NCBI RefSeq assembly: GCF_032854445.1
Contig: NC_088307.1
Location: 10,850,001-10,914,000 of the forward strand
Length of the DNA stretch: 64,000 nt
Reading direction: 5' to 3'
From: Liolophura sinensis
Taxonomy: Eukaryota > Mollusca > Polyplacophora > Chitonida > Chitonidae
Shown: one piece after another, positions 1 to 64,000 of the stretch
Layout of the letters: every line of letters begins with the position of its first letter
Numbering within the stretch: the first letter of the stretch is position 1
Program-made: the position numbers and the translations under genes
The notes under the pieces: generated by a model
Databases searched by the model: none
What the model was told of the DNA's origin: nothing
The model's input: the letters and a program-made list of their open reading frames with translations, nothing else

Positions 1-9
1 TTGATCGTG

Positions 10-1191
10 TTAAGACTTGCGAGAAGTGAGAACATTTTTCAGTCTAGAGCGATTTATTTTCGTCAGCAGACAGTAGATGTACGGATTAATGACGCTGTTT
101 AGCAAACAGGTGCTTGATATCAGGCGTCGCGTGGAAAAACTGTTAGTTGCATTTTGTAACGTAAAGCAGGCGGCAGGGACGAGTGTAACCATCAGGACTG
201 ATATTAAAAGCCCATGCGTGAGGAAATGCCTCAACTGTCTACGAAGGAAGTCCTTTTTCTGGATGTCTTGACTCGTGACTTTCCGGAATTCAACGACGAG
301 CTTCACCGAGATGAGGATGTAAGATATCGTAATTTGAAGAATACAGACAAAACCGAATCCAACCATGAATATCATGCTTCTGAACGTTAACCTGTGGATG
401 AAGTCATCCGCGTTTGTGACCGCTCTTCCCGAGATGTTTGACAATGGTTCGGAATATGTGACGTTATTGCTATCCTGTCCGAATTCCGAATGCAACACAC
501 TCGTTGTAAGTTCAGTCCTATTAAATTCCGGCGCAATTGCAATCTTGGTTTCTTTTGTACAGTTAATGCTTAACTTCTCGTCACGTGTACAGTTATTGCT
601 TAACTTCTCGTCTCGTGAACAGTTATTGCTTAACTTCTCGTTTCGTAACCACTCCATTGTGTGATTCTGATCCACGTTGGACGTAGAATTCGTCGCCGAT
701 TTGTACGTAATCACACGAGGGTCATTGCTTGGAAAAGACAAAAGTACGGTGGTCATCACAACAGCTAAGTCTGCCACGATGATAAAGGTCATTAAACGAC
801 CATTCCGGACTATGCCGAATGCGTTGAAAACTCTCCAGCAACGCACAGTGGCGATAAAGGTCAGTCCGAGTACAGACAGCGGGAGTGCCATTTGAAATAA
901 TAGGAGAGTTACTCTTTTCTCAAGAAACTTTAAAATCGGTCCGTAACCGTAGTACGGGTGCACCAATCCAAAACATTCCAGCACCAGACCCAACGAGGCA
1001 TGAACAGCGCACAGAACCAAGTCCATCACCGCCAGATGCAGATAAGCCATACCATTTAACTTGTTCTCTTTGAAAGTCTTTAAGTGTACCAGAATGGCGC
1101 TCATGTTTCCCGATACACCGAATACGATAACAGCCACCAGTAAAGAAATTCGGACAGAAACAACCGGTAAATCGGTTTCAGCTGGGCCCAT
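10..1191 (-). CDS. Class A (rhodopsin-like) G protein-coupled receptor, orphan, single exon
   Basis: A seven-helix plasma-membrane receptor of 393 aa in one exon. The open frame extends upstream to 1287 only through a GTG; I choose the ATG at 1191-1189 because its context is GTCACCATGGG, a near-perfect Kozak site. Rough helices: TM1 12-37 with GN (N29); TM2 45-68 with LAVMD (D56); TM3 85-117; TM4 131-153; TM5 270-298; TM6 322-345; TM7 355-376 with NPYIY (369-373), then a short helix 8. Oddities seen: the DRY site reads VRC (116-118), TM6 lacks CWxP (it has LVP), and extracellular loop 2 is about 110 aa with eight N-glycosylation sequons (N168, 176, 190, 200, 210, 224, 243, 252), three of them on a 10-aa tandem repeat. 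Ligand unknown; such loops and motif losses occur in lineage-expanded invertebrate receptors. Class A assignment is firm, subfamily is not. Confidence 0.85.
   Translation of the reverse strand: MGPAETDLPVVSVRISLLVAVIVFGVSGNMSAILVHLKTFKENKLNGMAYLHLAVMDLVLCAVHASLGLVLECFGLVHPYYGYGPILKFLEKRVTLLLFQMALPLSVLGLTFIATVRCWRVFNAFGIVRNGRLMTFIIVADLAVVMTTVLLSFPSNDPRVITYKSATNSTSNVDQNHTMEWLRNEKLSNNCSRDEKLSNNCTRDEKLSINCTKETKIAIAPEFNRTELTTSVLHSEFGQDSNNVTYSEPLSNISGRAVTNADDFIHRLTFRSMIFMVGFGFVCILQITISYILISVKLVVEFRKVTSQDIQKKDFLRRQLRHFLTHGLLISVLMVTLVPAACFTLQNATNSFSTRRLISSTCLLNSVINPYIYCLLTKINRSRLKNVLTSRKS
562..652 (-). repeat. 30-bp tandem repeat (3 units) inside the GPCR coding sequence
   Basis: Three consecutive 30-bp units, each containing gcttaacttctcg on the plus strand, keep the reading frame and encode EKLSNNCxRD-type decapeptides (residues 184-213). 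Each unit supplies one Asn-Cys-Ser/Thr sequon and one cysteine in extracellular loop 2. Confidence 0.9.
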
Positions 1192-1329
1192 GGTGACTTG
1201 TTCAAATCTTAGTGATGTCACGAATATAGAGTTCTCTTGCAGTTCGATTTTTATCTGGAATTCGCCAATGTCGACAAATGTTGTCACTCAATCACAATAG
1301 GTAAAGCTATCTAGACACACCCCGGAAGG

Positions 1330-1337
1330 TATATATC
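1330..1337 (-). promoter_or_regulatory. TATA-like element upstream of the GPCR
   Basis: The minus strand reads GATATATACC about 140 bp upstream of the chosen ATG, a plausible TATA box for this intronless gene. No initiator or transcript evidence; position is the only support. Confidence 0.35.
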
Positions 1338-1699
1338 CGTGTTCACTACAAAAGCGGCTGGAATGATCCATGCGATCAAAGGCAAGTCTTTGATTCCGCC
1401 TTTTATCAAAGCTCTTGTCTAATGCCATAGTAAATGGGGGAGGTGGCGGTTTCTGTTGGTGCGTATAGCACTCAGAATATTACATATTTTAAATGGATTT
1501 TTGTTTACTTGTTGCATTTTGCTTTGGTTTTGCTTTCTTTAAAATTTTTCCAATAGAGTAAAATTGTTGTACAATCTGTTGTGACCAAGAGGATATCTGT
1601 GACCTCACTTCCATATTTTTGCCTTGAAATAGTTCGTTTCAAGGTCTATTCGACGAATGCATTTGTATATTTACATATTTCTGCATTCTGAATTATAAG

Positions 1700-2220
1700 T
1701 CCAGCAAACCTGACGTGACGTCACAGGTGCCGTGCAATATGGTCTGAAAGGACCAGCATAGAATCCAAAGTTTACGGTAAAAGAATGCAAAATATGAAGT
1801 AAGGTTCATCATATACACAGTTGAAAACTATGCGTAAAAATACTTTCATTTATTTCTTCAAATTTTTAAAGAGTGTTGAAAGGCATTCAAATACTTGAAT
1901 ACTGTGGTGGGCTTTGTGAGCCACACTGACGGTGTCTAAGAACTCTGACGTCACATTGCCGATTTTCTGATGTTTACCAGAAGGATGGAATTTTGGGAAC
2001 ATTATTTAAGCAATCCTTTATTCACAGGTAAAAAGAGCTATTCCAACATTCAGTGTCGTGATTCGAGTTGGATAACCTTCCTGTGACGTCAGAGTTTTTA
2101 GCCCCTGTTAGTATGGTCCATAAAGCCCACCTTAGAATTCAAATGTTTAAACACCTTTTACTCTTTTCACAAAAATCTCAAAAAAATAAATGAAAATATA
2201 TTTATGCATAGTTTTAGGTG
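1700..2220. repeat. Inverted/direct repeat module carrying three TGACGTCA sites
   Basis: A stretch of about 140 bp at 1815-1960 is repeated in inverted orientation at 2080-2220 (shared cores: actatgcrtaaa, tttcatttattt, ggtgggctttrtg, ctctgacgtcac), and a weaker direct copy of the second arm lies at 1700-1785 (tatggtc, tagaatyc, aaagttta). Every copy includes a perfect cAMP-response palindrome TGACGTCA: 1716-1723, 1946-1953, 2084-2091. The arrangement looks like a foldback MITE or a duplicated regulatory block. It sits 0.5-1.0 kb upstream of the GPCR start on the minus strand. Confidence 0.65.
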
Positions 2221-3147
2221 GACTATTTAGTGATGCTTACTTTGATCTTAAGAAGTCTTTTCCTTTAAATGCCTTTGACGTTTAGCTTCAAAAAACATTA
2301 GAACAAAAATGAAAGATAATATTTGTGAGGATAGTGTTTCATTGTTAGTGTTCTCTTGAAGGTTAAACATATACCTATATGCTTATTTATTCTCACCATA
2401 TATTTAACTCTATACCCTTGATTAGGCATTTATTCTTTTGTGATTAGTGTTCGCTAAAGAAAAAAGTCTAATATACCTTATACCAAAGGAATAAATAGAA
2501 AGTGGCCACAGCACAGTGATCCCAGTCTTCGAAAAGAAATCCCATTTTAAATGCACAATGCGATTGATAACGATGTCTTTTCTCAATTCCATGTACGTAA
2601 GTTTCACCTGTGCGCATAAAGCCTATAGTTTATTACCTGCACCATTTGCCGAGAGTTTCCATCAGCAGTCAAGCACTTAGCTCGGTGCGTCCCTCATACA
2701 GCCAGTCCCCGACCGTATTGATGGATCTTAATACATTAGTCAAATTCAAACAAGATCTGATCTGATATTTTCGATTAAAGGAAAGACTTAGTGCCGAGAG
2801 ATCACAGTTGTAGTACTATTACCATGTATAGTCCTGCATATTTTGATTAAGGGTTGCCACGCCTACTATTAATCTGCTTGTCTAACGAATTACAGACAAT
2901 GAACATTTACAGCTGTGGCATTTAGATATAATATCCCGTATGTAAGAATATCCCCGGTTTTCTCCGGTCACTTTCCTCAACCCATAAAATTGCGCCTGCT
3001 GTAAGTTAAAATCCATGGTCTTTAAAGCAGTAAGTTAAAGCAGTTCCCGGCATGGTCGCCGATGTCTACATCGACATTGATAAAATAGACATAACTGATT
3101 GACAGAAAAATACGGTGAATGTACCAGTTAAGAAGTAACAAAGCAGG
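2221..3147. other. Intergenic, no gene seen
   Basis: AT-rich sequence between the repeat module and the LINE remains. I find no splice-flanked exon, tRNA-like fold or tandem repeat; short open frames here have no recognisable content. Confidence 0.5.
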
Positions 3148-3495
3148 ATGCCTTTTAGAAAAGGACATAGAGGCGATAAAAGGGAGAGCTACGGACCGAC
3201 CGGGCATTACACGCGCTGTGATCAAAAGCTCCAAAGATGGTCTGCAAAAATGAATATCATTATGCCGTGGGGGAAAGCGCTCAGCGGAACAGACCTATGG
3301 ATAACAGATGACTTAACAGAACAGGATTACTACACCAAAAAGAAATACCGTAAAATAATGCAAGAGGCGTACGTGCAGGGCCGAAAAACTAAGTTTCAAG
3401 ATGAAATGTTGTACATCGACGGAAAAGTCTATCATGGACCACTGACGTCGTCAACCAAAGGCGCAACGACGGCAACAGGCAATGACAACGCCTAA
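3148..3495 (+). pseudogene. LINE ORF1-like C-terminal fragment
   Basis: A 115-codon open frame whose last third (KKYRKIMQEAYVQG, then LYIDGKVYHG) resembles the C-terminal end of ORF1 (RNA-binding, transposase-22-type) proteins of L1/Tx1-like non-LTR retrotransposons, where 'K-LYIDGxxY' endings are common. No start context or upstream coiled coil is seen, so it is a truncated relic. It may or may not belong to the ORF2 relic that follows 1 kb later; the expected endonuclease region is missing between them. Confidence 0.5.
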
Positions 3496-4480
3496 CAGTG
3501 GGGTGTTCAGCTCGCTAAACATTTAAAATCTTAGATCTGCATGTATCTAGTTGTTTTTCTAATTAGGATTAATACAATGGCCTTACCCAGGACATCGTAA
3601 GTGACATTCTACACTTCATCTACCAGAGAAGAAAATAGCTTCGGCAAGCTTACTCTCTGTATACTTTTTATATAGCTATATGTTATATCACTGTATGTTC
3701 AAATTGAGGTAAAGTACTTACTGTTAATTGATATGTGTAGGTCCAGTTGACGCCCTTAAAACTAAGATCATCTGCTCTTGTGTTTACATATTATTATACA
3801 TATTATACTCAAGTGAAATCGTGCCAGTATTTCACATCATATTTTGTGTAGGTATTTTAGATCAAAATATATATCCATCGTCAAAGCCAAGATAGAAAGG
3901 AATATATTTGTTGATTCTGTGTATACACATAAATACGTCGTTTCTGAAAATTTTATATGTGGCTGCAGATAGAATATGTACCCTACGAGCACAAAATGTT
4001 AACTGAACGCTGTCGGGAACCAGCCTGGGCAGTGGTACACATTTCCACTTTATTTTCCACAGCTTTTCTTTTCTTTTTGTCAGTGTTTAATTTTCTTTTT
4101 CTTTTTCTTTTGCATGAAGCGTTCCAAATGTGTTTTTCCCAATAAAAGATAAACATACAGAACGATTAACTATATGGAAAGAATCAGTTATATACTTTTT
4201 CTTGTACAAACCTATTTACTGGACGAGACTTATTGTCTAAAAAAATATTGTTCTAAACCCCAAAAAATAGACAAACAAAAGGGGGGGGGGGGGCGAGAGA
4301 GAACTAGGAAAGTCGCGGACTGTGCAGTGGAAATTATGAGTGTCATGGAAGAGTTCAACTTGACATGTACCAGTATATGGAAATAGGAAAATCCTAATTG
4401 TCACCAATACATATGGAAAATCCCTTAGTCCAAAGTGGCTTAGAATTTGGGCTTGTATAAGCTCATTTAGCATAAAACAT
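3496..4480. other. No gene seen; contains a G homopolymer
   Basis: Where an intact LINE would carry the apurinic endonuclease, nothing recognisable remains. The stretch includes a run of about 12 G near 4282-4293 and pyrimidine tracts near 4050-4110. Confidence 0.4.
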
Positions 4481-6000
4481 ATCAGTTACTGGAATATATC
4501 CTCCCTATATTCAGATGACAGTACTATGCATTCTAACCTAATTGGGGAACTTTTCAAAGAAAGGGGCTGTGGATTTTGGGGACTACACACCAGTCAATTA
4601 TTCGAGAAAGAATGTGTAGATAATATACGAAAGGTGATAAATGACAGTTCAACAATGTTCTGTGATGTGAACGATAAAGGATTAAAATGTGATACGCGAG
4701 ATTTTGCAAATAAATATGCTAAGAAGAATAGAAAACAACAAGGGAAAGAAGAAATGAAGCTTAATGAAAGTTTAACAGAGCTTGAAAAGCGATTATGAGA
4801 AACCCCATCTTCTGAAACATATGATAAAATTAATGAACTGAAATCAGAACTGAAAAAGACAGACAAAGTAAAAAACGACAAAATCATGTTCAGGAGCAGG
4901 GCACGATGGTTTAAACACGGTAAAGGAAGCTCTAGATATTTTCTTAGTCTAGATCTCAATAAAACCGTTAACAAACTATTTGACAGTGATATGGATGAAT
5001 ATGTGATCAACACTACCGAAATCCTGGAAACGCAGAAACATTTCTATAAGTCACTCTACACTGAAAATGCAGACTGCACCTCTGAAAATTTCACTAGATT
5101 CATTTATGAGAACAGTGCTCTAAAAATAAGTGACAGAGCAAAAATTGACGGCTAAAGAAAAATAACTGAGGTAGACTATAGAGAAAGTGTTAAAGAATAA
5201 AAAAAATAAAAAAAACAGTAGTAAGTGTCCTGGAAAAACGATCCCTGTCAATTGACCAAAGAGGAAGTGCGATAACCCTTCTGCCAAAAAAAGATAAAGA
5301 CAGAACAAACTGGAGGCCAATCACTACATTAAACAGTAACTATAAGATAATCGCCAAAGCCCTTGCACATAGATTAAAGAGTATACTCCCCACTATAATG
5401 CACAGTGACCAGACAGGGATTTATGCAGAATAGATATACAGGGCAAAATATCAGTCTTTACTTTGATATCGCTAAGAATGCCGAAAAATAAAAGAGAAAC
5501 GGTATAACAATGTTCCTTGACTTTGAAATTGCTTTTGATCACTTAAACTGGGCTTATTTAAAGAAGGTTCTGGAGATGTTTAATGGCCACAGTTCAGCGC
5601 TCTTTGCTGTAAAGAGCGGCGTAAGACAAGGATTCCCTTTGTCTCCTGATCTCTTCATCTTAACTGTGGAGCTAATGGCCATTAAAATCAGAAATGACAA
5701 TGATGTAAATGGGATAAGGAAAAACAATAAAGAATCTAAAATATTATTGTTTGTAGACGACACGACATGTTTTGCAGTTCTCCATATACTCGGGCATGAA
5801 ACTAAATATAGGAAAGTCGGAATGCTTATTCTTAGGAAGTATTGGTAAACAAGACGCACTGGATATTAAGCGTTCTGACTCAGCCCTAGAATCCTCTAGA
5901 TGGGTAATTCTGGAAGCAGAAAGAATAATTAACAGTTTTCTCAGGAGTAATAAGAAGCACCAACTTAAATACCATGCAATTATTGATGATTATAGTATGG

Positions 6001-6160
6001 ATTTATTTATTTATTTAATTAGTGTTTCACGCCGTACTCAACAATATTTCACTTAAACGACGGCGTCCAGCATTATGGTGGGAGGAAACCGGGCAGAGTC
6101 CGGCGGACACCCACGACCATCCACATATTGCTGACAGACCTTCCCACGTACGGCTGGAGA
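6001..6160 (-). mobile_element. SINE family A, head-less copy inside the LINE, with TSD
   Basis: The (ATTT)n end and the conserved body (gtactcaacaatatttcactt, ggtgggaggaaaccgg) are in minus orientation. It is flanked by a perfect 13-bp target-site duplication GATTATAGTATGG at 5988-6000 and 6161-6173. The tRNA-like head is absent; the copy begins at ctctccagccg (minus strand). Confidence 0.9.
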
Positions 6161-6574
6161 GATTATAGTATGGAAGGCATTCGTATGTTACACTTTCCAT
6201 ACCGTATGTACAAATCTTGTGACAAAATTTGGAGTATTATTCTAGAATCATGTCTTAAATTCAACTTAACTGAATTCCTCTGCTGTAACTTTGCTGCGGC
6301 TGATATTCCAGCTTGTCTACCATTCCTGTACACAGAAGTATTACTGGACATATACTGCTGAAGATCATGATCTCACCATAACTGTACACTACGGACAAAT
6401 ATTGTAACAATGTATGTGGTTCAACAGATATATCTTCAATGAAAGAAGAACCATAATGTAAAACCAGTGGTACCAAGCAGGTATTATATACTTGTACCAA
6501 CTCTTTGATGAAAATGTACTACAGGAAAAATGTAGTATCCATCCTGAAATTGACTTTATATCTTTCTATAGTCT

Positions 6575-6751
6575 TAGTCCGTAAGTGGGAAGGTCTGGCA
6601 GCAACCTGCGGATGGTCGTGGTTTTCGCCCGGGTTCTGCCTGGTTTCCCCCCACCAAAATGCTGGCAGCCTTCGTATAAGTGAAATATTCTTGAGTACGG
6701 CGTAAAACACCAATCAGATAAATAAATAAATAAATAAATAAACAAATAAAG
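6575..6751 (+). mobile_element. SINE family A, head-less copy inside the LINE, with TSD
   Basis: Plus-orientation body ending in an (AAAT)n tail (6719-6750). It is flanked by TCTATAGTCT at 6565-6574 and 6752-6761. The copy starts at the same internal position as the neighbour at 6001-6160, without the tRNA-like head. Confidence 0.88.
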
Positions 6752-7559
6752 TCTATAGTCTCAGACAGGCCATTCCATTTGACTCTAAACAGTTGATTAA
6801 GGAGACTTGAGGGAGTGACACAGTCAGGAAGGTTAATATAGATTTCGGTACATTTACGAAAGGAAAAGGTATAAAAATCACACAGGTTAAATTAAAGCAC
6901 TTCTACTGACATCTGGTGAATAAGATAGTTGTTGCGCCAACTTTTGTAAAGAAGTGTATGGAAATTGTTTTATTAGATACCTCTGTTATGCATGAAAGCT
7001 GTAGCTATGTTTACAAGATATGCCAAGTTAGTAAACTTAGATCATTCCAGTTTAGATTAATGCATCGCATACGCCCTTGTAACAAATATTTATATCGAAT
7101 AAAAGACATAGATAGCCCACTATGTAAGGACTGTGAAGAACAATCGTCTTTATGCCATATGTTGTATGAATGTAACACTCTTACTTATTGTTGGCACCAA
7201 TTCGTTGACTGGTGGTCTGCGGACTTCTCCGCGGTTACCGTCAGAATGCTCTCCACGAGTAATATCATATTTAGCCTATATCATTTGGAGAAGCAACCAT
7301 ATAATATATTTCTGTCCATAATTGCAAGCACATCCTATTATACGTAAACCGTCCTTGAATAGGCTCAGCACACAAGAATGTAGGAAGTAAATCGCAATTT
7401 GATCGGAGAGGACCTTTCTGTGTCGTGCTACCTGTCCGCCATGTTCTCACTCCTCCTATGCGAACAAGTCATTTGGCCGCGTCAATCACTGGACTCTTCT
7501 GAAGAAGTTTATTAAGCAGGGTGTGCATATGCACATTGCGAAATTACTCTTTGCGTGGT

Positions 7560-8470
7560 TTATTACCCAAGCTTTTGCTGTAAAATGGGATCCAGTTGTT
7601 TCTGGGGGTTTTGATGCTGCAAATGCTGTTAGACAGGGTGTAATACTTTCCCCATCACTTTTTTCTGTTCACATGCATGAAGTGGAGTCGTCTCGCACTG
7701 AAGCTAAAATCGGATGTAACATCAGAAGTGTTTTTATCAATCATCTCTTATACGCAGATGTCATGTTTTATGTGTCCCTCTGATCAATCCCTTCATTCCT
7801 TGTCAATCCCTTCAATTTTTCTTGTGAAACATTTTCTTTTTTTATTATACCTGATGTTATGTTTAATACCAAAAATACTGTATGCCTCTGCTCCACACCC
7901 AAGGCCTATTAGAACTATATTTTTCCTGCGCTGCGTTTATGAGGTAAACACCTTGCGTATGTTGACACATACTCGTATGTAGGATATATAATTTCTGATG
8001 ATGTCAATGATGCTAAGGATATAGAACGTCAGAAGAGAAAATTAGGCATCAGAGCGAATGTTGTTCTTAAAAAACTCCGTGCTTGCACTGACCTTGTAAA
8101 AAAACAGCTCTTTCCATCTTACTGCTGTAACATATATTGTAATTATATGTGCTGTCCTGCATTGACATATAACAATTCGCTAAGGTGGCTACCGAAAGGA
8201 TTGTAGTGCTAGTTGCAACACTTAGATTCAGACATTCGCTTGTTTTATTCGCAATGTGTGCCAGTTCATGGCGTAATCAATACTGATTTATGTGTCTCAC
8301 TCTAAAATGGATTGACACGCTATATCTGCATGTTCACATGGATTTTTTTCTTTCCCTCTGTGCACAAAATCACGTTCCTGTGGTATCCTGCTGTATGCTC
8401 CTCCACTTCCTTTGTCATACTTATTATGACTGGACTGTCTTTTTGTCTGAAATAAAGATACTATTATTAT
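7560..8470 (+). mobile_element. 3' part of a second, different LINE (RT fragment plus 3' UTR)
   Basis: At 7596-7783 the frame gives NAVRQGVILSPSLFSV and LLYADV, the RT motif B and a decayed YADD box. At 7985-8210 another frame gives ISDDVNDAKDIERQKRKLG and CCNIYCNYMCC, a C-terminal region typical of RTE/jockey-like elements. The 3' UTR ends with gtctgaaataaagatac followed by an (ATT)n tail, marking the true 3' end. It is 5' truncated and frame-broken. The clade is uncertain, but it differs from the preceding L1-like relic. Confidence 0.72.
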
Positions 8471-8479
8471 AATTATTAC

Positions 8480-8520
<41 letters not shown>
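8463..8520. repeat. (ATT)n microsatellite at the LINE 3' end
   Basis: About 18 ATT units, with one interruption near the start, immediately following the LINE polyadenylation-like sequence. It is probably the expanded tail of the element. Confidence 0.9.
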
Positions 8521-8521
<1 letters not shown>

Positions 8522-8730
8522 GAGAAAGCCTGTTATCTGAGGGATGCTAGAATGTATTGAATTATTGTAAGACAATATTGTGTCAAATTCATTATAGCAT
8601 TCTGTTGGTCTAATAATTGGATAATATATGTAATATTTAACAGAATAATATGTTGCAATAACAGAAAGCATTGTATCGTCACTCAGATAACCGACTTTTT
8701 GTTAAATTTTACAGATTAATTTTTTTGTGT
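8521..8730. mobile_element. MITE (Tc1/mariner-like family), 5'-truncated copy 1
   Basis: Related along its length to the elements at 23087-23337 and 59921-60183 (shared gatgctagaatgtatt, aacagaataatatg, ataacagaawrcattstag). The 3' terminal inverted repeat is present (tttttgttaaattttacag), and the 5' TIR is lost at the microsatellite junction. Confidence 0.75.
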
Positions 8731-8894
8731 ATTGTTCAGTTATCTCGGGATCTATTAACTCGTGCGAACGAAAAAAAAACATAACTGAAACTTTGAAAGT
8801 TGTGTTGTTATTTTTTCTATCTATAGCCGCTATTTTTTCCCTACCATGTCGCTGTTACAGCTCCGTACCTAACATAATGGGGGGGGGGATGAAT
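8731..8894. other. Short non-coding spacer with a G homopolymer
   Basis: No feature other than a run of nine G at 8880-8888 directly before the duplicated block. Confidence 0.4.
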
Positions 8895-9125
8895 GACTAA
8901 GTGAATGCAAGTAAACAAAGAATGGGTTTGCACCAGTGGAAAGACCATAACATGAAAAGTATATCCAAGATTACCTTCATGTTTCTATACTTATATTTAT
9001 TTATTATTTGGTTGGTGTTTCAGCCGTACTCAAGAATGTTTTACTGTATATACTTATATATCTCGATTGAAAAAAAAATGTTTTAATTCTTTGATGGTCT
9101 GTATGGATCATATGCATAATGTTAG
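8895..9125. repeat. Duplicated block, copy 1 (partner 10237-10469)
   Basis: About 230 bp nearly identical to 10237-10469, starting gactaagtgaatgcaag and ending near ataatgttag. Both copies contain the same truncated SINE-A tail (ttggttggtgtttcarccgt) and a short A-run differing by one or two bases. The shared internal SINE scrap shows the block was duplicated after that insertion. Confidence 0.9.
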
Positions 9126-9285
9126 GTTAATAGCATTGGCGTCACGATGTAGAAAATTGGAGTTCCCATAAAATGAAATAGAATGTTTAATGGTATGTTT
9201 AGCACGTATCATCTATACCTGGGTCGGCGGGCCGTAATGGGTTGTAATATAAGCGACATGTGGAATACACAAGGCGCGTGTTTCC

Positions 9286-9608
9286 GGCCCCGATGGCTCA
9301 GTTGATAGAGTGTCCGCGTCCAGTAGATTCGGGATCAACCCTGGGTCGGGTCACACCTTAAAAGAGGAAGTTGTAGCTTCTTGATTCATGAAGGGATTGG
9401 TTGACTGTTGACTCATATCAGTATGATGGCCCAGGTGGTGCGGCTTACTTGTCTTCGGTAAGTCATCTCAGTGAAGCGGCACTAGATAAAAGGGCGGTGG
9501 AAATCCGTCCGACACGTTACTCGTAAATGCATTATAAGGACGCCTTTGTCGTCATATGGCTGAAAAATTGATAACTACAACGTTAAGCCCTAAGCACTCG
9601 CTCACTCA
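9286..9608 (+). mobile_element. SINE family B (tRNA-derived, ACTC tail), full-length diverged copy
   Basis: The head contains an A-box-like TGGCTCAGTTGATAG and a B-box-like GGGATCAACCC. The body then reads ggaagttgtagc, tcggtaagtcatctcag and gtcgtcatatggctgaaaaa, ending cactcgctcactc. No clear target duplication seen. Confidence 0.8.
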
Positions 9609-9955
9609 GAAGGCACGTGATCAATTACGTGCTGCCTTGGACAAATAAATTCGGTATTCCGATCCCGTGTGAACAGAAGCAGATAACTGCGCGTTAAGCC
9701 TGGGGCCGGTTACATGAAGCGCACTTAGTTAAGTATAAGACCTGAACTATCATGACAACATATATTATGGAGATATAAAGCGCACTTATGATCAGTGATC
9801 ACTTGGAGGCTAAACTGGAATACTTTCAAAGGAACTTATTTCCGGCATGCCTATGCTGAAAGCAGTTAGACACATCCATTATAGTAGATGAGAGGCTTGG
9901 CGCAAGCCACATCAGTAAATAGATTGTTCCGTGAGTTTTATATCTTGTCTACATA
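9609..9955. other. Spacer, no gene seen
   Basis: Between two SINEs; no open frame, splice signal or repeat that I recognise. Confidence 0.4.
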
Positions 9956-10195
9956 TAATTTACATTTATTTACTTATTTGACTAATTCACTTATACTAAG
10001 ACTTCCAGCATTATGCGTGGGAAAACATGGTAGAGCCCGGGTGAAGCTCATAACTATCCGCAGGTTGGTGGGTTACCTTCCGATAGATAATACCGCCAGG
10101 AAGCCAGCATGGGCTGGACTTGCACTCACAGCGGCCATATTGGTGAGATGCTCATACGTCATTGTGCTGCGCTAGTACGCCAAGGGCTCGACCAC
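9956..10195 (-). mobile_element. SINE family A, diverged near-full-length copy
   Basis: Minus-oriented element with a tail-side TTATTT run, a decayed body (ccagcattatgcgtgggaaa, actatccgcaggttg) and a head-proximal part (gaagccagcatgggctggac, tgcgctagtacgc). Divergence suggests an old insertion. Confidence 0.7.
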
Positions 10196-10236
10196 AAATA
10201 AGGCCCTTTGGATATTAGGGGAAGTTAAAAATTAAA

Positions 10237-10469
10237 GACTAAGTGAATGCAAGTAAACAAAGAATGGGTTTGCACCAGTGGAAAGACCATAACATGAAAA
10301 GTATATCCAAGATTACCTTCATGTTTCTATACTTATATTTATTTATTGTTTGGTTGGTGTTTCAACCGTACTCGAGAATGTTTTACTGTATATACTTATA
10401 TATCTCGATTGAAAAAAAAAATGCTTGAATTCTTTGATGGTCTGCACAGACCATGTGCATAATGTTAGA
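10237..10469. repeat. Duplicated block, copy 2 (partner 8895-9125)
   Basis: Second copy of the 230-bp block, 1.34 kb from the first in the same orientation. Small differences are scattered evenly, as expected for a non-functional duplication. Confidence 0.9.
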
Positions 10470-10992
10470 TCATGGTGAATGAGATGTGAAACAGAGCTGC
10501 TTTGTTTATGTTAGAAGACTTCCTGTAACGTAACCAATATGATGTCAGGCCATACACAAAGGCGGACAAGTTCAACTTTTAAAGGGGTATCTGGGATCTT
10601 GTTTGATGTAAAAAAGAGCATTAAAATATTTCAAAAAACTCACCATAGAACTGAAATATTGGACTTCAGTTTACACCAAAAAAGTGAGTAACTTAAAGAT
10701 ATACATGCAGTGATAAATAGTAATTTCATTACTTATTTGTTCAGTTTTCTTTCACTTCAAAGGAGGGATCAAACTAATCCATATCAGGCTGGCTGAGATC
10801 ATTGAAAGATCTTTTTAATGGCTTCCATTGGTAGTCCTTCTGTCGAACATATATGAACTGCATGTAGATTAGAAAGCAACAGAAAAATACTGATAAAGTA
10901 TTGACTAAGCTAGCATACACAATATACACTGAGAGAAAAGTTTAGATCAACTGACTAGGTCAAATCTGAGTTAAACAAATGAGCTAATTCAA

Positions 10993-11155
10993 TTTATTTA
11001 TTTATTTGATTGGTGTTTTAGGCTGTACTCAAGAATATTTCGCTTATAAGACGGCGGCCAGCATTATGGTGGGAAGAAACCGGGCAGAACCCGGGGGAAA
11101 CCCACAACCATCCGCAGGTTGCGGACAGAACTTTCCATGCACGTACGGCCGGAGA
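10993..11155 (-). mobile_element. SINE family A, head-less copy with perfect 12-bp TSD
   Basis: Body gtactcaagaatatttcgctt ends at ggccggagag. It is flanked by GAGCTAATTCAA at 10981-10992 and 11156-11167. As in the two copies inside the LINE, the tRNA-like head is missing and the 5' break falls at the same internal site. Confidence 0.92.
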
Positions 11156-11167
11156 GAGCTAATTCAA

Positions 11168-11603
11168 GCCATATAACATGTCTCTTACTGTAGACATTTG
11201 TACATACATGTAGACGCACCAGCCGTCAGCCTTATAATTTATGGGTCGGAACAGACATTTGTATACCAGCCATCAACCAAGATGGACCTTAGAATCCAAT
11301 AATCGCAAGGTCAATTCCCCAAAACGACGTTTAACACAAACCACCTAAGGAAAAAAAAAGAATTAAGAAAATATACAAAGTACAAAAAATAGAACGGGGG
11401 CATGCAAAGAGAAACAGTCAACAGAGTCGGAGTTGGAAAGAGTCCAGGAACAAGTGTATTCATATTGTGTACGTATGCCATGATATGGTGCGTATAAGTT
11501 GGTTAATCAAAATGTGTGTACCTCAGTTGTTTTTCTTCATGGGTTATATAAAATACAGAACAATTTAGTACTCACCCAGTAAGTGCTGATTTAGCCCTTG
11601 TTT
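11168..11603. other. Spacer, no gene seen
   Basis: Part of 11231-11440 resembles 14290-14460 (rtccgtcaacyaa-type text, 'aaaacgacgtttaacaaaaacc', 'gcaaagagaagcag'), so this is a dispersed repeat of unknown type with a second copy in intron 1 of the small membrane-protein gene. Confidence 0.45.
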
Positions 11604-11615
11604 TCAATCACAAGG

Positions 11616-11976
11616 GCCGGCCCGGATAGCACAGTTGGTAGAGCGTCCGCTTCGGGACCGGTAGATCCAGGATCAATCCTTGGTCGAGTCACACCTAAGA
11701 CTTTAAAAGAGGAAGTTGTAACTTCCTCGCTTGGCGTTCAGCATGAAGGGGATAGTGCAACGACTGGTTGACCCGTATCAGTATAATGGCTCGAGCGGGG
11801 CGGCTTACTTGCCTTCGGTAAGTCGTCTCAGTGATGCAGCACTTAATAAAAGAGCGGTGGAAATCCGTCCTGCAACAAGGAGGCACATTACACGTGCATG
11901 CACCCTAATGATTCCTTCGTCGTCATATGACTGAAAAATTGTTGAGTACGACGTTAAACCCCAAGCACTCACTCAC
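11616..11976 (+). mobile_element. SINE family B, full-length copy with perfect 12-bp TSD
   Basis: 361 bp from ggccggcccggatagcac (A box region ATAGCACAGTTGGTAG) through the B-box-like GGATCAATCC to the cactcactcact tail. It is flanked by TCAATCACAAGG at 11604-11615 and 11977-11988. It serves as the reference for family B here. Confidence 0.93.
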
Positions 11977-11999
11977 TCAATCACAAGGCCTTGACATGA

Positions 12000-12310
12000 G
12001 GGCCCTCGGTGGCTTGGCGGTAATACTAACGACATTAAAAATTTGGACTCAAACATAAAAAAATGCTTTTAAGAATGATACTTCGCTTAGCGCTCAACAA
12101 TGAGACGTTAGAGATCAGGGAAGCCGGACTGGTTGGCCCGATGTCAGTAATATAGTATGACTGCGTGGCTTGTCATATTTGCTCGAGGCAGCATTTTGAT
12201 GGCATGGACTCGTCCTGCATAAGAAGACACAGTATATGTACGCATATACCTATAATGGCTCCTTTTCGTTTTGTGACCGAAAAATTGTACAACGTAAGTC
12301 CATAGCATAC
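12000..12310 (+). mobile_element. Very diverged SINE-B-like element
   Basis: Shares the order of family B landmarks in decayed form: ggcttggcggtaatac near the head, cttagcgctcaac, ggactggttggcccg, ggctccttttcgttttgtgac and the final acgtaagtcc. It directly follows the intact family B copy. The call rests on landmark order, not on strong identity. Confidence 0.45.
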
Positions 12311-13500
12311 ATATAACTGTACACTCCTAGTGGGTTGGAACCAGCGATTTGGAGTCTGACACTGAATCATCTTCAATACAGACACATATGCATGCGAGTT
12401 GTGAAAACACATTGGTGTTTGTTCTCTTTTTTAAGAGTTATACCAAAAATAAAAGCCCTTTATAATCATTTTATCATAAAAAACGAAGTATTCAGTCTGA
12501 TTCATGTGTATATGCGTGATTACAGAGATAAAAATAACAACAAGATACAATATTCAAAATTAAAATTACACAGAGCCCTAAATAGATGAAAATTAGCAGT
12601 TCCATATCCGTGAAATATTTGGCATACTATATATGTTTCACTTTGAAAAAAAAAAAGTAAAAGTTAACTTTAAATTGAATTATTTCAGCCAAGGCATTTT
12701 AACATTTTAAGTACAGTGTGAAGATACTTGAAATCAAATGAGACATTATACGGCACAGATTTAGTTACACGTATATTAAATGTTCGATGCTCTTTAAGGA
12801 CATCTGTGATTAAAAAAAAAAAATCTGCGTGTGAAAATTCAGTCGCTTTTGCCTCAATTGAAGTTATTTTCGGGGGCTTGTTAAAATTATGTTGGTGACC
12901 GTTTGAAATTAATTATGTGGCGGGCTAAATTTAGTTTCGTAGCGGGTTGCAATTATTTTGCAGGGTTGGAAATCCGAAATAAAAATTGTATCTAATTGAA
13001 AAAAGAAGGTCACACTAAGGATAACTTGAAATTGATTATGTGCTGCCTTTGACAGATCGTACATTAAATATGTACATATGTTTATCTAGGCAATTTATTT
13101 TTTTTCTTCTTATTATTTTTTTGTGTTAGTATAGGCCCACGTTTGCACGTGGCCGATACATGGAACACCCGCTACAGGTTGTAGGCTGACTCCTGACAAC
13201 GCTTGTTTTGTATTGCCACCCAGGATTTGTCATGAGTCTACATTTCGCCGTGTTTATTTACATTTGCCGTGTCGTTTGAATGTCCAAAGTGGGTCACAAT
13301 TATTTGGTGATAGACAGTGAATGGTCTGGCAAAAGGTTCAGTCGGTCATTACAATGACATAGATCTAGATCAGTTATAGGTCGTAGTGCCATCTGCATAA
13401 CGGCAAATGGAAACAGTGACCATTTTTCATAGCAGTTTTCACCCTGCTGACCCATACAGTCACCCCTTCTTGACCCTCGCATAGTCATCGGCTTATTCCG
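12311..13500. other. Upstream region of the small membrane-protein gene; no gene seen
   Basis: AT-rich with several A and T runs; no repeat family recognised. From about 13130 onward GC and CpG content rise toward the first exon at 13694, which may mark the promoter, but no TATA box stands out. Confidence 0.4.
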
Positions 13501-13693
13501 TATGCGTACGGAAACTGGACGAGCACGAGCTATTTAGGTCAGTGTGTCGGATCTAGGGCCATCGTGTTCACTATACTCACTCGCGACCCCGGCATCGTCA
13601 GTGTGTGGCAGTGTAACTACAGCGGCCTGTACAACGCAATTAAACCGACTACAGCGTTCGCTCTGCGATATAAAAACTACAAAATCTCAGTCA

Positions 13694-16600
13694 ATGGCAC
13701 CATGGACACTGGCTCACATTAGTGAAGAATTCACAGGGAACAGAGTCACAGTAAGTTGTCTTTATTCATCTGCCCGATGCCTTATTGACGTGTTTACTAT
13801 ACAGCTGATCACGCTGCCGGTGCGTGATCACGCATGCAGACTCGTACCTTGTTCTATTTATTCAATCTGTGCAGTGTAATGTATAAGTACTGCTGACTGG
13901 AAATGTACCAGATCATTGTACACGTACTGCATGTCATTCTGAATTCACTATGCGACGTGCGTATCGATAACTGCACTGATAAATAAATTGATTTAGGCTA
14001 TTTAGTACGTTGTTCGAGTGATATGGATATAGGCATATGTACTCGCTAAGTATTAGGACTAAATTTGTCTTTCATTCGTGTAGGCCTACATAGGGGCCTA
14101 TAGTGCCTTTTAAACAGCTGGAAATGAAGCACTTGTTATAGGCCTTAGATGTAGTGATTAAAGGTTTCTGCAAAAATTTCTTCCCTATCAACCAATCTGG
14201 GAGTCATATTATCCATAAATTTTAAGGCAAAACTAAATTAACCTCGGCTTATAGTGTTTTGTTTATTTGTGCCCATGGCATAAACCTGGGCGTAAAAATA
14301 GACATCCATATGCCAGCCGTCAACTAAAATGAACGTTTAGGTCTGCAAAACAACGTTTAACAAAAACCACCAAAAGAAGTAAAAAATATATAAAGTACAC
14401 TGTTAAGACGGGTTCATGCAAAGAGAAGCAGCCAACAATATCCGGAGCATCGATGCTGAAAAGACTCTCAAGGGATGTTTTAGGCGAATTAATCAAACCA
14501 GTATCAAAATCGTGTACCATGCTATAGTTTACAGGTTGTTGATAATTTAATTAGGTTGTTAATAATGATTGCAACATCGATTAAAGGCTTTACCTGTGCC
14601 CTTAACGACTTGCCAGTATTCTCTTGTCAGTATTCTCACGACTTGTCAGTATTCTTCTCTATTAAACCTAAAAGCGTTGAGTACGGTGGTAAGCAACAAT
14701 CAAATGACTAAATGTTTCAGGGAAAAATCTGTCTAAAAAATAAATGTTTTATACCCTGTCATATGTAGCTCATATGCACTGCATGTAGGCTCTGTGGCAT
14801 AAATAAATGACACTGTTTTGGGACTGAATAACGAAGACCAGACATGCGGAAATAAAAATAGGATTGGTCTATGCCATATTTGTGCCAGTAAAAGACATTG
14901 ACCTTGCCAGTCATGGACACCTGAAAATACGGTCACATTTTTCACTTTCAAGATCTCAAAATTTACACGAAAGCTTTAGGATTAATGGAAGGTGACACTT
15001 GCATGCTTATTTGTTCTGCCCGACCCAAATGCCGAAGGCTATTATCCTTATTTTACATACACTCTATAAGTAGACCTCTACAGTTGTTCAGGCGTAACCC
15101 GCGGATGGTCGTGTGTTCCCCGCGGGCTTACTCGGTTTCCTCCCATAGTAATGCTTTGCCACCGCCGTACCGGTGAAATATTCTTTAGTAAGGAGTAACA
15201 GCAATCAGATAAATAGATAATAGGCCTTTTCCCAAATATATGTTGTATATATGTATGATAAACTGATTGACATATCTAAATATAGTCATATACGAACATC
15301 AAAGCATCGGCGTTTAACTGGAATAAATTGGATAGAGTACTCCTGCTAATTTTTTTTGTGTTAAAACGACAAATATTTAAATCTCTGCCATGTAATTGTT
15401 CTTTGAATTTATGTATCCAAATTGCCAGTAAAGTATCCAAAAAATATTTTGTTATCGTTATAATGTATTTAACATTTGTTGTATTACAGCAATCTGAGAA
15501 AACTGCTCTATCTTCAGTAGGAGCTTTCCCTGTGGGTAAGTGGACATTTGCTAACACTTTAATCTATACTCAACAAAAATATAAACGCACGAAGCAATTT
15601 TATATTTTTTTCTCTCGGTATTAAATACAATGTTAAGTCAACAATTAGGGTAAGTATTCGTTATTAATTGTGGCTTCAATTTCCACCAGATTTACATATT
15701 TGAGGGCAATAATCCAGTAACTATGACAGTGTGAAAACAGAACTGTGGGTAATCACAGTTCACAGTACTCATTACCGAGTGTGTCCACCGTTAGCATCAC
15801 GAAATGCGTGAACTGTGCTTTCTAACCACCACTCTGTCATACCTTCTGGAATAGTATTACCCTTAAAATCTGGTGAAATTTGAAGCCAAAATTGTGAATG
15901 AATACTTACACTAATTGTTGACTTAACACGTTGTTTAATACTGAGAGAAAACAACATGAATTTGCGTCGTGCGTTTAGCCTATATTTCGTTGAGCATACA
16001 TTATTTATCCTTTGGATGATGTACAGTGAATTTCTTGTCTCGTACAAAGCAAATGCCTGTCTCTCTCCATATACATTCGAGACCTAGCCAGACCCTTTGA
16101 TGAAATTAGTAGATCGCCCGTGCTTGTACTATGCTATTTCTTACACCCTCAGCGCTATAAAAAGTTAAGATTAGAAACGCTGGGTATAATCCCACATCAT
16201 GTGCGCTGAAAGGACACGAAATTAAGAAGTCTGCCGCCAGTTGTGGCACACATCTCATCTACTGATGCTGTCAAACCCGTTCTGCCATTTATGTGTCCAG
16301 CCAACGCTTATTTTTCCCTTAAAAGAGGTATTTAGGCCTAACTCAAGTATTAGGCCTAAATTGTATTGTATCAACTCAACAATTACTATCCCAGCATACA
16401 CCTAGCCCGAGACCTCGGTCTTGTATGTACTGAAACGCCGGCCGAGATCCTTGGCTAGTATTCACCGTGATTAACAGCTGTATACATGGCCTCCGTTCAA
16501 CACCAGTGGGGCCAGTAGGTCACGAAACGCCATATATGGAATCCGACCCTTTTTTCCACAGGTTACCATCGTCAGATTGTTGTAGCATGATATGGAATAG

Positions 16601-18854
16601 TAATCACTGCGATTTGCAAGAGATCTGCTAACTAATACCTATGTCAGGCCGAAATATGTCTTTGATGGGGGAAAAAAGGCCTGTGGTATAGAGTATAAAA
16701 TGATATAATCACAGGGCATCTATTAATTTGATACAATGTCGTGTGTTAAAACCGCAGTGCCAAGTAAGCGTAACACATAAACCAGTCGACGATTTTAATA
16801 GCTTAGTTTTGAGTTCAAACTCTTTTGTGTCTAAAGGTAAAATAATAATAATAATAATAAAAAACGTTATGCCATATCAAGTGACCTTTCACTAATGTTA
16901 AGCAACTATTTTTGACCACATTTACTATAACATAGGCGTCTGAAAGAAGTTTCACCAAAAAGTCATTTAGACTAGACGATCGATGGAGGAAACTGAGGAA
17001 CTAGATGTTTGTAAACATTCAAAATTCCTACAGAAAAGAGGTATGATGTGCGCGTCGGGAACATGGTGAGACAGGTTATCAGTAATTTATTGTCAACAAA
17101 GATTACTTAGCATTTTTCACAATTCACACTATTCAGGAGGACTGTTTTTACCTTTAGCAACCAAAGAGTTCGAACTCGAAACACCCCTATTGAAAGAGCA
17201 TTTGATGGTGCATAATTAGACATAGAATATGACACATAACGATTACATCAGTTTGGATACAAACTCTAATCACATCATGTAAAAGCCCAGAAACTAGACT
17301 CTTTAATTATACATAGGAGATATGCGGGCACATAGGTTTATCATTTGACTTCAGTTTCTAGAGAGAGGCTGTTTTTGTACTTCCGGTTTACAGCTAAATC
17401 TACTGCTTTGGGGACTGCAGGAAATCTCAAATTAAAGGTCCTGTCTCTAAACGCCTCTCCGTGTACTTTAGTACTGACCCGAAGAATTGGGCCCACATTT
17501 GTTTGAATTAAGACTTAAATGAAACATTCTGATACAGCTGCAATTAAACCATTTTGTCCTAAGAAGCGCAATGGTTAATTCTTTATTGCATATCAATGTG
17601 CCAATCACAATGTGGGTTCTTTCCAGTTCTGGGTTTGGATTTTGTTTTTTTGTTTTTTTGTTTATTCGCCTTTAGTCTTAAGTTGCCTAATAGGTACGCG
17701 GCTTGAATGTCAACTGAGCTCACGCGGCTTGAAGGTCAAATAAGCTCACGCCGGTTGAAGGTTAAACTAAGCTCAGTTGTGGCACAATTATCACAAATGC
17801 CAGTTGTCTTCGTCTTTGTGTCTTTCACGGTGATGTGTAATTTGGGGCGGTCTGAAAGTATGGACATCCTCGTAATTTATCCTAAATCAGAGTAAAATCG
17901 GTGTTAAAATCCAAGTGATCAATTAATATTTTTCTATAAATCAGTCCCGAAGTCCTGTAATTCCGAGGCTATAGAGATTTCACCCGAAATTTTGACATCG
18001 CAGTTTAATGGGGGATTTTTTCGTGTGTTGCTTGGCGCTGATTTTCTGTGAGATCTCTTTCTGCTTAAATTTCGAGTACTGCACTAAACGAAAATCACGC
18101 AGGAAAATAATATGTGTGTATTTACAGGTTTGGCGCTAGGCGGCGCAGTCCAGACCAAGTGTCGGATTTTAGCAAGGCTTTCACAAAATGTGCTTTTTCT
18201 CCCAGTAGGTAAGTTCAAAGTTTTTTTTTTTGTTTTTTTTGTTTAATAGTGTTACCTTGACAAAATGAAACTTCAAAGGACGGTGTAATTCTTGGCAAGG
18301 ATAGATAATGACGATGCATTGTACATATATGGTGAATATCTTTGCAGGCAAATGTCCAGTGAGAAAACCATGTGTTTGATTTCTCGTAAAATAGCAGTTT
18401 CAATTTATGTTTCTTGAAAACCATCATAAAAGAGATATTCCTGTCTTATACGGCCTAAGCGCTCTTCGTGCTACAGCAATCGTCGTTTGACGAATATGAG
18501 GTTGTGGGGTCGAATCCAGTTCTGGCAGGCTTGGCTGCGGCTTTAAGTCAGGGTATGTTTCAGGTTAATGATGAAGAGTGGTGATTTCCATTCCGGTTTC
18601 TAACATCCGTATGTAAAGCTTACCACCGTCGTCTAAAAGAAATATGCTTTATTTCTGCCTTAAATAACCACCAAATAAGTAAATAAATAAATGAAAATTG
18701 ATAAAGAAAATATCCAGGAAAAGTCGATCTTTTGAAGTAACTTTGTTTTTTTTTTTTGGTTTTGTTGACAGCGTTTGGAACTCTTGGTGCCGTAATTGTG
18801 TATAATCTTCACGAGAGAGGGATTCTTCCCAGGACGAGAAACTACCGAAGATGA
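13694..18854 (+). CDS. Small two-pass membrane protein, 88 aa, four exons (function unknown)
   Basis: Exons 13694-13750, 15490-15535, 18128-18208 and 18772-18854 join in frame (phases 0, 1, 1). All three donors read GTAAGT, and the acceptors (ttgttgtattacag, gtgtgtatttacag, ttttgttgacag) have good pyrimidine tracts. The product starts MAPWTLAHISEE, has a probable membrane segment at about 28-47 (SSVGAFPVGLALGGA), a basic stretch KCRILARL, a second segment at about 54-75 (FLPVAFGTLGAVIVY), and ends ILPRTRNYRR. A two-helix hairpin with a basic loop would suit a mitochondrial or ER membrane protein. I do not recognise the family; the pattern vaguely recalls the N-terminal half of TMEM126 proteins, a weak guess. 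A second ATG at 13702 has the better Kozak context but opens only six codons. AATAAA at 19378-19383 could be its polyadenylation signal. Confidence 0.6.
13751..15489 (+). other. Intron 1 of the small membrane-protein gene
   Basis: Contains a dispersed repeat segment at about 14290-14460 shared with 11231-11440, and the 3' half of a SINE-A copy at 15085-15215. No other exon seen. Confidence 0.5.
15085..15215 (+). mobile_element. SINE family A, 3' half, diverged
   Basis: Reads acccgcggatggtcgtgtg, ggtttcctcccatagtaatg and gtgaaatattctttagtaag, ending in an AAAT-like tail. The head is missing. Confidence 0.75.
15567..15998. mobile_element. Foldback MITE with ~135-bp inverted repeats (TA-flanked)
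   Basis: The left arm at 15567-15700 (tactcaacaaaaatataaac, tctctcggtattaaa, gttaagtcaacaattag) matches the reverse complement of 15855-15998 (tgctcaacgaaatatagg, tctctcagtattaaac, gttaagtcaacaattag). The ends abut TA, as in Tc1/mariner insertions. The 150-bp core has an open frame on the minus strand with no recognisable transposase. It lies in intron 2 of the small membrane-protein gene. Confidence 0.8.
15999..18127 (+). other. Rest of intron 2 of the small membrane-protein gene
   Basis: Holds an (ATA)n microsatellite at 16841-16860 and an inverted repeat of about 43 bp (16801-16843 with 17152-17195, core gtgtctaaaggtaaaa versus ttttacctttagca). It also has a 28-bp triplicate at 17697-17777. 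No exon seen. Confidence 0.5.
17697..17777. repeat. 28-bp tandem repeat, three units
   Basis: Unit close to acgcggcttgaaggtcaa followed by ataagctc, repeated three times with substitutions. Confidence 0.8.
18455..18690 (+). mobile_element. Diverged tRNA-derived SINE (A-like) in intron 3
   Basis: Has a B-box-like GGGTCGAATCC at about 18511-18521, the family landmark order (attccggtttct, accgtcgtctaaaagaaata) and an AAAT-rich tail at 18680-18695. Too diverged to assign to the main subfamily. Confidence 0.5.
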
Positions 18855-18879
18855 AATTGTATTATACCACACAAAAGCT

Positions 18880-19372
18880 AATCATACGGTAAATAACAGG
18901 ATTTTGATGTGTTGAATTGAAATAACAAATCGGGTTTTCACCACCCATTAATACTAGCCACCATCGTATCAGTGAAAAATCGTGAGCATCGCGTTAGAAT
19001 TTATTTATTGATTTGATTGGTGTTTTTGATTGGTACTCAAGAATATTTCACTTATACGATGGCGGCCAGCATTATGGTTGGAGGAAACTGGGCGAAGCCC
19101 GGAGGAAACCCACGACCATCCGCAGGTTGCTACAAGAACTTCCCACTTACGGCCGGAGAGGAAGCCAGGATGAGCTGGACTTCAACTCACATCGACTGCA
19201 TACGTGAAGGGCTCCTGTGTCATTGCGCTCGCGTTAGGAAAGCGAATCCTTGCGTGGTTAAAACAGATGGTGATATGTTGATATGAAGTAACAAATTTGG
19301 TTTTCTTTACCCATATACATGTAAAATACTGACCTCTATTGCATCATTGAAAAGTCTTGATCATCGCGTTAG
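18880..19372. repeat. Diverged direct duplication flanking a SINE
   Basis: About 110 bp at 18885-18998 (aacaaatcgggttttc, gagcatcgcgttaga) is repeated at 19262-19372 (aacaaatttggttttc, gatcatcgcgttaga). The SINE at 18999-19245 lies between them. The flank duplication is far longer than a normal TSD and is diverged. Confidence 0.75.
18999..19245 (-). mobile_element. SINE family A, near full length
   Basis: Tail ttatttattg, body ggtactcaagaatatttcac and ggaggaaactgggcgaag, then a head-proximal part gaagccaggatgagctggac through the tgtgtcattgcgctcg region. The outermost part of the head is lost. Confidence 0.85.
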
Positions 19373-19383
19373 ATAGCAATAAA

Positions 19384-20465
19384 ATATTTCAGTAAACAAA
19401 ATAGCCAGACGGCAAAGTCTCTTGTGCTGCAGGGTTTCAGATGTTATAACAGTGAACCATATGAAGTGGAACCTATGTGTGGATACAAAATCTTCCCTTA
19501 AGAAAAAGGTTGAGTCTTTAATTTTTTGACAGTTTCATGTGTCTTCATTGACAGAGAAATCAAAAAGAAAATGTGCTATTCCATGTCAGACTTCAGACAC
19601 AGGGAGGGACGTCGGCTCGAACAACGACATACCGACGGGATTGATTAAGCGAAACTTGATCAAAATGCTGACTTTTTAAGTACCTGTGATTCGATTGGCG
19701 CAATGCAGCTCAACACGCTAATCGTAAAGGCAAAGACATTTGGGTGACCGGAAACGAGGTCAGACTCGTGAATTTCATGTTCATCTAAGAGTTTCTGGTT
19801 GGTGTTTGACAAGCTGTTACCGTATGCAAGTCGTGTTATCCAAACTGTTTGCTCAACACTTTCTATGTTTTGAAAATGAATTAAAAAGTTGTCTGATGAA
19901 AGGGGAAAATTTGGAGCATATTTAAAAGATAACTATCAGGGAAGAAATCAAAGGGTTTTTGTGCCAGGTTTTGCTAGAATATTTAGCAATGCAAGTGTGG
20001 TGAGTATCTTTTGTTATGTGCTATATGATGAAAAACTTTTTTTTTCGTCTTTTTTATAATTTGAAACAAAAAAGTGCTTCTGGTTTTTGTAGCTTTTTCT
20101 CGTGGGAACTGTGTTATCTTTGTGCTAAATCTCAGGATTACATGCGTGAGTTGTAAGTACATGTATGTTTCTAGTATGAACTTTATATGTGATACATGTT
20201 GGTATACATTATCTTTGTGGAGAGCCCAAATGACCTCGTTTTATAAGTGCTTAATCTCAGGGGTTCTGCAGGGGGAGAACTTTTTTCCGCGCAATGGCGA
20301 CTGGACTAAAGCCGGTTTGACCTCTTGTTTTACGTTACTAGTTTGCCGACAAAATGTCATTTGAAAAGACAGGGCGGAACAATACAGTACACAGCTTGGA
20401 CCCGAAGCAGTTCAGGTGGGAAAGTATTCCCATTGGGTCTGTGAGACGCGTAAAGTTTTATTTAA
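19384..20465. other. No confirmed gene; one possible first exon
   Basis: A candidate start at 20356 gives MSFEKTGRNNTVHSLDPKQF followed by donor-like sequences (CAGgtggga at about 20414, TCTgtgaga at about 20440), with a GC-richer 5' flank. No convincing second exon is seen before the SINE at 20466, so I do not call a gene. Confidence 0.3.
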
Positions 20466-20605
20466 AAGAAGGTCTGTCAGCAACCTGCGGGTTTTCCCGG
20501 ATTATGCCCGGTTTCCTCTCACCATAGTGCGGGCAACTGTCGTATAAGTGAAATATTCTTGAGTACTGCGTAAACCACAAATGAAATAAATAAGTAAATA
20601 AAAAC
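20466..20605 (+). mobile_element. SINE family A, 3' part
   Basis: Starts aaggtctgtcagcaacctgc and ends gagtactgcgtaaaccac followed by aaataaataagtaaat. The head is missing. Confidence 0.85.
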
Positions 20606-22066
20606 AAAGGGACCAAGTGACAATTTAGTTCATTTTTACACAAAAGCATATAAGGGGTAGACTGGGGACTATTCGTTAAAAAAATGAAACTGATTTAGTT
20701 TAAGACATTTTAACTAAACATGAGTTTCCTATGATAAAGTAGCCAATGTTGGTGTCAAACGCATGACACTTTTTGGCTGTTAGTCTGCTGATTGGCACAT
20801 TGGATCTACCACTTATGTAGGGAATTCCAACAATTACGCTGAATTACGTACAGCATCTTGCAGTTTAAAGTTTACGAAGTAAAATATAATTTTGTTTACG
20901 AAGTGAACCCCATATAAATATATTTTTGGTTAAAATCATGCTTTAATGCATGGATGCTTAAGGCAAGCTCGCCACGGTGGTGACTAAGGAGTCCTTTATC
21001 AACTAGAACCAAATTACACAGTTTTCACCGATACTAAAATGAATTATATTTGAAAGTGTATAAGTATACTTTTTAATCACTTTATACCTTCGGTTTCCTT
21101 CATGTTTTTTCTTTCGCCCAAGACAATTAATCTATTTTCACAAGTGTGGATTAATGATTGCTTTGCTTTACTTAAACAACACGCCTCGAAATTGTGAAAC
21201 GGTCATGTTTTTATTTTATGGTCTTCTTTTATTTACCAGAAGTATTTTTTGTTCAAAACTTCCAAGTGTTCCGTTGAAGTTTTCATAATGTGACTTTTTC
21301 AGCATCTGACCTGTTGTAACTTATGTCATGTTACTCGGAGAGTTACATCCCTTGAGTCGAGACTCAATGTTAATGCGCGTTGTGCGCACAGTGCTAGTTT
21401 TCTCAGCATGTAGTATTTTATTTCTATTATCATGAATTGTAAATATTGATATGTTACGTTTTCTATGTGTGACAGATATTGCTGATGTATAAATGCTTCT
21501 AAATAACGTGTGATTCTGCGAGATTTCTTGTCAAACGTTGTAAATTGTTTTGGTTCTGGCACATTAGCGTGTCAGTCCATGCAGATCATGAATTCACTTT
21601 AACAACTTCGTCGTCGATCTTGCTTTTGAATATTGTTATACTAGGAAAAAGGAAACAAAAGAATACATGAATAAAAATTACTTTTAACCTGAAAACTTTC
21701 ACCGTTTCCTTTATCTCACTGTTTTTTGAGCGTCTCGATGGTACAAAAAAAGAATTTTCTGGCTGTACTTTTCTCCTTGTGTGTTGTATACACTTCATTA
21801 ACTTCAGTTTTATGCGTCCGTCGAAAAACAACTGATAAACACACTTCGTCATATGCCGTTGTTGTTGAAGTTGATGGGAAATCTGCATATAGGATATTTA
21901 TTACTAAATTGTATCTTTTATCGAGATGGTTGGATACAAAACCCGGTGACTTTGTATAAAGATGACTCAGTGATATATTTGTGTGTGTGTGTTTTTTTAT
22001 ATCTCTGTATGCGCAATATCCAATTTACATGCGTGAGATTAATTTTTGTAACGCTACGCTTTTTAG
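20606..22066. other. No gene seen
   Basis: AT-rich. A short plus-strand frame at about 21738-21956 begins like a signal peptide (FLAVLFSLCVVYTSLTSVLC) but ends after 77 codons with no splice support. Confidence 0.35.
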
Positions 22067-22137
22067 CCTTCATGCTACCAGCCTTTGTTGTTGGAAACGC
22101 GCTAGTAGTTTTTATGCACACGTCAAAATATCTTCAT
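22067..22137 (+). CDS. Possible orphan internal exon encoding a hydrophobic segment
   Basis: 71 bp bounded by an acceptor (acgctacgctttttag) and a donor (CATgtaagt). It is open in the frame that yields FMLPAFVVGNALVVFMHTSK, a membrane-segment-like peptide. I cannot connect it to neighbours with certainty: upstream phase 1 is needed, and candidate downstream acceptors at 22509 and 23847 both lead to stops within a few codons. It may belong to an unrecognised plus-strand gene or be chance. Confidence 0.3.
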
Positions 22138-23084
22138 GTAAGTTTTGTCACCTCACCAAGAACTTTTTTCGGAAATGCAAATTCTGCACGTTTACATACA
22201 TCTCCAGACAGGCTTACTGATAAAACATCTCCATTGTATATGCTGTGAACTATATGATTATCACCTATATTTCTGAAAGACATGATTGATTTTATTTAGT
22301 ACCCAAAGCTGTTGATATCTGCTTTGCCACATACTCTCTCAGATTTTCTGCCTGAAACTGTGTCACAAAATATCCGGTATAGCTGTACTTTGATACTTTG
22401 AAATGAGTCACAAATTTGGTTAGATTGTAAAAGACTGTCATGGGGCATTATAAACCGTTATTTTACATATCAGTAACCCGATTTTCTTCATACTCGTGGG
22501 TTTTGCAGCGACTACGTTGTTGTATTAAATCGTAACGAGACCCAAACTTACATTTGTGCCATTGTATATTAGTCTTTTTCAAGTTTTGCTTAATAAAGAT
22601 GCTTAAATTTGCCGCAGTTTTATATGGCTTGATCTTTTTTGTACTGTGGATTTGTGGACTATTATGCTGTCTATACATGTATTCCTCATCCCTTCAAAAG
22701 AACGATGCGCTGGTAAACATGGGGACATCAAAATAATATAAAATGCTTTCAGAATATAAAAATATCTGCTTAATCGATCCCAGCTCCTGCTGACAAAGCT
22801 GCTGCTTTAGGTCAGGAGGTTTGTCCGCCATCTGGCCAAGGGCGGTAGATGTTTCCGTTCTCTGTCCGGTTTTCTTGCACCTACGAATTTGACCGCTGGC
22901 GTATAAGTGAAATAATTTGAGGATGGGTCGATCAAGTCAAGTTACAACGTGCATGTAAATAAATAAGCATGGAGGTTTATACGTTTGTCTGTATATGCAC
23001 GTGTACAAGCGTGTTAAAGAGGCTTTACCGAAGATATTTGGCAAAACAAAACACCTATCTTCGCTAAGGAAACCAAATGCTGTG
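22138..23084. other. No gene seen; one decayed SINE
   Basis: 22775-22925 is a decayed A-like SINE (gctggcgtataagtgaaata near its end). The rest is AT-rich with no recognised content. Confidence 0.4.
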
Positions 23085-23086
23085 TA

Positions 23087-23337
23087 CACTCAACAATTGA
23101 TCTGTTAAAGTTAACAGGAAGTAGTCTGAGTGATGCTAGAGTATATTCAGTTATTATAACACAATATTGTGTTACATTCAACATAATATCCTGTTATTCT
23201 AACAGAATCTTTATGTTGAACTAATAGAATATGTGTGTTATATTTAACAGAATAATATGCTGCAATAACAGAATACATTCTAGTATCACCCAGATAACAG
23301 ACTTTCTGTTAAATTTAACAGGTTCATTTTTGGAGTG
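23087..23337. mobile_element. MITE (Tc1/mariner-like), complete copy
   Basis: 251 bp flanked by TA (23085-23086 and 23338-23339). It begins CACTCAAC and ends GAGTG, with terminal inverted repeats extending about 35 bp (gatctgttaaagttaacag versus ctgttaaatttaacaggttc). The interior is AT-rich and has no coding capacity. The TA flanks and CACTC ends fit non-autonomous Tc1/mariner elements. Confidence 0.88.
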
Positions 23338-23339
23338 TA

Positions 23340-23975
23340 TATTTAGTAAGACTTTCTCAAATTATTGCTTTCCAGGAAAAATCTATTTTAGGAACTTTAT
23401 AATCGATTTTGAGCAATAACACGTGCAAAAACGTGGTTAATATTCTGTAAACGTTTATCATTGGAGCTATTCCAAAATAATACAAATAATCGATTGAATT
23501 TGTGCTGATCGATTTTTGCCAAAAATTTGAGATTTTGTTAACACTGGTGTCAAGGAACCTATGTGGGCGAGCGGACGTGAGATAGTGTTTCTGAGCGCTA
23601 AATAAAACGTTGTTTGTGATGTGATGAATAATTACATGTATCTCAGAAGCGGCAATGTTAAACTTGAACCAAACTATATCACAAAATCAATGGCTTGCGA
23701 AATAATCATGTTTCAATTCACAGGAACCCAAATGAAGACAATTTGTTACACTCCTAGCTGTAAATCTAAATAAAACCGATCTCGTATCAGTGAACTGACC
23801 TTGAATCTGTAATATATATTATACTTCTTTGATAATTCACTTGCAGTTCACGTCGCATCTCCTGGACCGCTAATTTCATTAGAAAAGGCTGCACGTTGGG
23901 CAAATCTGTGCAAGACATCGCAAAACGTCTCTTAGCCAGCGATAAATGGCACACAACACATCATTGTAGCGTGGA
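23340..23975. other. No gene seen
   Basis: AT-rich spacer between the MITE and a SINE; no repeat or exon recognised. Confidence 0.4.
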
Positions 23976-24325
23976 GTTATTGAGTGAGTGAGTGCTTGCG
24001 GTTTAACGTCGAACGTAACAATTTTTCAGTCATATGACGACAAAGGAATTCTTAGAGTGCGTGTAATATGCTTCCTTTTTAAAGGACGGATTTCCACCGC
24101 TCTTTTATCAAGTGCTGATTCACTGAGGCGCCTTACTGAAGGCAAGTAAGCCTTGCCCCGCTCGAGTCATTATACTGATACGGGTTTCACTATCCCCTTC
24201 ATGCTGAACGCCAAGCGAAGAAGTTACAGCTTCCTGTCTTAAGGTCTTAGGTGTGACTCGACCCAGGATTGACCCTGGGTCTACCGCTCCCGAAGCGGAC
24301 GCTCTACCAACTGTGCTATCGGGGC
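23976..24325 (-). mobile_element. SINE family B, full-length copy
   Basis: Minus-oriented: gagtgagtgagtgcttg tail, cagtcatatgacgac, ggacggatttccaccgc, gaagttacagcttcct, then the tRNA-like head gctctaccaactgtgctatc. A possible short duplication agttat flanks it. Confidence 0.9.
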
Positions 24326-24917
24326 GGGAAGAAGTTATACAGTTTTCATTGAAACCGTGGGTATATCAAACCTGGAACAAATTCAACTGTTATAATGGTC
24401 GCAAATCTAACGACCCTCCTTTTGTAAATGCGTACAAAAGATTTCTACGTGCATGTACATATGTTTTGCACACATATTTACAAATGAATTGTATAAATGT
24501 ACCTTGTACATCCCAAGCACAATCAACATTTATTTTACATAAATGTCTTGCTGTAATTTAGTCCTTCCGACTGCAACTATTTTGGTTTTATTTAAACTTT
24601 CTAAAGGAAATCGGGGATTACTTTGGAACAGAGGATGGGTTTAGTAAACACAGACTGGTTTAACACAATCGCCATACAAAGTTATTGGCTAATATGTGTT
24701 CAGCGCATTGTCAATCAACATTATTACACGAAATAAACATGGTGTTAATTTTAACCTTGCGACCCACTTTAGTAAGTTTAGAAAGTTTTTTATTTATATG
24801 CCAAAAGACAACTGATATGTACGATGACGGCCACATTTGTACGAGAGGACTGGGGAGGTATAAAGGTTTGGCAAGTTGCTGACGAAACTCTCCCACGTCG
24901 CACATATATTATGTAGG
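24326..24917. other. No gene seen
   Basis: Short open frames on both strands without recognisable content. Confidence 0.35.
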
Positions 24918-25158
24918 AACACGCTAGCACAGCACAATGACCCAGTACACTCTCGTCAATGCGGTCGTTTTGAGTTCAAGGCAAGTTCATGCTGGCTTCT
25001 TCTCCAGCTGTAGGTGGGAGGGTTTATCAGCAATTTGCGAATGTCCGTGTGCTTCCTACCGCTGTAATGCTGGCTGCCTCTTGGTTGCATAGGCGAAATA
25101 TTCTTGAGCGTGGCGTAAAGCCCAATCCAGCAAATGAATAAATAAATAAATAAATAGA

Positions 25159-25221
<63 letters not shown>

Positions 25222-25225
25222 ACAA
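24918..25225 (+). mobile_element. SINE family A with a hugely expanded (AAAT)n tail
   Basis: Head-proximal text gctagcacagcacaatgac and B-box-like gagttcaagg, then body gaaatattcttgagcgtggc. From about 25135 to 25225 follow roughly 22 AAAT units, nearly perfect. The A-box part is truncated. The hydrophobic frames read from this tail are artefacts. Confidence 0.88.
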
Positions 25226-25359
25226 ACGAACTTGATATGAAGAGTCCACACATGAGATAACCATCGAATCTTTGACTTCCCGTGTTCGAGAGTCATTAAA
25301 CCCACGAGTCGTTTGACCTACAGCAACTGAGACAAAGGAAGCTTGATGGGAGCAAGGCG

Positions 25360-25700
25360 TGGTCTTGAGACGCTTGCTTTTCAATCGGTATGGCCCACGT
25401 GAAGCGGGTTCAATCCCGGCAATGGCCAGTGAATTTGTAGATTCCTCGCTCCCACCGCCGGTGGGGCCATAGTGAGGATAAGCGGTCGACGACGTGTTGT
25501 GTGTGTGGTCGTTGGTACAGCCTTATACGCTCGTTGATGATCACTTCCAATGTTGTGTGCATGAAAGAGCCTTATGTGGCAAAGTTTATCAGTAACTTGC
25601 CAAAGGTCGGGGGTTTACCCAGAGCACTCAGGTTTCTTTCAACCGTGATTCAGGCCGCCATCGTTTAGGACTAGCCTTATCTATTAGCCACAATCCACTT
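25360..25700 (+). mobile_element. Probable tRNA-derived SINE, diverged third type
   Basis: Has a B-box-like GGGTTCAATCCCGG at about 25408-25421 preceded by a tRNA-like stretch. The body (gtttatcagtaacttgcc, ggtttctttcaaccgtg) follows family A landmark order but is strongly diverged. Confidence 0.45.
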
Positions 25701-25746
25701 CACAACACATTTACACACTAACTTTACTGTCACTTAAACTTAAATT

Positions 25747-25990
25747 TATTTATTTATTTCATTGGTGTTTTATTTCGTACTCAAGAATATTTTTCTGATG
25801 CAGTCGCGGCCTGCATTATGGTGGGTGGAAACCGGTTTCGGGAAAACCCACGATCATCCGAACGTTGCTTCCAGATCTTCCCACGTACGGCCAACAAAGA
25901 AGCCAGCCTGAGCTGGACTTGAACTCACAGTGACCGCATTGGTGGGAGACGCCTTGCAGGCATGCTAACCCCTTTGACTACGGCGACCCC
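25747..25990 (-). mobile_element. SINE family A, full-length diverged copy
   Basis: Tail tttatttatttatttc, body gtactcaagaatattttt and gcctgcattatggtgggtgg, and a head with tgagctggacttgaactca and gctaacccctttgactac. Orientation is minus. Confidence 0.85.
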
Positions 25991-26686
25991 ATCACTCAAA
26001 GAAACGTACAGAAGACTATATAGGTTGGTTTGAGCTTTTGCGTGTTCACATACTTTATTTGTACTCATGCTCTAGTCTACACTTCCGGTAAGCCAGTGTG
26101 ATATTATTATATATATTATGATAATGCAGTTTTAAACAAACTCTAATATGCACAACACCTGGCCTATGTTTGTCAAGTGTATATACAAATATTTACAATA
26201 AACCCCCTTTCACGCACTCATTCACAACTTTCGCGCTTTGTGTAACAAAACCATGATTTTAAGATAAATGGCGCTTCAGAACATGGTTCGAGTGTCAACC
26301 CAAACATAAAGTGTATAAATAAACAACGTATCAATTTATATATAATATAAACACATACAAAGAGCCTATGCTTTGCGTAGAAAACAAAAAATGACACCTA
26401 TTCAAGTGCCTCTACTGTTTTGTCTGTTTTTCAGTCAAAAACTAGAAGTATTTTGAGAGCCCTGTTGACTAGGTATTGATATTGGTACAGAATACATTGC
26501 ACTTAATAATTGACTTCATTGCGTATATAGGATTACTTAGGCCTACTATGAGACAAAGGCCTTTCATGTAATAATAAGCATATGAGATTTTCCTGTTGTA
26601 TTTGCTGTAGACACGCACAATCGATATATCTAATTAAACAACAATTTAGCACATATATTTAATATAAACTATTTTTACATAATAAT
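25991..26686. other. 3' flank of the NR2E gene; no gene seen
   Basis: AT-rich. On the minus strand ATTAAA at 26663-26658, about 25 nt beyond the stop codon, is a candidate polyadenylation signal. It is close to the stop; others further out are possible. Confidence 0.4.
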
Positions 26687-27909
26687 TTAGCTGGATTTGA
26701 ACATGTCACACAATAGTCTCTCTATGGGGATGCTCCCGATGGTACGCCGGAAAAACAAATCCTCAATTGCCCTGGGGCTGATTGTACGCAGAGCCGGAAG
26801 TAGAAGAAGCATTTTGCCAAACCGCAGTTTCGAACCCGGGCTTTGGCTGCACGTATAATCACTGAGCATGAGCTGAGCTTGATCTTGAAGAGATTCGACT
26901 TGCATGGAATCTCGGAGGCCACGGGTTTCTGGAAAATAAAAGTAAAATAGGCTACTTATATTTAGAAAAATTGCTTTGCAAATATGGAACAAGCGAAAAA
27001 ATCACATACACAGACCCTGTTATTCTGTGTTTGGCGTTTTCTAGATGTTTTTCCATGGTCAAAAAAAAACGACATTATTAGGCCAGTTCTGAGTAAGTAT
27101 TTACACATTAAATTATTTTCCAATAGCTTCGTCAGAAAGTTAAATATTCCAATGACAAAATCCTAATTACCTGATTTGAACAGAACCAAAGCCTTTAAAC
27201 AAGCAAATTCTGTAGCGTCTACGCGGAGGGCGTTGAATCGCGAGATTACATCTTGAAGAGCCCGGATGTGTCCAGCAATGACAGAGGATTTTTCGGTGTG
27301 GTGGCCATCTGCAGTCATTCCATTGGCTGCTAAAAGAGTAGCTGTGAACACACAGAGGAAGAAGCGTTTCAAAACTGATAGAAATTGTTATTACCTGATT
27401 TTACTATACATTTAATAATTTTTTTCGATGTGTAGATGAATCTGCTTAAAAAGGCATGTTGTCTGATGTAAAAAAGTTGCTAGTAATTAGGCACGAACTG
27501 ACTACAGCAGGTTTTCCATTATAACAATGTTTTAAATAAAACGACATACCTGCATCTAAATTCAGTGACCACTGCGCTGCACTGAGGATGAACAACTCGT
27601 TCCAAGACTCCTCTAACAGAATGGCTTGGTCTCTGAACGGAAGCTGAAGGAATGAAGGAATGTTTCGGGCCCATTTAATGGACATAAACAAAAGCCTGGC
27701 GGCAGTTTCGTAAATTCCTTCCGCAGCCGCACTGACGAAGGCGCTTTGGTCGACAAGTGGTGTGGGGATTTGTCCTGGAGTGTGGAAGGCTGCTGACATG
27801 TTGACAGCGGATGGAGGGATTAGCTTTGCAACGTAACCCCTGGGTGTTACGGGCGTGTTCGATCCAACAGATGACGAAGAGGAATTGTCCAGCCGCTTTG
27901 GGGAGTCGT
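26687..27909 (-). CDS. NR2E exons 5-7: ligand-binding domain
   Basis: Exons 27909-27550, 27341-27171 and 26928-26687. The middle exon begins at the second of two possible acceptors (tgtgttcacag); the first, 5' of it, would break the frame. The final helix ends two residues after DMFK. NR2E receptors typically act as ligand-independent repressors or activators; whether this one binds a ligand cannot be read here. Confidence 0.93.
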
Positions 27910-30900
27910 CTGCAGAAAGGAATCAAACTTGAAAACATCTTTATCTACAGTGTAGTGTCAACATGTCCTATTTTATTATTCATTGAACTACTTAATGACT
28001 TCTAATTAAATTGGAACATTTTACATCTAGACTCGATTAAGGACTAAAAATGGACTAAATTTTCGATGATATGTCACAGCTTTAGGCATTTTCTGAAATT
28101 ATATCAATTAGAAACTGTCTTGAGCTGTGAAACTGAAATGGACGTGAAAGCAAACAATATCAGCTAATTCATAAATACAACGCATACTACGCATCATTCA
28201 CAGTCCGCAATTTTGTGATCGGTTATATGTCATGATAAATATGTCACTGACGCTCACCTTTATCGCTGTCATCGCGCCGCTCTCTTTTCGGAGACGGAGC
28301 ACCATCGTCGGAAGATGGCGATCGAGTTTTGTCCTTACGGTCCTCTCTCGGTGACCGGGTAGTCACCTCCTGACGGAGCTCGTTTTCGGGGCTGTGAGGG
28401 AGAATGAGAGACCGTCGGTGATCGGCCAAGTGAACCGGCATCGGGTGGAGTAGATGAGCTCCATGATGGAATCCGAAATCCGGGGTAATGCCAACAGGTG
28501 AACCAAACTGATGAACCGGAAACTGACCAAACTCCATTCTGAAAAATCAAAAAGATCGTCAATCACTGAAAATGATGAAAATATTTAGGATAAAAATAAA
28601 GACTTTTGATTATGGTTTCCAAAGAATAAAAAAAACAATGGTTTTTTTTATTGATTTATTTTATTATTTATGTTTTTATTTCATTGTTGTTTAACACAAA
28701 ATATTATACCAGATCCACCATAAATTCAAAGAGAAAACTGCTTGTCAAAATTTATTTTATCTTTTTAACATTATTATTACCATTTTAAGGAAGATGCTGA
28801 TAAGCTTGGGATATATAAAGAAAATTCCGGCTTACCGAGATCTGTCTATGAATTCTGTGATGGGGTGGTAGGGTGGGATGGAGGGCGGTGACTTGTTCTC
28901 GATCGGGCTGACTGGACTCTCACGCTTGTACTGGTAGCATCTGGGGGCACGCTCGTGCTGAACGGCTGGAAGGAAACAGAAACTATCAAACTACGGGACT
29001 TTCGCCTTTCATCAATAAAACAATCAGTTGTTAAGAAAATGTACACGCAGATGATGTCTTTCATGCTCCTTCCTCTAAGGTCGCAGCTCTTTGTTTTAAA
29101 GAACCGCCATAGTGAAAATGAAATACCCTTGACTAAGGCGTAAACCACCAAACAAATAACAGTTAAAGACAGCTAGGCAACCGCTGTGTATGTTTCGTGG
29201 TTTGGAGATGTAGACATTTGAATTATTTTTGTAGAGATTTAAGACTACTTAAATGTTGAGATTATTCTTATTTTTGGAGAAGAAAATACAAAAAGAAAGA
29301 ATGAATGTATGAATGGGTGTATCGTAACGCAACATTCTTCAGCCCGTATCGTGGTGGGAACATTTTAAAACTAGGAATGAGTTACTTTAAACTAGAAAGT
29401 GGCATTAAGCAATAATCATTTGTTCATTCTTAAAACGAGCAAAAGACGACGAAAAGAAAGCAAAGTCGTTTATTTAAAAGGGTGAGTTTTTGCTTTCTGG
29501 AGTAGCGACCTGTCTAAAAAGACTTGGCTTGAGAAAGTTCATTAGCGCGGACCCCACCTGAGACAAATCAGAAACCAGGTACCGGAATATTTGACAAAGA
29601 TTGCTTTCTTTACCCAAGACACGTTCAAATAAAAACACTATCGAATTGTGACAAATCAATGCTGATAATGAATTCTAGTGTTTGAGGGCGTAACTTTATG
29701 ACATGGGAGACCTTTTGCCTATTAAACTCTGTTTGTGCTCGTTTAGACGAAGGTATAATTCGACTTCGCTAAGAAGCGGGGTGGCAAGATTTGGATCGAT
29801 CGTCGTCATTTCTCTTCCCTCTCATTTGGAATTCAGAAAGAATCAAGTAACGCCACATGTGCTGGTTTACCAGGCCTAATATCCACCGCTCGCGCGAGAC
29901 GTGCACGCGCCATTGTTGACTTTTTCCGGGTAAACAAATACAAACTGACAGCTCTTCAGTCAAGGTACTTACGCTCAAGAACTTTTAACAAACTTCGCTT
30001 TGGCTCTTTCCAGATGATATTTTTTGTCGGGTAGGCAAGATTGTTTCGCATACCTATTCTGTAACTTTATTCCCTTTCATTTTATCGACGAAATACAGAT
30101 ATACGAGAATGTTTTAATTCTGGCCTGCACAACACCATGATGTTTATCCCTAATGCGATAATCATAATTTATTATTAGACACGCTTTCGTATTGGCTTTA
30201 TGGTAGGCACCGACACAATAAGCGGGTGATCTCAAAACGACTTTCAAAATTATCCATGAAATCCGCGGAATTGTGGTTTTCACATGACTTGTGTAATTGT
30301 AGTATGATTCGAACAAGCATGAATCTTTCATGAGCTTCTGTACGTGAACTGGTGCCGGTGACAACTACGTCAACTGAGCGAACATACTTAATCGAAGAAT
30401 AGTTGATAGACGCCATGGAACTCCGCAAAGAACTTGTGGTTTTCGAACAGGAGCGCACTCAATCTATAAACACATGTTAGTTTCCCAAGGCCGGTCAGAC
30501 GCGATGACTTTTTAAAAGAACGTCTCGGTATGGGCCACAGTCGATCATGCCCATTCCAACTCTATTTCGTAAGTCGTTTAAAACGCGGACCTGTTCGAAA
30601 ACCACTTTCACTTGTCAGCTGACGATGCATTAAGTGAAGGGTTTTCCAAACAAACCAGCGTTTGCTGATCCGATTTCACCGCTTGTGTTTCTGTTGGCAG
30701 AAACAACCCTAGTCGTAATGGCGGGTCTCTAATCTAATCTAATACAGACTTTTTTTCTTCCTTCACTTGCCGTTTGACTGTTAGTACATCTAAACACAAT
30801 TATTTTTATAACTTTAGACATAACCTAAATTAGATCTTTATGAAAAGCAGTTGACTTGATACATAAAATGCGATGTATAGTGTACAGTTAAGACAGATTT

Positions 30901-33393
30901 TGGAAGGACTCTGGACAACAAAAGAACACCAAAGCAAAATGACTTATTCTTTCGAAAAAATTGATGTAACTCACCGTCTCTGTTCATTTTGACCTCCAGG
31001 CACTTCTTGAAGCGACACGCCTGACACTGATTCCTCCGGGCGACGTCCACCACGCACTGTCCATTCTCTTTACATACATAGTCCAGGTTTCGGCGAATGC
31101 TTCTCTTAAAGAACCCGCGGCACCCGTCACAGCTCTGTACACCGTAATGTTTGCCCGAAGCCTTGTCGCCGCACACCAAGCACAGGCTGTCCATTTTGTG
31201 AGGCGGGGAGTGGCGAGAGTCTGAATAGTCAAAATACAAATTAAGGGCATTTGTTAAAAATGTTTGGCTATGATTTTGGATTTTTTTCAAAAAATTGATT
31301 TAGCCTCAAATAATGAATATTGATTGCTGCTGAATATAATGACTGGGCCATCTAAATGAAGATTAAGCTTAATTTGACAATGAAATGTACGTTGTTTGGA
31401 CGTTGTTATTTTCCTATTACACCAATATACGGTTTTTGTTTTATTATTTTATTTTTCGTTTTTAATTTGTCATGTTCTGCGAAATACCTAAAAGTACAAA
31501 ATGACAAAGCACAAAATACAAAGCAAATCCATGAGATTTTCTAAAACATTTATAAAGTTAGAATTTACAGATAATTAGCTCTCAATAAAATAAAAAAGAA
31601 AACATGAAAGAAAACTAAAAAAACGTCTCGAAAACGGATCAATTATTTTGGGGGGTTCTGCTAAAACATGTGATTACTTGTTATTCCGGTGTTGGTCTAA
31701 ACGTTTAGAGAAAGTGTGGATAATCGGCGTTTTTACACGCATATCAAGGTAGCTGAAGGTGTTAAAAGTTACCGAGCGCTAAGAACTGCTTTTGTCTTCT
31801 TACAGGTAAGACTGCCCCGCGGGACAAGCTCTACCCGCTGTTTCCTTAGACCCCCTGCGTTAAGGTACTTCCGTAATAAGCACCCACTCCAAGCCTTGTA
31901 CAATAGACAAACTCGCCCACCCCAGACCCGGCATTTGTTTGGCTGACAAAAGCTTTATTATTTACCAATGAGATCGTTTACTCTCGGTCAAAAAGCGGCT
32001 TTCAGCTTCTATCAGGTGTTTTAGTGTATACTGCTTTCTTACTTAATGGACTTCCGCGGAAGTTTATTAAAACACATATCAAACAATTTACCATACTTAT
32101 CCTTTGTCGTTAGATTTTCTCTCGTACACCAGAGAACGCAGTTACACCGGCACAAGCACATTCAAACCCCACTAATGTTTTCATAATCTCAAGTTTGTAA
32201 TGACATGCCGCACCTGTGTATTTTGCGATTGATAAAACAGAATGCAGTAAATTTTAATCCGCTTTTAATCGGTCGCAGAATTTGAAAGAATGTGTTATTT
32301 AGTAAATGGGCAAAAAATCAAAAAAATTATACTAATAGCGATTTTTAAAACAATTTATGCGACACAAATAACCTTTTAAAAATATATGGTGTTACCTTAG
32401 TATTTGCATTACGTTTGCTAATGTAAATCAGACATTTCAAAGCACAACAAACTATAAATCAAAATTCCTTCCATGTCTTGCAATAGCAGATTTAGTAAAC
32501 TATTGATTATTATTACTAAGCCTATTTCGATAATTTTTTTTTAAACTTAATATTGGCTTGCTATTTAATTCTGATTTCATTAAACACAGATTTTGAAAGC
32601 CTCCGTTTTATCAAGTAACGTTGTAAAGGTAGCCATATAAAATGGCATTCTGTCACACATATGTAGAATTTATCTTTTGCATCTCTCAGTAGGTTTTAAA
32701 CTTTATACCTTAATTAAAATGCTACTGTCTATATGGCATTACACTAACTAGTCCGGCATGTAATGTAAACAGCCGCGCCATATTTCCCGATAACCCTATG
32801 ATCGACAGACATATCAGATCATAGATTATCATGTCTAGACAACTTATATAGATAGGCACAGAATTTATCCTGTGACACTGTTTACGTGTGTATAGCACAA
32901 AATAAACTCAAGGTATTTAAACAGTGATAGATATAATATAAATTTTAGTGGGTAAATTATCCTAGTTTTACTGGTGAAGTTAGACATCCTTCAAAAAAGC
33001 TGGACAACTGTTATCACATGCAAAAGGTTATAGCGCTTTTTAAACAGCGGATATTTTTCACTCACAAATACTGTAAGACCTAATACATTAGTGAAAGTTT
33101 TAAGATTTTTTCACATTTTTCTTCGACTAATTTTCCTGAAAAGACTTTCAGAACTCTTAAAAACTAAGAATTTTACCAAACGATAGAATAGCAATCTTTG
33201 TGTTGTAAGTCATAATCACAGTCAATGTTTATCGGACGAATTGTACATTCAGACAAAACCGATATCAACTGATTCGAGAATAGTTAACATATTTCAGGTA
33301 TAAACAAATAACAAGCTCATTGGCAAATGATATATCATATTCACCTGGTGTTGACATGAGTTGTGCAGATCCATTCAAATTTGGTATAGCCAT
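26687..33393 (-). CDS. Nuclear receptor, NR2E group (tailless/PNR/FAX-1/HR83 relatives), seven coding exons
   Basis: A DNA-binding transcription factor acting in the nucleus, 492 aa. Exons in order: 33393-33345, 31220-30975, 28965-28836, 28538-28258, 27909-27550, 27341-27171, 26928-26687; all introns are GT-AG and all joins keep frame. The DBD (residues 30-98) has eight zinc cysteines (30, 33, 47, 50, 66, 72, 82, 85), P-box CDGCRG (47-52) and the NR2E hallmark AVQHERAPR right after it (99-107). A Ser/Pro-rich hinge (about 110-295) carries SPKRERR. The LBD (about 300-492) shows [38 protein letters not shown] and [16 protein letters not shown], and it ends in the NR2E-type helix [15 protein letters not shown]2E proteins usually have DGCSG or NGCSG; R51 and the five-residue D-box spacing (C66-C72) point to the FAX-1/HR83 side rather than tailless. 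Exact orthology is not decided. The N-terminal domain is very short. Confidence 0.92.
28966..30974 (-). other. NR2E intron 2
   Basis: 2.0 kb, with a SINE-A tail scrap at about 29112-29160 (gactaaggcgtaaaccacc). The segment 29700-30720 is richer in GC and CpG and may contain regulatory sequence; no exon seen. Confidence 0.4.
30975..31220 (-). CDS. NR2E exon 2: DNA-binding domain
   Basis: One 246-bp exon carries both zinc fingers, [15 protein letters not shown] to CLEVKMNRD, with acceptor ttgactattcag and donor GACGgtgagt. An internal ATG at residue 26 could serve as an alternative start if exon 1 is skipped. Confidence 0.95.
31221..33344 (-). other. NR2E intron 1
   Basis: 2.1 kb, AT-rich except for a GC-richer patch at 31740-31960. 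No exon or repeat family recognised. Confidence 0.4.
33345..33393 (-). CDS. NR2E exon 1: start codon exon
   Basis: Context aaaaaccATGGC, 16 codons ([16 protein letters not shown]), then donor CAGgtgaat in phase 1. That phase joins exactly to the DBD exon (split Asp codon). A TATA-like run (tatatacatatatgtgtat, minus strand, about 33445-33470) lies 55-80 bp upstream. Confidence 0.75.
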
Positions 33394-36235
33394 GGTTTTT
33401 CCGTCTCTACAGACTTAAAAGGAGTTTGCCAAATACGTCCAGCGTATATACACATATATGTATATATATAATCTTTTTTAACCTGTTCCCAGCTGTCTGA
33501 CCAGTGTCAAAGTCCAAACACAAGCTTTGATCTTATTAGGATAGGTTACTGTAAGTTCCTCGATGTGATCAGAGTGTGTTCGGATGATCCAATGGCCATT
33601 ACGTCGAGTTACGCGGCTATTTGTACCCGTCCGCCAAACATTAATCCCCCTTCCAAACAAAACAAAAGAATAAAACCGTCCCGAAGCCAGTTATAATGCG
33701 CCCGGATTGATCAGGCTGAAGCCTTGGACTCTCCGCTCATCTGATTGGTTAATGCCATGCTTGTTTGAGTGCTTCTAGTCGTCCATTGCTCTTTGCTGTA
33801 CCAACTCAAGGTAGGAAGGCGCGCTGGGGGGAGGGTGGCTGGACCCGAGAGGCAGGGGTGAGGGAGAGAGAGGGTGAAGCTTAAGCCACTTGAGTTTTCC
33901 CGTCTCCCCAATGAACCCTGATTGAACAATAAAGATCTCCTGCCACCCCCGCGGAGAACCCACCGTCATTGCCTCAGGGTTTGTCGACTCAATCACCAAC
34001 CTGATCGATCCTTCCAACGTAGACCAAAAATTAATCAGTAGCTTTCAGTGGCCCGTTTGTTTCCCTGTGTTTTCATAGTTTTCGTTTCTTTTGTCCGCTT
34101 GAACACGGCACATCCTTGGATACCGGCAAACACTTTGCATACCTCCTGACCTTGGCCACAAGTGAACCTTCTTTGCAAATTGTTACCAAGATTATAGTTG
34201 TAAAAGTTACGTCGCGATCACCGCTCGTAACCCCAAAACGGCCGCTCCTTTCCCAGATCATACGGCGTATTGTCAAGAAGAATCAACGAATAACCAGATT
34301 GGCCTCGAGTAAATGCGAGGATATGTTATTTATAAATATAGATGAATTGAATGCATGTGACCCAATCTTTATTAAGCCAAAATATATAACCGATCTCAGA
34401 TTTCACCCCAAATCAAAGAGCAAAAAAAAAGTTTATAATATCGATTTCATTCCCATAAAATTTAGTCAACATATTCTACGCTGATATTGCAGCACAACGA
34501 TTTTAGTAGACAAGTGTTAAATAGCATATAAACCATTGTAACTATAGGCCGCGTCTTATGACATATCTTAAGCGGACGATATTTATTTCGAACATTATGT
34601 ACTGCGATTTATGTAGTCCGGTTTATAATAAACGTTACAAATTAAAACTTTTAAAAGCAACATTTTTATTTTCAACAAAAGAAAATTCAACATTTCCTGC
34701 CAAAGTGTCACTGAGAAGTTGAGCAGTATGGACTACTAGCTTGCCTAGAGACGAGGAGACGTGCTTCTCATGGCAGTCCGCGAGCTGTGCCCTTCCTCAG
34801 TGTCTCTCCAGTGACACTCGGATGAGACGAGACTATGGGTCATCAGAAAGAAAAGGCGATCGTGTCACAAAACGCCCTGCGAGGAATTCGAGCAGTTTCG
34901 ACTCCATGTTAAAATAACATTTCCAGTAAATCACGTCATCGAAGCTCATCCCGAATATTGACAAGTTGAGAATTTTTTCTTTAATGATGTAGAGACTATT
35001 TTATCCACTTCATACATATTCTAATTATTGATATACCGAAAACTATAGACTTATCTTCGAACGGAATTGTACAATTAAATAACAAGAGTTTTCTTTTAAA
35101 ACTATAGGATATATTTGATGTGAGAAAATTAGACTTAAAATCAGTACAGATTTATGCTATAAGCCTACATTATTTGTCATCATTTCTTTCGAAATCGCCC
35201 AGTACGCACAAGCTATAACAATGGTCAATCTTAGCACTGTGTAAAAAATATATATGTTTCATCCAATAGAATTCTAAGATGAAGAAACTTCACAAACTTC
35301 ATAATTAATTTTTAAGGATACGATGAAGTAGCAACTATATACATAATTAACTCGGCTGACCTTTTAAAGAACTTGTGTTTGATACTGGTAACCGGAGTTC
35401 TCGTGAAAAATCAACTATCTTTGGCAAGCTATTGACAATCACTATACAAAGGATATAAAGAATCGTATGCTGCCATTAAATGCTCCAGGATACGTGTAGA
35501 GTGGAGTAAAAAAGTAGATTTTTACACCTTTTTCGTGACACTACTGATTAAACGTTGCTCGGTCGTTATCAGAGAGGTGTGATAAAACATTAGGGTAATT
35601 TACAGCTGTGTAACACGTGTAAACTCGAATAGAAACACACTTGTTTTAGTCCTTACATTTCATTTACAGTATTCATCAAGGTATGGAATGACTGCAATAG
35701 ATGCATTGTGGTAATTTGCATAAAGATACAGTGTGAATGGATGAATAGGCTGTCATCCATGATATACTGTATTAAAGCGACGAGCTGTACTCCAAAACTG
35801 CATATGCGCTAAAATTTCTAGATCTAATTTGACGGAATCCAATGTGTTATACCAGCGGTTAATTAACGTGCGAATAAGCTCGCTTACGCATGTCACAGTC
35901 GTCTTCAGGCCAGGGAAGATTTTCAGTTCATTAAAATGTTGTATTGTCTCCACAGAAATGTCAGTCAGTTATATGTGCAGCATAATTGATAAAAACGTTT
36001 ATTTGTGATATGTTTCGCTTGCTAGGGTGTTCCCCTGGTGTACAGTATTAGTTTTCTACGTGCACACAGGAGACTCACTCAAGTTGCTACTATATTCATG
36101 ACACTTATAGTGCACAGCCAAAGGATATTTCCGAAGCTGCGAAGGTCACATATTTCTGGATCATTTCTTGTGGCCTAATAAAAACGAGGTATTAGGAATA
36201 TGAGATTTAAACCACACTCGCCTGAACAGGCCGAA
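33394..36235. other. 5' flank of the NR2E gene; no other gene seen
   Basis: Contains a GC-rich patch at 33690-34010 just upstream of the start, which may be the promoter. Another lies at 34690-34920. A 122-codon plus-strand frame at 34116-34481 has no recognisable domain and no splice support. Confidence 0.4.
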
Positions 36236-36422
36236 GACTAATCCAGTTACAGAAAAACAAGATTAGGATTACCCAAACTGGATTATCGCCCTTAAATTCG
36301 CGACCAAAATGTGCTGTGGACGTTTAAGCTAGTTTTGTTAGTTTACGCTAACGAATCGGCGCCATTCGCTTACATCTCGTACCAGACAAATTATAGAAGG
36401 ATTATATCGCTTATAATCCAAT
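36236..36422. promoter_or_regulatory. Cluster of five OTX/CRX-type (K50 homeodomain) sites
   Basis: TAATCC or its complement GGATTA occurs at 36239-36244, 36266-36271, 36280-36285, 36399-36404 and 36414-36419. The last two form a near-perfect inverted pair (GGATTATA-tcgct-TATAATCC). The block lies 2.8-3.0 kb upstream of the NR2E start codon. Sites are seen directly; enhancer function is inferred. Confidence 0.5.
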
Positions 36423-39109
36423 TTTGATAATGTTAATCTTGTTTTAAATTAAGCCAGTTCTCAGCAGAATTTAGTATAAGACAAATTCATATACACGCAT
36501 AGTCACAAAGCACACATGGCAATTTAGCAACCGTTCCGGTTGTTTACACAGTACACATTTTAGGCGTTATGTTTAAGGTATTACTTGTTTGCTTGGTGTT
36601 GACCTTCTTGTGCATGATGCGCGTCATTCTTATCGGAATTTAGCCTCTGACAAAAACCTTTTTGTTTAAGTATGTGCAGATACATATATGTATATATAGA
36701 CGTCTATTTCAAACATACAAACTGAATCATTTGGATTATTATACGTTATACAACATCGAGTTTTCCAGCTCTAAGAGGTGCTATTCTACATGCTTTATAA
36801 GCGGAAGACATGATAAAACTGTATTTATTTATGATTTTTTTTTCTTTTATAGTCTTAACAACTTAAGTTAATAAATTTTTAACGAAATGACCTCGGATAC
36901 TAGCTCTTCTTGGTATAGAAAATTCGAATCCTTGGGAAATATCACCGGTCTTTGGCAAGTATCTAACGAATCTGCTGACAAAGTGGCTACAGAAGTAGTG
37001 AATACAGCATCGGAGAGCTGCATATTTTTGGTCGCATGTCTTTTCCATTTCCTCCCTGGCTAACCAGTTCAAAGGTCACGGCAAGGTATACGTGATTTTT
37101 GGTCATTCGGATGTAGCCCTGTTTGATATAAACATTTTTAACAATTGAACGCCTCATTAACAGCTATAGGTTTACTTGATCTAAGCGGGAGCTTGCTTCC
37201 GCTGTTTACAGGTAGGCCTGTATTAGCTTACAGGTATGTTTGTTTGTATCATCGCCCGTCCCCCCGCGGGTTAGCACCGTTGGCCAAAACATCCCACCTG
37301 CCAAGAGGATGTGGGCCAAGCCGAGATACACAGCACCAATAGTAACTGATATCAATGATCTATACCACCTCTTAATGATATAAACATCCGGACCAAAACA
37401 TAAAGATCGTAGGATCAAACAACATAAGGTATGCACAATAATGAATTATTTGTTCAAAGGTTTCTTCTCATTGTTTTTGTATGCAGTCATATTGAACAAA
37501 TTTATTTCTCATCATACATGCAAATTACCATATGCTGCCACGGTGGATATTTGTTTTTCATTTCAGGTTCAACAACAACAATTTGAAACGTTTTCTACCA
37601 CGTATCAGACTATGAATATAGTCACACATTTGACTAGAAAAGATTATGAATGGATGATTATGGCTCAACGATCAAAGAATATTGGTTTTGGCTCTGACAA
37701 GCAGCTCGGTCGGTCTGCCTGGCCAGTTAGTCGGCCTGCGGGTGGATCAAAGTTTTTGACATGTTATGATTCTTTTTAGCATGGGTCGGTCATTTAACAA
37801 AAGGCCGAATTCCAAGGCCGACATCGACCTTTTGCAGATATTGCTAATTTGCGCTTGTCTGCTTTAAAAAGTCATTCTAGACATTGTAAACATGTTTTGT
37901 TTTTTCTTTTTTGCTTGCATCGGTAATGTTGCTTCTTTTTATCCCAACAATAACACCACTGATAATCCCCGACTTCAGACAGATTAGGCATGTTAAAACC
38001 TCCATCACCATTTTCCCACACCCACATTTTGCACGTGACACTTATCCCCAAGACTGCGATCTACACAGTCTCCTCGTATTGGCGTCGATGTCATTTACCC
38101 ACGTGATGAGCGTTATGAACGAATTCCACACCTCATGACATGTACAAACACAATAAATACCTAAATTCACTAAAATTTGTTTGTTCCGTTGTTTTTTGGC
38201 GACGTTTTGGTGTTATAGCATACAACTTTCAAAAATAAATACCAATTTAAAGATTTTTCTGGATCAATCAGGTTTATTTTATTTTTATTCATCATACAAC
38301 CACTTAATCCATTGCTATCCGACTTTTGAGAATTTAACCCATTTATTAATTACATTTATTATTACAATTTGGTCTTATCAGCGCCGTTCTTAGAAGCTCA
38401 TCAGTAGAATTTTGTGATTCGTAGATTATGAATAATTTAATAGGGCATTTTATCGGCATTGCATTTGCCAGTCGATCCTTTATATCAATTATAAAACCTT
38501 TTTTTATATCAAACCTTTCTCAATTTTAATGGCGAAAAGATATACGAAAGTTTTCAATGGACTCTTATTGCATCCCCTTTCGTCGAGATTTTAATTGATG
38601 CTGTTTTTAGTAGTAATTTTTTGAAGCCAAAAGGGCATTGTTTTAGGATCTGTAAATATTAAATACTGACTCTGGCAAACCCACACCTGTACAGCTAGTA
38701 CGTGGCTATAGATCAAAGGTAATAAACGTGTTAATTGCTGCAATGCAGATTTACAACGGGGTTAAAACCTTTATCGGCTACAAAATACCGTTTCAAAAAT
38801 AACTAAGAAAACAGACCTAAGTTAGTAGATCTCTGACTGTGGATCTAACAAGATTACCTGATATAAAACTGATAAATCGGCATTTAAGGCGAGATATCGC
38901 TGAAGAAGATAATCGATGTACCTCATACAGGCCTGCATAATGATGTAATCTAAGTCTGAGATAAGCCTGGATCTCAATGGACAATGATGTCCATAGAATG
39001 AACGCAAACCCTTGTCCATATTTGAAACTGCTGCAATGATATTTACCAGAATATTGTGGTATAATACAATATTTTTATGCCATGATTCAACACCCGTATC
39101 ATATTTTGA
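36423..39109. other. No gene seen
   Basis: Mostly AT-rich. Open frames at 37441-37776 and elsewhere have no recognisable domains or splice context. Confidence 0.4.
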
Positions 39110-39377
39110 ATGAGTGAGTAAGTGCTTGGGGTTTAACGTCGTATCATATTATGGAGGGGCCTCGGTGGCCGAGCGGCTAGCACGCCAGCGCGGCGCAATG
39201 ACACAGGAGCTTCCAACAATTCGGTCGCTGTGAGTTCAAGCCAAGCTCATGCTGACTTCCTCTTCGTCCGTACGTGGGAAGGTCTGTCAGCAACCTGCAG
39301 CAGCCGTTTACAGATGTCGTATAAGTGAAATATTCTTGAGTACGGCAGAAAAAAACAATCAAATAAACCAATAAATC
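39110..39377 (+). mobile_element. SINE family A, full-length, beside a SINE-B scrap
   Basis: 39110-39143 is a family B tail fragment (gagtaagtgcttggggttt). The SINE-A begins at 39153 (ggggcctcggtggccgagcg), with B-box-like gagttcaagcc, body gaaatattcttgagtacgg and an AAAT-like tail. A likely TSD atcatatt flanks it (39142-39149 and about 39376-39383). Confidence 0.85.
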
Positions 39378-39383
39378 ATATTT

Positions 39384-41265
39384 TGATAAAATTCCATCGA
39401 CCATAAGGCAACCAGATACTAGGCGCAGCTCATGTAGCTTATATTCCATGACCTTTCTGCAGTCTGTATAATTTCATATCATTTTGGCTTACATCTCCAT
39501 TCTATATACCCTTGTTTGACTTCTTCACTGGTGCTTACTATTCCTCTCAGAGGGAACTGTTCATGTTTAAGCAGTTTGATCTACCAATATAAAACCAGGG
39601 TATCTTGCTTTCGGCACAACAACCAAGAAGACATTACAAGTGTACGTCGACCTCAGAAAGCAGTTTCTTAGTCAAAAGTATTCCATACAGAACTATTTTG
39701 ATGTAAAGAAAAAGGAAACCGTTATTGTAGTAGCTAAAAGGAAAAGTCTGACACTGTTTCTTTGAGACATCTTTGCTTTACGTTCCCATACGTGTCATTT
39801 AGAACCATCCTTATCTGTATTGTCATGCCGTCATGCATGGCACCCCCATGCACTGATGTACGCTGTCTCATTTCGTACGACTCCATAGGTCTGTGTGTTG
39901 GAATCAAAAAGATACATGCTATGTACTGTTGACATCTCCGTCAGACGCAAAAATCACAAACCTAAATCATACTGAAACAGATAAAATACATGTATTGTTT
40001 AGAAAGACCTATACACGCCATTTTATGCTTTGTTATTTGTAAGATTTATATTTATGAAATATGCAAGATGTTCTGGCTAAGCTTTATTCAACATACATAC
40101 GCAGATTTTCATTTTTATCAAGATTTTATTTTAGATAAAGGTAAATCGCATTTGTTTTATGTATTATGCAGCCTCTTTAACTTTACATCTATGAATATCG
40201 CCGCAGTCGTATAAGTGAAATATTCTTGAATACGGTTTTCAAAATTTCAATTTTTTTTACATAAATTTGAAATTTTTCAAAAGGCTTTTTTTTTTTATAG
40301 ATGTGGACCAATCTCATAAGTGCAGTATATATGTATTTTCGCCGGCATCGCTGTTAACTAACGTATATGCACCGCGTCGATGATAAAATCATAAAGTTTT
40401 AATATTATGAGATGTGAATGGGCTAGTTACTTTTTTTCTTAATATTGGCTCACAGGTATCACAAGTTTAAACGGGTATAAGTGTAATTCTTTAACAGGAT
40501 TTCAACAGTTATTTTGGGGGGAAATAAAGTTCGGATTAAGAATATTCTAACAAGATTAGACTTCGGCGGACAGTCAATTTAGACCTGCCGCGATTGATCG
40601 GCCGAGTCCGAACTAACGGTGGATAATCCGTACACATGGCGCCGACTAGATTTAGTAAGATTTTACTGCGCATACGTGATATAATGCTATCTTTGAGCAT
40701 GTGCTAACAAGGACTATGTCACTAGAACTGGTCTATGTTTCTGGTTTTGTATTCTTGGTATTGATAAAAGCTTTATTTGGGTCCAATGCCGCTCTTTTGC
40801 TCGTTGCTTTTACAGGCGTGAGGATGACAAACCAGCAATATTATCGTTATTCGTTACATTTGTGTTTTCATCGAATAGCACACATTTCATTGCGAACTGT
40901 TGAATGAAACGAATTAGGCAACTTGATCCGGCAGCAAAAGAATAATATTGTTGCCAAACTATTGTTAAATAGTATTTCAGAATCTATATGTCTTTTGTTT
41001 TTGGTTTCCCGGGTTGTAATTCGGTTTTTGGTTGTTACTAGCCTTTTTTTCGCTTTTTTCTGACTTGGGGGACGGGATCCAGATTTTTACACAGTTTTCT
41101 TTAAAAAGATTTAAAACATACATTTATTTATTCTGTTGGTTCGACAAAAAATCTTCTGTTATTGCTATTGATAATAAAGTGTTGTGCAATATCGTCCTTA
41201 ACGTAAAATGACTGCATCACAAAATACATATATTCGGCGAAGTACGCCAAAATTAAACAAACGCC
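39384..41265. other. No gene seen; SINE-A scrap at 40203-40236
   Basis: The scrap reads gtcgtataagtgaaatattc. Otherwise AT-rich sequence without recognised exons; a GC-richer spot at 40560-40660 has no clear content. Confidence 0.4.
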
Positions 41266-41460
41266 ATTACCGCTCAAATTCAGTGACAGCAATGAAGCTG
41301 TGTTCGGGGAAATTGTCTCCGCCGGAGTCAGTAAAATTTACCAACATTTGACACGTGGACCACCGTTCCCACACACACGTGACACCTGACCTGTAAAACC
41401 AAAATGGCGACCCAGCACGTGGAGAGGTCGGCTGTGACGGTCTACTCACGTGACTAATAA
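41266..41460. promoter_or_regulatory. Four-E-box (CACGTG) cluster with a short ORF, promoter-like
   Basis: Perfect CACGTG at 41352-41357, 41376-41381, 41416-41421 and 41447-41452, in a GC-richer block. An ATG at 41404 (accaaaATGGCG) opens 17 codons to TAA at 41455-41457. Such spacing suits a bHLH-ZIP (MITF/TFEB/USF/MYC) responsive promoter or enhancer. No gene body was found on either side. Confidence 0.45.
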
Positions 41461-41738
41461 AGGGTGTTTATCTTACTTCTATGCCATACATTCTATGTTA
41501 CTGAAATATAGATATTATGAGAAAAAAGGGGAAATTATCTCTTGATATTTAACATCACATAACAAAATATGCAACTTCCAGTCTTGCCAGTTTTCACTTC
41601 GTTTACCACTTCGTGGATCGTGCATGGCGATTGTTAATTGGTACATATAATGCGGGTTTTAATATTTCTCTACGACATCCATTAATGTTTGCTAATTCCA
41701 CCAACTAAATTGCGTTCGCGATATTTGGGGATGAGGTG

Positions 41739-41812
41739 TCATGGTCCAGTGGATACCGCTTGCTTGCCTTCCAGTGCCTTGGAGACACGCGATTCGGGTT
41801 CAAACCCGGCCT
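41739..41812 (+). repeat. tRNA-like sequence (degenerate tRNA or SINE head)
   Basis: Contains a D-arm-like GGTCCAGTGGATACC and a strong T-arm CGGGTTCAAACCCGG. The anticodon arm has extra bases and the acceptor ends pair only partly, so it is a tRNA-derived relic rather than a working tRNA. Confidence 0.45.
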
Positions 41813-42129
41813 TGTCCTCATTCAGCCGGTCTAAGTACATGAAACGCTCTGTTAGTTCAACAAAAACAGTGTTTTTAAACATTTGTTAGAAATATGATGC
41901 TAACAAAGATTTGAATAGCCAACAAATTCTATTCGGTCATTTCCGCATTCATAAATTTGAAACAATATATATGAGATCATATGTATATTTGCCATTTTTA
42001 ATGTGTGACGTGGAGTATATATGCTGAAGTCAAAATATATTGTTACCTGAATTACAAACAACTTTTTCAATCTGCAATTAAATTTAAACCACTTGGTATG
42101 TTTTGTCAGGCGGCAGTTCCTCTCTGGGT

Positions 42130-43775
42130 GCACTTGCCTTCCCCTGGGTTTATCGCACCAGTGGGTGTTAATGTTGTACAGATCCCCCGGAGTCATCACA
42201 TTGATCAGTGGGGCCGCTGTTCGATCTAATTGACGCATAATTAACTGCAAACCTGATCACCGCGGGATACATCCGCGGCTGGCCATATAGATGTAATACT
42301 CTCTCACCTCCGGACTAAATATTTTCAAATGTTGTTTCAATTTCACCAAAACTTTTGTTGATCTTTTACACCACTTCATATGTGATTATAATCAATGATC
42401 AGTAACAAACAAGAAATTATCTGATTCAAGCTGCATCAATTTTTTTTACATAAGTTAATTTTAGAGGGTATAATTAACGTTTAGTGAAAAGCCAGTTTTC
42501 ACATTTCAGATGACGCCTGGAACCTTTTGCATTACGCCATTTACACATTATTTTAAACATTCAGATTTAATTTTAGTGTTATTTGAAGATGTAAGAAATT
42601 AAAAATTTTTGCCCAGTTTTTAAATTGCTTTCATCACACTTAGTTCCTAAGATGTACTGCGGCTTTACCAAAAATTACGTCTAATTTAAATGGCAGCTCT
42701 ACCATTTGTTTTCTTTCCATGAGTGTTCCATTGTGTTTAGTCAGACTTCATTCTAAGAATTGTACATTCAGTGTAATGTGCAATGGATTGCATAAAACCA
42801 TTCATGGGTTTTGCCAAATTTCAAAACTTAATTTAGAATACAAGAAGAGAAAATTATAATAAAATATTAAATTTTACAAATTTTATTTAGTATTTTAGTT
42901 AACCCCTGGGTATACGAGGAAGCGTACTACTACCGTGGTGTATTATCGCATACAGATCATACGGGGTCATCTCAAGGATTAAGAGGAAACTGTTCGATCT
43001 CACTGAGCCAAAATTAACGACTAATCGGATCACCACGGGGATATATCCGCGACAAAACATAGGGTTGACTTCCTCTCACCTGCTATTTAATAAACATTTG
43101 ATTTAAATTTAGTTTGCTTTGATGTTTAACAATTATATACATGCTATGCATTTAAGTTTTATTTAAGCTTTAGCATAGTTTTGATCTTCTTCAAGGTAAA
43201 ACGTCAAAAATTGAAATGTATAATTTTTATGTATGTTCATACATTATTGAAATATGGCGATTTTTAAAATTTATTTTAAAGAGCATAATTTGGACTTATT
43301 CTTGGAAAATGTGTTTAGTAACAAATTGCAGTTAGAAATGAAATGTACTTCGATTAAATATGTACATTAAAACAAGATTGTGATATGCCTTTTGCGCATT
43401 GCCGCATGGCAAGAAAACGAAACGTTTAACATGAACGGAATTTCTCAAGTTTGAAAACGGAAATATCTTACTTTATGTAAATACACAGTAAGACATAAAG
43501 TATAATCAGTTCTTTTAAGGCAAGGTGTTTTTGTAACTATTAATTTGTTTTTCATATCGTATGACATTTAAGGTGTAAATATTTGTATACTAATTCGCCA
43601 TATACATGTAAATGTACCAACTATGTCCATAGGAAAGGACGTCGCGTCTAGATATTATTGGTACAAGCACCTCACATGGAGTCATCGTGCTGTGAATAGA
43701 TCAAACACCAAGGATCAGTTCGATCAGTCTGATCAGAAATTGTTTGACCCAGGGAAAGCTGATTGATCACGAGGA
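42130..43775 (+). repeat. Three spaced copies of a ~150-bp module
   Basis: Copies at about 42130-42285, 42902-43055 and 43625-43775 share, in order, a GGrGTCATC start, GTTCGATC, an AATT-type centre and a GATCAC end. Copies 1 and 2 also share cccctgggt, tatcgca and atcaccrcggggatayatccgcg-type text. Between copies the sequence is plain AT-rich DNA. No coding potential is consistent among copies. Confidence 0.55.
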
Positions 43776-44990
43776 AGCCCGTGAACAAACTTCCTTTTTA
43801 CCACGAAGCTTGTACTATCCTATAGTTCTAAATCGTCCGCGATTTATTCATTTATAAATTATTTGAAACTTGATATGGCCTTGACATGATCTCGCGTATT
43901 ACGACAATTTAATAATTTTTATTTTAAAGATCAGGAATCTTTAGTTTAAGAATACATTAATTAGTTAAAAGTCTACTTTTTAGGCCTTTGAAGGTTAAAA
44001 TTCAAATCCACATGAGATTATACTTTAACTGTATTTTTAGCTTTAGCTTTGTGCAATAGTTTAAAGGCTACTAATCTTAGCCTCGAAATTAGCCTGAAGC
44101 AAATTCATGTTTATGGTTACACTTAAAGCCAAAAAAAAAGAGTTAAATTTAATTGTGACCTCGTTTGCTTGGCTATAACTGGGCCGGGTCATTAAACAAT
44201 AATTAAACTATTCATAAACTTTTCTTGAAATAAAAGTTTGAGCTTTGAAACTGGATTATTGCAGAATAGAGCCGTTATTTGTTAATCATGGTACCTGCAC
44301 ATGAAGTCGGCTATTATAATATTATATATGCGATGAAACAAATGACTATTTCACAATTATAACGTTCACAATTCATGTGATTGGTATAGATTATTGTTCA
44401 TAGCGCATGCATTTAGATTTTCACAATAATTGTGAATTCCTACTTTTTACGTGTAGGGGGCCTAATGTACCCTGTTTCAGATTTAATTTAATTCAGCCGC
44501 TGCTTATAGGTGATTGTATTATACAGTACTTTATAAATTCACTATTTTCGGTACAGATGAACTTTACAAATGTGCATAGTGGTATTTAATAATTACACAA
44601 TTAATGACCTTTTAACGCAGCGCCACATACTGTATTTGTGCTATTGTTTATGTATCCGTTGGTATCCGTGTTGCTGTAAAGACTGCTGTCCCCACGCCAC
44701 CTCCACGCCTCCCCACAGTTTCCTCACCTAAACCTCGCTCCCTACAGTTAGCATCCCCTTATTCTCCTCATGACAACAAAGAAAGGTAAATTAAAGGTCA
44801 AAGAAATAAAATATAACAATGTTTGATTCTATTTAGCTGTATACCATCCGGTGTATATGTATACATACGTTCTCGGCAGGTGGACATCGGCAACTGAATA
44901 AACTCCACGTACATTTCCGGTCACCTGCTCCTGCGCGAGACACAATAAGAAAGCTGTCTAAATACAACACATTATAAGTCCAGGTGACTT
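43776..44990. other. No gene seen
   Basis: AT-rich. 44680-44770 is a CT/CC-rich purine-poor stretch. No exon recognised. Confidence 0.4.
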
Positions 44991-45085
44991 ATTTATTTAT
45001 TTACATGTTTGGTTTTCACGCCATACTGACGATTATTTCAGTTATACTACGGCGGCCAGTATTATGGTGATAGGGAACTGGGTAT
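44991..45085 (-). mobile_element. SINE family A fragment
   Basis: Tail-end part only: ttatttatttatttacatg, cgccatactgacgattattt, cggcggccagtattatggtg. Confidence 0.8.
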
Positions 45086-45567
45086 ATCTGACTTATTTAT
45101 ATGTTTAACATTATGCAACATGATACGAGATACATGTACATGGTGTCTTGAATGCGACAGTCTTAAGTCCATGGAACAAAATCAGAAAGTACAAAATGCA
45201 TGGACAGCAACTTCTTGTACTCGAGAACAGCACACTATGGTACATTAGACCTCCTGTCATATCGCGAGACCCTCGGGATTTTCCGGGTACACGTGACAGT
45301 AACAGAAATTTCACGAATGTCCGTGACTTGAATTGCATCGAAAGATGTACCTTTTGTTTATTATTTATTGTGACGCTTGACTTGAATTATATAACATGAT
45401 TTGATTAAACTTCGCATATTGCAATCCTCATTCCTCACTGTTTGTGTATTCCAAACTTCCTAGCTTCGTCGCACGAAGAAATATAAAAAATATATTACTT
45501 CTTGTAGGATGTGAATGGGAGGGAGTTAATGGCGTCCTCCAGATGGATCCATTGATGATCTCCTTTA

Positions 45568-45763
45568 CACCAAAGAGTAACACTGTTCTGTAGTGAGATT
45601 TATATTTAAATAAATTGGAATTTTTAACAAATAAGACCACGGGCCTATTCAAGAATCCCAGAAAATACACCAAAGAATAACACTGTTCTGTAGTGAGATT
45701 TAACTTTGAAGAAATTAGAATTTTTAACAAATAAGACCTTGGGCCTATTCAAGAATGCCAGAA
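45568..45763. repeat. Tandem duplication of ~98 bp
   Basis: Two adjacent copies begin at about 45568 and 45667 (caccaaagartaacactgtt, ttctgtagtgagattta, gggcctattcaagaat). Identity is high, with a few substitutions. Confidence 0.88.
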
Positions 45764-46207
45764 ATCACTGGCATCAATATATACAATTTGTTTTTTAAAT
45801 ATACACATTTGGTCTCTATACATATGTTCAAAAACACTATGAAAACATGAACTTTATTTGGACATTAAACAATCCATAATATTGAATGTCAAATGTTGAA
45901 ATATAAAACCTTGACTTTTGGCAAGTCAATCCCAGTTAAACTATAACCTGTTTGAGTAGAACCCGATGTATGGCTCAAGTATGGAGAACACCTGGCCTAC
46001 TGGGAATTATTGATCATGCTTTATATGTTTTATGTCTAATAGATCGATGGAACTTTCACTTTGTAAGTTAGCAAGGCTATCTGAAATTGATTTTCTTCTC
46101 CCCGCCGACACCCACCACTACCACTCTACCAAAAGCAAACCATAATTTCTAGTATAGATATCAAAAAAAAAAACAAAATACATTAATCCAAATGATTGCT
46201 ATGAACT

Positions 46208-46305
46208 CATGTTGGCTTCCTCCCGCCATAAGTGAAATATTCTTGAGTACGGCTTAAAACGTGCACCAGTCGTTTGAACAATAAATAATTAAATAAATAA
46301 TCATT
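46208..46305 (+). mobile_element. SINE family A fragment, internally deleted
   Basis: Joins gttggcttcctcccgccata directly to agtgaaatattcttgagtac, skipping the central body, and ends with an AAAT-like tail. Confidence 0.75.
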
Positions 46306-46406
46306 CCATTGCTCCTCTACTGCATACATGCCTCTTTAGAACTTAACCGACTCATGGGAATATAGCATAACGGAATTTTGCACGTGTCCGTCTTTGTCTC
46401 GTGAGG

Positions 46407-46431
46407 ACACACACACACACACACACACACA
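46407..46431. repeat. (AC)n microsatellite
   Basis: About 12 AC units. Another low-complexity AT block lies at 46790-46890. Confidence 0.9.
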
Positions 46432-47126
46432 AAATCAGACGCGAAGTGGCTGCGTTGTAATCAGTTTCGAGGATCACTTAACTGTTGTATACATATCTAC
46501 GATGAAAAGGCGAATTTTTTCCGCAATTCAAAAAGCCATTTCAGTTTACCTGGTGGCCTTTTGTCCATGCATCAAGTGTCTGGTTAAGTGGTCAGTCGGT
46601 CAGATCAAAGAGTCACGGTTGTGGTAGCTGTCCCAGGTGCAAATCCTTCAGCAAGTAGGTGGTCTGATCAGCTTAATGAACTCCTTCAACTTACCTGTAT
46701 AAGTATATTAAATCCACAAGTCCTGGAAATGATGAAAATATTTTCTAATATTAATATGTATATAATATAGATAAACTTGAATTTTCTGATTTTTTTGTAT
46801 GTTATGTAATATTAAATATTAATTATTATAATATTAATATTATATATTATCTAATATTAAATATAAAATATATATTAAATCTAATAATGTAATCTACGTG
46901 CAAACACACAGGAAGCGCAGTGCTGAGAAAAAAACGTCGTTTATTTTATGATTAATGGCATTCAGAATTTTCCATTGGGTAATTTGGTTGAAAATATCTT
47001 AAATGGACACAGCTGCTTGTAGCTGAAGCTTATGTATCATATGGAAATTCACCTACACATGCATGAGTTTATTATTTGACACCCTATGTTTATTTCACTG
47101 TTAATTTCACAGCGCCCTTGTTGATA

Positions 47127-47351
47127 TAACAGGAGGCGGTAGATCCAGGGACGGTGCAACGACTGGTTGACCCGTATCAGTATAATGGGTCGGGTGGGGA
47201 GGCTTACGTGCCTTCGGTAAGGCGTCTCAGTGAAGCAGCACTAGATAAAAAGTTACATGCGCTCTAAGAATTCCTTCGTCGTCATATGACTGAAATATTG
47301 TTAAGTACGACGTTAAAACTCCAAGCACTCACTCACTTACTTACTCACTCA
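47127..47351 (+). mobile_element. SINE family B, 5'-truncated, with 10-bp TSD
   Basis: Starts aggaggcggtagatcc and runs through cgtcgtcatatgactgaa to an expanded cactcactcacttacttac tail. It is flanked by CTTGTTGATA at 47117-47126 and 47352-47361. Confidence 0.9.
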
Positions 47352-47939
47352 CTTGTTGATACCAACAGAAACAAAACTAGATTAGAAAAAATTAGATTGC
47401 AAGCTGACCTCAGTAATATATATTTTATAATCCAAGCAAACATAAATATGTTGTTTTCACTGATCGTCACACTACTACATATATACGTGTAGTTGTATCG
47501 GTTGTATTTAAACAGTGCTGACATATGAAATGTCACACAATGTATGCTGTACATAATGGTAGACCTATATACCACTTAATAATGTTCATAATAATAATAA
47601 TAATGGCATATGAAATAATACCGGTAGCTGAACAAATGAGTGGTTAGTCACATTGGTAGAGTGCATGGGGATTAGCATATTATAAAATTTAGTGTTAAAA
47701 ACAGATTTTTGCTTTGGAATTTAAAACTTTAAATCTTTTTAATTCTCTCACATAAATTGTTGCAAAAGGGCGATTCGGTTTTATATATGTGAACAACAGA
47801 AACATTATGATCTTTTTCATACTTATCTATGAGCATTCGCCCTTTGAGGGTTTTGGGTTCTAATTATGTTTTAATCATATGTTAATGACTTAAGTACACC
47901 AAAATGTATATAAAGCTCTCGAACACACATATTCGCCGT

Positions 47940-48310
47940 AAAAAGTCTTTTGATCAGTCTAAATTGCCTGGAGGACTTACGATCACACTGCAACACATCA
48001 AAGAAGCCGCCGTTGGACTAATTAGGAACTAATTAGGCCTGTGCATTAGGTATATCAATTTGGCCTGTTCTTATCTCGCATTTCCTGAAGTTAAAAGATT
48101 TATAATAAGTGGCCAATAAAGCGCTATGCGCAAGACTTACAATCTTCTTAACTGGATTGGATTACAATCTATCGCGATATCATATGGGGCAATAATTAAG
48201 TTAATAAAAGGTCATAACTGGATAAACAAAGTCTTAATCCGTTTTTAATTCCTCAATTACGCTTACGTTCAGCGCAGTGGCCGAGGAAGATTGTACGGCG
48301 ACTAGACTAA
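47940..48310. promoter_or_regulatory. Homeodomain-motif-rich block, possible regulatory element
   Basis: High-complexity, less AT-biased sequence with TAATTAGG, AACTAATTAGG, GGATTGGATTACAATC, GCCAATAAAGCG and TTAATCCG. No open frame spans it. The call is an inference from composition and motif density. Confidence 0.3.
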
Positions 48311-48904
48311 ACGTTGGTGTTATGTGTTTCTTTAGCCCCAAGTCAACTCCGAATTAAATTTTGATACAAATCATAAAGCAGTATAAACTGGAGGAAAAAT
48401 TCATAACCTGTGATATATACATGTATATAAATGTAGGAATTGATTTGTTTAATTTTTTATATACGGATTAAAAAGGTAATGGCACATTTACGTAATAACT
48501 TTCATACATGTCTTTCCTACCATTTCACCCATGGGTATATCTTAGGTTACTTACGTCGTATATTTTTTAAATACAAGCACAGTTATGGAACGTAATAAAG
48601 GAAAGTATCTCCTGTTCTAAAAACAAACAACAAAGCATTATATTTTACTAAGCAAAATTACAAATCTTTTCACGTTTAAAATATAATAAGAGACGTGCAG
48701 CATATAAAGGGCAAAAAAGATCAGCGACGATAGTGTAACAGGCAAATGCATGGTTACACGTAACTGGTGAAATACCTCTTGTGAATTCACCTGAGTCAGT
48801 GTTTAATTTTGACTGCTCTTGTAAATGTATAAGTGGCAACAATGAAAAGCCAGGCTAGGATCGTGTATGTTATACAATGGCCAGAGTCAAACGATCGATT
48901 TTGA

Positions 48905-49520
48905 CAATACTTACACGTTTAAAAAGCACCTGTACGACAACCTTCAGTCAGTGCTGCCACACAGTTTTAAATGTTTCCTCAAGCACCTGTACGACAACCA
49001 TCCGTCAGCTGCACATAGATTTTACACATTTCCTCAAACAAATGTACGACAACCTTCCGTCAGCGCCACACAGTTCTTACACATTTCCTCAAGCACCTGT
49101 ACAACAACCTTCCGTCAGCTGCACATTGATTTTAAATATTTCCTCACGCAAATGTACAACAACCTTCAGTCAGCGCCACATAGTTCTTACCAATTTTCTC
49201 AAGCACCTGTACGACAACCCTCATTCTGTGCCACAAATTCTTACACGTTCCTTCAAGCACCTGTACGACAGCCTTCGGTTAGTGCCACACAGTTCTTATC
49301 CATTTCTTCAAGCACCTGTACTGCAACTTGCAGTCAGCGTCACACAGTTGTTATCAATTTCCTCAAGTACCTGTACGACAACCCTCAGTCAATGCCACAC
49401 AGCTTTTACCCATTTCCTCAAGCACCTGTACGACAACCTTCGGTCAATGCCACACAGTTCTTATCTACTTCCTCAAACACAAATCGCAGCACATGGAGTT
49501 CCAGCAAGTTTCCTCAACTG
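48905..49520. repeat. 55-bp minisatellite, about 11 units
   Basis: Unit core gcacctgtacgacaacctt, then agtcagtgccacacagttct and a tacacatttcctcaa joint. The spacing measured at the cacctgtac core is 57, then 55 with one 54. Because 55 is not a multiple of 3, each frame cycles through all three phases; two long overlapping plus-strand frames (216-221 codons) are therefore open through the array. I regard them as artefacts. Confidence 0.93.
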
Positions 49521-49529
49521 TCTGTAGGG

Positions 49530-50290
49530 TAACCTTTAGTTAGAAAAAGTGGGGCAAAGGTTAAGTTGTTGACAAGTGATTATGTGTTGCCATGATCTCC
49601 TGAATAACTTGTCGCAAAACAAACCACCTATCAAACTTATTTCCCATTTTCTGAAGTTTTACCGCTAGGGTGTTTTCCACACTCTCTCCCTATCATATAT
49701 TAACCTGAATTCGGCCTGTTATAAATAAAAGTGTTTAGTCATTTAATTGGTCTTTAAAGCCATGGATGAATTCAACCGGCATGCCCGGAGTAATCATGTG
49801 TCTTTCCGCAGGTAGCTGCAAAGTTTCTAGTTTTTGTATCTTTTAAAATTTATTTGAAAGTCGCAGCCACACAACCGACAAGAGGATTCGAACTCGCGAC
49901 TGTATTGATCATGCATGCACCCGTGACAACGCTTTAGGGCAAATGAGCTACGACCAAGGAACTCGTGGCTTTGCTTTCTACTAGCCTAACTATAGTGTAC
50001 GTTTAAGTATGGTTAAGCCAAACCCGATTTGTTGTTCACCTATCCAGGTGAGGGATTCGCACATTTCCTAGTCGCTGCCGCTAGAATTCTTTTCACTTAA
50101 AGCGTGGTTTCAATTCTACACGTACATTACTCAAGATTATTTCACTTCTGTATTTCAAATCATTTTAGACTTTCGCCAATTGTGTATAAATACTCGTTAA
50201 AGTTGTTGAAATGTGAAGTTCAGTCAGAATAAAAACTTCCCTAAAGTAATCTTTAAAGCAACAATCTAGCGTCACTGTCAACCAATTCTG
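49530..50290. other. No gene seen
   Basis: 49860-49970 has a tRNA-like GATTCGAACTCGCGAC (a reversed B box), possibly a decayed SINE head. Otherwise nothing recognised. Confidence 0.35.
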
Positions 50291-50292
50291 GC

Positions 50293-50665
50293 AAGTGTAG
50301 CCCTGAGCATGCTTGGGGTTTTACGTCGTGTTTTACAATTTCTCAATTATATGACGACGAGGAGTCATTAGGTGTGTATACATATCATTTGTTTTCTTGT
50401 GGCAGAGAGAATCCATGCCGCCAAAGTGCTGCTGCACACCAGAATCCATGCCGAAGACACCAGACATACAGACACCCCATCCAATCAACATTATTCTGAT
50501 ACAGGGCCAACCAGTCCTGTTCCCTTGCTCTAACCTCTCAGTGCTTAGCGACAAGCGAGGCAGCAACAAGTCCCATTTTGAAAGTCCCTGATCTGACCCG
50601 CCCCAAGGTTTGATCCCAGATCTCAAAAAATCGAGGCAGGCGCACAAGCCACTAGGACACCGAGC
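50293..50665 (-). mobile_element. SINE family C: tail shared with family B, different body
   Basis: Begins like a family B tail (gcttggggttttacgtcgtg, attatatgacgacgagga). It continues with its own body (gccgaagacaccagacatac, ttctgatacagggccaacc) and ends with a reversed tRNA-like head (ggtttgatcccagatctc). Confidence 0.6.
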
Positions 50666-53600
50666 AGGTTACATATGTAGACACGTACATATGTATTCAG
50701 AGTAAACTGAATCCACACATTGTTATGACGCTATTATCCCGTCAGATTATGAACGTAATCCATGAACGGGATCCGCCGTCTACAGCTTGAACAAACGCAG
50801 CCTCACCAGGAGTGACATTTAAATTGCATCCACTTCAGTCGCGGACCTGAAGGAGCCACTTGTTCTGACATTTTGGTCTGAAGGCACGGGTGCATTGTTG
50901 CCCGGGGTGTTATGCTTGGGTAAACTCCCCGCCCATGTAATTACGTTTGGGGCCAAACTTGAAAGGTCGCACTAAATTTAATATTTCTACCTTAACCCGA
51001 ATTGTTCAACATTGCTCTTATCCGACGGCACGTGCTGACAAGTGCACGCACGCGCATCATCGCGTGGCGCTGCAACAACGTTCCGTTTACGACAGTTGCA
51101 TGCGCCTTTATTACAACATAACTTTTTAATTTCCCGGTTTAATTAAGATTTCTGCACTCCGATGATCAGGCATCGAGGAAAGGTGAAATGTCAAATGTTA
51201 ACTATAAGCTTCGATGAATACCTCTATAGGAGGACAAAACTGTTGTTGTTGGGAATTTCGTACTTTTTGTTTAGGTTTTGGTTGCAGGGTGCTTTTTTTG
51301 TGCACCTGCCAATCTTGATTTTAACGTGAGTCTTCAAGCGACCTGCGCATGGTCGAGGGATTCCCCTGTGTTCTGCCCGGTTACTGAGACTGTGTAATCT
51401 ATAACAATGCACTCAAATCGTTTAGTTCAGCCATTAGTCTAAAAATAACTATAAGGGCAAAGAATGTGAAGACTATGTCTATATTAAAAGTAACCAGTAA
51501 AAGAATTCAAATGGCGGTATTTTAAGATTTTTTTCCGACCGAGTAAGATTTATTCGAAGCATTGGAGTTTACCGTTGTTTTTCTCTGACTGTAAAGTGAC
51601 TAGTGAGGGCACATCACGTTTTTCTCTACTTAATGGACAGAGATTACCATACACCAATGCATTCAAAATACATATGCATACAGAGCTATGAATGCATTGG
51701 TTGAATGGATATTGAAACAACGTCACATATGAACACCCAGGTCGTTTTGTTCAGTCGTGGAACTGAATGTAATTTAACTTTAAGTACTGAAACAAATCCA
51801 CCCACAGTCGTGTAGACATCTGCGGATGTTAAAACAAGACTTCTATTTTGAGCATTTTACGCGGGTTTTTTTGTGGAACAAACGACATAGAAATGCATAA
51901 GCAATCAAAGACAGAAGGAAAATGTCTCGAGTATATGGAAAGACTGTTCCAGGGAGTTGTAGGTACCCGTTCTGTGGTCAAAGTTTAGTCGACTCTTTGA
52001 ATAACATGTTCAAGGGCGAATATCTTGTACACACCTCTGAAGGCTTGGCCGATGAGTGACACTTAGGAACGATAAATGAGCATGCTGCTGAGAGGTTTTC
52101 AAGTCATGGGGTGATATCCTTAAATTATCGCCTAGGGAAACCGTCAGGCATTGTTGTAGAGGGAAGCGGATACTTTGGCACGGTGGTTCCGAAGCCCACA
52201 CACAAATCGGCATTGTCGAATCTTTATAGACGTACTTGCTCCCGTAGACGGCTCCTTGCTGAGTCGAACGACTTGAATGGAGACTGAGCGTCTCGGCAAA
52301 AAGGGTAATCCTCAATCGATATGAAGTTGGATATGTTAACCCTTTCTGCGCCGTTGATAGCAGATATATGGGAGTGAGTGTAGAAGTAAGAAGAATGGGC
52401 CTACATCATATAAGCTTTATATATATTATATTGTATAGTCTTTGTCAAGCATTTGCTTTGCAAACTCTTTCTCTTTGATTTGAAATTAATAAGCTACTTT
52501 GATAATGATGATGACTTAGATTTACGGCGGCTCCATTCCAACAAACGCTGAGACACAAATTAAAAGGCTTTCATGAGCCAAACAACTTTAGTTATATGTT
52601 TTGAACTGAAATACATGTGATTTTAAGATCGATCTGTTTAATAATTATTTTACGGTAAAATGACTGTGGCCAGGTTTGTGAGTATAGAAAACCGGAGTCA
52701 ATACGCTTGTCTGGAAACTTTACAAGCTTCCGGCCTTACTGGCAAAGAAAACATTAAAGAGAAGTGTATGTCAGATGGAAGACTTTTATTTACTGTTTCT
52801 GAATATAGCTGGATTTATTTATTTATTTTTGAATTTTTTCAAGTTATTGAAATGCATTTGAAACTTTTGTCAATTTATGGTCATTCTTTGGCCACAATGG
52901 AATTAGTGATGTCACATCGGATTTTTGCAACTTTCCACTCATAGACAGCTAGATTGCACCGTTAGAAATGCATATTCATACCGATCTATGAACGCCTTCG
53001 CCTAAAGGACCTCGAAAGGAACTGTTTCAGGCAAATAATATGGATGTGAGGTCTGTGGCACTCTCTGGACCACTAAACAGACCACCGTGGAATGTGGTGT
53101 TTCAAAACAACTTTCTTTGTTGGAAAAATTGAAAAAGAATAAATCGGATCATTTTTCGGGATAGTGATAAATGGTTTTTATCCAGTCAGACTTTTGCTAT
53201 TTTTTAGTATAGTCCACGAAAATATGAGCCTCGTCTGTGCACGTTTTATTAAAAAAGTTCGTAAAATTTAAAATACACGTGCGACCCTTTTTATACATAT
53301 TTCAATGTTTAGATTCATTTTAACTCTGTAAATTGGACAGGTATATATGAGACTGATATTTTCTGAACAGCAATGATTTGAGCTGTTATTTGTGAATAGA
53401 GAAAAAATGAATTCATAAGCGAATATTTATTTTTGTTAAAAATATACAGTATATCCTCTTTAAATTAAAGAGCCGTACTTTCATCCGAACTAAAACGCAC
53501 AGTACATCAACGCGAGGGGAAAAGTTAAACTTTCTTTGGTAGGGGCGGATACCGGTAAAGGGTTAACAGACGTGTACACGTGATGGCGATGTAGAAATGT

Positions 53601-53680
53601 GACTTATTGACAGGTCTATCGACCACTACAAATGACCAGTCAGCCCAGGAAAACATCTCAAAGTTGGCCTTTGCGACACG
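50666..53680. other. No gene seen; palindrome and a SINE scrap
   Basis: 51340-51390 is a SINE-A scrap (gcgcatggtcgagggattcc). A 12-bp perfect inverted repeat CCAATGCATTCA / TGAATGCATTGG lies at 51654-51665 and 51689-51700. 50740-51110 is GC-richer. No splice-supported exon. Confidence 0.4.
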
Positions 53681-54230
53681 AATTATCCCCCTTGGTAATT
53701 AGCGTGTCGTTTCCCCGCAGGCTATTGTGTGGCGCTTTATGAGCTCAGATGGTAACATTCTCGAGACGGCTTGGAAAAGAGAGTACTGGAGAGCTCTTTA
53801 CGCCACCACGTTCTCTATTGATGGCGCTTGGATACTCTTTCTTTAGGCAGTCGAGGAAAGTCGTCGACGGGCGCTAGCTTAGCGATTAAAGCCGCGGCAA
53901 AGAATGGAAATTGACTTTTAATTAAGGAAGGCGGAGACCTTACGGACCGCTCTCATCTATGGAGCGAGTCAGGGTTTGAAAACCTCTTGTCATCGAACAG
54001 ACGACGTGTCCCTTTGGCGTTGGAAGAGTGTGAAATCCTTTACGTCACCGGGATGGCACGGGTCCTGGGCCCTTTCGGCCCCCTAACCATACATTTGCCA
54101 GGCGATGTCGGGCTCTTGTGGAACGAAGCGCTGCCAACGATTAGCTCTTTGAGGGTTGCTCTTCAAGAACTGACTGACCCGTCTCAAATTTCAACCAATC
54201 CCTCCCGTTAATGGACGAGGGGATATTCCG
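53680..54230. promoter_or_regulatory. GC-richer, high-complexity block, possible regulatory element
   Basis: It stands out from the AT-rich surroundings and contains GGTAATTAGCG, TTTTAATTAAGG and a palindromic gggccctttcggcccc. The open frame inside (from about 53987) starts without ATG right after a stop and matches nothing I know. A coding exon cannot be excluded. Confidence 0.3.
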
Positions 54231-54557
54231 ACCACTTCAGACCAATTCAAATCTGCGTTTGTTTTTAATAATTGCTCTCCAAGTTAACTGTCGCCGGGAG
54301 AAAAAAATCCATCCCAATCTCTCCGAAGTCTTTTAAAAGAAAAGGAGTTAAAAAAAGATTTAAACTACTTCTGTAGACGCGTGAAGAGTAGAAAACGTGA
54401 ACTTTGCATGCTTTATATTACGGCCTCATATAGCGGATTTATAGTTAGACGTACTCAACGGGTCTTTGCGCTTCTAAACGGACGACTGTTTGACTGAATA
54501 AATGACCGACAGATTGTTTGAAATAAAAAAATGATCGAATAAATTAATGAATGCATT

Positions 54558-54768
54558 GACATCACTGCATTTGTTTTCACCTAATTCTGCTTAAGCCATG
54601 GTGCTAGGGGGCATGTAATTTGCTACCATTTATGCATTTACATGAACAGTTAGAATAAAACCCTGACTGAGGTAAACTGACAAGAGGCCGTATTTCGGTT
54701 ACGTGTAACCATTTGTCACCTATCACACTGTCGTCGCTGCTCCTGTCTTACTCTTTATGCTGTACGTC
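54558..54768 (+). repeat. Dispersed repeat D, copy 1 (partner 63199-63420)
   Basis: Shares atcactgcayttk, attctgcttaagycatg, agggggc-tgta, tacatgaacagytagaataa and aaaccstrwctgaggtaaa with the second copy. Unknown class, no TIR or tail recognised. Confidence 0.75.
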
Positions 54769-55750
54769 TTAAGTATATTGATTTACGGATTAATCTTCGG
54801 GGCATTAAAAAAGGTAGTTTAAAGAAGTTTTAGGTCCTAAGAAGAAGCTCAGAAGTTTTTAGTGCGTACATCCTAACAAGTTTTAACCGTTGCACATATG
54901 CTTTAACTTTTAAACTTAAACTTTCCAAGTATAGTTTAAATTTTATGCACCCAGTATTTCCTTCTGGTATGAACTTCATTACTGAATCATATTTTTTTAA
55001 AAATTTACTTTTAAGTTTCAGAAATGAAAATAATATAATTAAACATTACTCTATTCACTTATGAAAGGAATTTCTTAAAAGTCTAACATGAGGTCTAATT
55101 CTATACCAAACGTCATCCTTCTAAGAGGATCTTATCTTCTTATATTGATTTGCTATTAAAGTGTTAATGTTGATGTGCTGATGTTGTTTAATCTGATATT
55201 AAGGTGTTCAGTTTTCATGGGCTCAAATCACCGAAGTGACCCGATACACACCACCGCCCTTTGTCAGGCATGAAAAACTTTCAACCTTAAAGCCGCGCTC
55301 AAAATAGCGAGACTGGGATTTGAACCTGCATCCACAATGGGAAACAATTGTTTACTGTTTTCTGGTCATGTTGTTCAAAAACGTAGCAGCAGTGAAGAAC
55401 TATATTAACTCTTCACTGGACTGAAGTTTTATTAGTTTTCAGTTAAATACAACTAGACTGGCATTAAGATTTATGCCTGGTTTAGCGTTTAAATGCACTT
55501 TTGAACAACCAGTCTCAACGTTGAAATCACTCGCTGAGGCAAATGTAACACTTTCGAGACATAAGATGCCACACGAGCTAGTCTAAGAACAGTGAGCTAT
55601 ACACTATTTCCTGGAAACTCGCTTTATTCTGTAGTGCATGGTGTATCTTAAATAAAGGACATTTAAAACACATCAAGACAGATAGTTGTGGCAGTCTTCA
55701 AAATGTAGATATACAATAAAGCAGCATTATTTAGTACCGAGCAACACACT
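54769..55750. other. No gene seen
   Basis: AT-rich sequence leading into the minisatellite. 55240-55350 contains a tRNA-like ctgggatttgaacctgcatc and could be a decayed SINE head. Confidence 0.35.
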
Positions 55751-55759
55751 AGCGTAGCT

Positions 55760-56730
55760 TAATATTAACGGGTAATATTAATGTCCACTGAAGTAGCGCT
55801 CACAACTTAGACATATAATATAGAGTGTTATCTTACACCGAGTTAAATTGGCGAAGGTTAACACTAATGGGGTACATTATTGTATACCGAGGTAGTATTC
55901 ACGGCGTAGAGATACACTATTAATGTGTACTGAGGTAGTATTCACAACGTAGAGACACACCATTAATGTGTACTGAGGTAGTATTCACAACGTAGAGATA
56001 CACCATTAATGTGTACTGAGGTAGTATTCACAACGTAGAGATACAATATACAGTGTTATCTCGTACGAGTTAAACTTGCGTGGGGTGAACATTATTGGTG
56101 AACATAAATGGTGTACATTAATGTATACTGAGGTAGTATTCACAACGTAGAGATACAATATACAGTGTTATTTCGTAATGTAGAGATACACAATCAATGT
56201 ATACTGAGGTAGTATTCACAACGTAGAGATACTCCATGAATGTATACTGAGGTAGTATTCACAACGTAGAGACACACCATTAATGTATACTGAGGTAATA
56301 TCCATAACGTAGGGATACACCATTAATGTGTACTGAGGTAGTATTCACAACGTAGAGGTACACCATCAATGTATAATGAGGTAATATCCATAACGTAGGG
56401 ATACACCATTAATGTGTACTGAGGTAGTATTCACAACGTAGGGATACAGTATTAACGTGTACTGAGGTAGTATTAACCACGTAGAGATATATTAACGGTG
56501 TACATTAATGTGTGCTGAGGTAGTATTCACAACGTAGATATAGAGTAAGCGGATCTCTGGTAACAAGCTACAACGTCGTAGTTTAACATTACTGGAGTGC
56601 ATTAATGTATACTGAGGTAGTCTTCAAACGGTGGAAATAAACTGAGCAGTGTTATCTCGAATCGAGCTACATTAGCATAAGCTGAGTAATGGCGCTTAAA
56701 ATGTGTACTGAGATAGTCTTCTGAAAGTGG
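55760..56730. repeat. 43-bp minisatellite with higher-order variants
   Basis: Unit tactgaggtagtattcacaa plus cgtagagatacaccattaatgtg, with 43-bp spacing confirmed between 55928, 55971 and 56014. Units are irregularly interrupted by a longer variant (aatatacagtgttatctcg). Each unit contains TGAGGTAGTA. Confidence 0.93.
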
Positions 56731-56739
56731 AGAAAGCAA

Positions 56740-57767
56740 AAACTAAAATTCGTTATCCCCAGACCACAAAGTTGAAAACTGCATCTAGTTTGCATGAATG
56801 TTAAATTTAACTTGTGATTAATTAACATTAATGCGTCCACAGTAGTTCATATGAAAGAATAAAGGAATAACGGTACTGGGTTAAATGAATATATGAAGTA
56901 AATAAAACGCTGATACAATGCTGAAAAGATAACAAAGTAAGTGAGCTGACGTATACATTTTCTAAAACAGCGGATAAACCATATGTATATGCCATATAAT
57001 GTATAAGCTATAAGCAGATTATAATTAAATACTGTATAAATTAGCATATGTTTTGGTTGTTGTTACTCCAAAGGCGAGGAGCACTAGGTAATACTACTAA
57101 ACGGCGGTTTAGTTCACAGAGGGACCATTTTTAAATCCAGAAAGCGAGGAAGAGAGAGAAAACATTGCATGTATCCTTAACAATGTGCTGATTTAGCAAT
57201 CATGGCATTGGACAACTAGAATGTGGAAGTCATAGAATTGACAATCATTCCGCATCCCATAATATGTACCGCAGTGCCTTGTTACATAGATCATAGAGGT
57301 ATAAACACATAAGAAAGTAGAGATATATTTATGCCTCCATACATAGGTCACAGAGGTATAAATACATAAGGAAGTACAAATATATTTATGCGTCCGTACA
57401 TAGATTACAGAGGTATAAATACATAAAGAAGTAGATATATATTTATACCTCCATTCATAGATAGATATATGTAGTAATTATGAAGGAACTGGTGAGTGCA
57501 GTAAGCTTAATAAATTTCCACAGAATCAACCACCAATAATATAATCAGCGTAATCAACAAAGGCGACGACGTGACAAAGTACCTATACAGATTATAACAC
57601 ACCTTGCAAAAGTCAACCACTCCTAAACTGCTCCATAACGTATATGAAGATGTAATGCAATTTCAACCCACATCAGTCGCAGTAGAATCATTTAAAATCC
57701 AGTTATAAGATATAAGAAAAGATTTTCAGACACGAGATTTATGTAGACGTAAGCTGGGGTGATGATT
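56740..57767. repeat. 3' flank of the Ly6-mucin gene with a 57-bp triplicate
   Basis: 57284-57460 holds three 57-bp units (cagaggtataaatacataa, agaagtaga, tatatttat). The rest is AT-rich with no further exon that I can support. Confidence 0.75.
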
Positions 57768-59051
57768 TTACACCTGCGGGTTGCAGAGGTCTTGTTTGCA
57801 GCATCTACCGTGACGAAATCTGACGCCTTGATGGTAATACTGGCGCTGATGGAGAATGTCGTCGGCCATTGATACACATTCCTGCAAACGAGCCAACATT
57901 GGTACTGTGAGCCATGGTCACATATCACATTTGAACTAAAACATTATATACTTCATTCAGTTTAATGAATATAATGAACACATATTGTACCATACAACCC
58001 ACACCCTTCGAATTTGTGACTCTTCTCTCACAATGGCGACACGGGTCCAAGCTGGACTGATCAATGAACTCTGGCAATATGTGAGTATACCGATTAACCA
58101 GTATATCTGCGAAATGATTCCTAGATTTGGCCTTAATTCAGCTCTAACTGGATACTATCAATAGTTTTTCAGTGTGCCCTGGTTCATCTGGGATACGTTT
58201 TTCTTCATAAAGAAAAAAAAATGCTAAAGAAAGCTGTTTATCAGTTTGGCGTAAATTATCAATAAAATAATAAACAAAATAACTCTAACTTGAATATGAT
58301 CGGGAATGTAAAAATACTTACGGTGGATGTCATACAGAATGACTGAGTCTTCCCACCTTGATCTCGTCCAACGAAGCATTGCTGCAATATTTAGAAGTCA
58401 TAGGTCTGTATCATAAGATACAAAATTGCATATTATAGTCTTTTTGTTTTAAATCTTCAGCGTTGTTTTCGAACTTAAATTGTTTTAGGTGTGTTTTTTC
58501 TTCAGATGGTTCATAAAGTTTTTATTTTTTATGTTCACAATAACGATTTAATTAAACAGGCTATACTGTTGATTTTGGGGCAAAGTCCATATTCGCTAAA
58601 GTTTCTCTGTATTGACCAAGTATGTCTCAAATTATTGCCATTCAGAAAATATCAAGCTCGTAACTGTTATGTTTATAGTGTTCAAATGATTCTAAATGCC
58701 GAAAAAGTTATAACTTGACCCGTTTTGTTTTATTAATCTTAAAACCACGTGCACACACGAGGCTATATTTTATAAAATGTAATTATTTTGAATATTCTAA
58801 AATAATAGTCGGGGCCTCCGTGGCTCAGTCGGTTAAAGCGCTAGCGCAGCGTAATGACCCAGGAGTCTCTCACCAATGCGGTCGCTGTGAGTTCAAGTCC
58901 AGCTCATGCTGGCGGCTGTACGTGAGAAGGTCTGCCAGCAACCTGCGGATGGTCGTGGGTTTCCCCCGGGCTCTGCCCGGTTTCCACCCACCATAATGCT
59001 GGCCGCCGTCGTATAAGTGAAATATTCTTGAGTACGGCGTAAAACACCAAT

Positions 59052-59094
<43 letters not shown>

Positions 59095-59361
59095 GTCAAA
59101 ATTCGATTTGATTTGGGCAAAAATCTCCGGTGCAGACACATTAAAAAGCAAGTCTCTTTCCTAGATGTAACATTTTCCAGTCATTATATGAATATAATAG
59201 GACAGTTTCGATCTGATGTTAAACTTCAATGAATCATTCTTTCATCCTAATTCATGAAAATGTTACCCTTACACTCACCTCTCCATTGCCACACTTCACT
59301 GTGATTGAACACGCTGTTTTAAGGGCATCAAACGCTCCGCATTTGTAACATGTCGGCGCTG
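57768..59361 (-). CDS. Three exons of the complete C-terminal Ly6/uPAR domain
   Basis: 59361-59279 (TCYKC to GNGE, cysteines 4, 7, 17, 23), 58381-58322 (QCFVGR to FCMTST) and 57881-57768 (ECVSMADD to CCKQDLCN). In the last exon a second acceptor 15 bases upstream would shift into a frame that loses CCxxxLCN, so I chose the inner one. Confidence 0.85.
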
Positions 59362-62300
59362 CTAGTAACAACAAACATAATAGGCATTAGTAGGTGTAAC
59401 AACGATATATTATATCCATTATTGCGCTCCAGGGCATTGTAACATGTCGCGCATGTGTTTAGTATAAATACACCACATTTGTGAAAAAACTCATTGAATT
59501 AACAAAGTAACATCACGTGATCATCAATTTGAGTTAAAGTAATTATATAATTTAAGACGGATAAAGGCTACATAAGGTTAAAAGATGGCACATCAGGTGA
59601 CCGGAAGCTAGCAAGACACAATGTCCTGGTAAGCACATAATTGAATCAATAGTAACAAACACACCCTACACATATTAGAATGATACAGTTAATTTTACCC
59701 ACGCTCAATTATTTTTACAAAACTGATTGATTGATCGATTAATTAGTGTAATGTTTCACTTATGATTGATGACAACTGGTTTCATAGCTGAGGAAACCTG
59801 ATTCTAATTGAATGTAATTCAACAAAATCATAAACATCGAAATATTATGGATTTATTTATTTTTTAATTAAATATATGGGATCAGTTAATAAATAACACA
59901 AAACCAGGGTACATAAACTATCCACGTTCAAAAAATTAATCCTTTAAATTTAACAGAAAGGCTGTTGCCTGAGTGATGCCAGAATGTATTCTGCCATTAT
60001 AGAAGGTTATTCTGTTAAATATAACACACATATTCTACAAATCCAACATAAAAAAATTCTATTAAACTAACAGAATACTATGTAAAATATGACATACTTG
60101 TTTTGTTACCATAACAGAATACATTCTAGCATCAATCAAACAACAGACTTTCTGTTAAAATTAGCAGATTAAATTTTTGAGTGTATATAAGCTAGTAAGA
60201 AAGTTGTTGACTTTTCGTGTCGTTCTCGTTTAATCAATGTTAAGTAAGTTAATCTTTAATTATTTTATTTATTCATTAATTTATTTACTCATTCATCTAT
60301 TTATTCAACGTTACCTGCACTGATAACGGTCGCTGTAGAGAATAAAATGTAAACAAAAAAATCCATAAGAGTGTATAACAGGACGAGTTTTAACATTTAT
60401 TTACTTATATGTATTCATTTCATTTATTTCATTGACGCTGTATATACTTAATTTGTCACTTATGCTTACAACACAGTTAAAGTCAGTATTGCGGGAGGAG
60501 TAAACAGGAGTGACGAGGCTAAACCATCGACCTGTGACAAGTTGCTCACGAGCTTTATTCTGTCTTATGACCAATACACATATGAACACTATACTTGGGG
60601 AGGACAAGTGGTCTTCAAGGAATGTTGGACTGCGCTATCTGGCACAAGATCGTTGTCAACGGTTTATTGTCACCAAGGTTCCACGAACAGCGAGATCGAA
60701 GGAATCCACATACTTCGTGTCTAAGGCCGGGATTGAACCCACATCCGTGCCTGCTATTGCGACTGGATTTAACTTTTAATGAGTATGTCTAGGTGCAAGT
60801 GTAGAGTTAAAAGAACTGCTAATAATTGCCCCCCCCCCCCAACTCATCATCTCGATTTCCTGAATTTTGCTTGGAATCATAAAAAAAAACAAACGGACCC
60901 AGTTGTGTGAGTGCGAGTGAGTGCTTGGGGTTTAACGTCGTACTAAACAATTGTTCAGTCATTTGACGACGAAGGAATCCTGAGAGTGCGTGTAATGTAT
61001 CTTCTTGTTGCAGGACGGATTTTCACAGCTTTTTTATATAGTGCTGCTTAATCGAGACCACTTACCGAAGGCACGTAAGCCGCCCCGAGTGAGATATTTT
61101 ACTGATAAGGGTCAATCAGCCATTACTATCCCCTTCATGCTGAGCGCCAAGCGAGGAAGTTACAACTTCCCTTTAAGGTCTAAGACGTGACTCGACCTAG
61201 GATTGACCCTAGATCTACCGTCTTCCAAAGTGGGCGCTCTAACAACTGTGCTAACAGCGCCGGTCGGACCCTGTTGAAATATCTCAAGATATCATCATTA
61301 TCATGCAACCCATCAACAGTCTTGGTAATTGTAGAACATACCGGTATTTGTCGGAGTCGATGAAGGCTTTGCTGACGTCTTTATGGGCGACGCTGATTTA
61401 CTGGCTGACATTGTTGTTTTCGCAGCTGGCATTGTCCTAGGCGTTCCAGTTGTCGTTCTCCTGTGCATATCAGTTGTCGGTGTGCTCTGCGTCGCACCTA
61501 ACGTGGTACGAGGCGTCGGAGCTGCCGTTAGACCAGACGTTGCAGCTGACGTTGTGGTCTTCCTTGTGGGCTGTGCTGTCGTTGTGCTTGGCGCCGTGGT
61601 TGGCATTATTCTGCGAGTCGTCGTTGGTTTTGGGCTAGTTGTTGGGCTCGGTGTTGTTTTCACCGTAGATGGTTGCTTCGTAGTCGGTGTCGTAGTAGGA
61701 ATAGTTGCGGGTGTTGTAGCTGCAACACGATTTATATTTTTACAACGACATCCAACGCTAGACATGTACAGTTGATTTTATTTAACAAATTTGTGTTTCA
61801 AAATTATATTGGCGAAAGGTAATAACACCAAGGTATCATAGTGTAAGAATCCTCAGGCTCATGGATAAGCAGGTTTTTTGATCGTGACATTTTAAAAATT
61901 CTGAGATAAAAACAATTAAAAATCGCTTCCCAATGATCCCAGATTTTCACGTAAATAGTATCCAACGAACTTGATGTATGAAGAGTTAAGCAGTCGATGC
62001 TGATTTTCATTGTCACCAATCAGCCTCAATGAGAGTAAATACAGAGTAATGAGGTGGCCTCTTTGACCGAGGTGGTTAGAGCACTAGCTCATGCAGGCTT
62101 CTTATCCGGCCGAAAGTGGACGGCCTGCTGCAACCTGCGGATGGTCGTGGGTTTTCCCCCGGGCTCTGCTCCCACCATAATTATGACCGTCGTCGTATAA
62201 GTGAAATAAAAACAGTCAAATAAATAACAAAATATTGAAAATGCCCTGGACAATGCTGGGACTGAACAAACACTGTGCGTTTACACTATCGAAATACGTG

Positions 62301-62673
62301 CATATTAAACGAGAGACGTTGACTAGCTCTTCCCAGATAAATCTCACTGATGACAAATTACATTTCTACTGACGGGTTTCGTTCTCTTGACATGTCACCT
62401 TGTTTGTCTCAACTGCTGTCTGTCTTTTTCCCTTCTCGAATCTGTCTTTTACTGCACCGACAACGACAACTACATGTACCACAAAGGTCATGTGTATAAA
62501 AGCTTTGGTAGGGTTAATGGACGCCAGAAAGAATAGTGGAACGACTTACTTGGAGGTAGGGCTTTGAATCCGTGACATCTGTTTGACGAGCAGCAGCCGA
62601 CAGTCGCGTAGGTCACGTGATTGAGTGTGGGGTTCCTGTGATTGTTGGCATCGGCTCGAGCTTTTTGGCAGCG
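57768..62673 (-). CDS. Ly6/uPAR-domain protein with mucin-like linker (LU - Thr-rich - LU), 5' partial
   Basis: Exons 62673-62550, 61719-61342, 59361-59279, 58381-58322 and 57881-57768 join with matching phases (1, 1, 0, 0) at GT-AG sites. The first encodes the end of a Ly6/uPAR domain (GCCSSNRCHG). The second encodes 125 residues rich in Thr, Pro and Ser, a likely O-glycosylated stalk. The last three encode a complete three-finger domain with ten cysteines, starting TCYKCGAF and ending CCKQDLCN. The two domain-ending exons both start in phase 0 and have cysteines at positions 2, 27, 28 and 33, so they are duplicates. Ly6 proteins are extracellular, secreted or GPI-anchored. Signal peptide and first-domain start lie beyond or unrecognised in the window. 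The stop follows three residues after the Asn, but CAGgtgtaa there is also a usable donor to an unseen anchor exon. Confidence 0.8.
58811..59092 (+). mobile_element. SINE family A, full-length young copy with 40-bp poly(A)
   Basis: Complete tRNA-like head ggggcctccgtggctcagtc (A box TGGCTCAGTCGG) and B box gagttcaagtcc, body near consensus, then A(40) at 59053-59092. It is flanked by AATAGTC at 58804-58810 and 59091-59097. It lies antisense in a Ly6 gene intron. It is the best reference copy of the family in this window. Confidence 0.95.
59921..60183. mobile_element. MITE (Tc1/mariner-like), third copy
   Basis: Between TA at 59919-59920 and 60184-60185; the 3' end GAGTG is intact and the 5' end decayed (tccacgttcaa). 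The inner TIR tttaaatttaacag pairs with ctgttaaaattagcag. It lies in the large Ly6-gene intron. Confidence 0.85.
60825..60841. repeat. C homopolymer
   Basis: A run of about 11-12 C near 60830-60840. Confidence 0.85.
60904..61262 (-). mobile_element. SINE family B, full-length copy in a Ly6-gene intron
   Basis: Tail gtgagtgcgagtgagtgc, body cgacgaaggaatcctgag and ccttcatgctgagcgccaag, and head gcgctctaacaactgtgc. Likely 12-bp TSD with one mismatch (cggacccagttg at 60894, cggaccctgttg at 61263). Confidence 0.9.
61342..61719 (-). CDS. Mucin-like Thr/Pro/Ser-rich exon of the Ly6 gene
   Basis: Acceptor atcgtgttgcag, donor ACCGgtatgt. Thr is the most frequent residue (runs such as TTTPTT, PTTT, KTTTS), no cysteines occur, and basic residues are scattered. 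The open frame continues 15 codons upstream to an ATG, but the acceptor join to the preceding exon is preferred because phases match. Confidence 0.8.
62052..62228 (+). mobile_element. SINE family A, internally deleted copy
   Basis: Head ggcctctttgaccgaggtgg fused to catgcaggcttcttatccgg (B-box region missing), then body ggatggtcgtgggttttccc and a short AAAT tail. Confidence 0.85.
62229..62549. other. Intron sequence of the Ly6 gene, nothing further seen
   Basis: Between a SINE and the domain-1 exon; no additional exon recognised. Confidence 0.4.
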
Positions 62674-63198
62674 CTAGTCATGAGCAAAAAGAAAAATACT
62701 TTAAAGCTCCAAACAAATGTCTGTGCCATAGGCGCTAAATGTGAGCAAAATGTATGATTTAGCTAACACACTTTTTGTCGCTTTTCTAGAAAAACTGTCA
62801 ATTGCAAATTGTTTTACATTTGCCAGCAGATTTTTTGCGGATATTGTATTCTAGAAGCTCGAAATATGATCGATTAAACGTTTTGAAATTTTCATGCTGT
62901 TAATTGGGGTAGCTCAGCCAATTAGGCTAATCTTGGTAAATAAAGAAAATTTGATTTGTTTAGCAAACATGAATTTTCTGCCAAACATCTCCGGCATATG
63001 GTCTCTTTAAATTTTAATACAGTTTAGAACAACCGGGTCTTGCTCTTTGTTCCACAAAGCTATCACATAGTAAGTTGATAGTTAAAAACCATGAATACAT
63101 TTTTCTTTGAAATGTTAGTAACAATCAACTTGTTTTCTCAACAAGGGTTTTTTCTCAGGAAGTTTTATCCAACAGTTGGATGTTTAATAATTTGCACT
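62674..63198. other. Upstream intron of the Ly6 gene; missing exons not found
   Basis: I searched the minus strand for a CxxC-containing exon ending in phase 0 that would precede domain 1 and found none. The start of the gene is probably beyond 64000. Confidence 0.4.
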
Positions 63199-63420
63199 TA
63201 ACATCACTGCACTTTCTTGGCTGATTCTGCTTAAGTCATGATATTATAGGGGGCGTGTACTTTGCTACTTTTTTAAGCATATACATGAACAGCTAGAATA
63301 AAACCGTATCTGAGGTAAATTTGATAAAAAGAGACCGAATTTAACCAGTTACATGAAACCATACATCAAATATCATGTACATTGTCGAAGTTGCCCTGGT
63401 TTTACTCTGCCTGCTGTATT
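63199..63420 (+). repeat. Dispersed repeat D, copy 2 (partner 54558-54768)
   Basis: Same landmarks in the same order as copy 1, 8.6 kb away, with a few small indels. A SINE follows immediately. Confidence 0.75.
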
Positions 63421-63423
63421 GAT

Positions 63424-63640
63424 TGATTTATTTATTTGATTGGTGTTTTACGCCATACTCAAGAATATTTCACTTATACAACGGCGGCCAGCAATATGGT
63501 GGGAGGAAATCGGGTATAGCCCGGGGAAAACCCACGACCATCCTCATGTTGCTGACAGACATTCCCACTTACGGCCGGAGAGGAAACCAACATGAGCTCA
63601 CATCGACTGCATTGGTGACAGACTCGGGAGGCGATTTTCT
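63424..63640 (-). mobile_element. SINE family A, partial head
   Basis: Tail gatttatttatttgattgg, body gccatactcaagaatatttc, head-proximal text gaggaaaccaacatgagctc, then breaks off before the A box. Confidence 0.88.
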
Positions 63641-63806
63641 TCGGTACACCAGGTAAATACCTTCGTGCAAATACAACATCACGTTGATGATGTTTTGTTC
63701 CGTGTGAGTAAATATACATGTTTATAATGTGGCTACATACAAGCATCATGTGGACAATACAATGCCTTACGGCAAGAGATAAAACTATGAGGGTATAATT
63801 ATTTTC

Positions 63807-64000
63807 CGGGTCCTCCGTGGCTCAGTTGGTTAGCGCGCTAGCGCAGCGTAATGACCCATAAGTCTCCCACCAATGTGGTCGCTGTGAGTTCAAGTCCAGC
63901 TCATGCTGGCTTCCTCTCCGGCCGTACATGGGAAGGTCTGCAAGCAACCTGCTGATGGTCATGGGTTTCCTTCTCCCACTATAATGCTGGCCGCCGTCGT
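63807..64000 (+). mobile_element. SINE family A, running off the window end
   Basis: Complete head gggtcctccgtggctcagtt with B box gagttcaagtcc. The body reaches ctggccgccgtcgt at base 64000, so the tail lies outside. Confidence 0.93.

What the first reader, a model, noticed from the sequence alone, without database searches (positions are those of the whole stretch)
57768..62673. A Ly6/uPAR - mucin - Ly6/uPAR architecture
Two three-finger domain ends with cysteines at identical exon positions (2, 27, 28, 33) bracket a 125-residue Thr-rich exon, and all splice phases agree. Ly6 family proteins normally carry one or several domains directly joined or GPI-tailed; a long mucin-type stalk between two such domains is an arrangement I do not recognise. 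It may display a binding domain away from the membrane or in mucus. Domain 1 has His where the hallmark Asn follows the last cysteine.
Basis: partly seen in the sequence, partly recalled or inferred. Interest (0 to 1): 0.75.

Follow-up and report, generated by a model that had tools for sequence, protein, structure and literature searches.

The report
Secreted four-LU protein with mucin linkers
An invertebrate gene that appears to make a secreted protein of four small three-finger (Ly6/uPAR-type) binding domains spaced by threonine-rich, probably sugar-coated linkers; it is one of a small family in this genome, a new combination of familiar parts whose target is unknown and whose exon joins still need a transcript.

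Summary
Reading past the window edge shows that the two "ends" are the last two of four Ly6/uPAR (LU) domains. Sixteen exons join in frame into 535 residues: signal peptide - LU A - LU B - 22-residue Thr linker - LU C - 125-residue Thr/Pro/Ser linker - LU D - stop, with no GPI tail. Each domain has the ten canonical LU cysteines.

A signal-peptide-like frame in the intron before LU D also joins LU D in frame, so LU D could be a separate small gene. Only transcripts can decide.

The arrangement has support elsewhere in the genome: a gene 6.3 Mb away reads through as signal peptide - 4 LU - 214-residue Thr/Ser linker - 4 LU - stop. On another contig LU pairs lie before SRCR domains, in one copy with a Thr-rich exon between.

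Closest known: CD177 (LU pair - 20-residue linker - LU pair - GPI) and C4.4A/LYPD3 (LU pair - mucin stalk - GPI). Best reading: a secreted, mucin-spaced, multivalent extracellular binder. Function is inferred; no transcript, related species or structure was tested.

The parts
62550..62673 (-). LU domain C, third-finger exon (phase 0 -> 1); C7, C8-C9, C10, with His after the last Cys. Its finger 1 and 2 exons lie past the window edge at window-scale 65131-65034 and 64310-64248
61342..61719 (-). Long Thr/Pro/Ser linker exon (125 complete codons, 62% T+S+P), symmetric phase 1-1
   Evidence: the only Thr-rich frame that passed the scan in 114 kb, both strands
60315..60396 (-). Uncertain: signal-peptide-like frame with a phase-1 donor that joins LU D in frame; either a first exon of a separate LU D gene, or chance. 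Its last 18 nt, behind a good acceptor, would also fit as a phase 1-1 microexon
59279..59361 (-). LU domain D, first-finger exon (CYKC...), phase 1 -> 0
58322..58381 (-). LU domain D, middle-finger exon, phase 0 -> 0
57768..57881 (-). LU domain D, third-finger exon ending ...CCKQDLCNPQV and stop; no hydrophobic tail

Best explanation
One gene encodes a secreted, soluble protein of four LU (three-finger) domains. Shown from sequence: signal-peptide-like start; LU A and LU B directly joined; a 22-residue Thr linker; LU C; a 125-residue Thr/Pro/Ser linker; LU D; stop, all in frame. Inferred: the Thr-rich linkers are O-glycosylated and stretched, so the LU domains act as separate binding heads along a stiff sugar-coated thread, giving multivalent capture of a protein or surface ligand in mucus or body fluid. 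A role in epithelial or humoral defence is the most likely use, because sister genes in the same genome place LU pairs before SRCR domains, a common animal recognition module. Both Thr exons and the short exon after the signal peptide are symmetric (phase 1-1), so splicing could change spacer length without breaking frame.
For: 16 of 16 modelled exons join in frame with AG/GT sites into 535 residues with a start and a stop. Ten LU cysteines in 4 of 4 domains. Pfam LU match to the whole protein, E 1.4e-8; a profile from other LU domains of the genome matches all four. Paralogue C13:4599819-4631241: 25 exons in frame, 936 residues, signal peptide - 4 LU - 214-residue Thr/Ser exon - 4 LU - stop, with no signal-peptide-like frame in the intron after its Thr exon and pN 0.31 and 0.25 against pS 0.72 and 0.78 between its duplicated domains. 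LU pairs before SRCR domains on C4. Mucin-type stalks are established for C4.4A, with 15 putative O-glycosylation sites (PMC7053344, passages).
Against: No RNA evidence. A signal-peptide-like frame at 60396 joins LU D in frame, and two more such frames (69260, 64789) have phase-1 donors that could feed later modules. Ten AATAAA hexamers lie in the intron before LU D, four of them before 60396, while none (nor ATTAAA) lies in the 1268 nt after the modelled stop. Domain C has no Pfam match and B and D fall below the cut-off. O-glycosylation and secretion are untested. Function rests on analogy and genome company. The domain tree is unresolved (1 of 11 inner branches well supported), so a shared ancestral layout is not shown.
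Confidence: 0.45

Rival explanations
1. Two or more separate genes lie in a row, most likely SP-LU A-LU B-linker-LU C-Thr tail-stop, and a second, single-LU secreted protein starting at 60396 and holding LU D. The LU C-mucin-LU D join would then be a modelling error.
For: The frame 60396-60315 plus LU D reads MLKLVL...VISA-APTCYKC...CNPQV-stop without a break. The Thr exon read past its donor stops after about ten codons. AATAAA hexamers lie between (60668, 60559, 60428, 60401) and none after the modelled stop within 1268 nt. LU genes commonly occur in tandem clusters (PMC6600238, passages).
Against: Such start-plus-donor frames are common: 12 rows on the minus and 11 on the plus strand of 114 kb, so about 0.2 is expected in this 2-kb intron. 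The candidate has an Asp inside its hydrophobic core. AATAAA is frequent in this AT-rich intron (ten, many in runs). The Thr exon ends at a phase-1 donor that fits LU D. The paralogue has the Thr exon followed by LU domains with no such frame between.
Confidence: 0.25
2. The main product is membrane-bound: the last LU exon is alternatively spliced to a downstream hydrophobic exon, giving a GPI- or membrane-anchored receptor like CD177 or C4.4A.
For: A hydrophobic frame ending at a stop lies about 100-260 nt past the modelled stop (57507-57662). A GT just after the modelled end and an AG before this frame would join it in phase (by eye). The human multi-LU proteins reviewed are GPI-anchored (PMC6600238, passages).
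Against: Both splice signals are weak by eye. Three other hydrophobic tails occur in the same 7.9 kb. The paralogue also stops right after its last LU domain.
Confidence: 0.1
3. Structural secretion (adhesive, shell or egg-coat matrix) rather than recognition: LU domains act as disulphide-stable knots in a glycosylated matrix protein.
For: Signal-peptide-like start, cysteine-rich, Thr-rich linkers; no catalytic domain found by Pfam.
Against: LU loops are generally protein-binding surfaces (PMC6600238). Sister genes have SRCR domains next to LU pairs. No expression data either way.
Confidence: 0.17

Closest known systems
CD177 (PMC13022285, abstract and passages seen)
   Same: Four LU domains with a flexible linker dividing the chain; the known linker is 20 residues, close to the 22-residue Thr linker here.
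   Different: GPI-anchored; two compact LU pairs; no long mucin segment between LU domains in the passages; LU1 and LU3 have three disulphides, LU2 and LU4 four. Here all four domains keep the ten cysteines and the model is LU-LU-linker-LU-mucin-LU.
C4.4A / LYPD3 (PMC7053344, passages seen)
   Same: LU domains plus a heavily O-glycosylated Ser/Thr/Pro-rich region in one chain.
   Different: The mucin region follows both LU domains and leads to a GPI anchor; here it lies between LU domains and the model has no anchor. The N-terminal LU of C4.4A lacks the 7-8 disulphide (PMC6600238, passages); domain A here keeps those cysteines.
Drosophila multi-LU proteins (2 to 44 LU domains; PMC6600238, one passage)
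   Same: Invertebrate proteins with several LU domains.
   Different: No mucin linkers mentioned in the passage; the sequences were not compared.
GPIHBP1 and SP-10/ACRV1 (PMC6600238, passages)
   Same: An extra exon adds a disordered segment to an LU domain.
   Different: The disordered segment is N-terminal to the LU domain, not between LU domains.

Membership tests
Ly6/uPAR (LU) domain family | Ten-cysteine pattern with CxxC start and CC...C end | tested here: met
   4 of 4 domains; 11 invariant columns, 10 of them Cys
Ly6/uPAR (LU) domain family | Match to curated LU profile over its cut-off | tested here: met
   Whole protein 35.5 and domain A 28.9 bits vs 24.8; but B 14.6 and D 19.9 are below and C has none. 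Toxin_TOLIP, a related model, also passes on the whole protein (26.2 vs 21.2) and A (22.4)
Ly6/uPAR (LU) domain family | LU exon set flanked by phase-1 introns | tested here: met
   4 of 4 domains, except the 3' side of the last, which ends at the stop
Ly6/uPAR (LU) domain family | Two exons per LU domain, one inner intron at the tip of loop 2 (usual gene form, PMC6600238) | tested here: not met
   Three exons per domain, introns just before C5 and just before C7, 4 of 4 domains. This is a gene-structure variant, not a defining fold feature
Ly6/uPAR (LU) domain family | Three-finger fold | not tested
   The spliced protein is not given letter for letter by one stretch of DNA, so it was not sent to structure prediction
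GPI-anchored multi-LU proteins (uPAR, C4.4A, CD177) | C-terminal GPI signal | tested here: not met
   Only three residues follow the Asn after the last Cys; a weak alternative exon is not excluded
GPI-anchored multi-LU proteins (uPAR, C4.4A, CD177) | N-terminal LU lacks the 7-8 disulphide (mammalian members; a zebrafish two-LU cluster keeps it, PMC6600238) | tested here: not met
   Domain A has all ten cysteines plus two more
Mucin-type proteins | Long Ser/Thr/Pro-rich segment | tested here: met
   78 of 125 residues are T, P or S
Mucin-type proteins | Dense O-glycosylation | not testable with these tools
   needs protein

The most novel reading that the evidence does not exclude
This animal has a family of secreted mosaic proteins in which LU domains, usually in pairs, have been shuffled as true mobile modules with mucin exons and SRCR domains, giving multivalent recognition proteins. 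This would go against the review view that LU is at most a 'proto-module' found predominantly alone or in LU-only repeats.
Probability: 0.42. Interest if true: 0.6.

Novelty: new variant of a known kind. Interest (0 to 1): 0.43.

Why it matters
LU proteins are mostly described as single domains, or as LU-only chains on a GPI anchor. Secreted chains with mucin spacers between LU domains, plus LU pairs placed before SRCR domains, suggest that LU can be used as a mobile recognition module in invertebrates. The exon layout gives clear transcript and protein tests.

Tried and rejected
Family search of the own genome with PF00021 gave 0 matches. The tool's controls rang in 0 of 14 genomes, and the LU domains are split over exons of 20-41 residues, so this says nothing. 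A tree of 14 LU domains, to test whether the two C13 genes share one ancestral layout, was unresolved. A PDB sequence search with domain B alone gave two matches up to E 1, LYPD1 (4e-4) and SLURP1 (0.16). Considered and rejected: snake-toxin identity (Toxin_TOLIP matches too, but scores lower than UPAR_LY6 on the whole protein, A and D; on B it scores higher, both below cut-off); a simple-repeat origin of the Thr exon (varied codons); SRCR in the finding gene itself (a loose pattern found none in 114 kb; no profile search was run). First splice choices put the paralogue out of frame after LU 1; two third-finger donors were then moved, so those ends were chosen by frame.

The species was not identified; a lophotrochozoan, perhaps a mollusc, is only my recollection from the repeat element.

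Literature: 10 of 10 paper runs were run (21, 31, 36, 41, 46, 56, 61, 65, 66, 70; one search listed no paper; one search was an input error). I saw listings and, for nine papers, passages found by word: PMC6600238, PMC11595613, PMC6337849, PMC7053344, PMC13409769, PMC13022285, PMC11797021, PMC8242945 and PMC10855680. None of these described an LU-mucin-LU or LU-mucin-SRCR protein. Figure legends of PMC11797021 and PMC8242945 list LU among domains of putative immune receptors, so an LU-SRCR link may already be drawn in figures I could not see. PMC10855680, an invertebrate SRCR survey, has no hit for uPAR, Ly6, LU domain or mucin in its main text.

That was wrong, so the single-gene reading went from 0.55 to 0.45, separate genes from 0.12 to 0.25, the membrane and matrix rivals and the novel case down by 0.02-0.03, and interest from 0.45 to 0.43.
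Full report
What was checked. The finding names minus-strand exons in the last 6 kb of the window. I read the DNA, tested splice sites and frames, and fetched the 50 kb beyond the window edge. The window is C13:10850001-10914000 of an unnamed 609-Mb assembly. Coordinates above 64000 continue the window scale.

The gene model. Sixteen exons join in frame: signal peptide 78768-78726; short exon 77843-77814; LU A 74147-74059, 73596-73525, 72244-72139; LU B 70851-70763, 69976-69905, 69220-69100; Thr linker 1 67926-67861; LU C 65131-65034, 64310-64248, 62673-62550; Thr linker 2 61719-61342; LU D 59361-59279, 58381-58322, 57881-57768 with the stop. The product is 535 residues. Module boundaries are phase 1 and introns inside LU domains are phase 0. 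The ten LU cysteines are present in 4 of 4 domains; A and B have two extra. The finding's cysteine positions, the His after the last Cys of the first domain and the 125-residue Thr exon are right.

Is it LU? Pfam UPAR_LY6 matches the whole protein (35.5 bits, cut-off 24.8, three stretches) and domain A alone (28.9). D scores 19.9 and B 14.6, below cut-off; C has no match. A profile built from ten LU domains of other genes in this genome gives A 69.3, B 69.3, C 33.2 and D 26.1 bits. Of 1000 shuffles per domain that keep the cysteines fixed, 0, 0, 0 and 2 score as high; of 1000 full shuffles per domain the best is 9.3 bits. Much of the signal is cysteine spacing, as expected for this fold. No structure was predicted.

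Chance. A strict search for middle-finger exons found exactly the 4 modelled ones in the gene's 16.2 kb span and 0 in 175 kb of control sequence. Its donor list was set after seeing the models. The Thr exon is weaker on its own: 112 of 2000 base shuffles also leave an open forward frame. Its support is the splice fit, the varied Thr codons, its being the only Thr-rich frame that passed the scan in 114 kb, and the paralogue.

The main doubt. Between the Thr exon and LU D a signal-peptide-like frame (60396-60315) has a phase-1 donor and reads on into LU D without a break. Two others (69260, 64789) have phase-1 donors too. The same rule gives 12 rows on the minus and 11 on the plus strand of 114 kb, so about 0.2 is expected by chance in that 2-kb intron. 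AATAAA hexamers lie before it, and none lies in the 1268 nt after the modelled stop. LU D could therefore be a separate single-domain gene. I give that 0.25. A third possibility is that the last 18 nt are a phase 1-1 microexon of the long gene.

The paralogue. At C13:4599819-4631241 (+), 25 exons join in frame into 936 residues: signal peptide, four LU, a 214-residue Thr/Ser exon (75 T, 40 S, 23 P), four LU, stop. Two third-finger ends were chosen by frame after a first choice failed, and several splice sites are weak by eye. No signal-peptide-like frame lies in the intron after its Thr exon. Its duplicated domains differ less at amino-acid-changing than at silent sites (pN 0.31 and 0.25, pS 0.72 and 0.78; silent sites near saturation). 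One exon fuses the end of LU 7 with the start of LU 8. This gene too is without transcript evidence.

The wider family. Four protein searches of the genome were run. Two of them (17, 44) gave weak matches on C4 (E 0.03 to 1.5), near 18.55-18.71 Mb and 22.98-23.04 Mb; the other two gave none there. Reading the DNA around some of these matches showed full LU exon sets or first- and third-finger exons. In the two places that I read downstream, SRCR exons follow an LU pair. At C4:23.01-23.03 Mb a Thr-rich exon lies between, with phases that fit by eye. At C4:18.55 Mb two SRCR first halves tested and a third set seen by eye follow; phases were not checked there. Four of four SRCR pieces given to Pfam pass its cut-off; of two LU domains from the C4:23.0 Mb cluster one passes (29.2 bits) and one does not (17.0). 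The other copies were seen only as matches or partial reads. The searches score only the best candidates, so family size is a lower bound.

How it most likely works. Shown: signal-peptide-like start, four LU domains, Thr-rich spacers, no anchor in the model. Inferred: secretion, O-glycosylated stretched spacers, multivalent binding, and a role in mucus or body-fluid defence. LU loops are generally protein-binding (PMC6600238, passages). In CD177, LU pairs pack into compact subdomains joined by a 20-residue flexible linker (PMC13022285, abstract and passages), a fair model for A-B / 22-residue linker / C. In C4.4A the mucin region carries 15 putative O-glycan sites (PMC7053344, passages). The defence reading rests only on the SRCR sisters and is the weakest step.

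Compared with what is known. The review PMC6600238 (passages) lists secreted single, GPI single, GPI multi and receptor LU proteins, with up to 44 LU domains in a fly protein. It says LU probably is not a bona fide mobile module but a 'proto-module'. The finding differs in being secreted in the model, in keeping all ten cysteines in the first domain, in having three exons per LU, and in carrying Thr-rich spacers between LU domains. The parts are known and the order is new to me. Ten paper searches (listed under Tried and rejected) showed no such protein, but subscription journals and figures were not seen.

Verdict. The interpretation moves from a display stalk on a membrane to a secreted chain. 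New variant of a known kind, interest 0.43.

Noticed in passing
window about 30979-31221, minus strand: Exon with a nuclear-receptor DNA-binding domain (Pfam zf-C4, 107.9 bits).
   Followed up: partly
window about 58800-59080, 62070-62210, 63400-63600, 63820-63960; also L001 and L002: Several copies of a dispersed repeat with a tRNA-like head and a shared tail, seen by eye; it looks like a SINE.
   Followed up: no
window 24254-24325 (-) and 11620-11691 (+): Two weak tRNA matches (34.2 and 29.2 bits), possibly repeat heads.
   Followed up: no
C4:23005001-23042000 (L015, L012, L016, L008): LU-LU-Thr exon sets repeated in tandem about 17.7-18.3 kb apart with near-identical exons.
   Followed up: partly
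C13:4617572-4618213 (L007): The paralogue's 214-residue Thr/Ser exon holds internal repeats with WSW motifs, unlike the finding's linker.
   Followed up: no
window-scale 79348 (L002), minus strand: A second signal-peptide-like start upstream of the gene's first exon, without a donor in the scan.
   Followed up: no
window 60315-60396, minus strand: Signal-peptide-like frame in the intron before LU D that joins LU D in frame; its last 18 nt could also be a microexon.
   Followed up: partly
window 57507-57662, minus strand: Hydrophobic frame just past the stop that weak splice sites could join in phase, a possible membrane-anchored isoform.
   Followed up: partly
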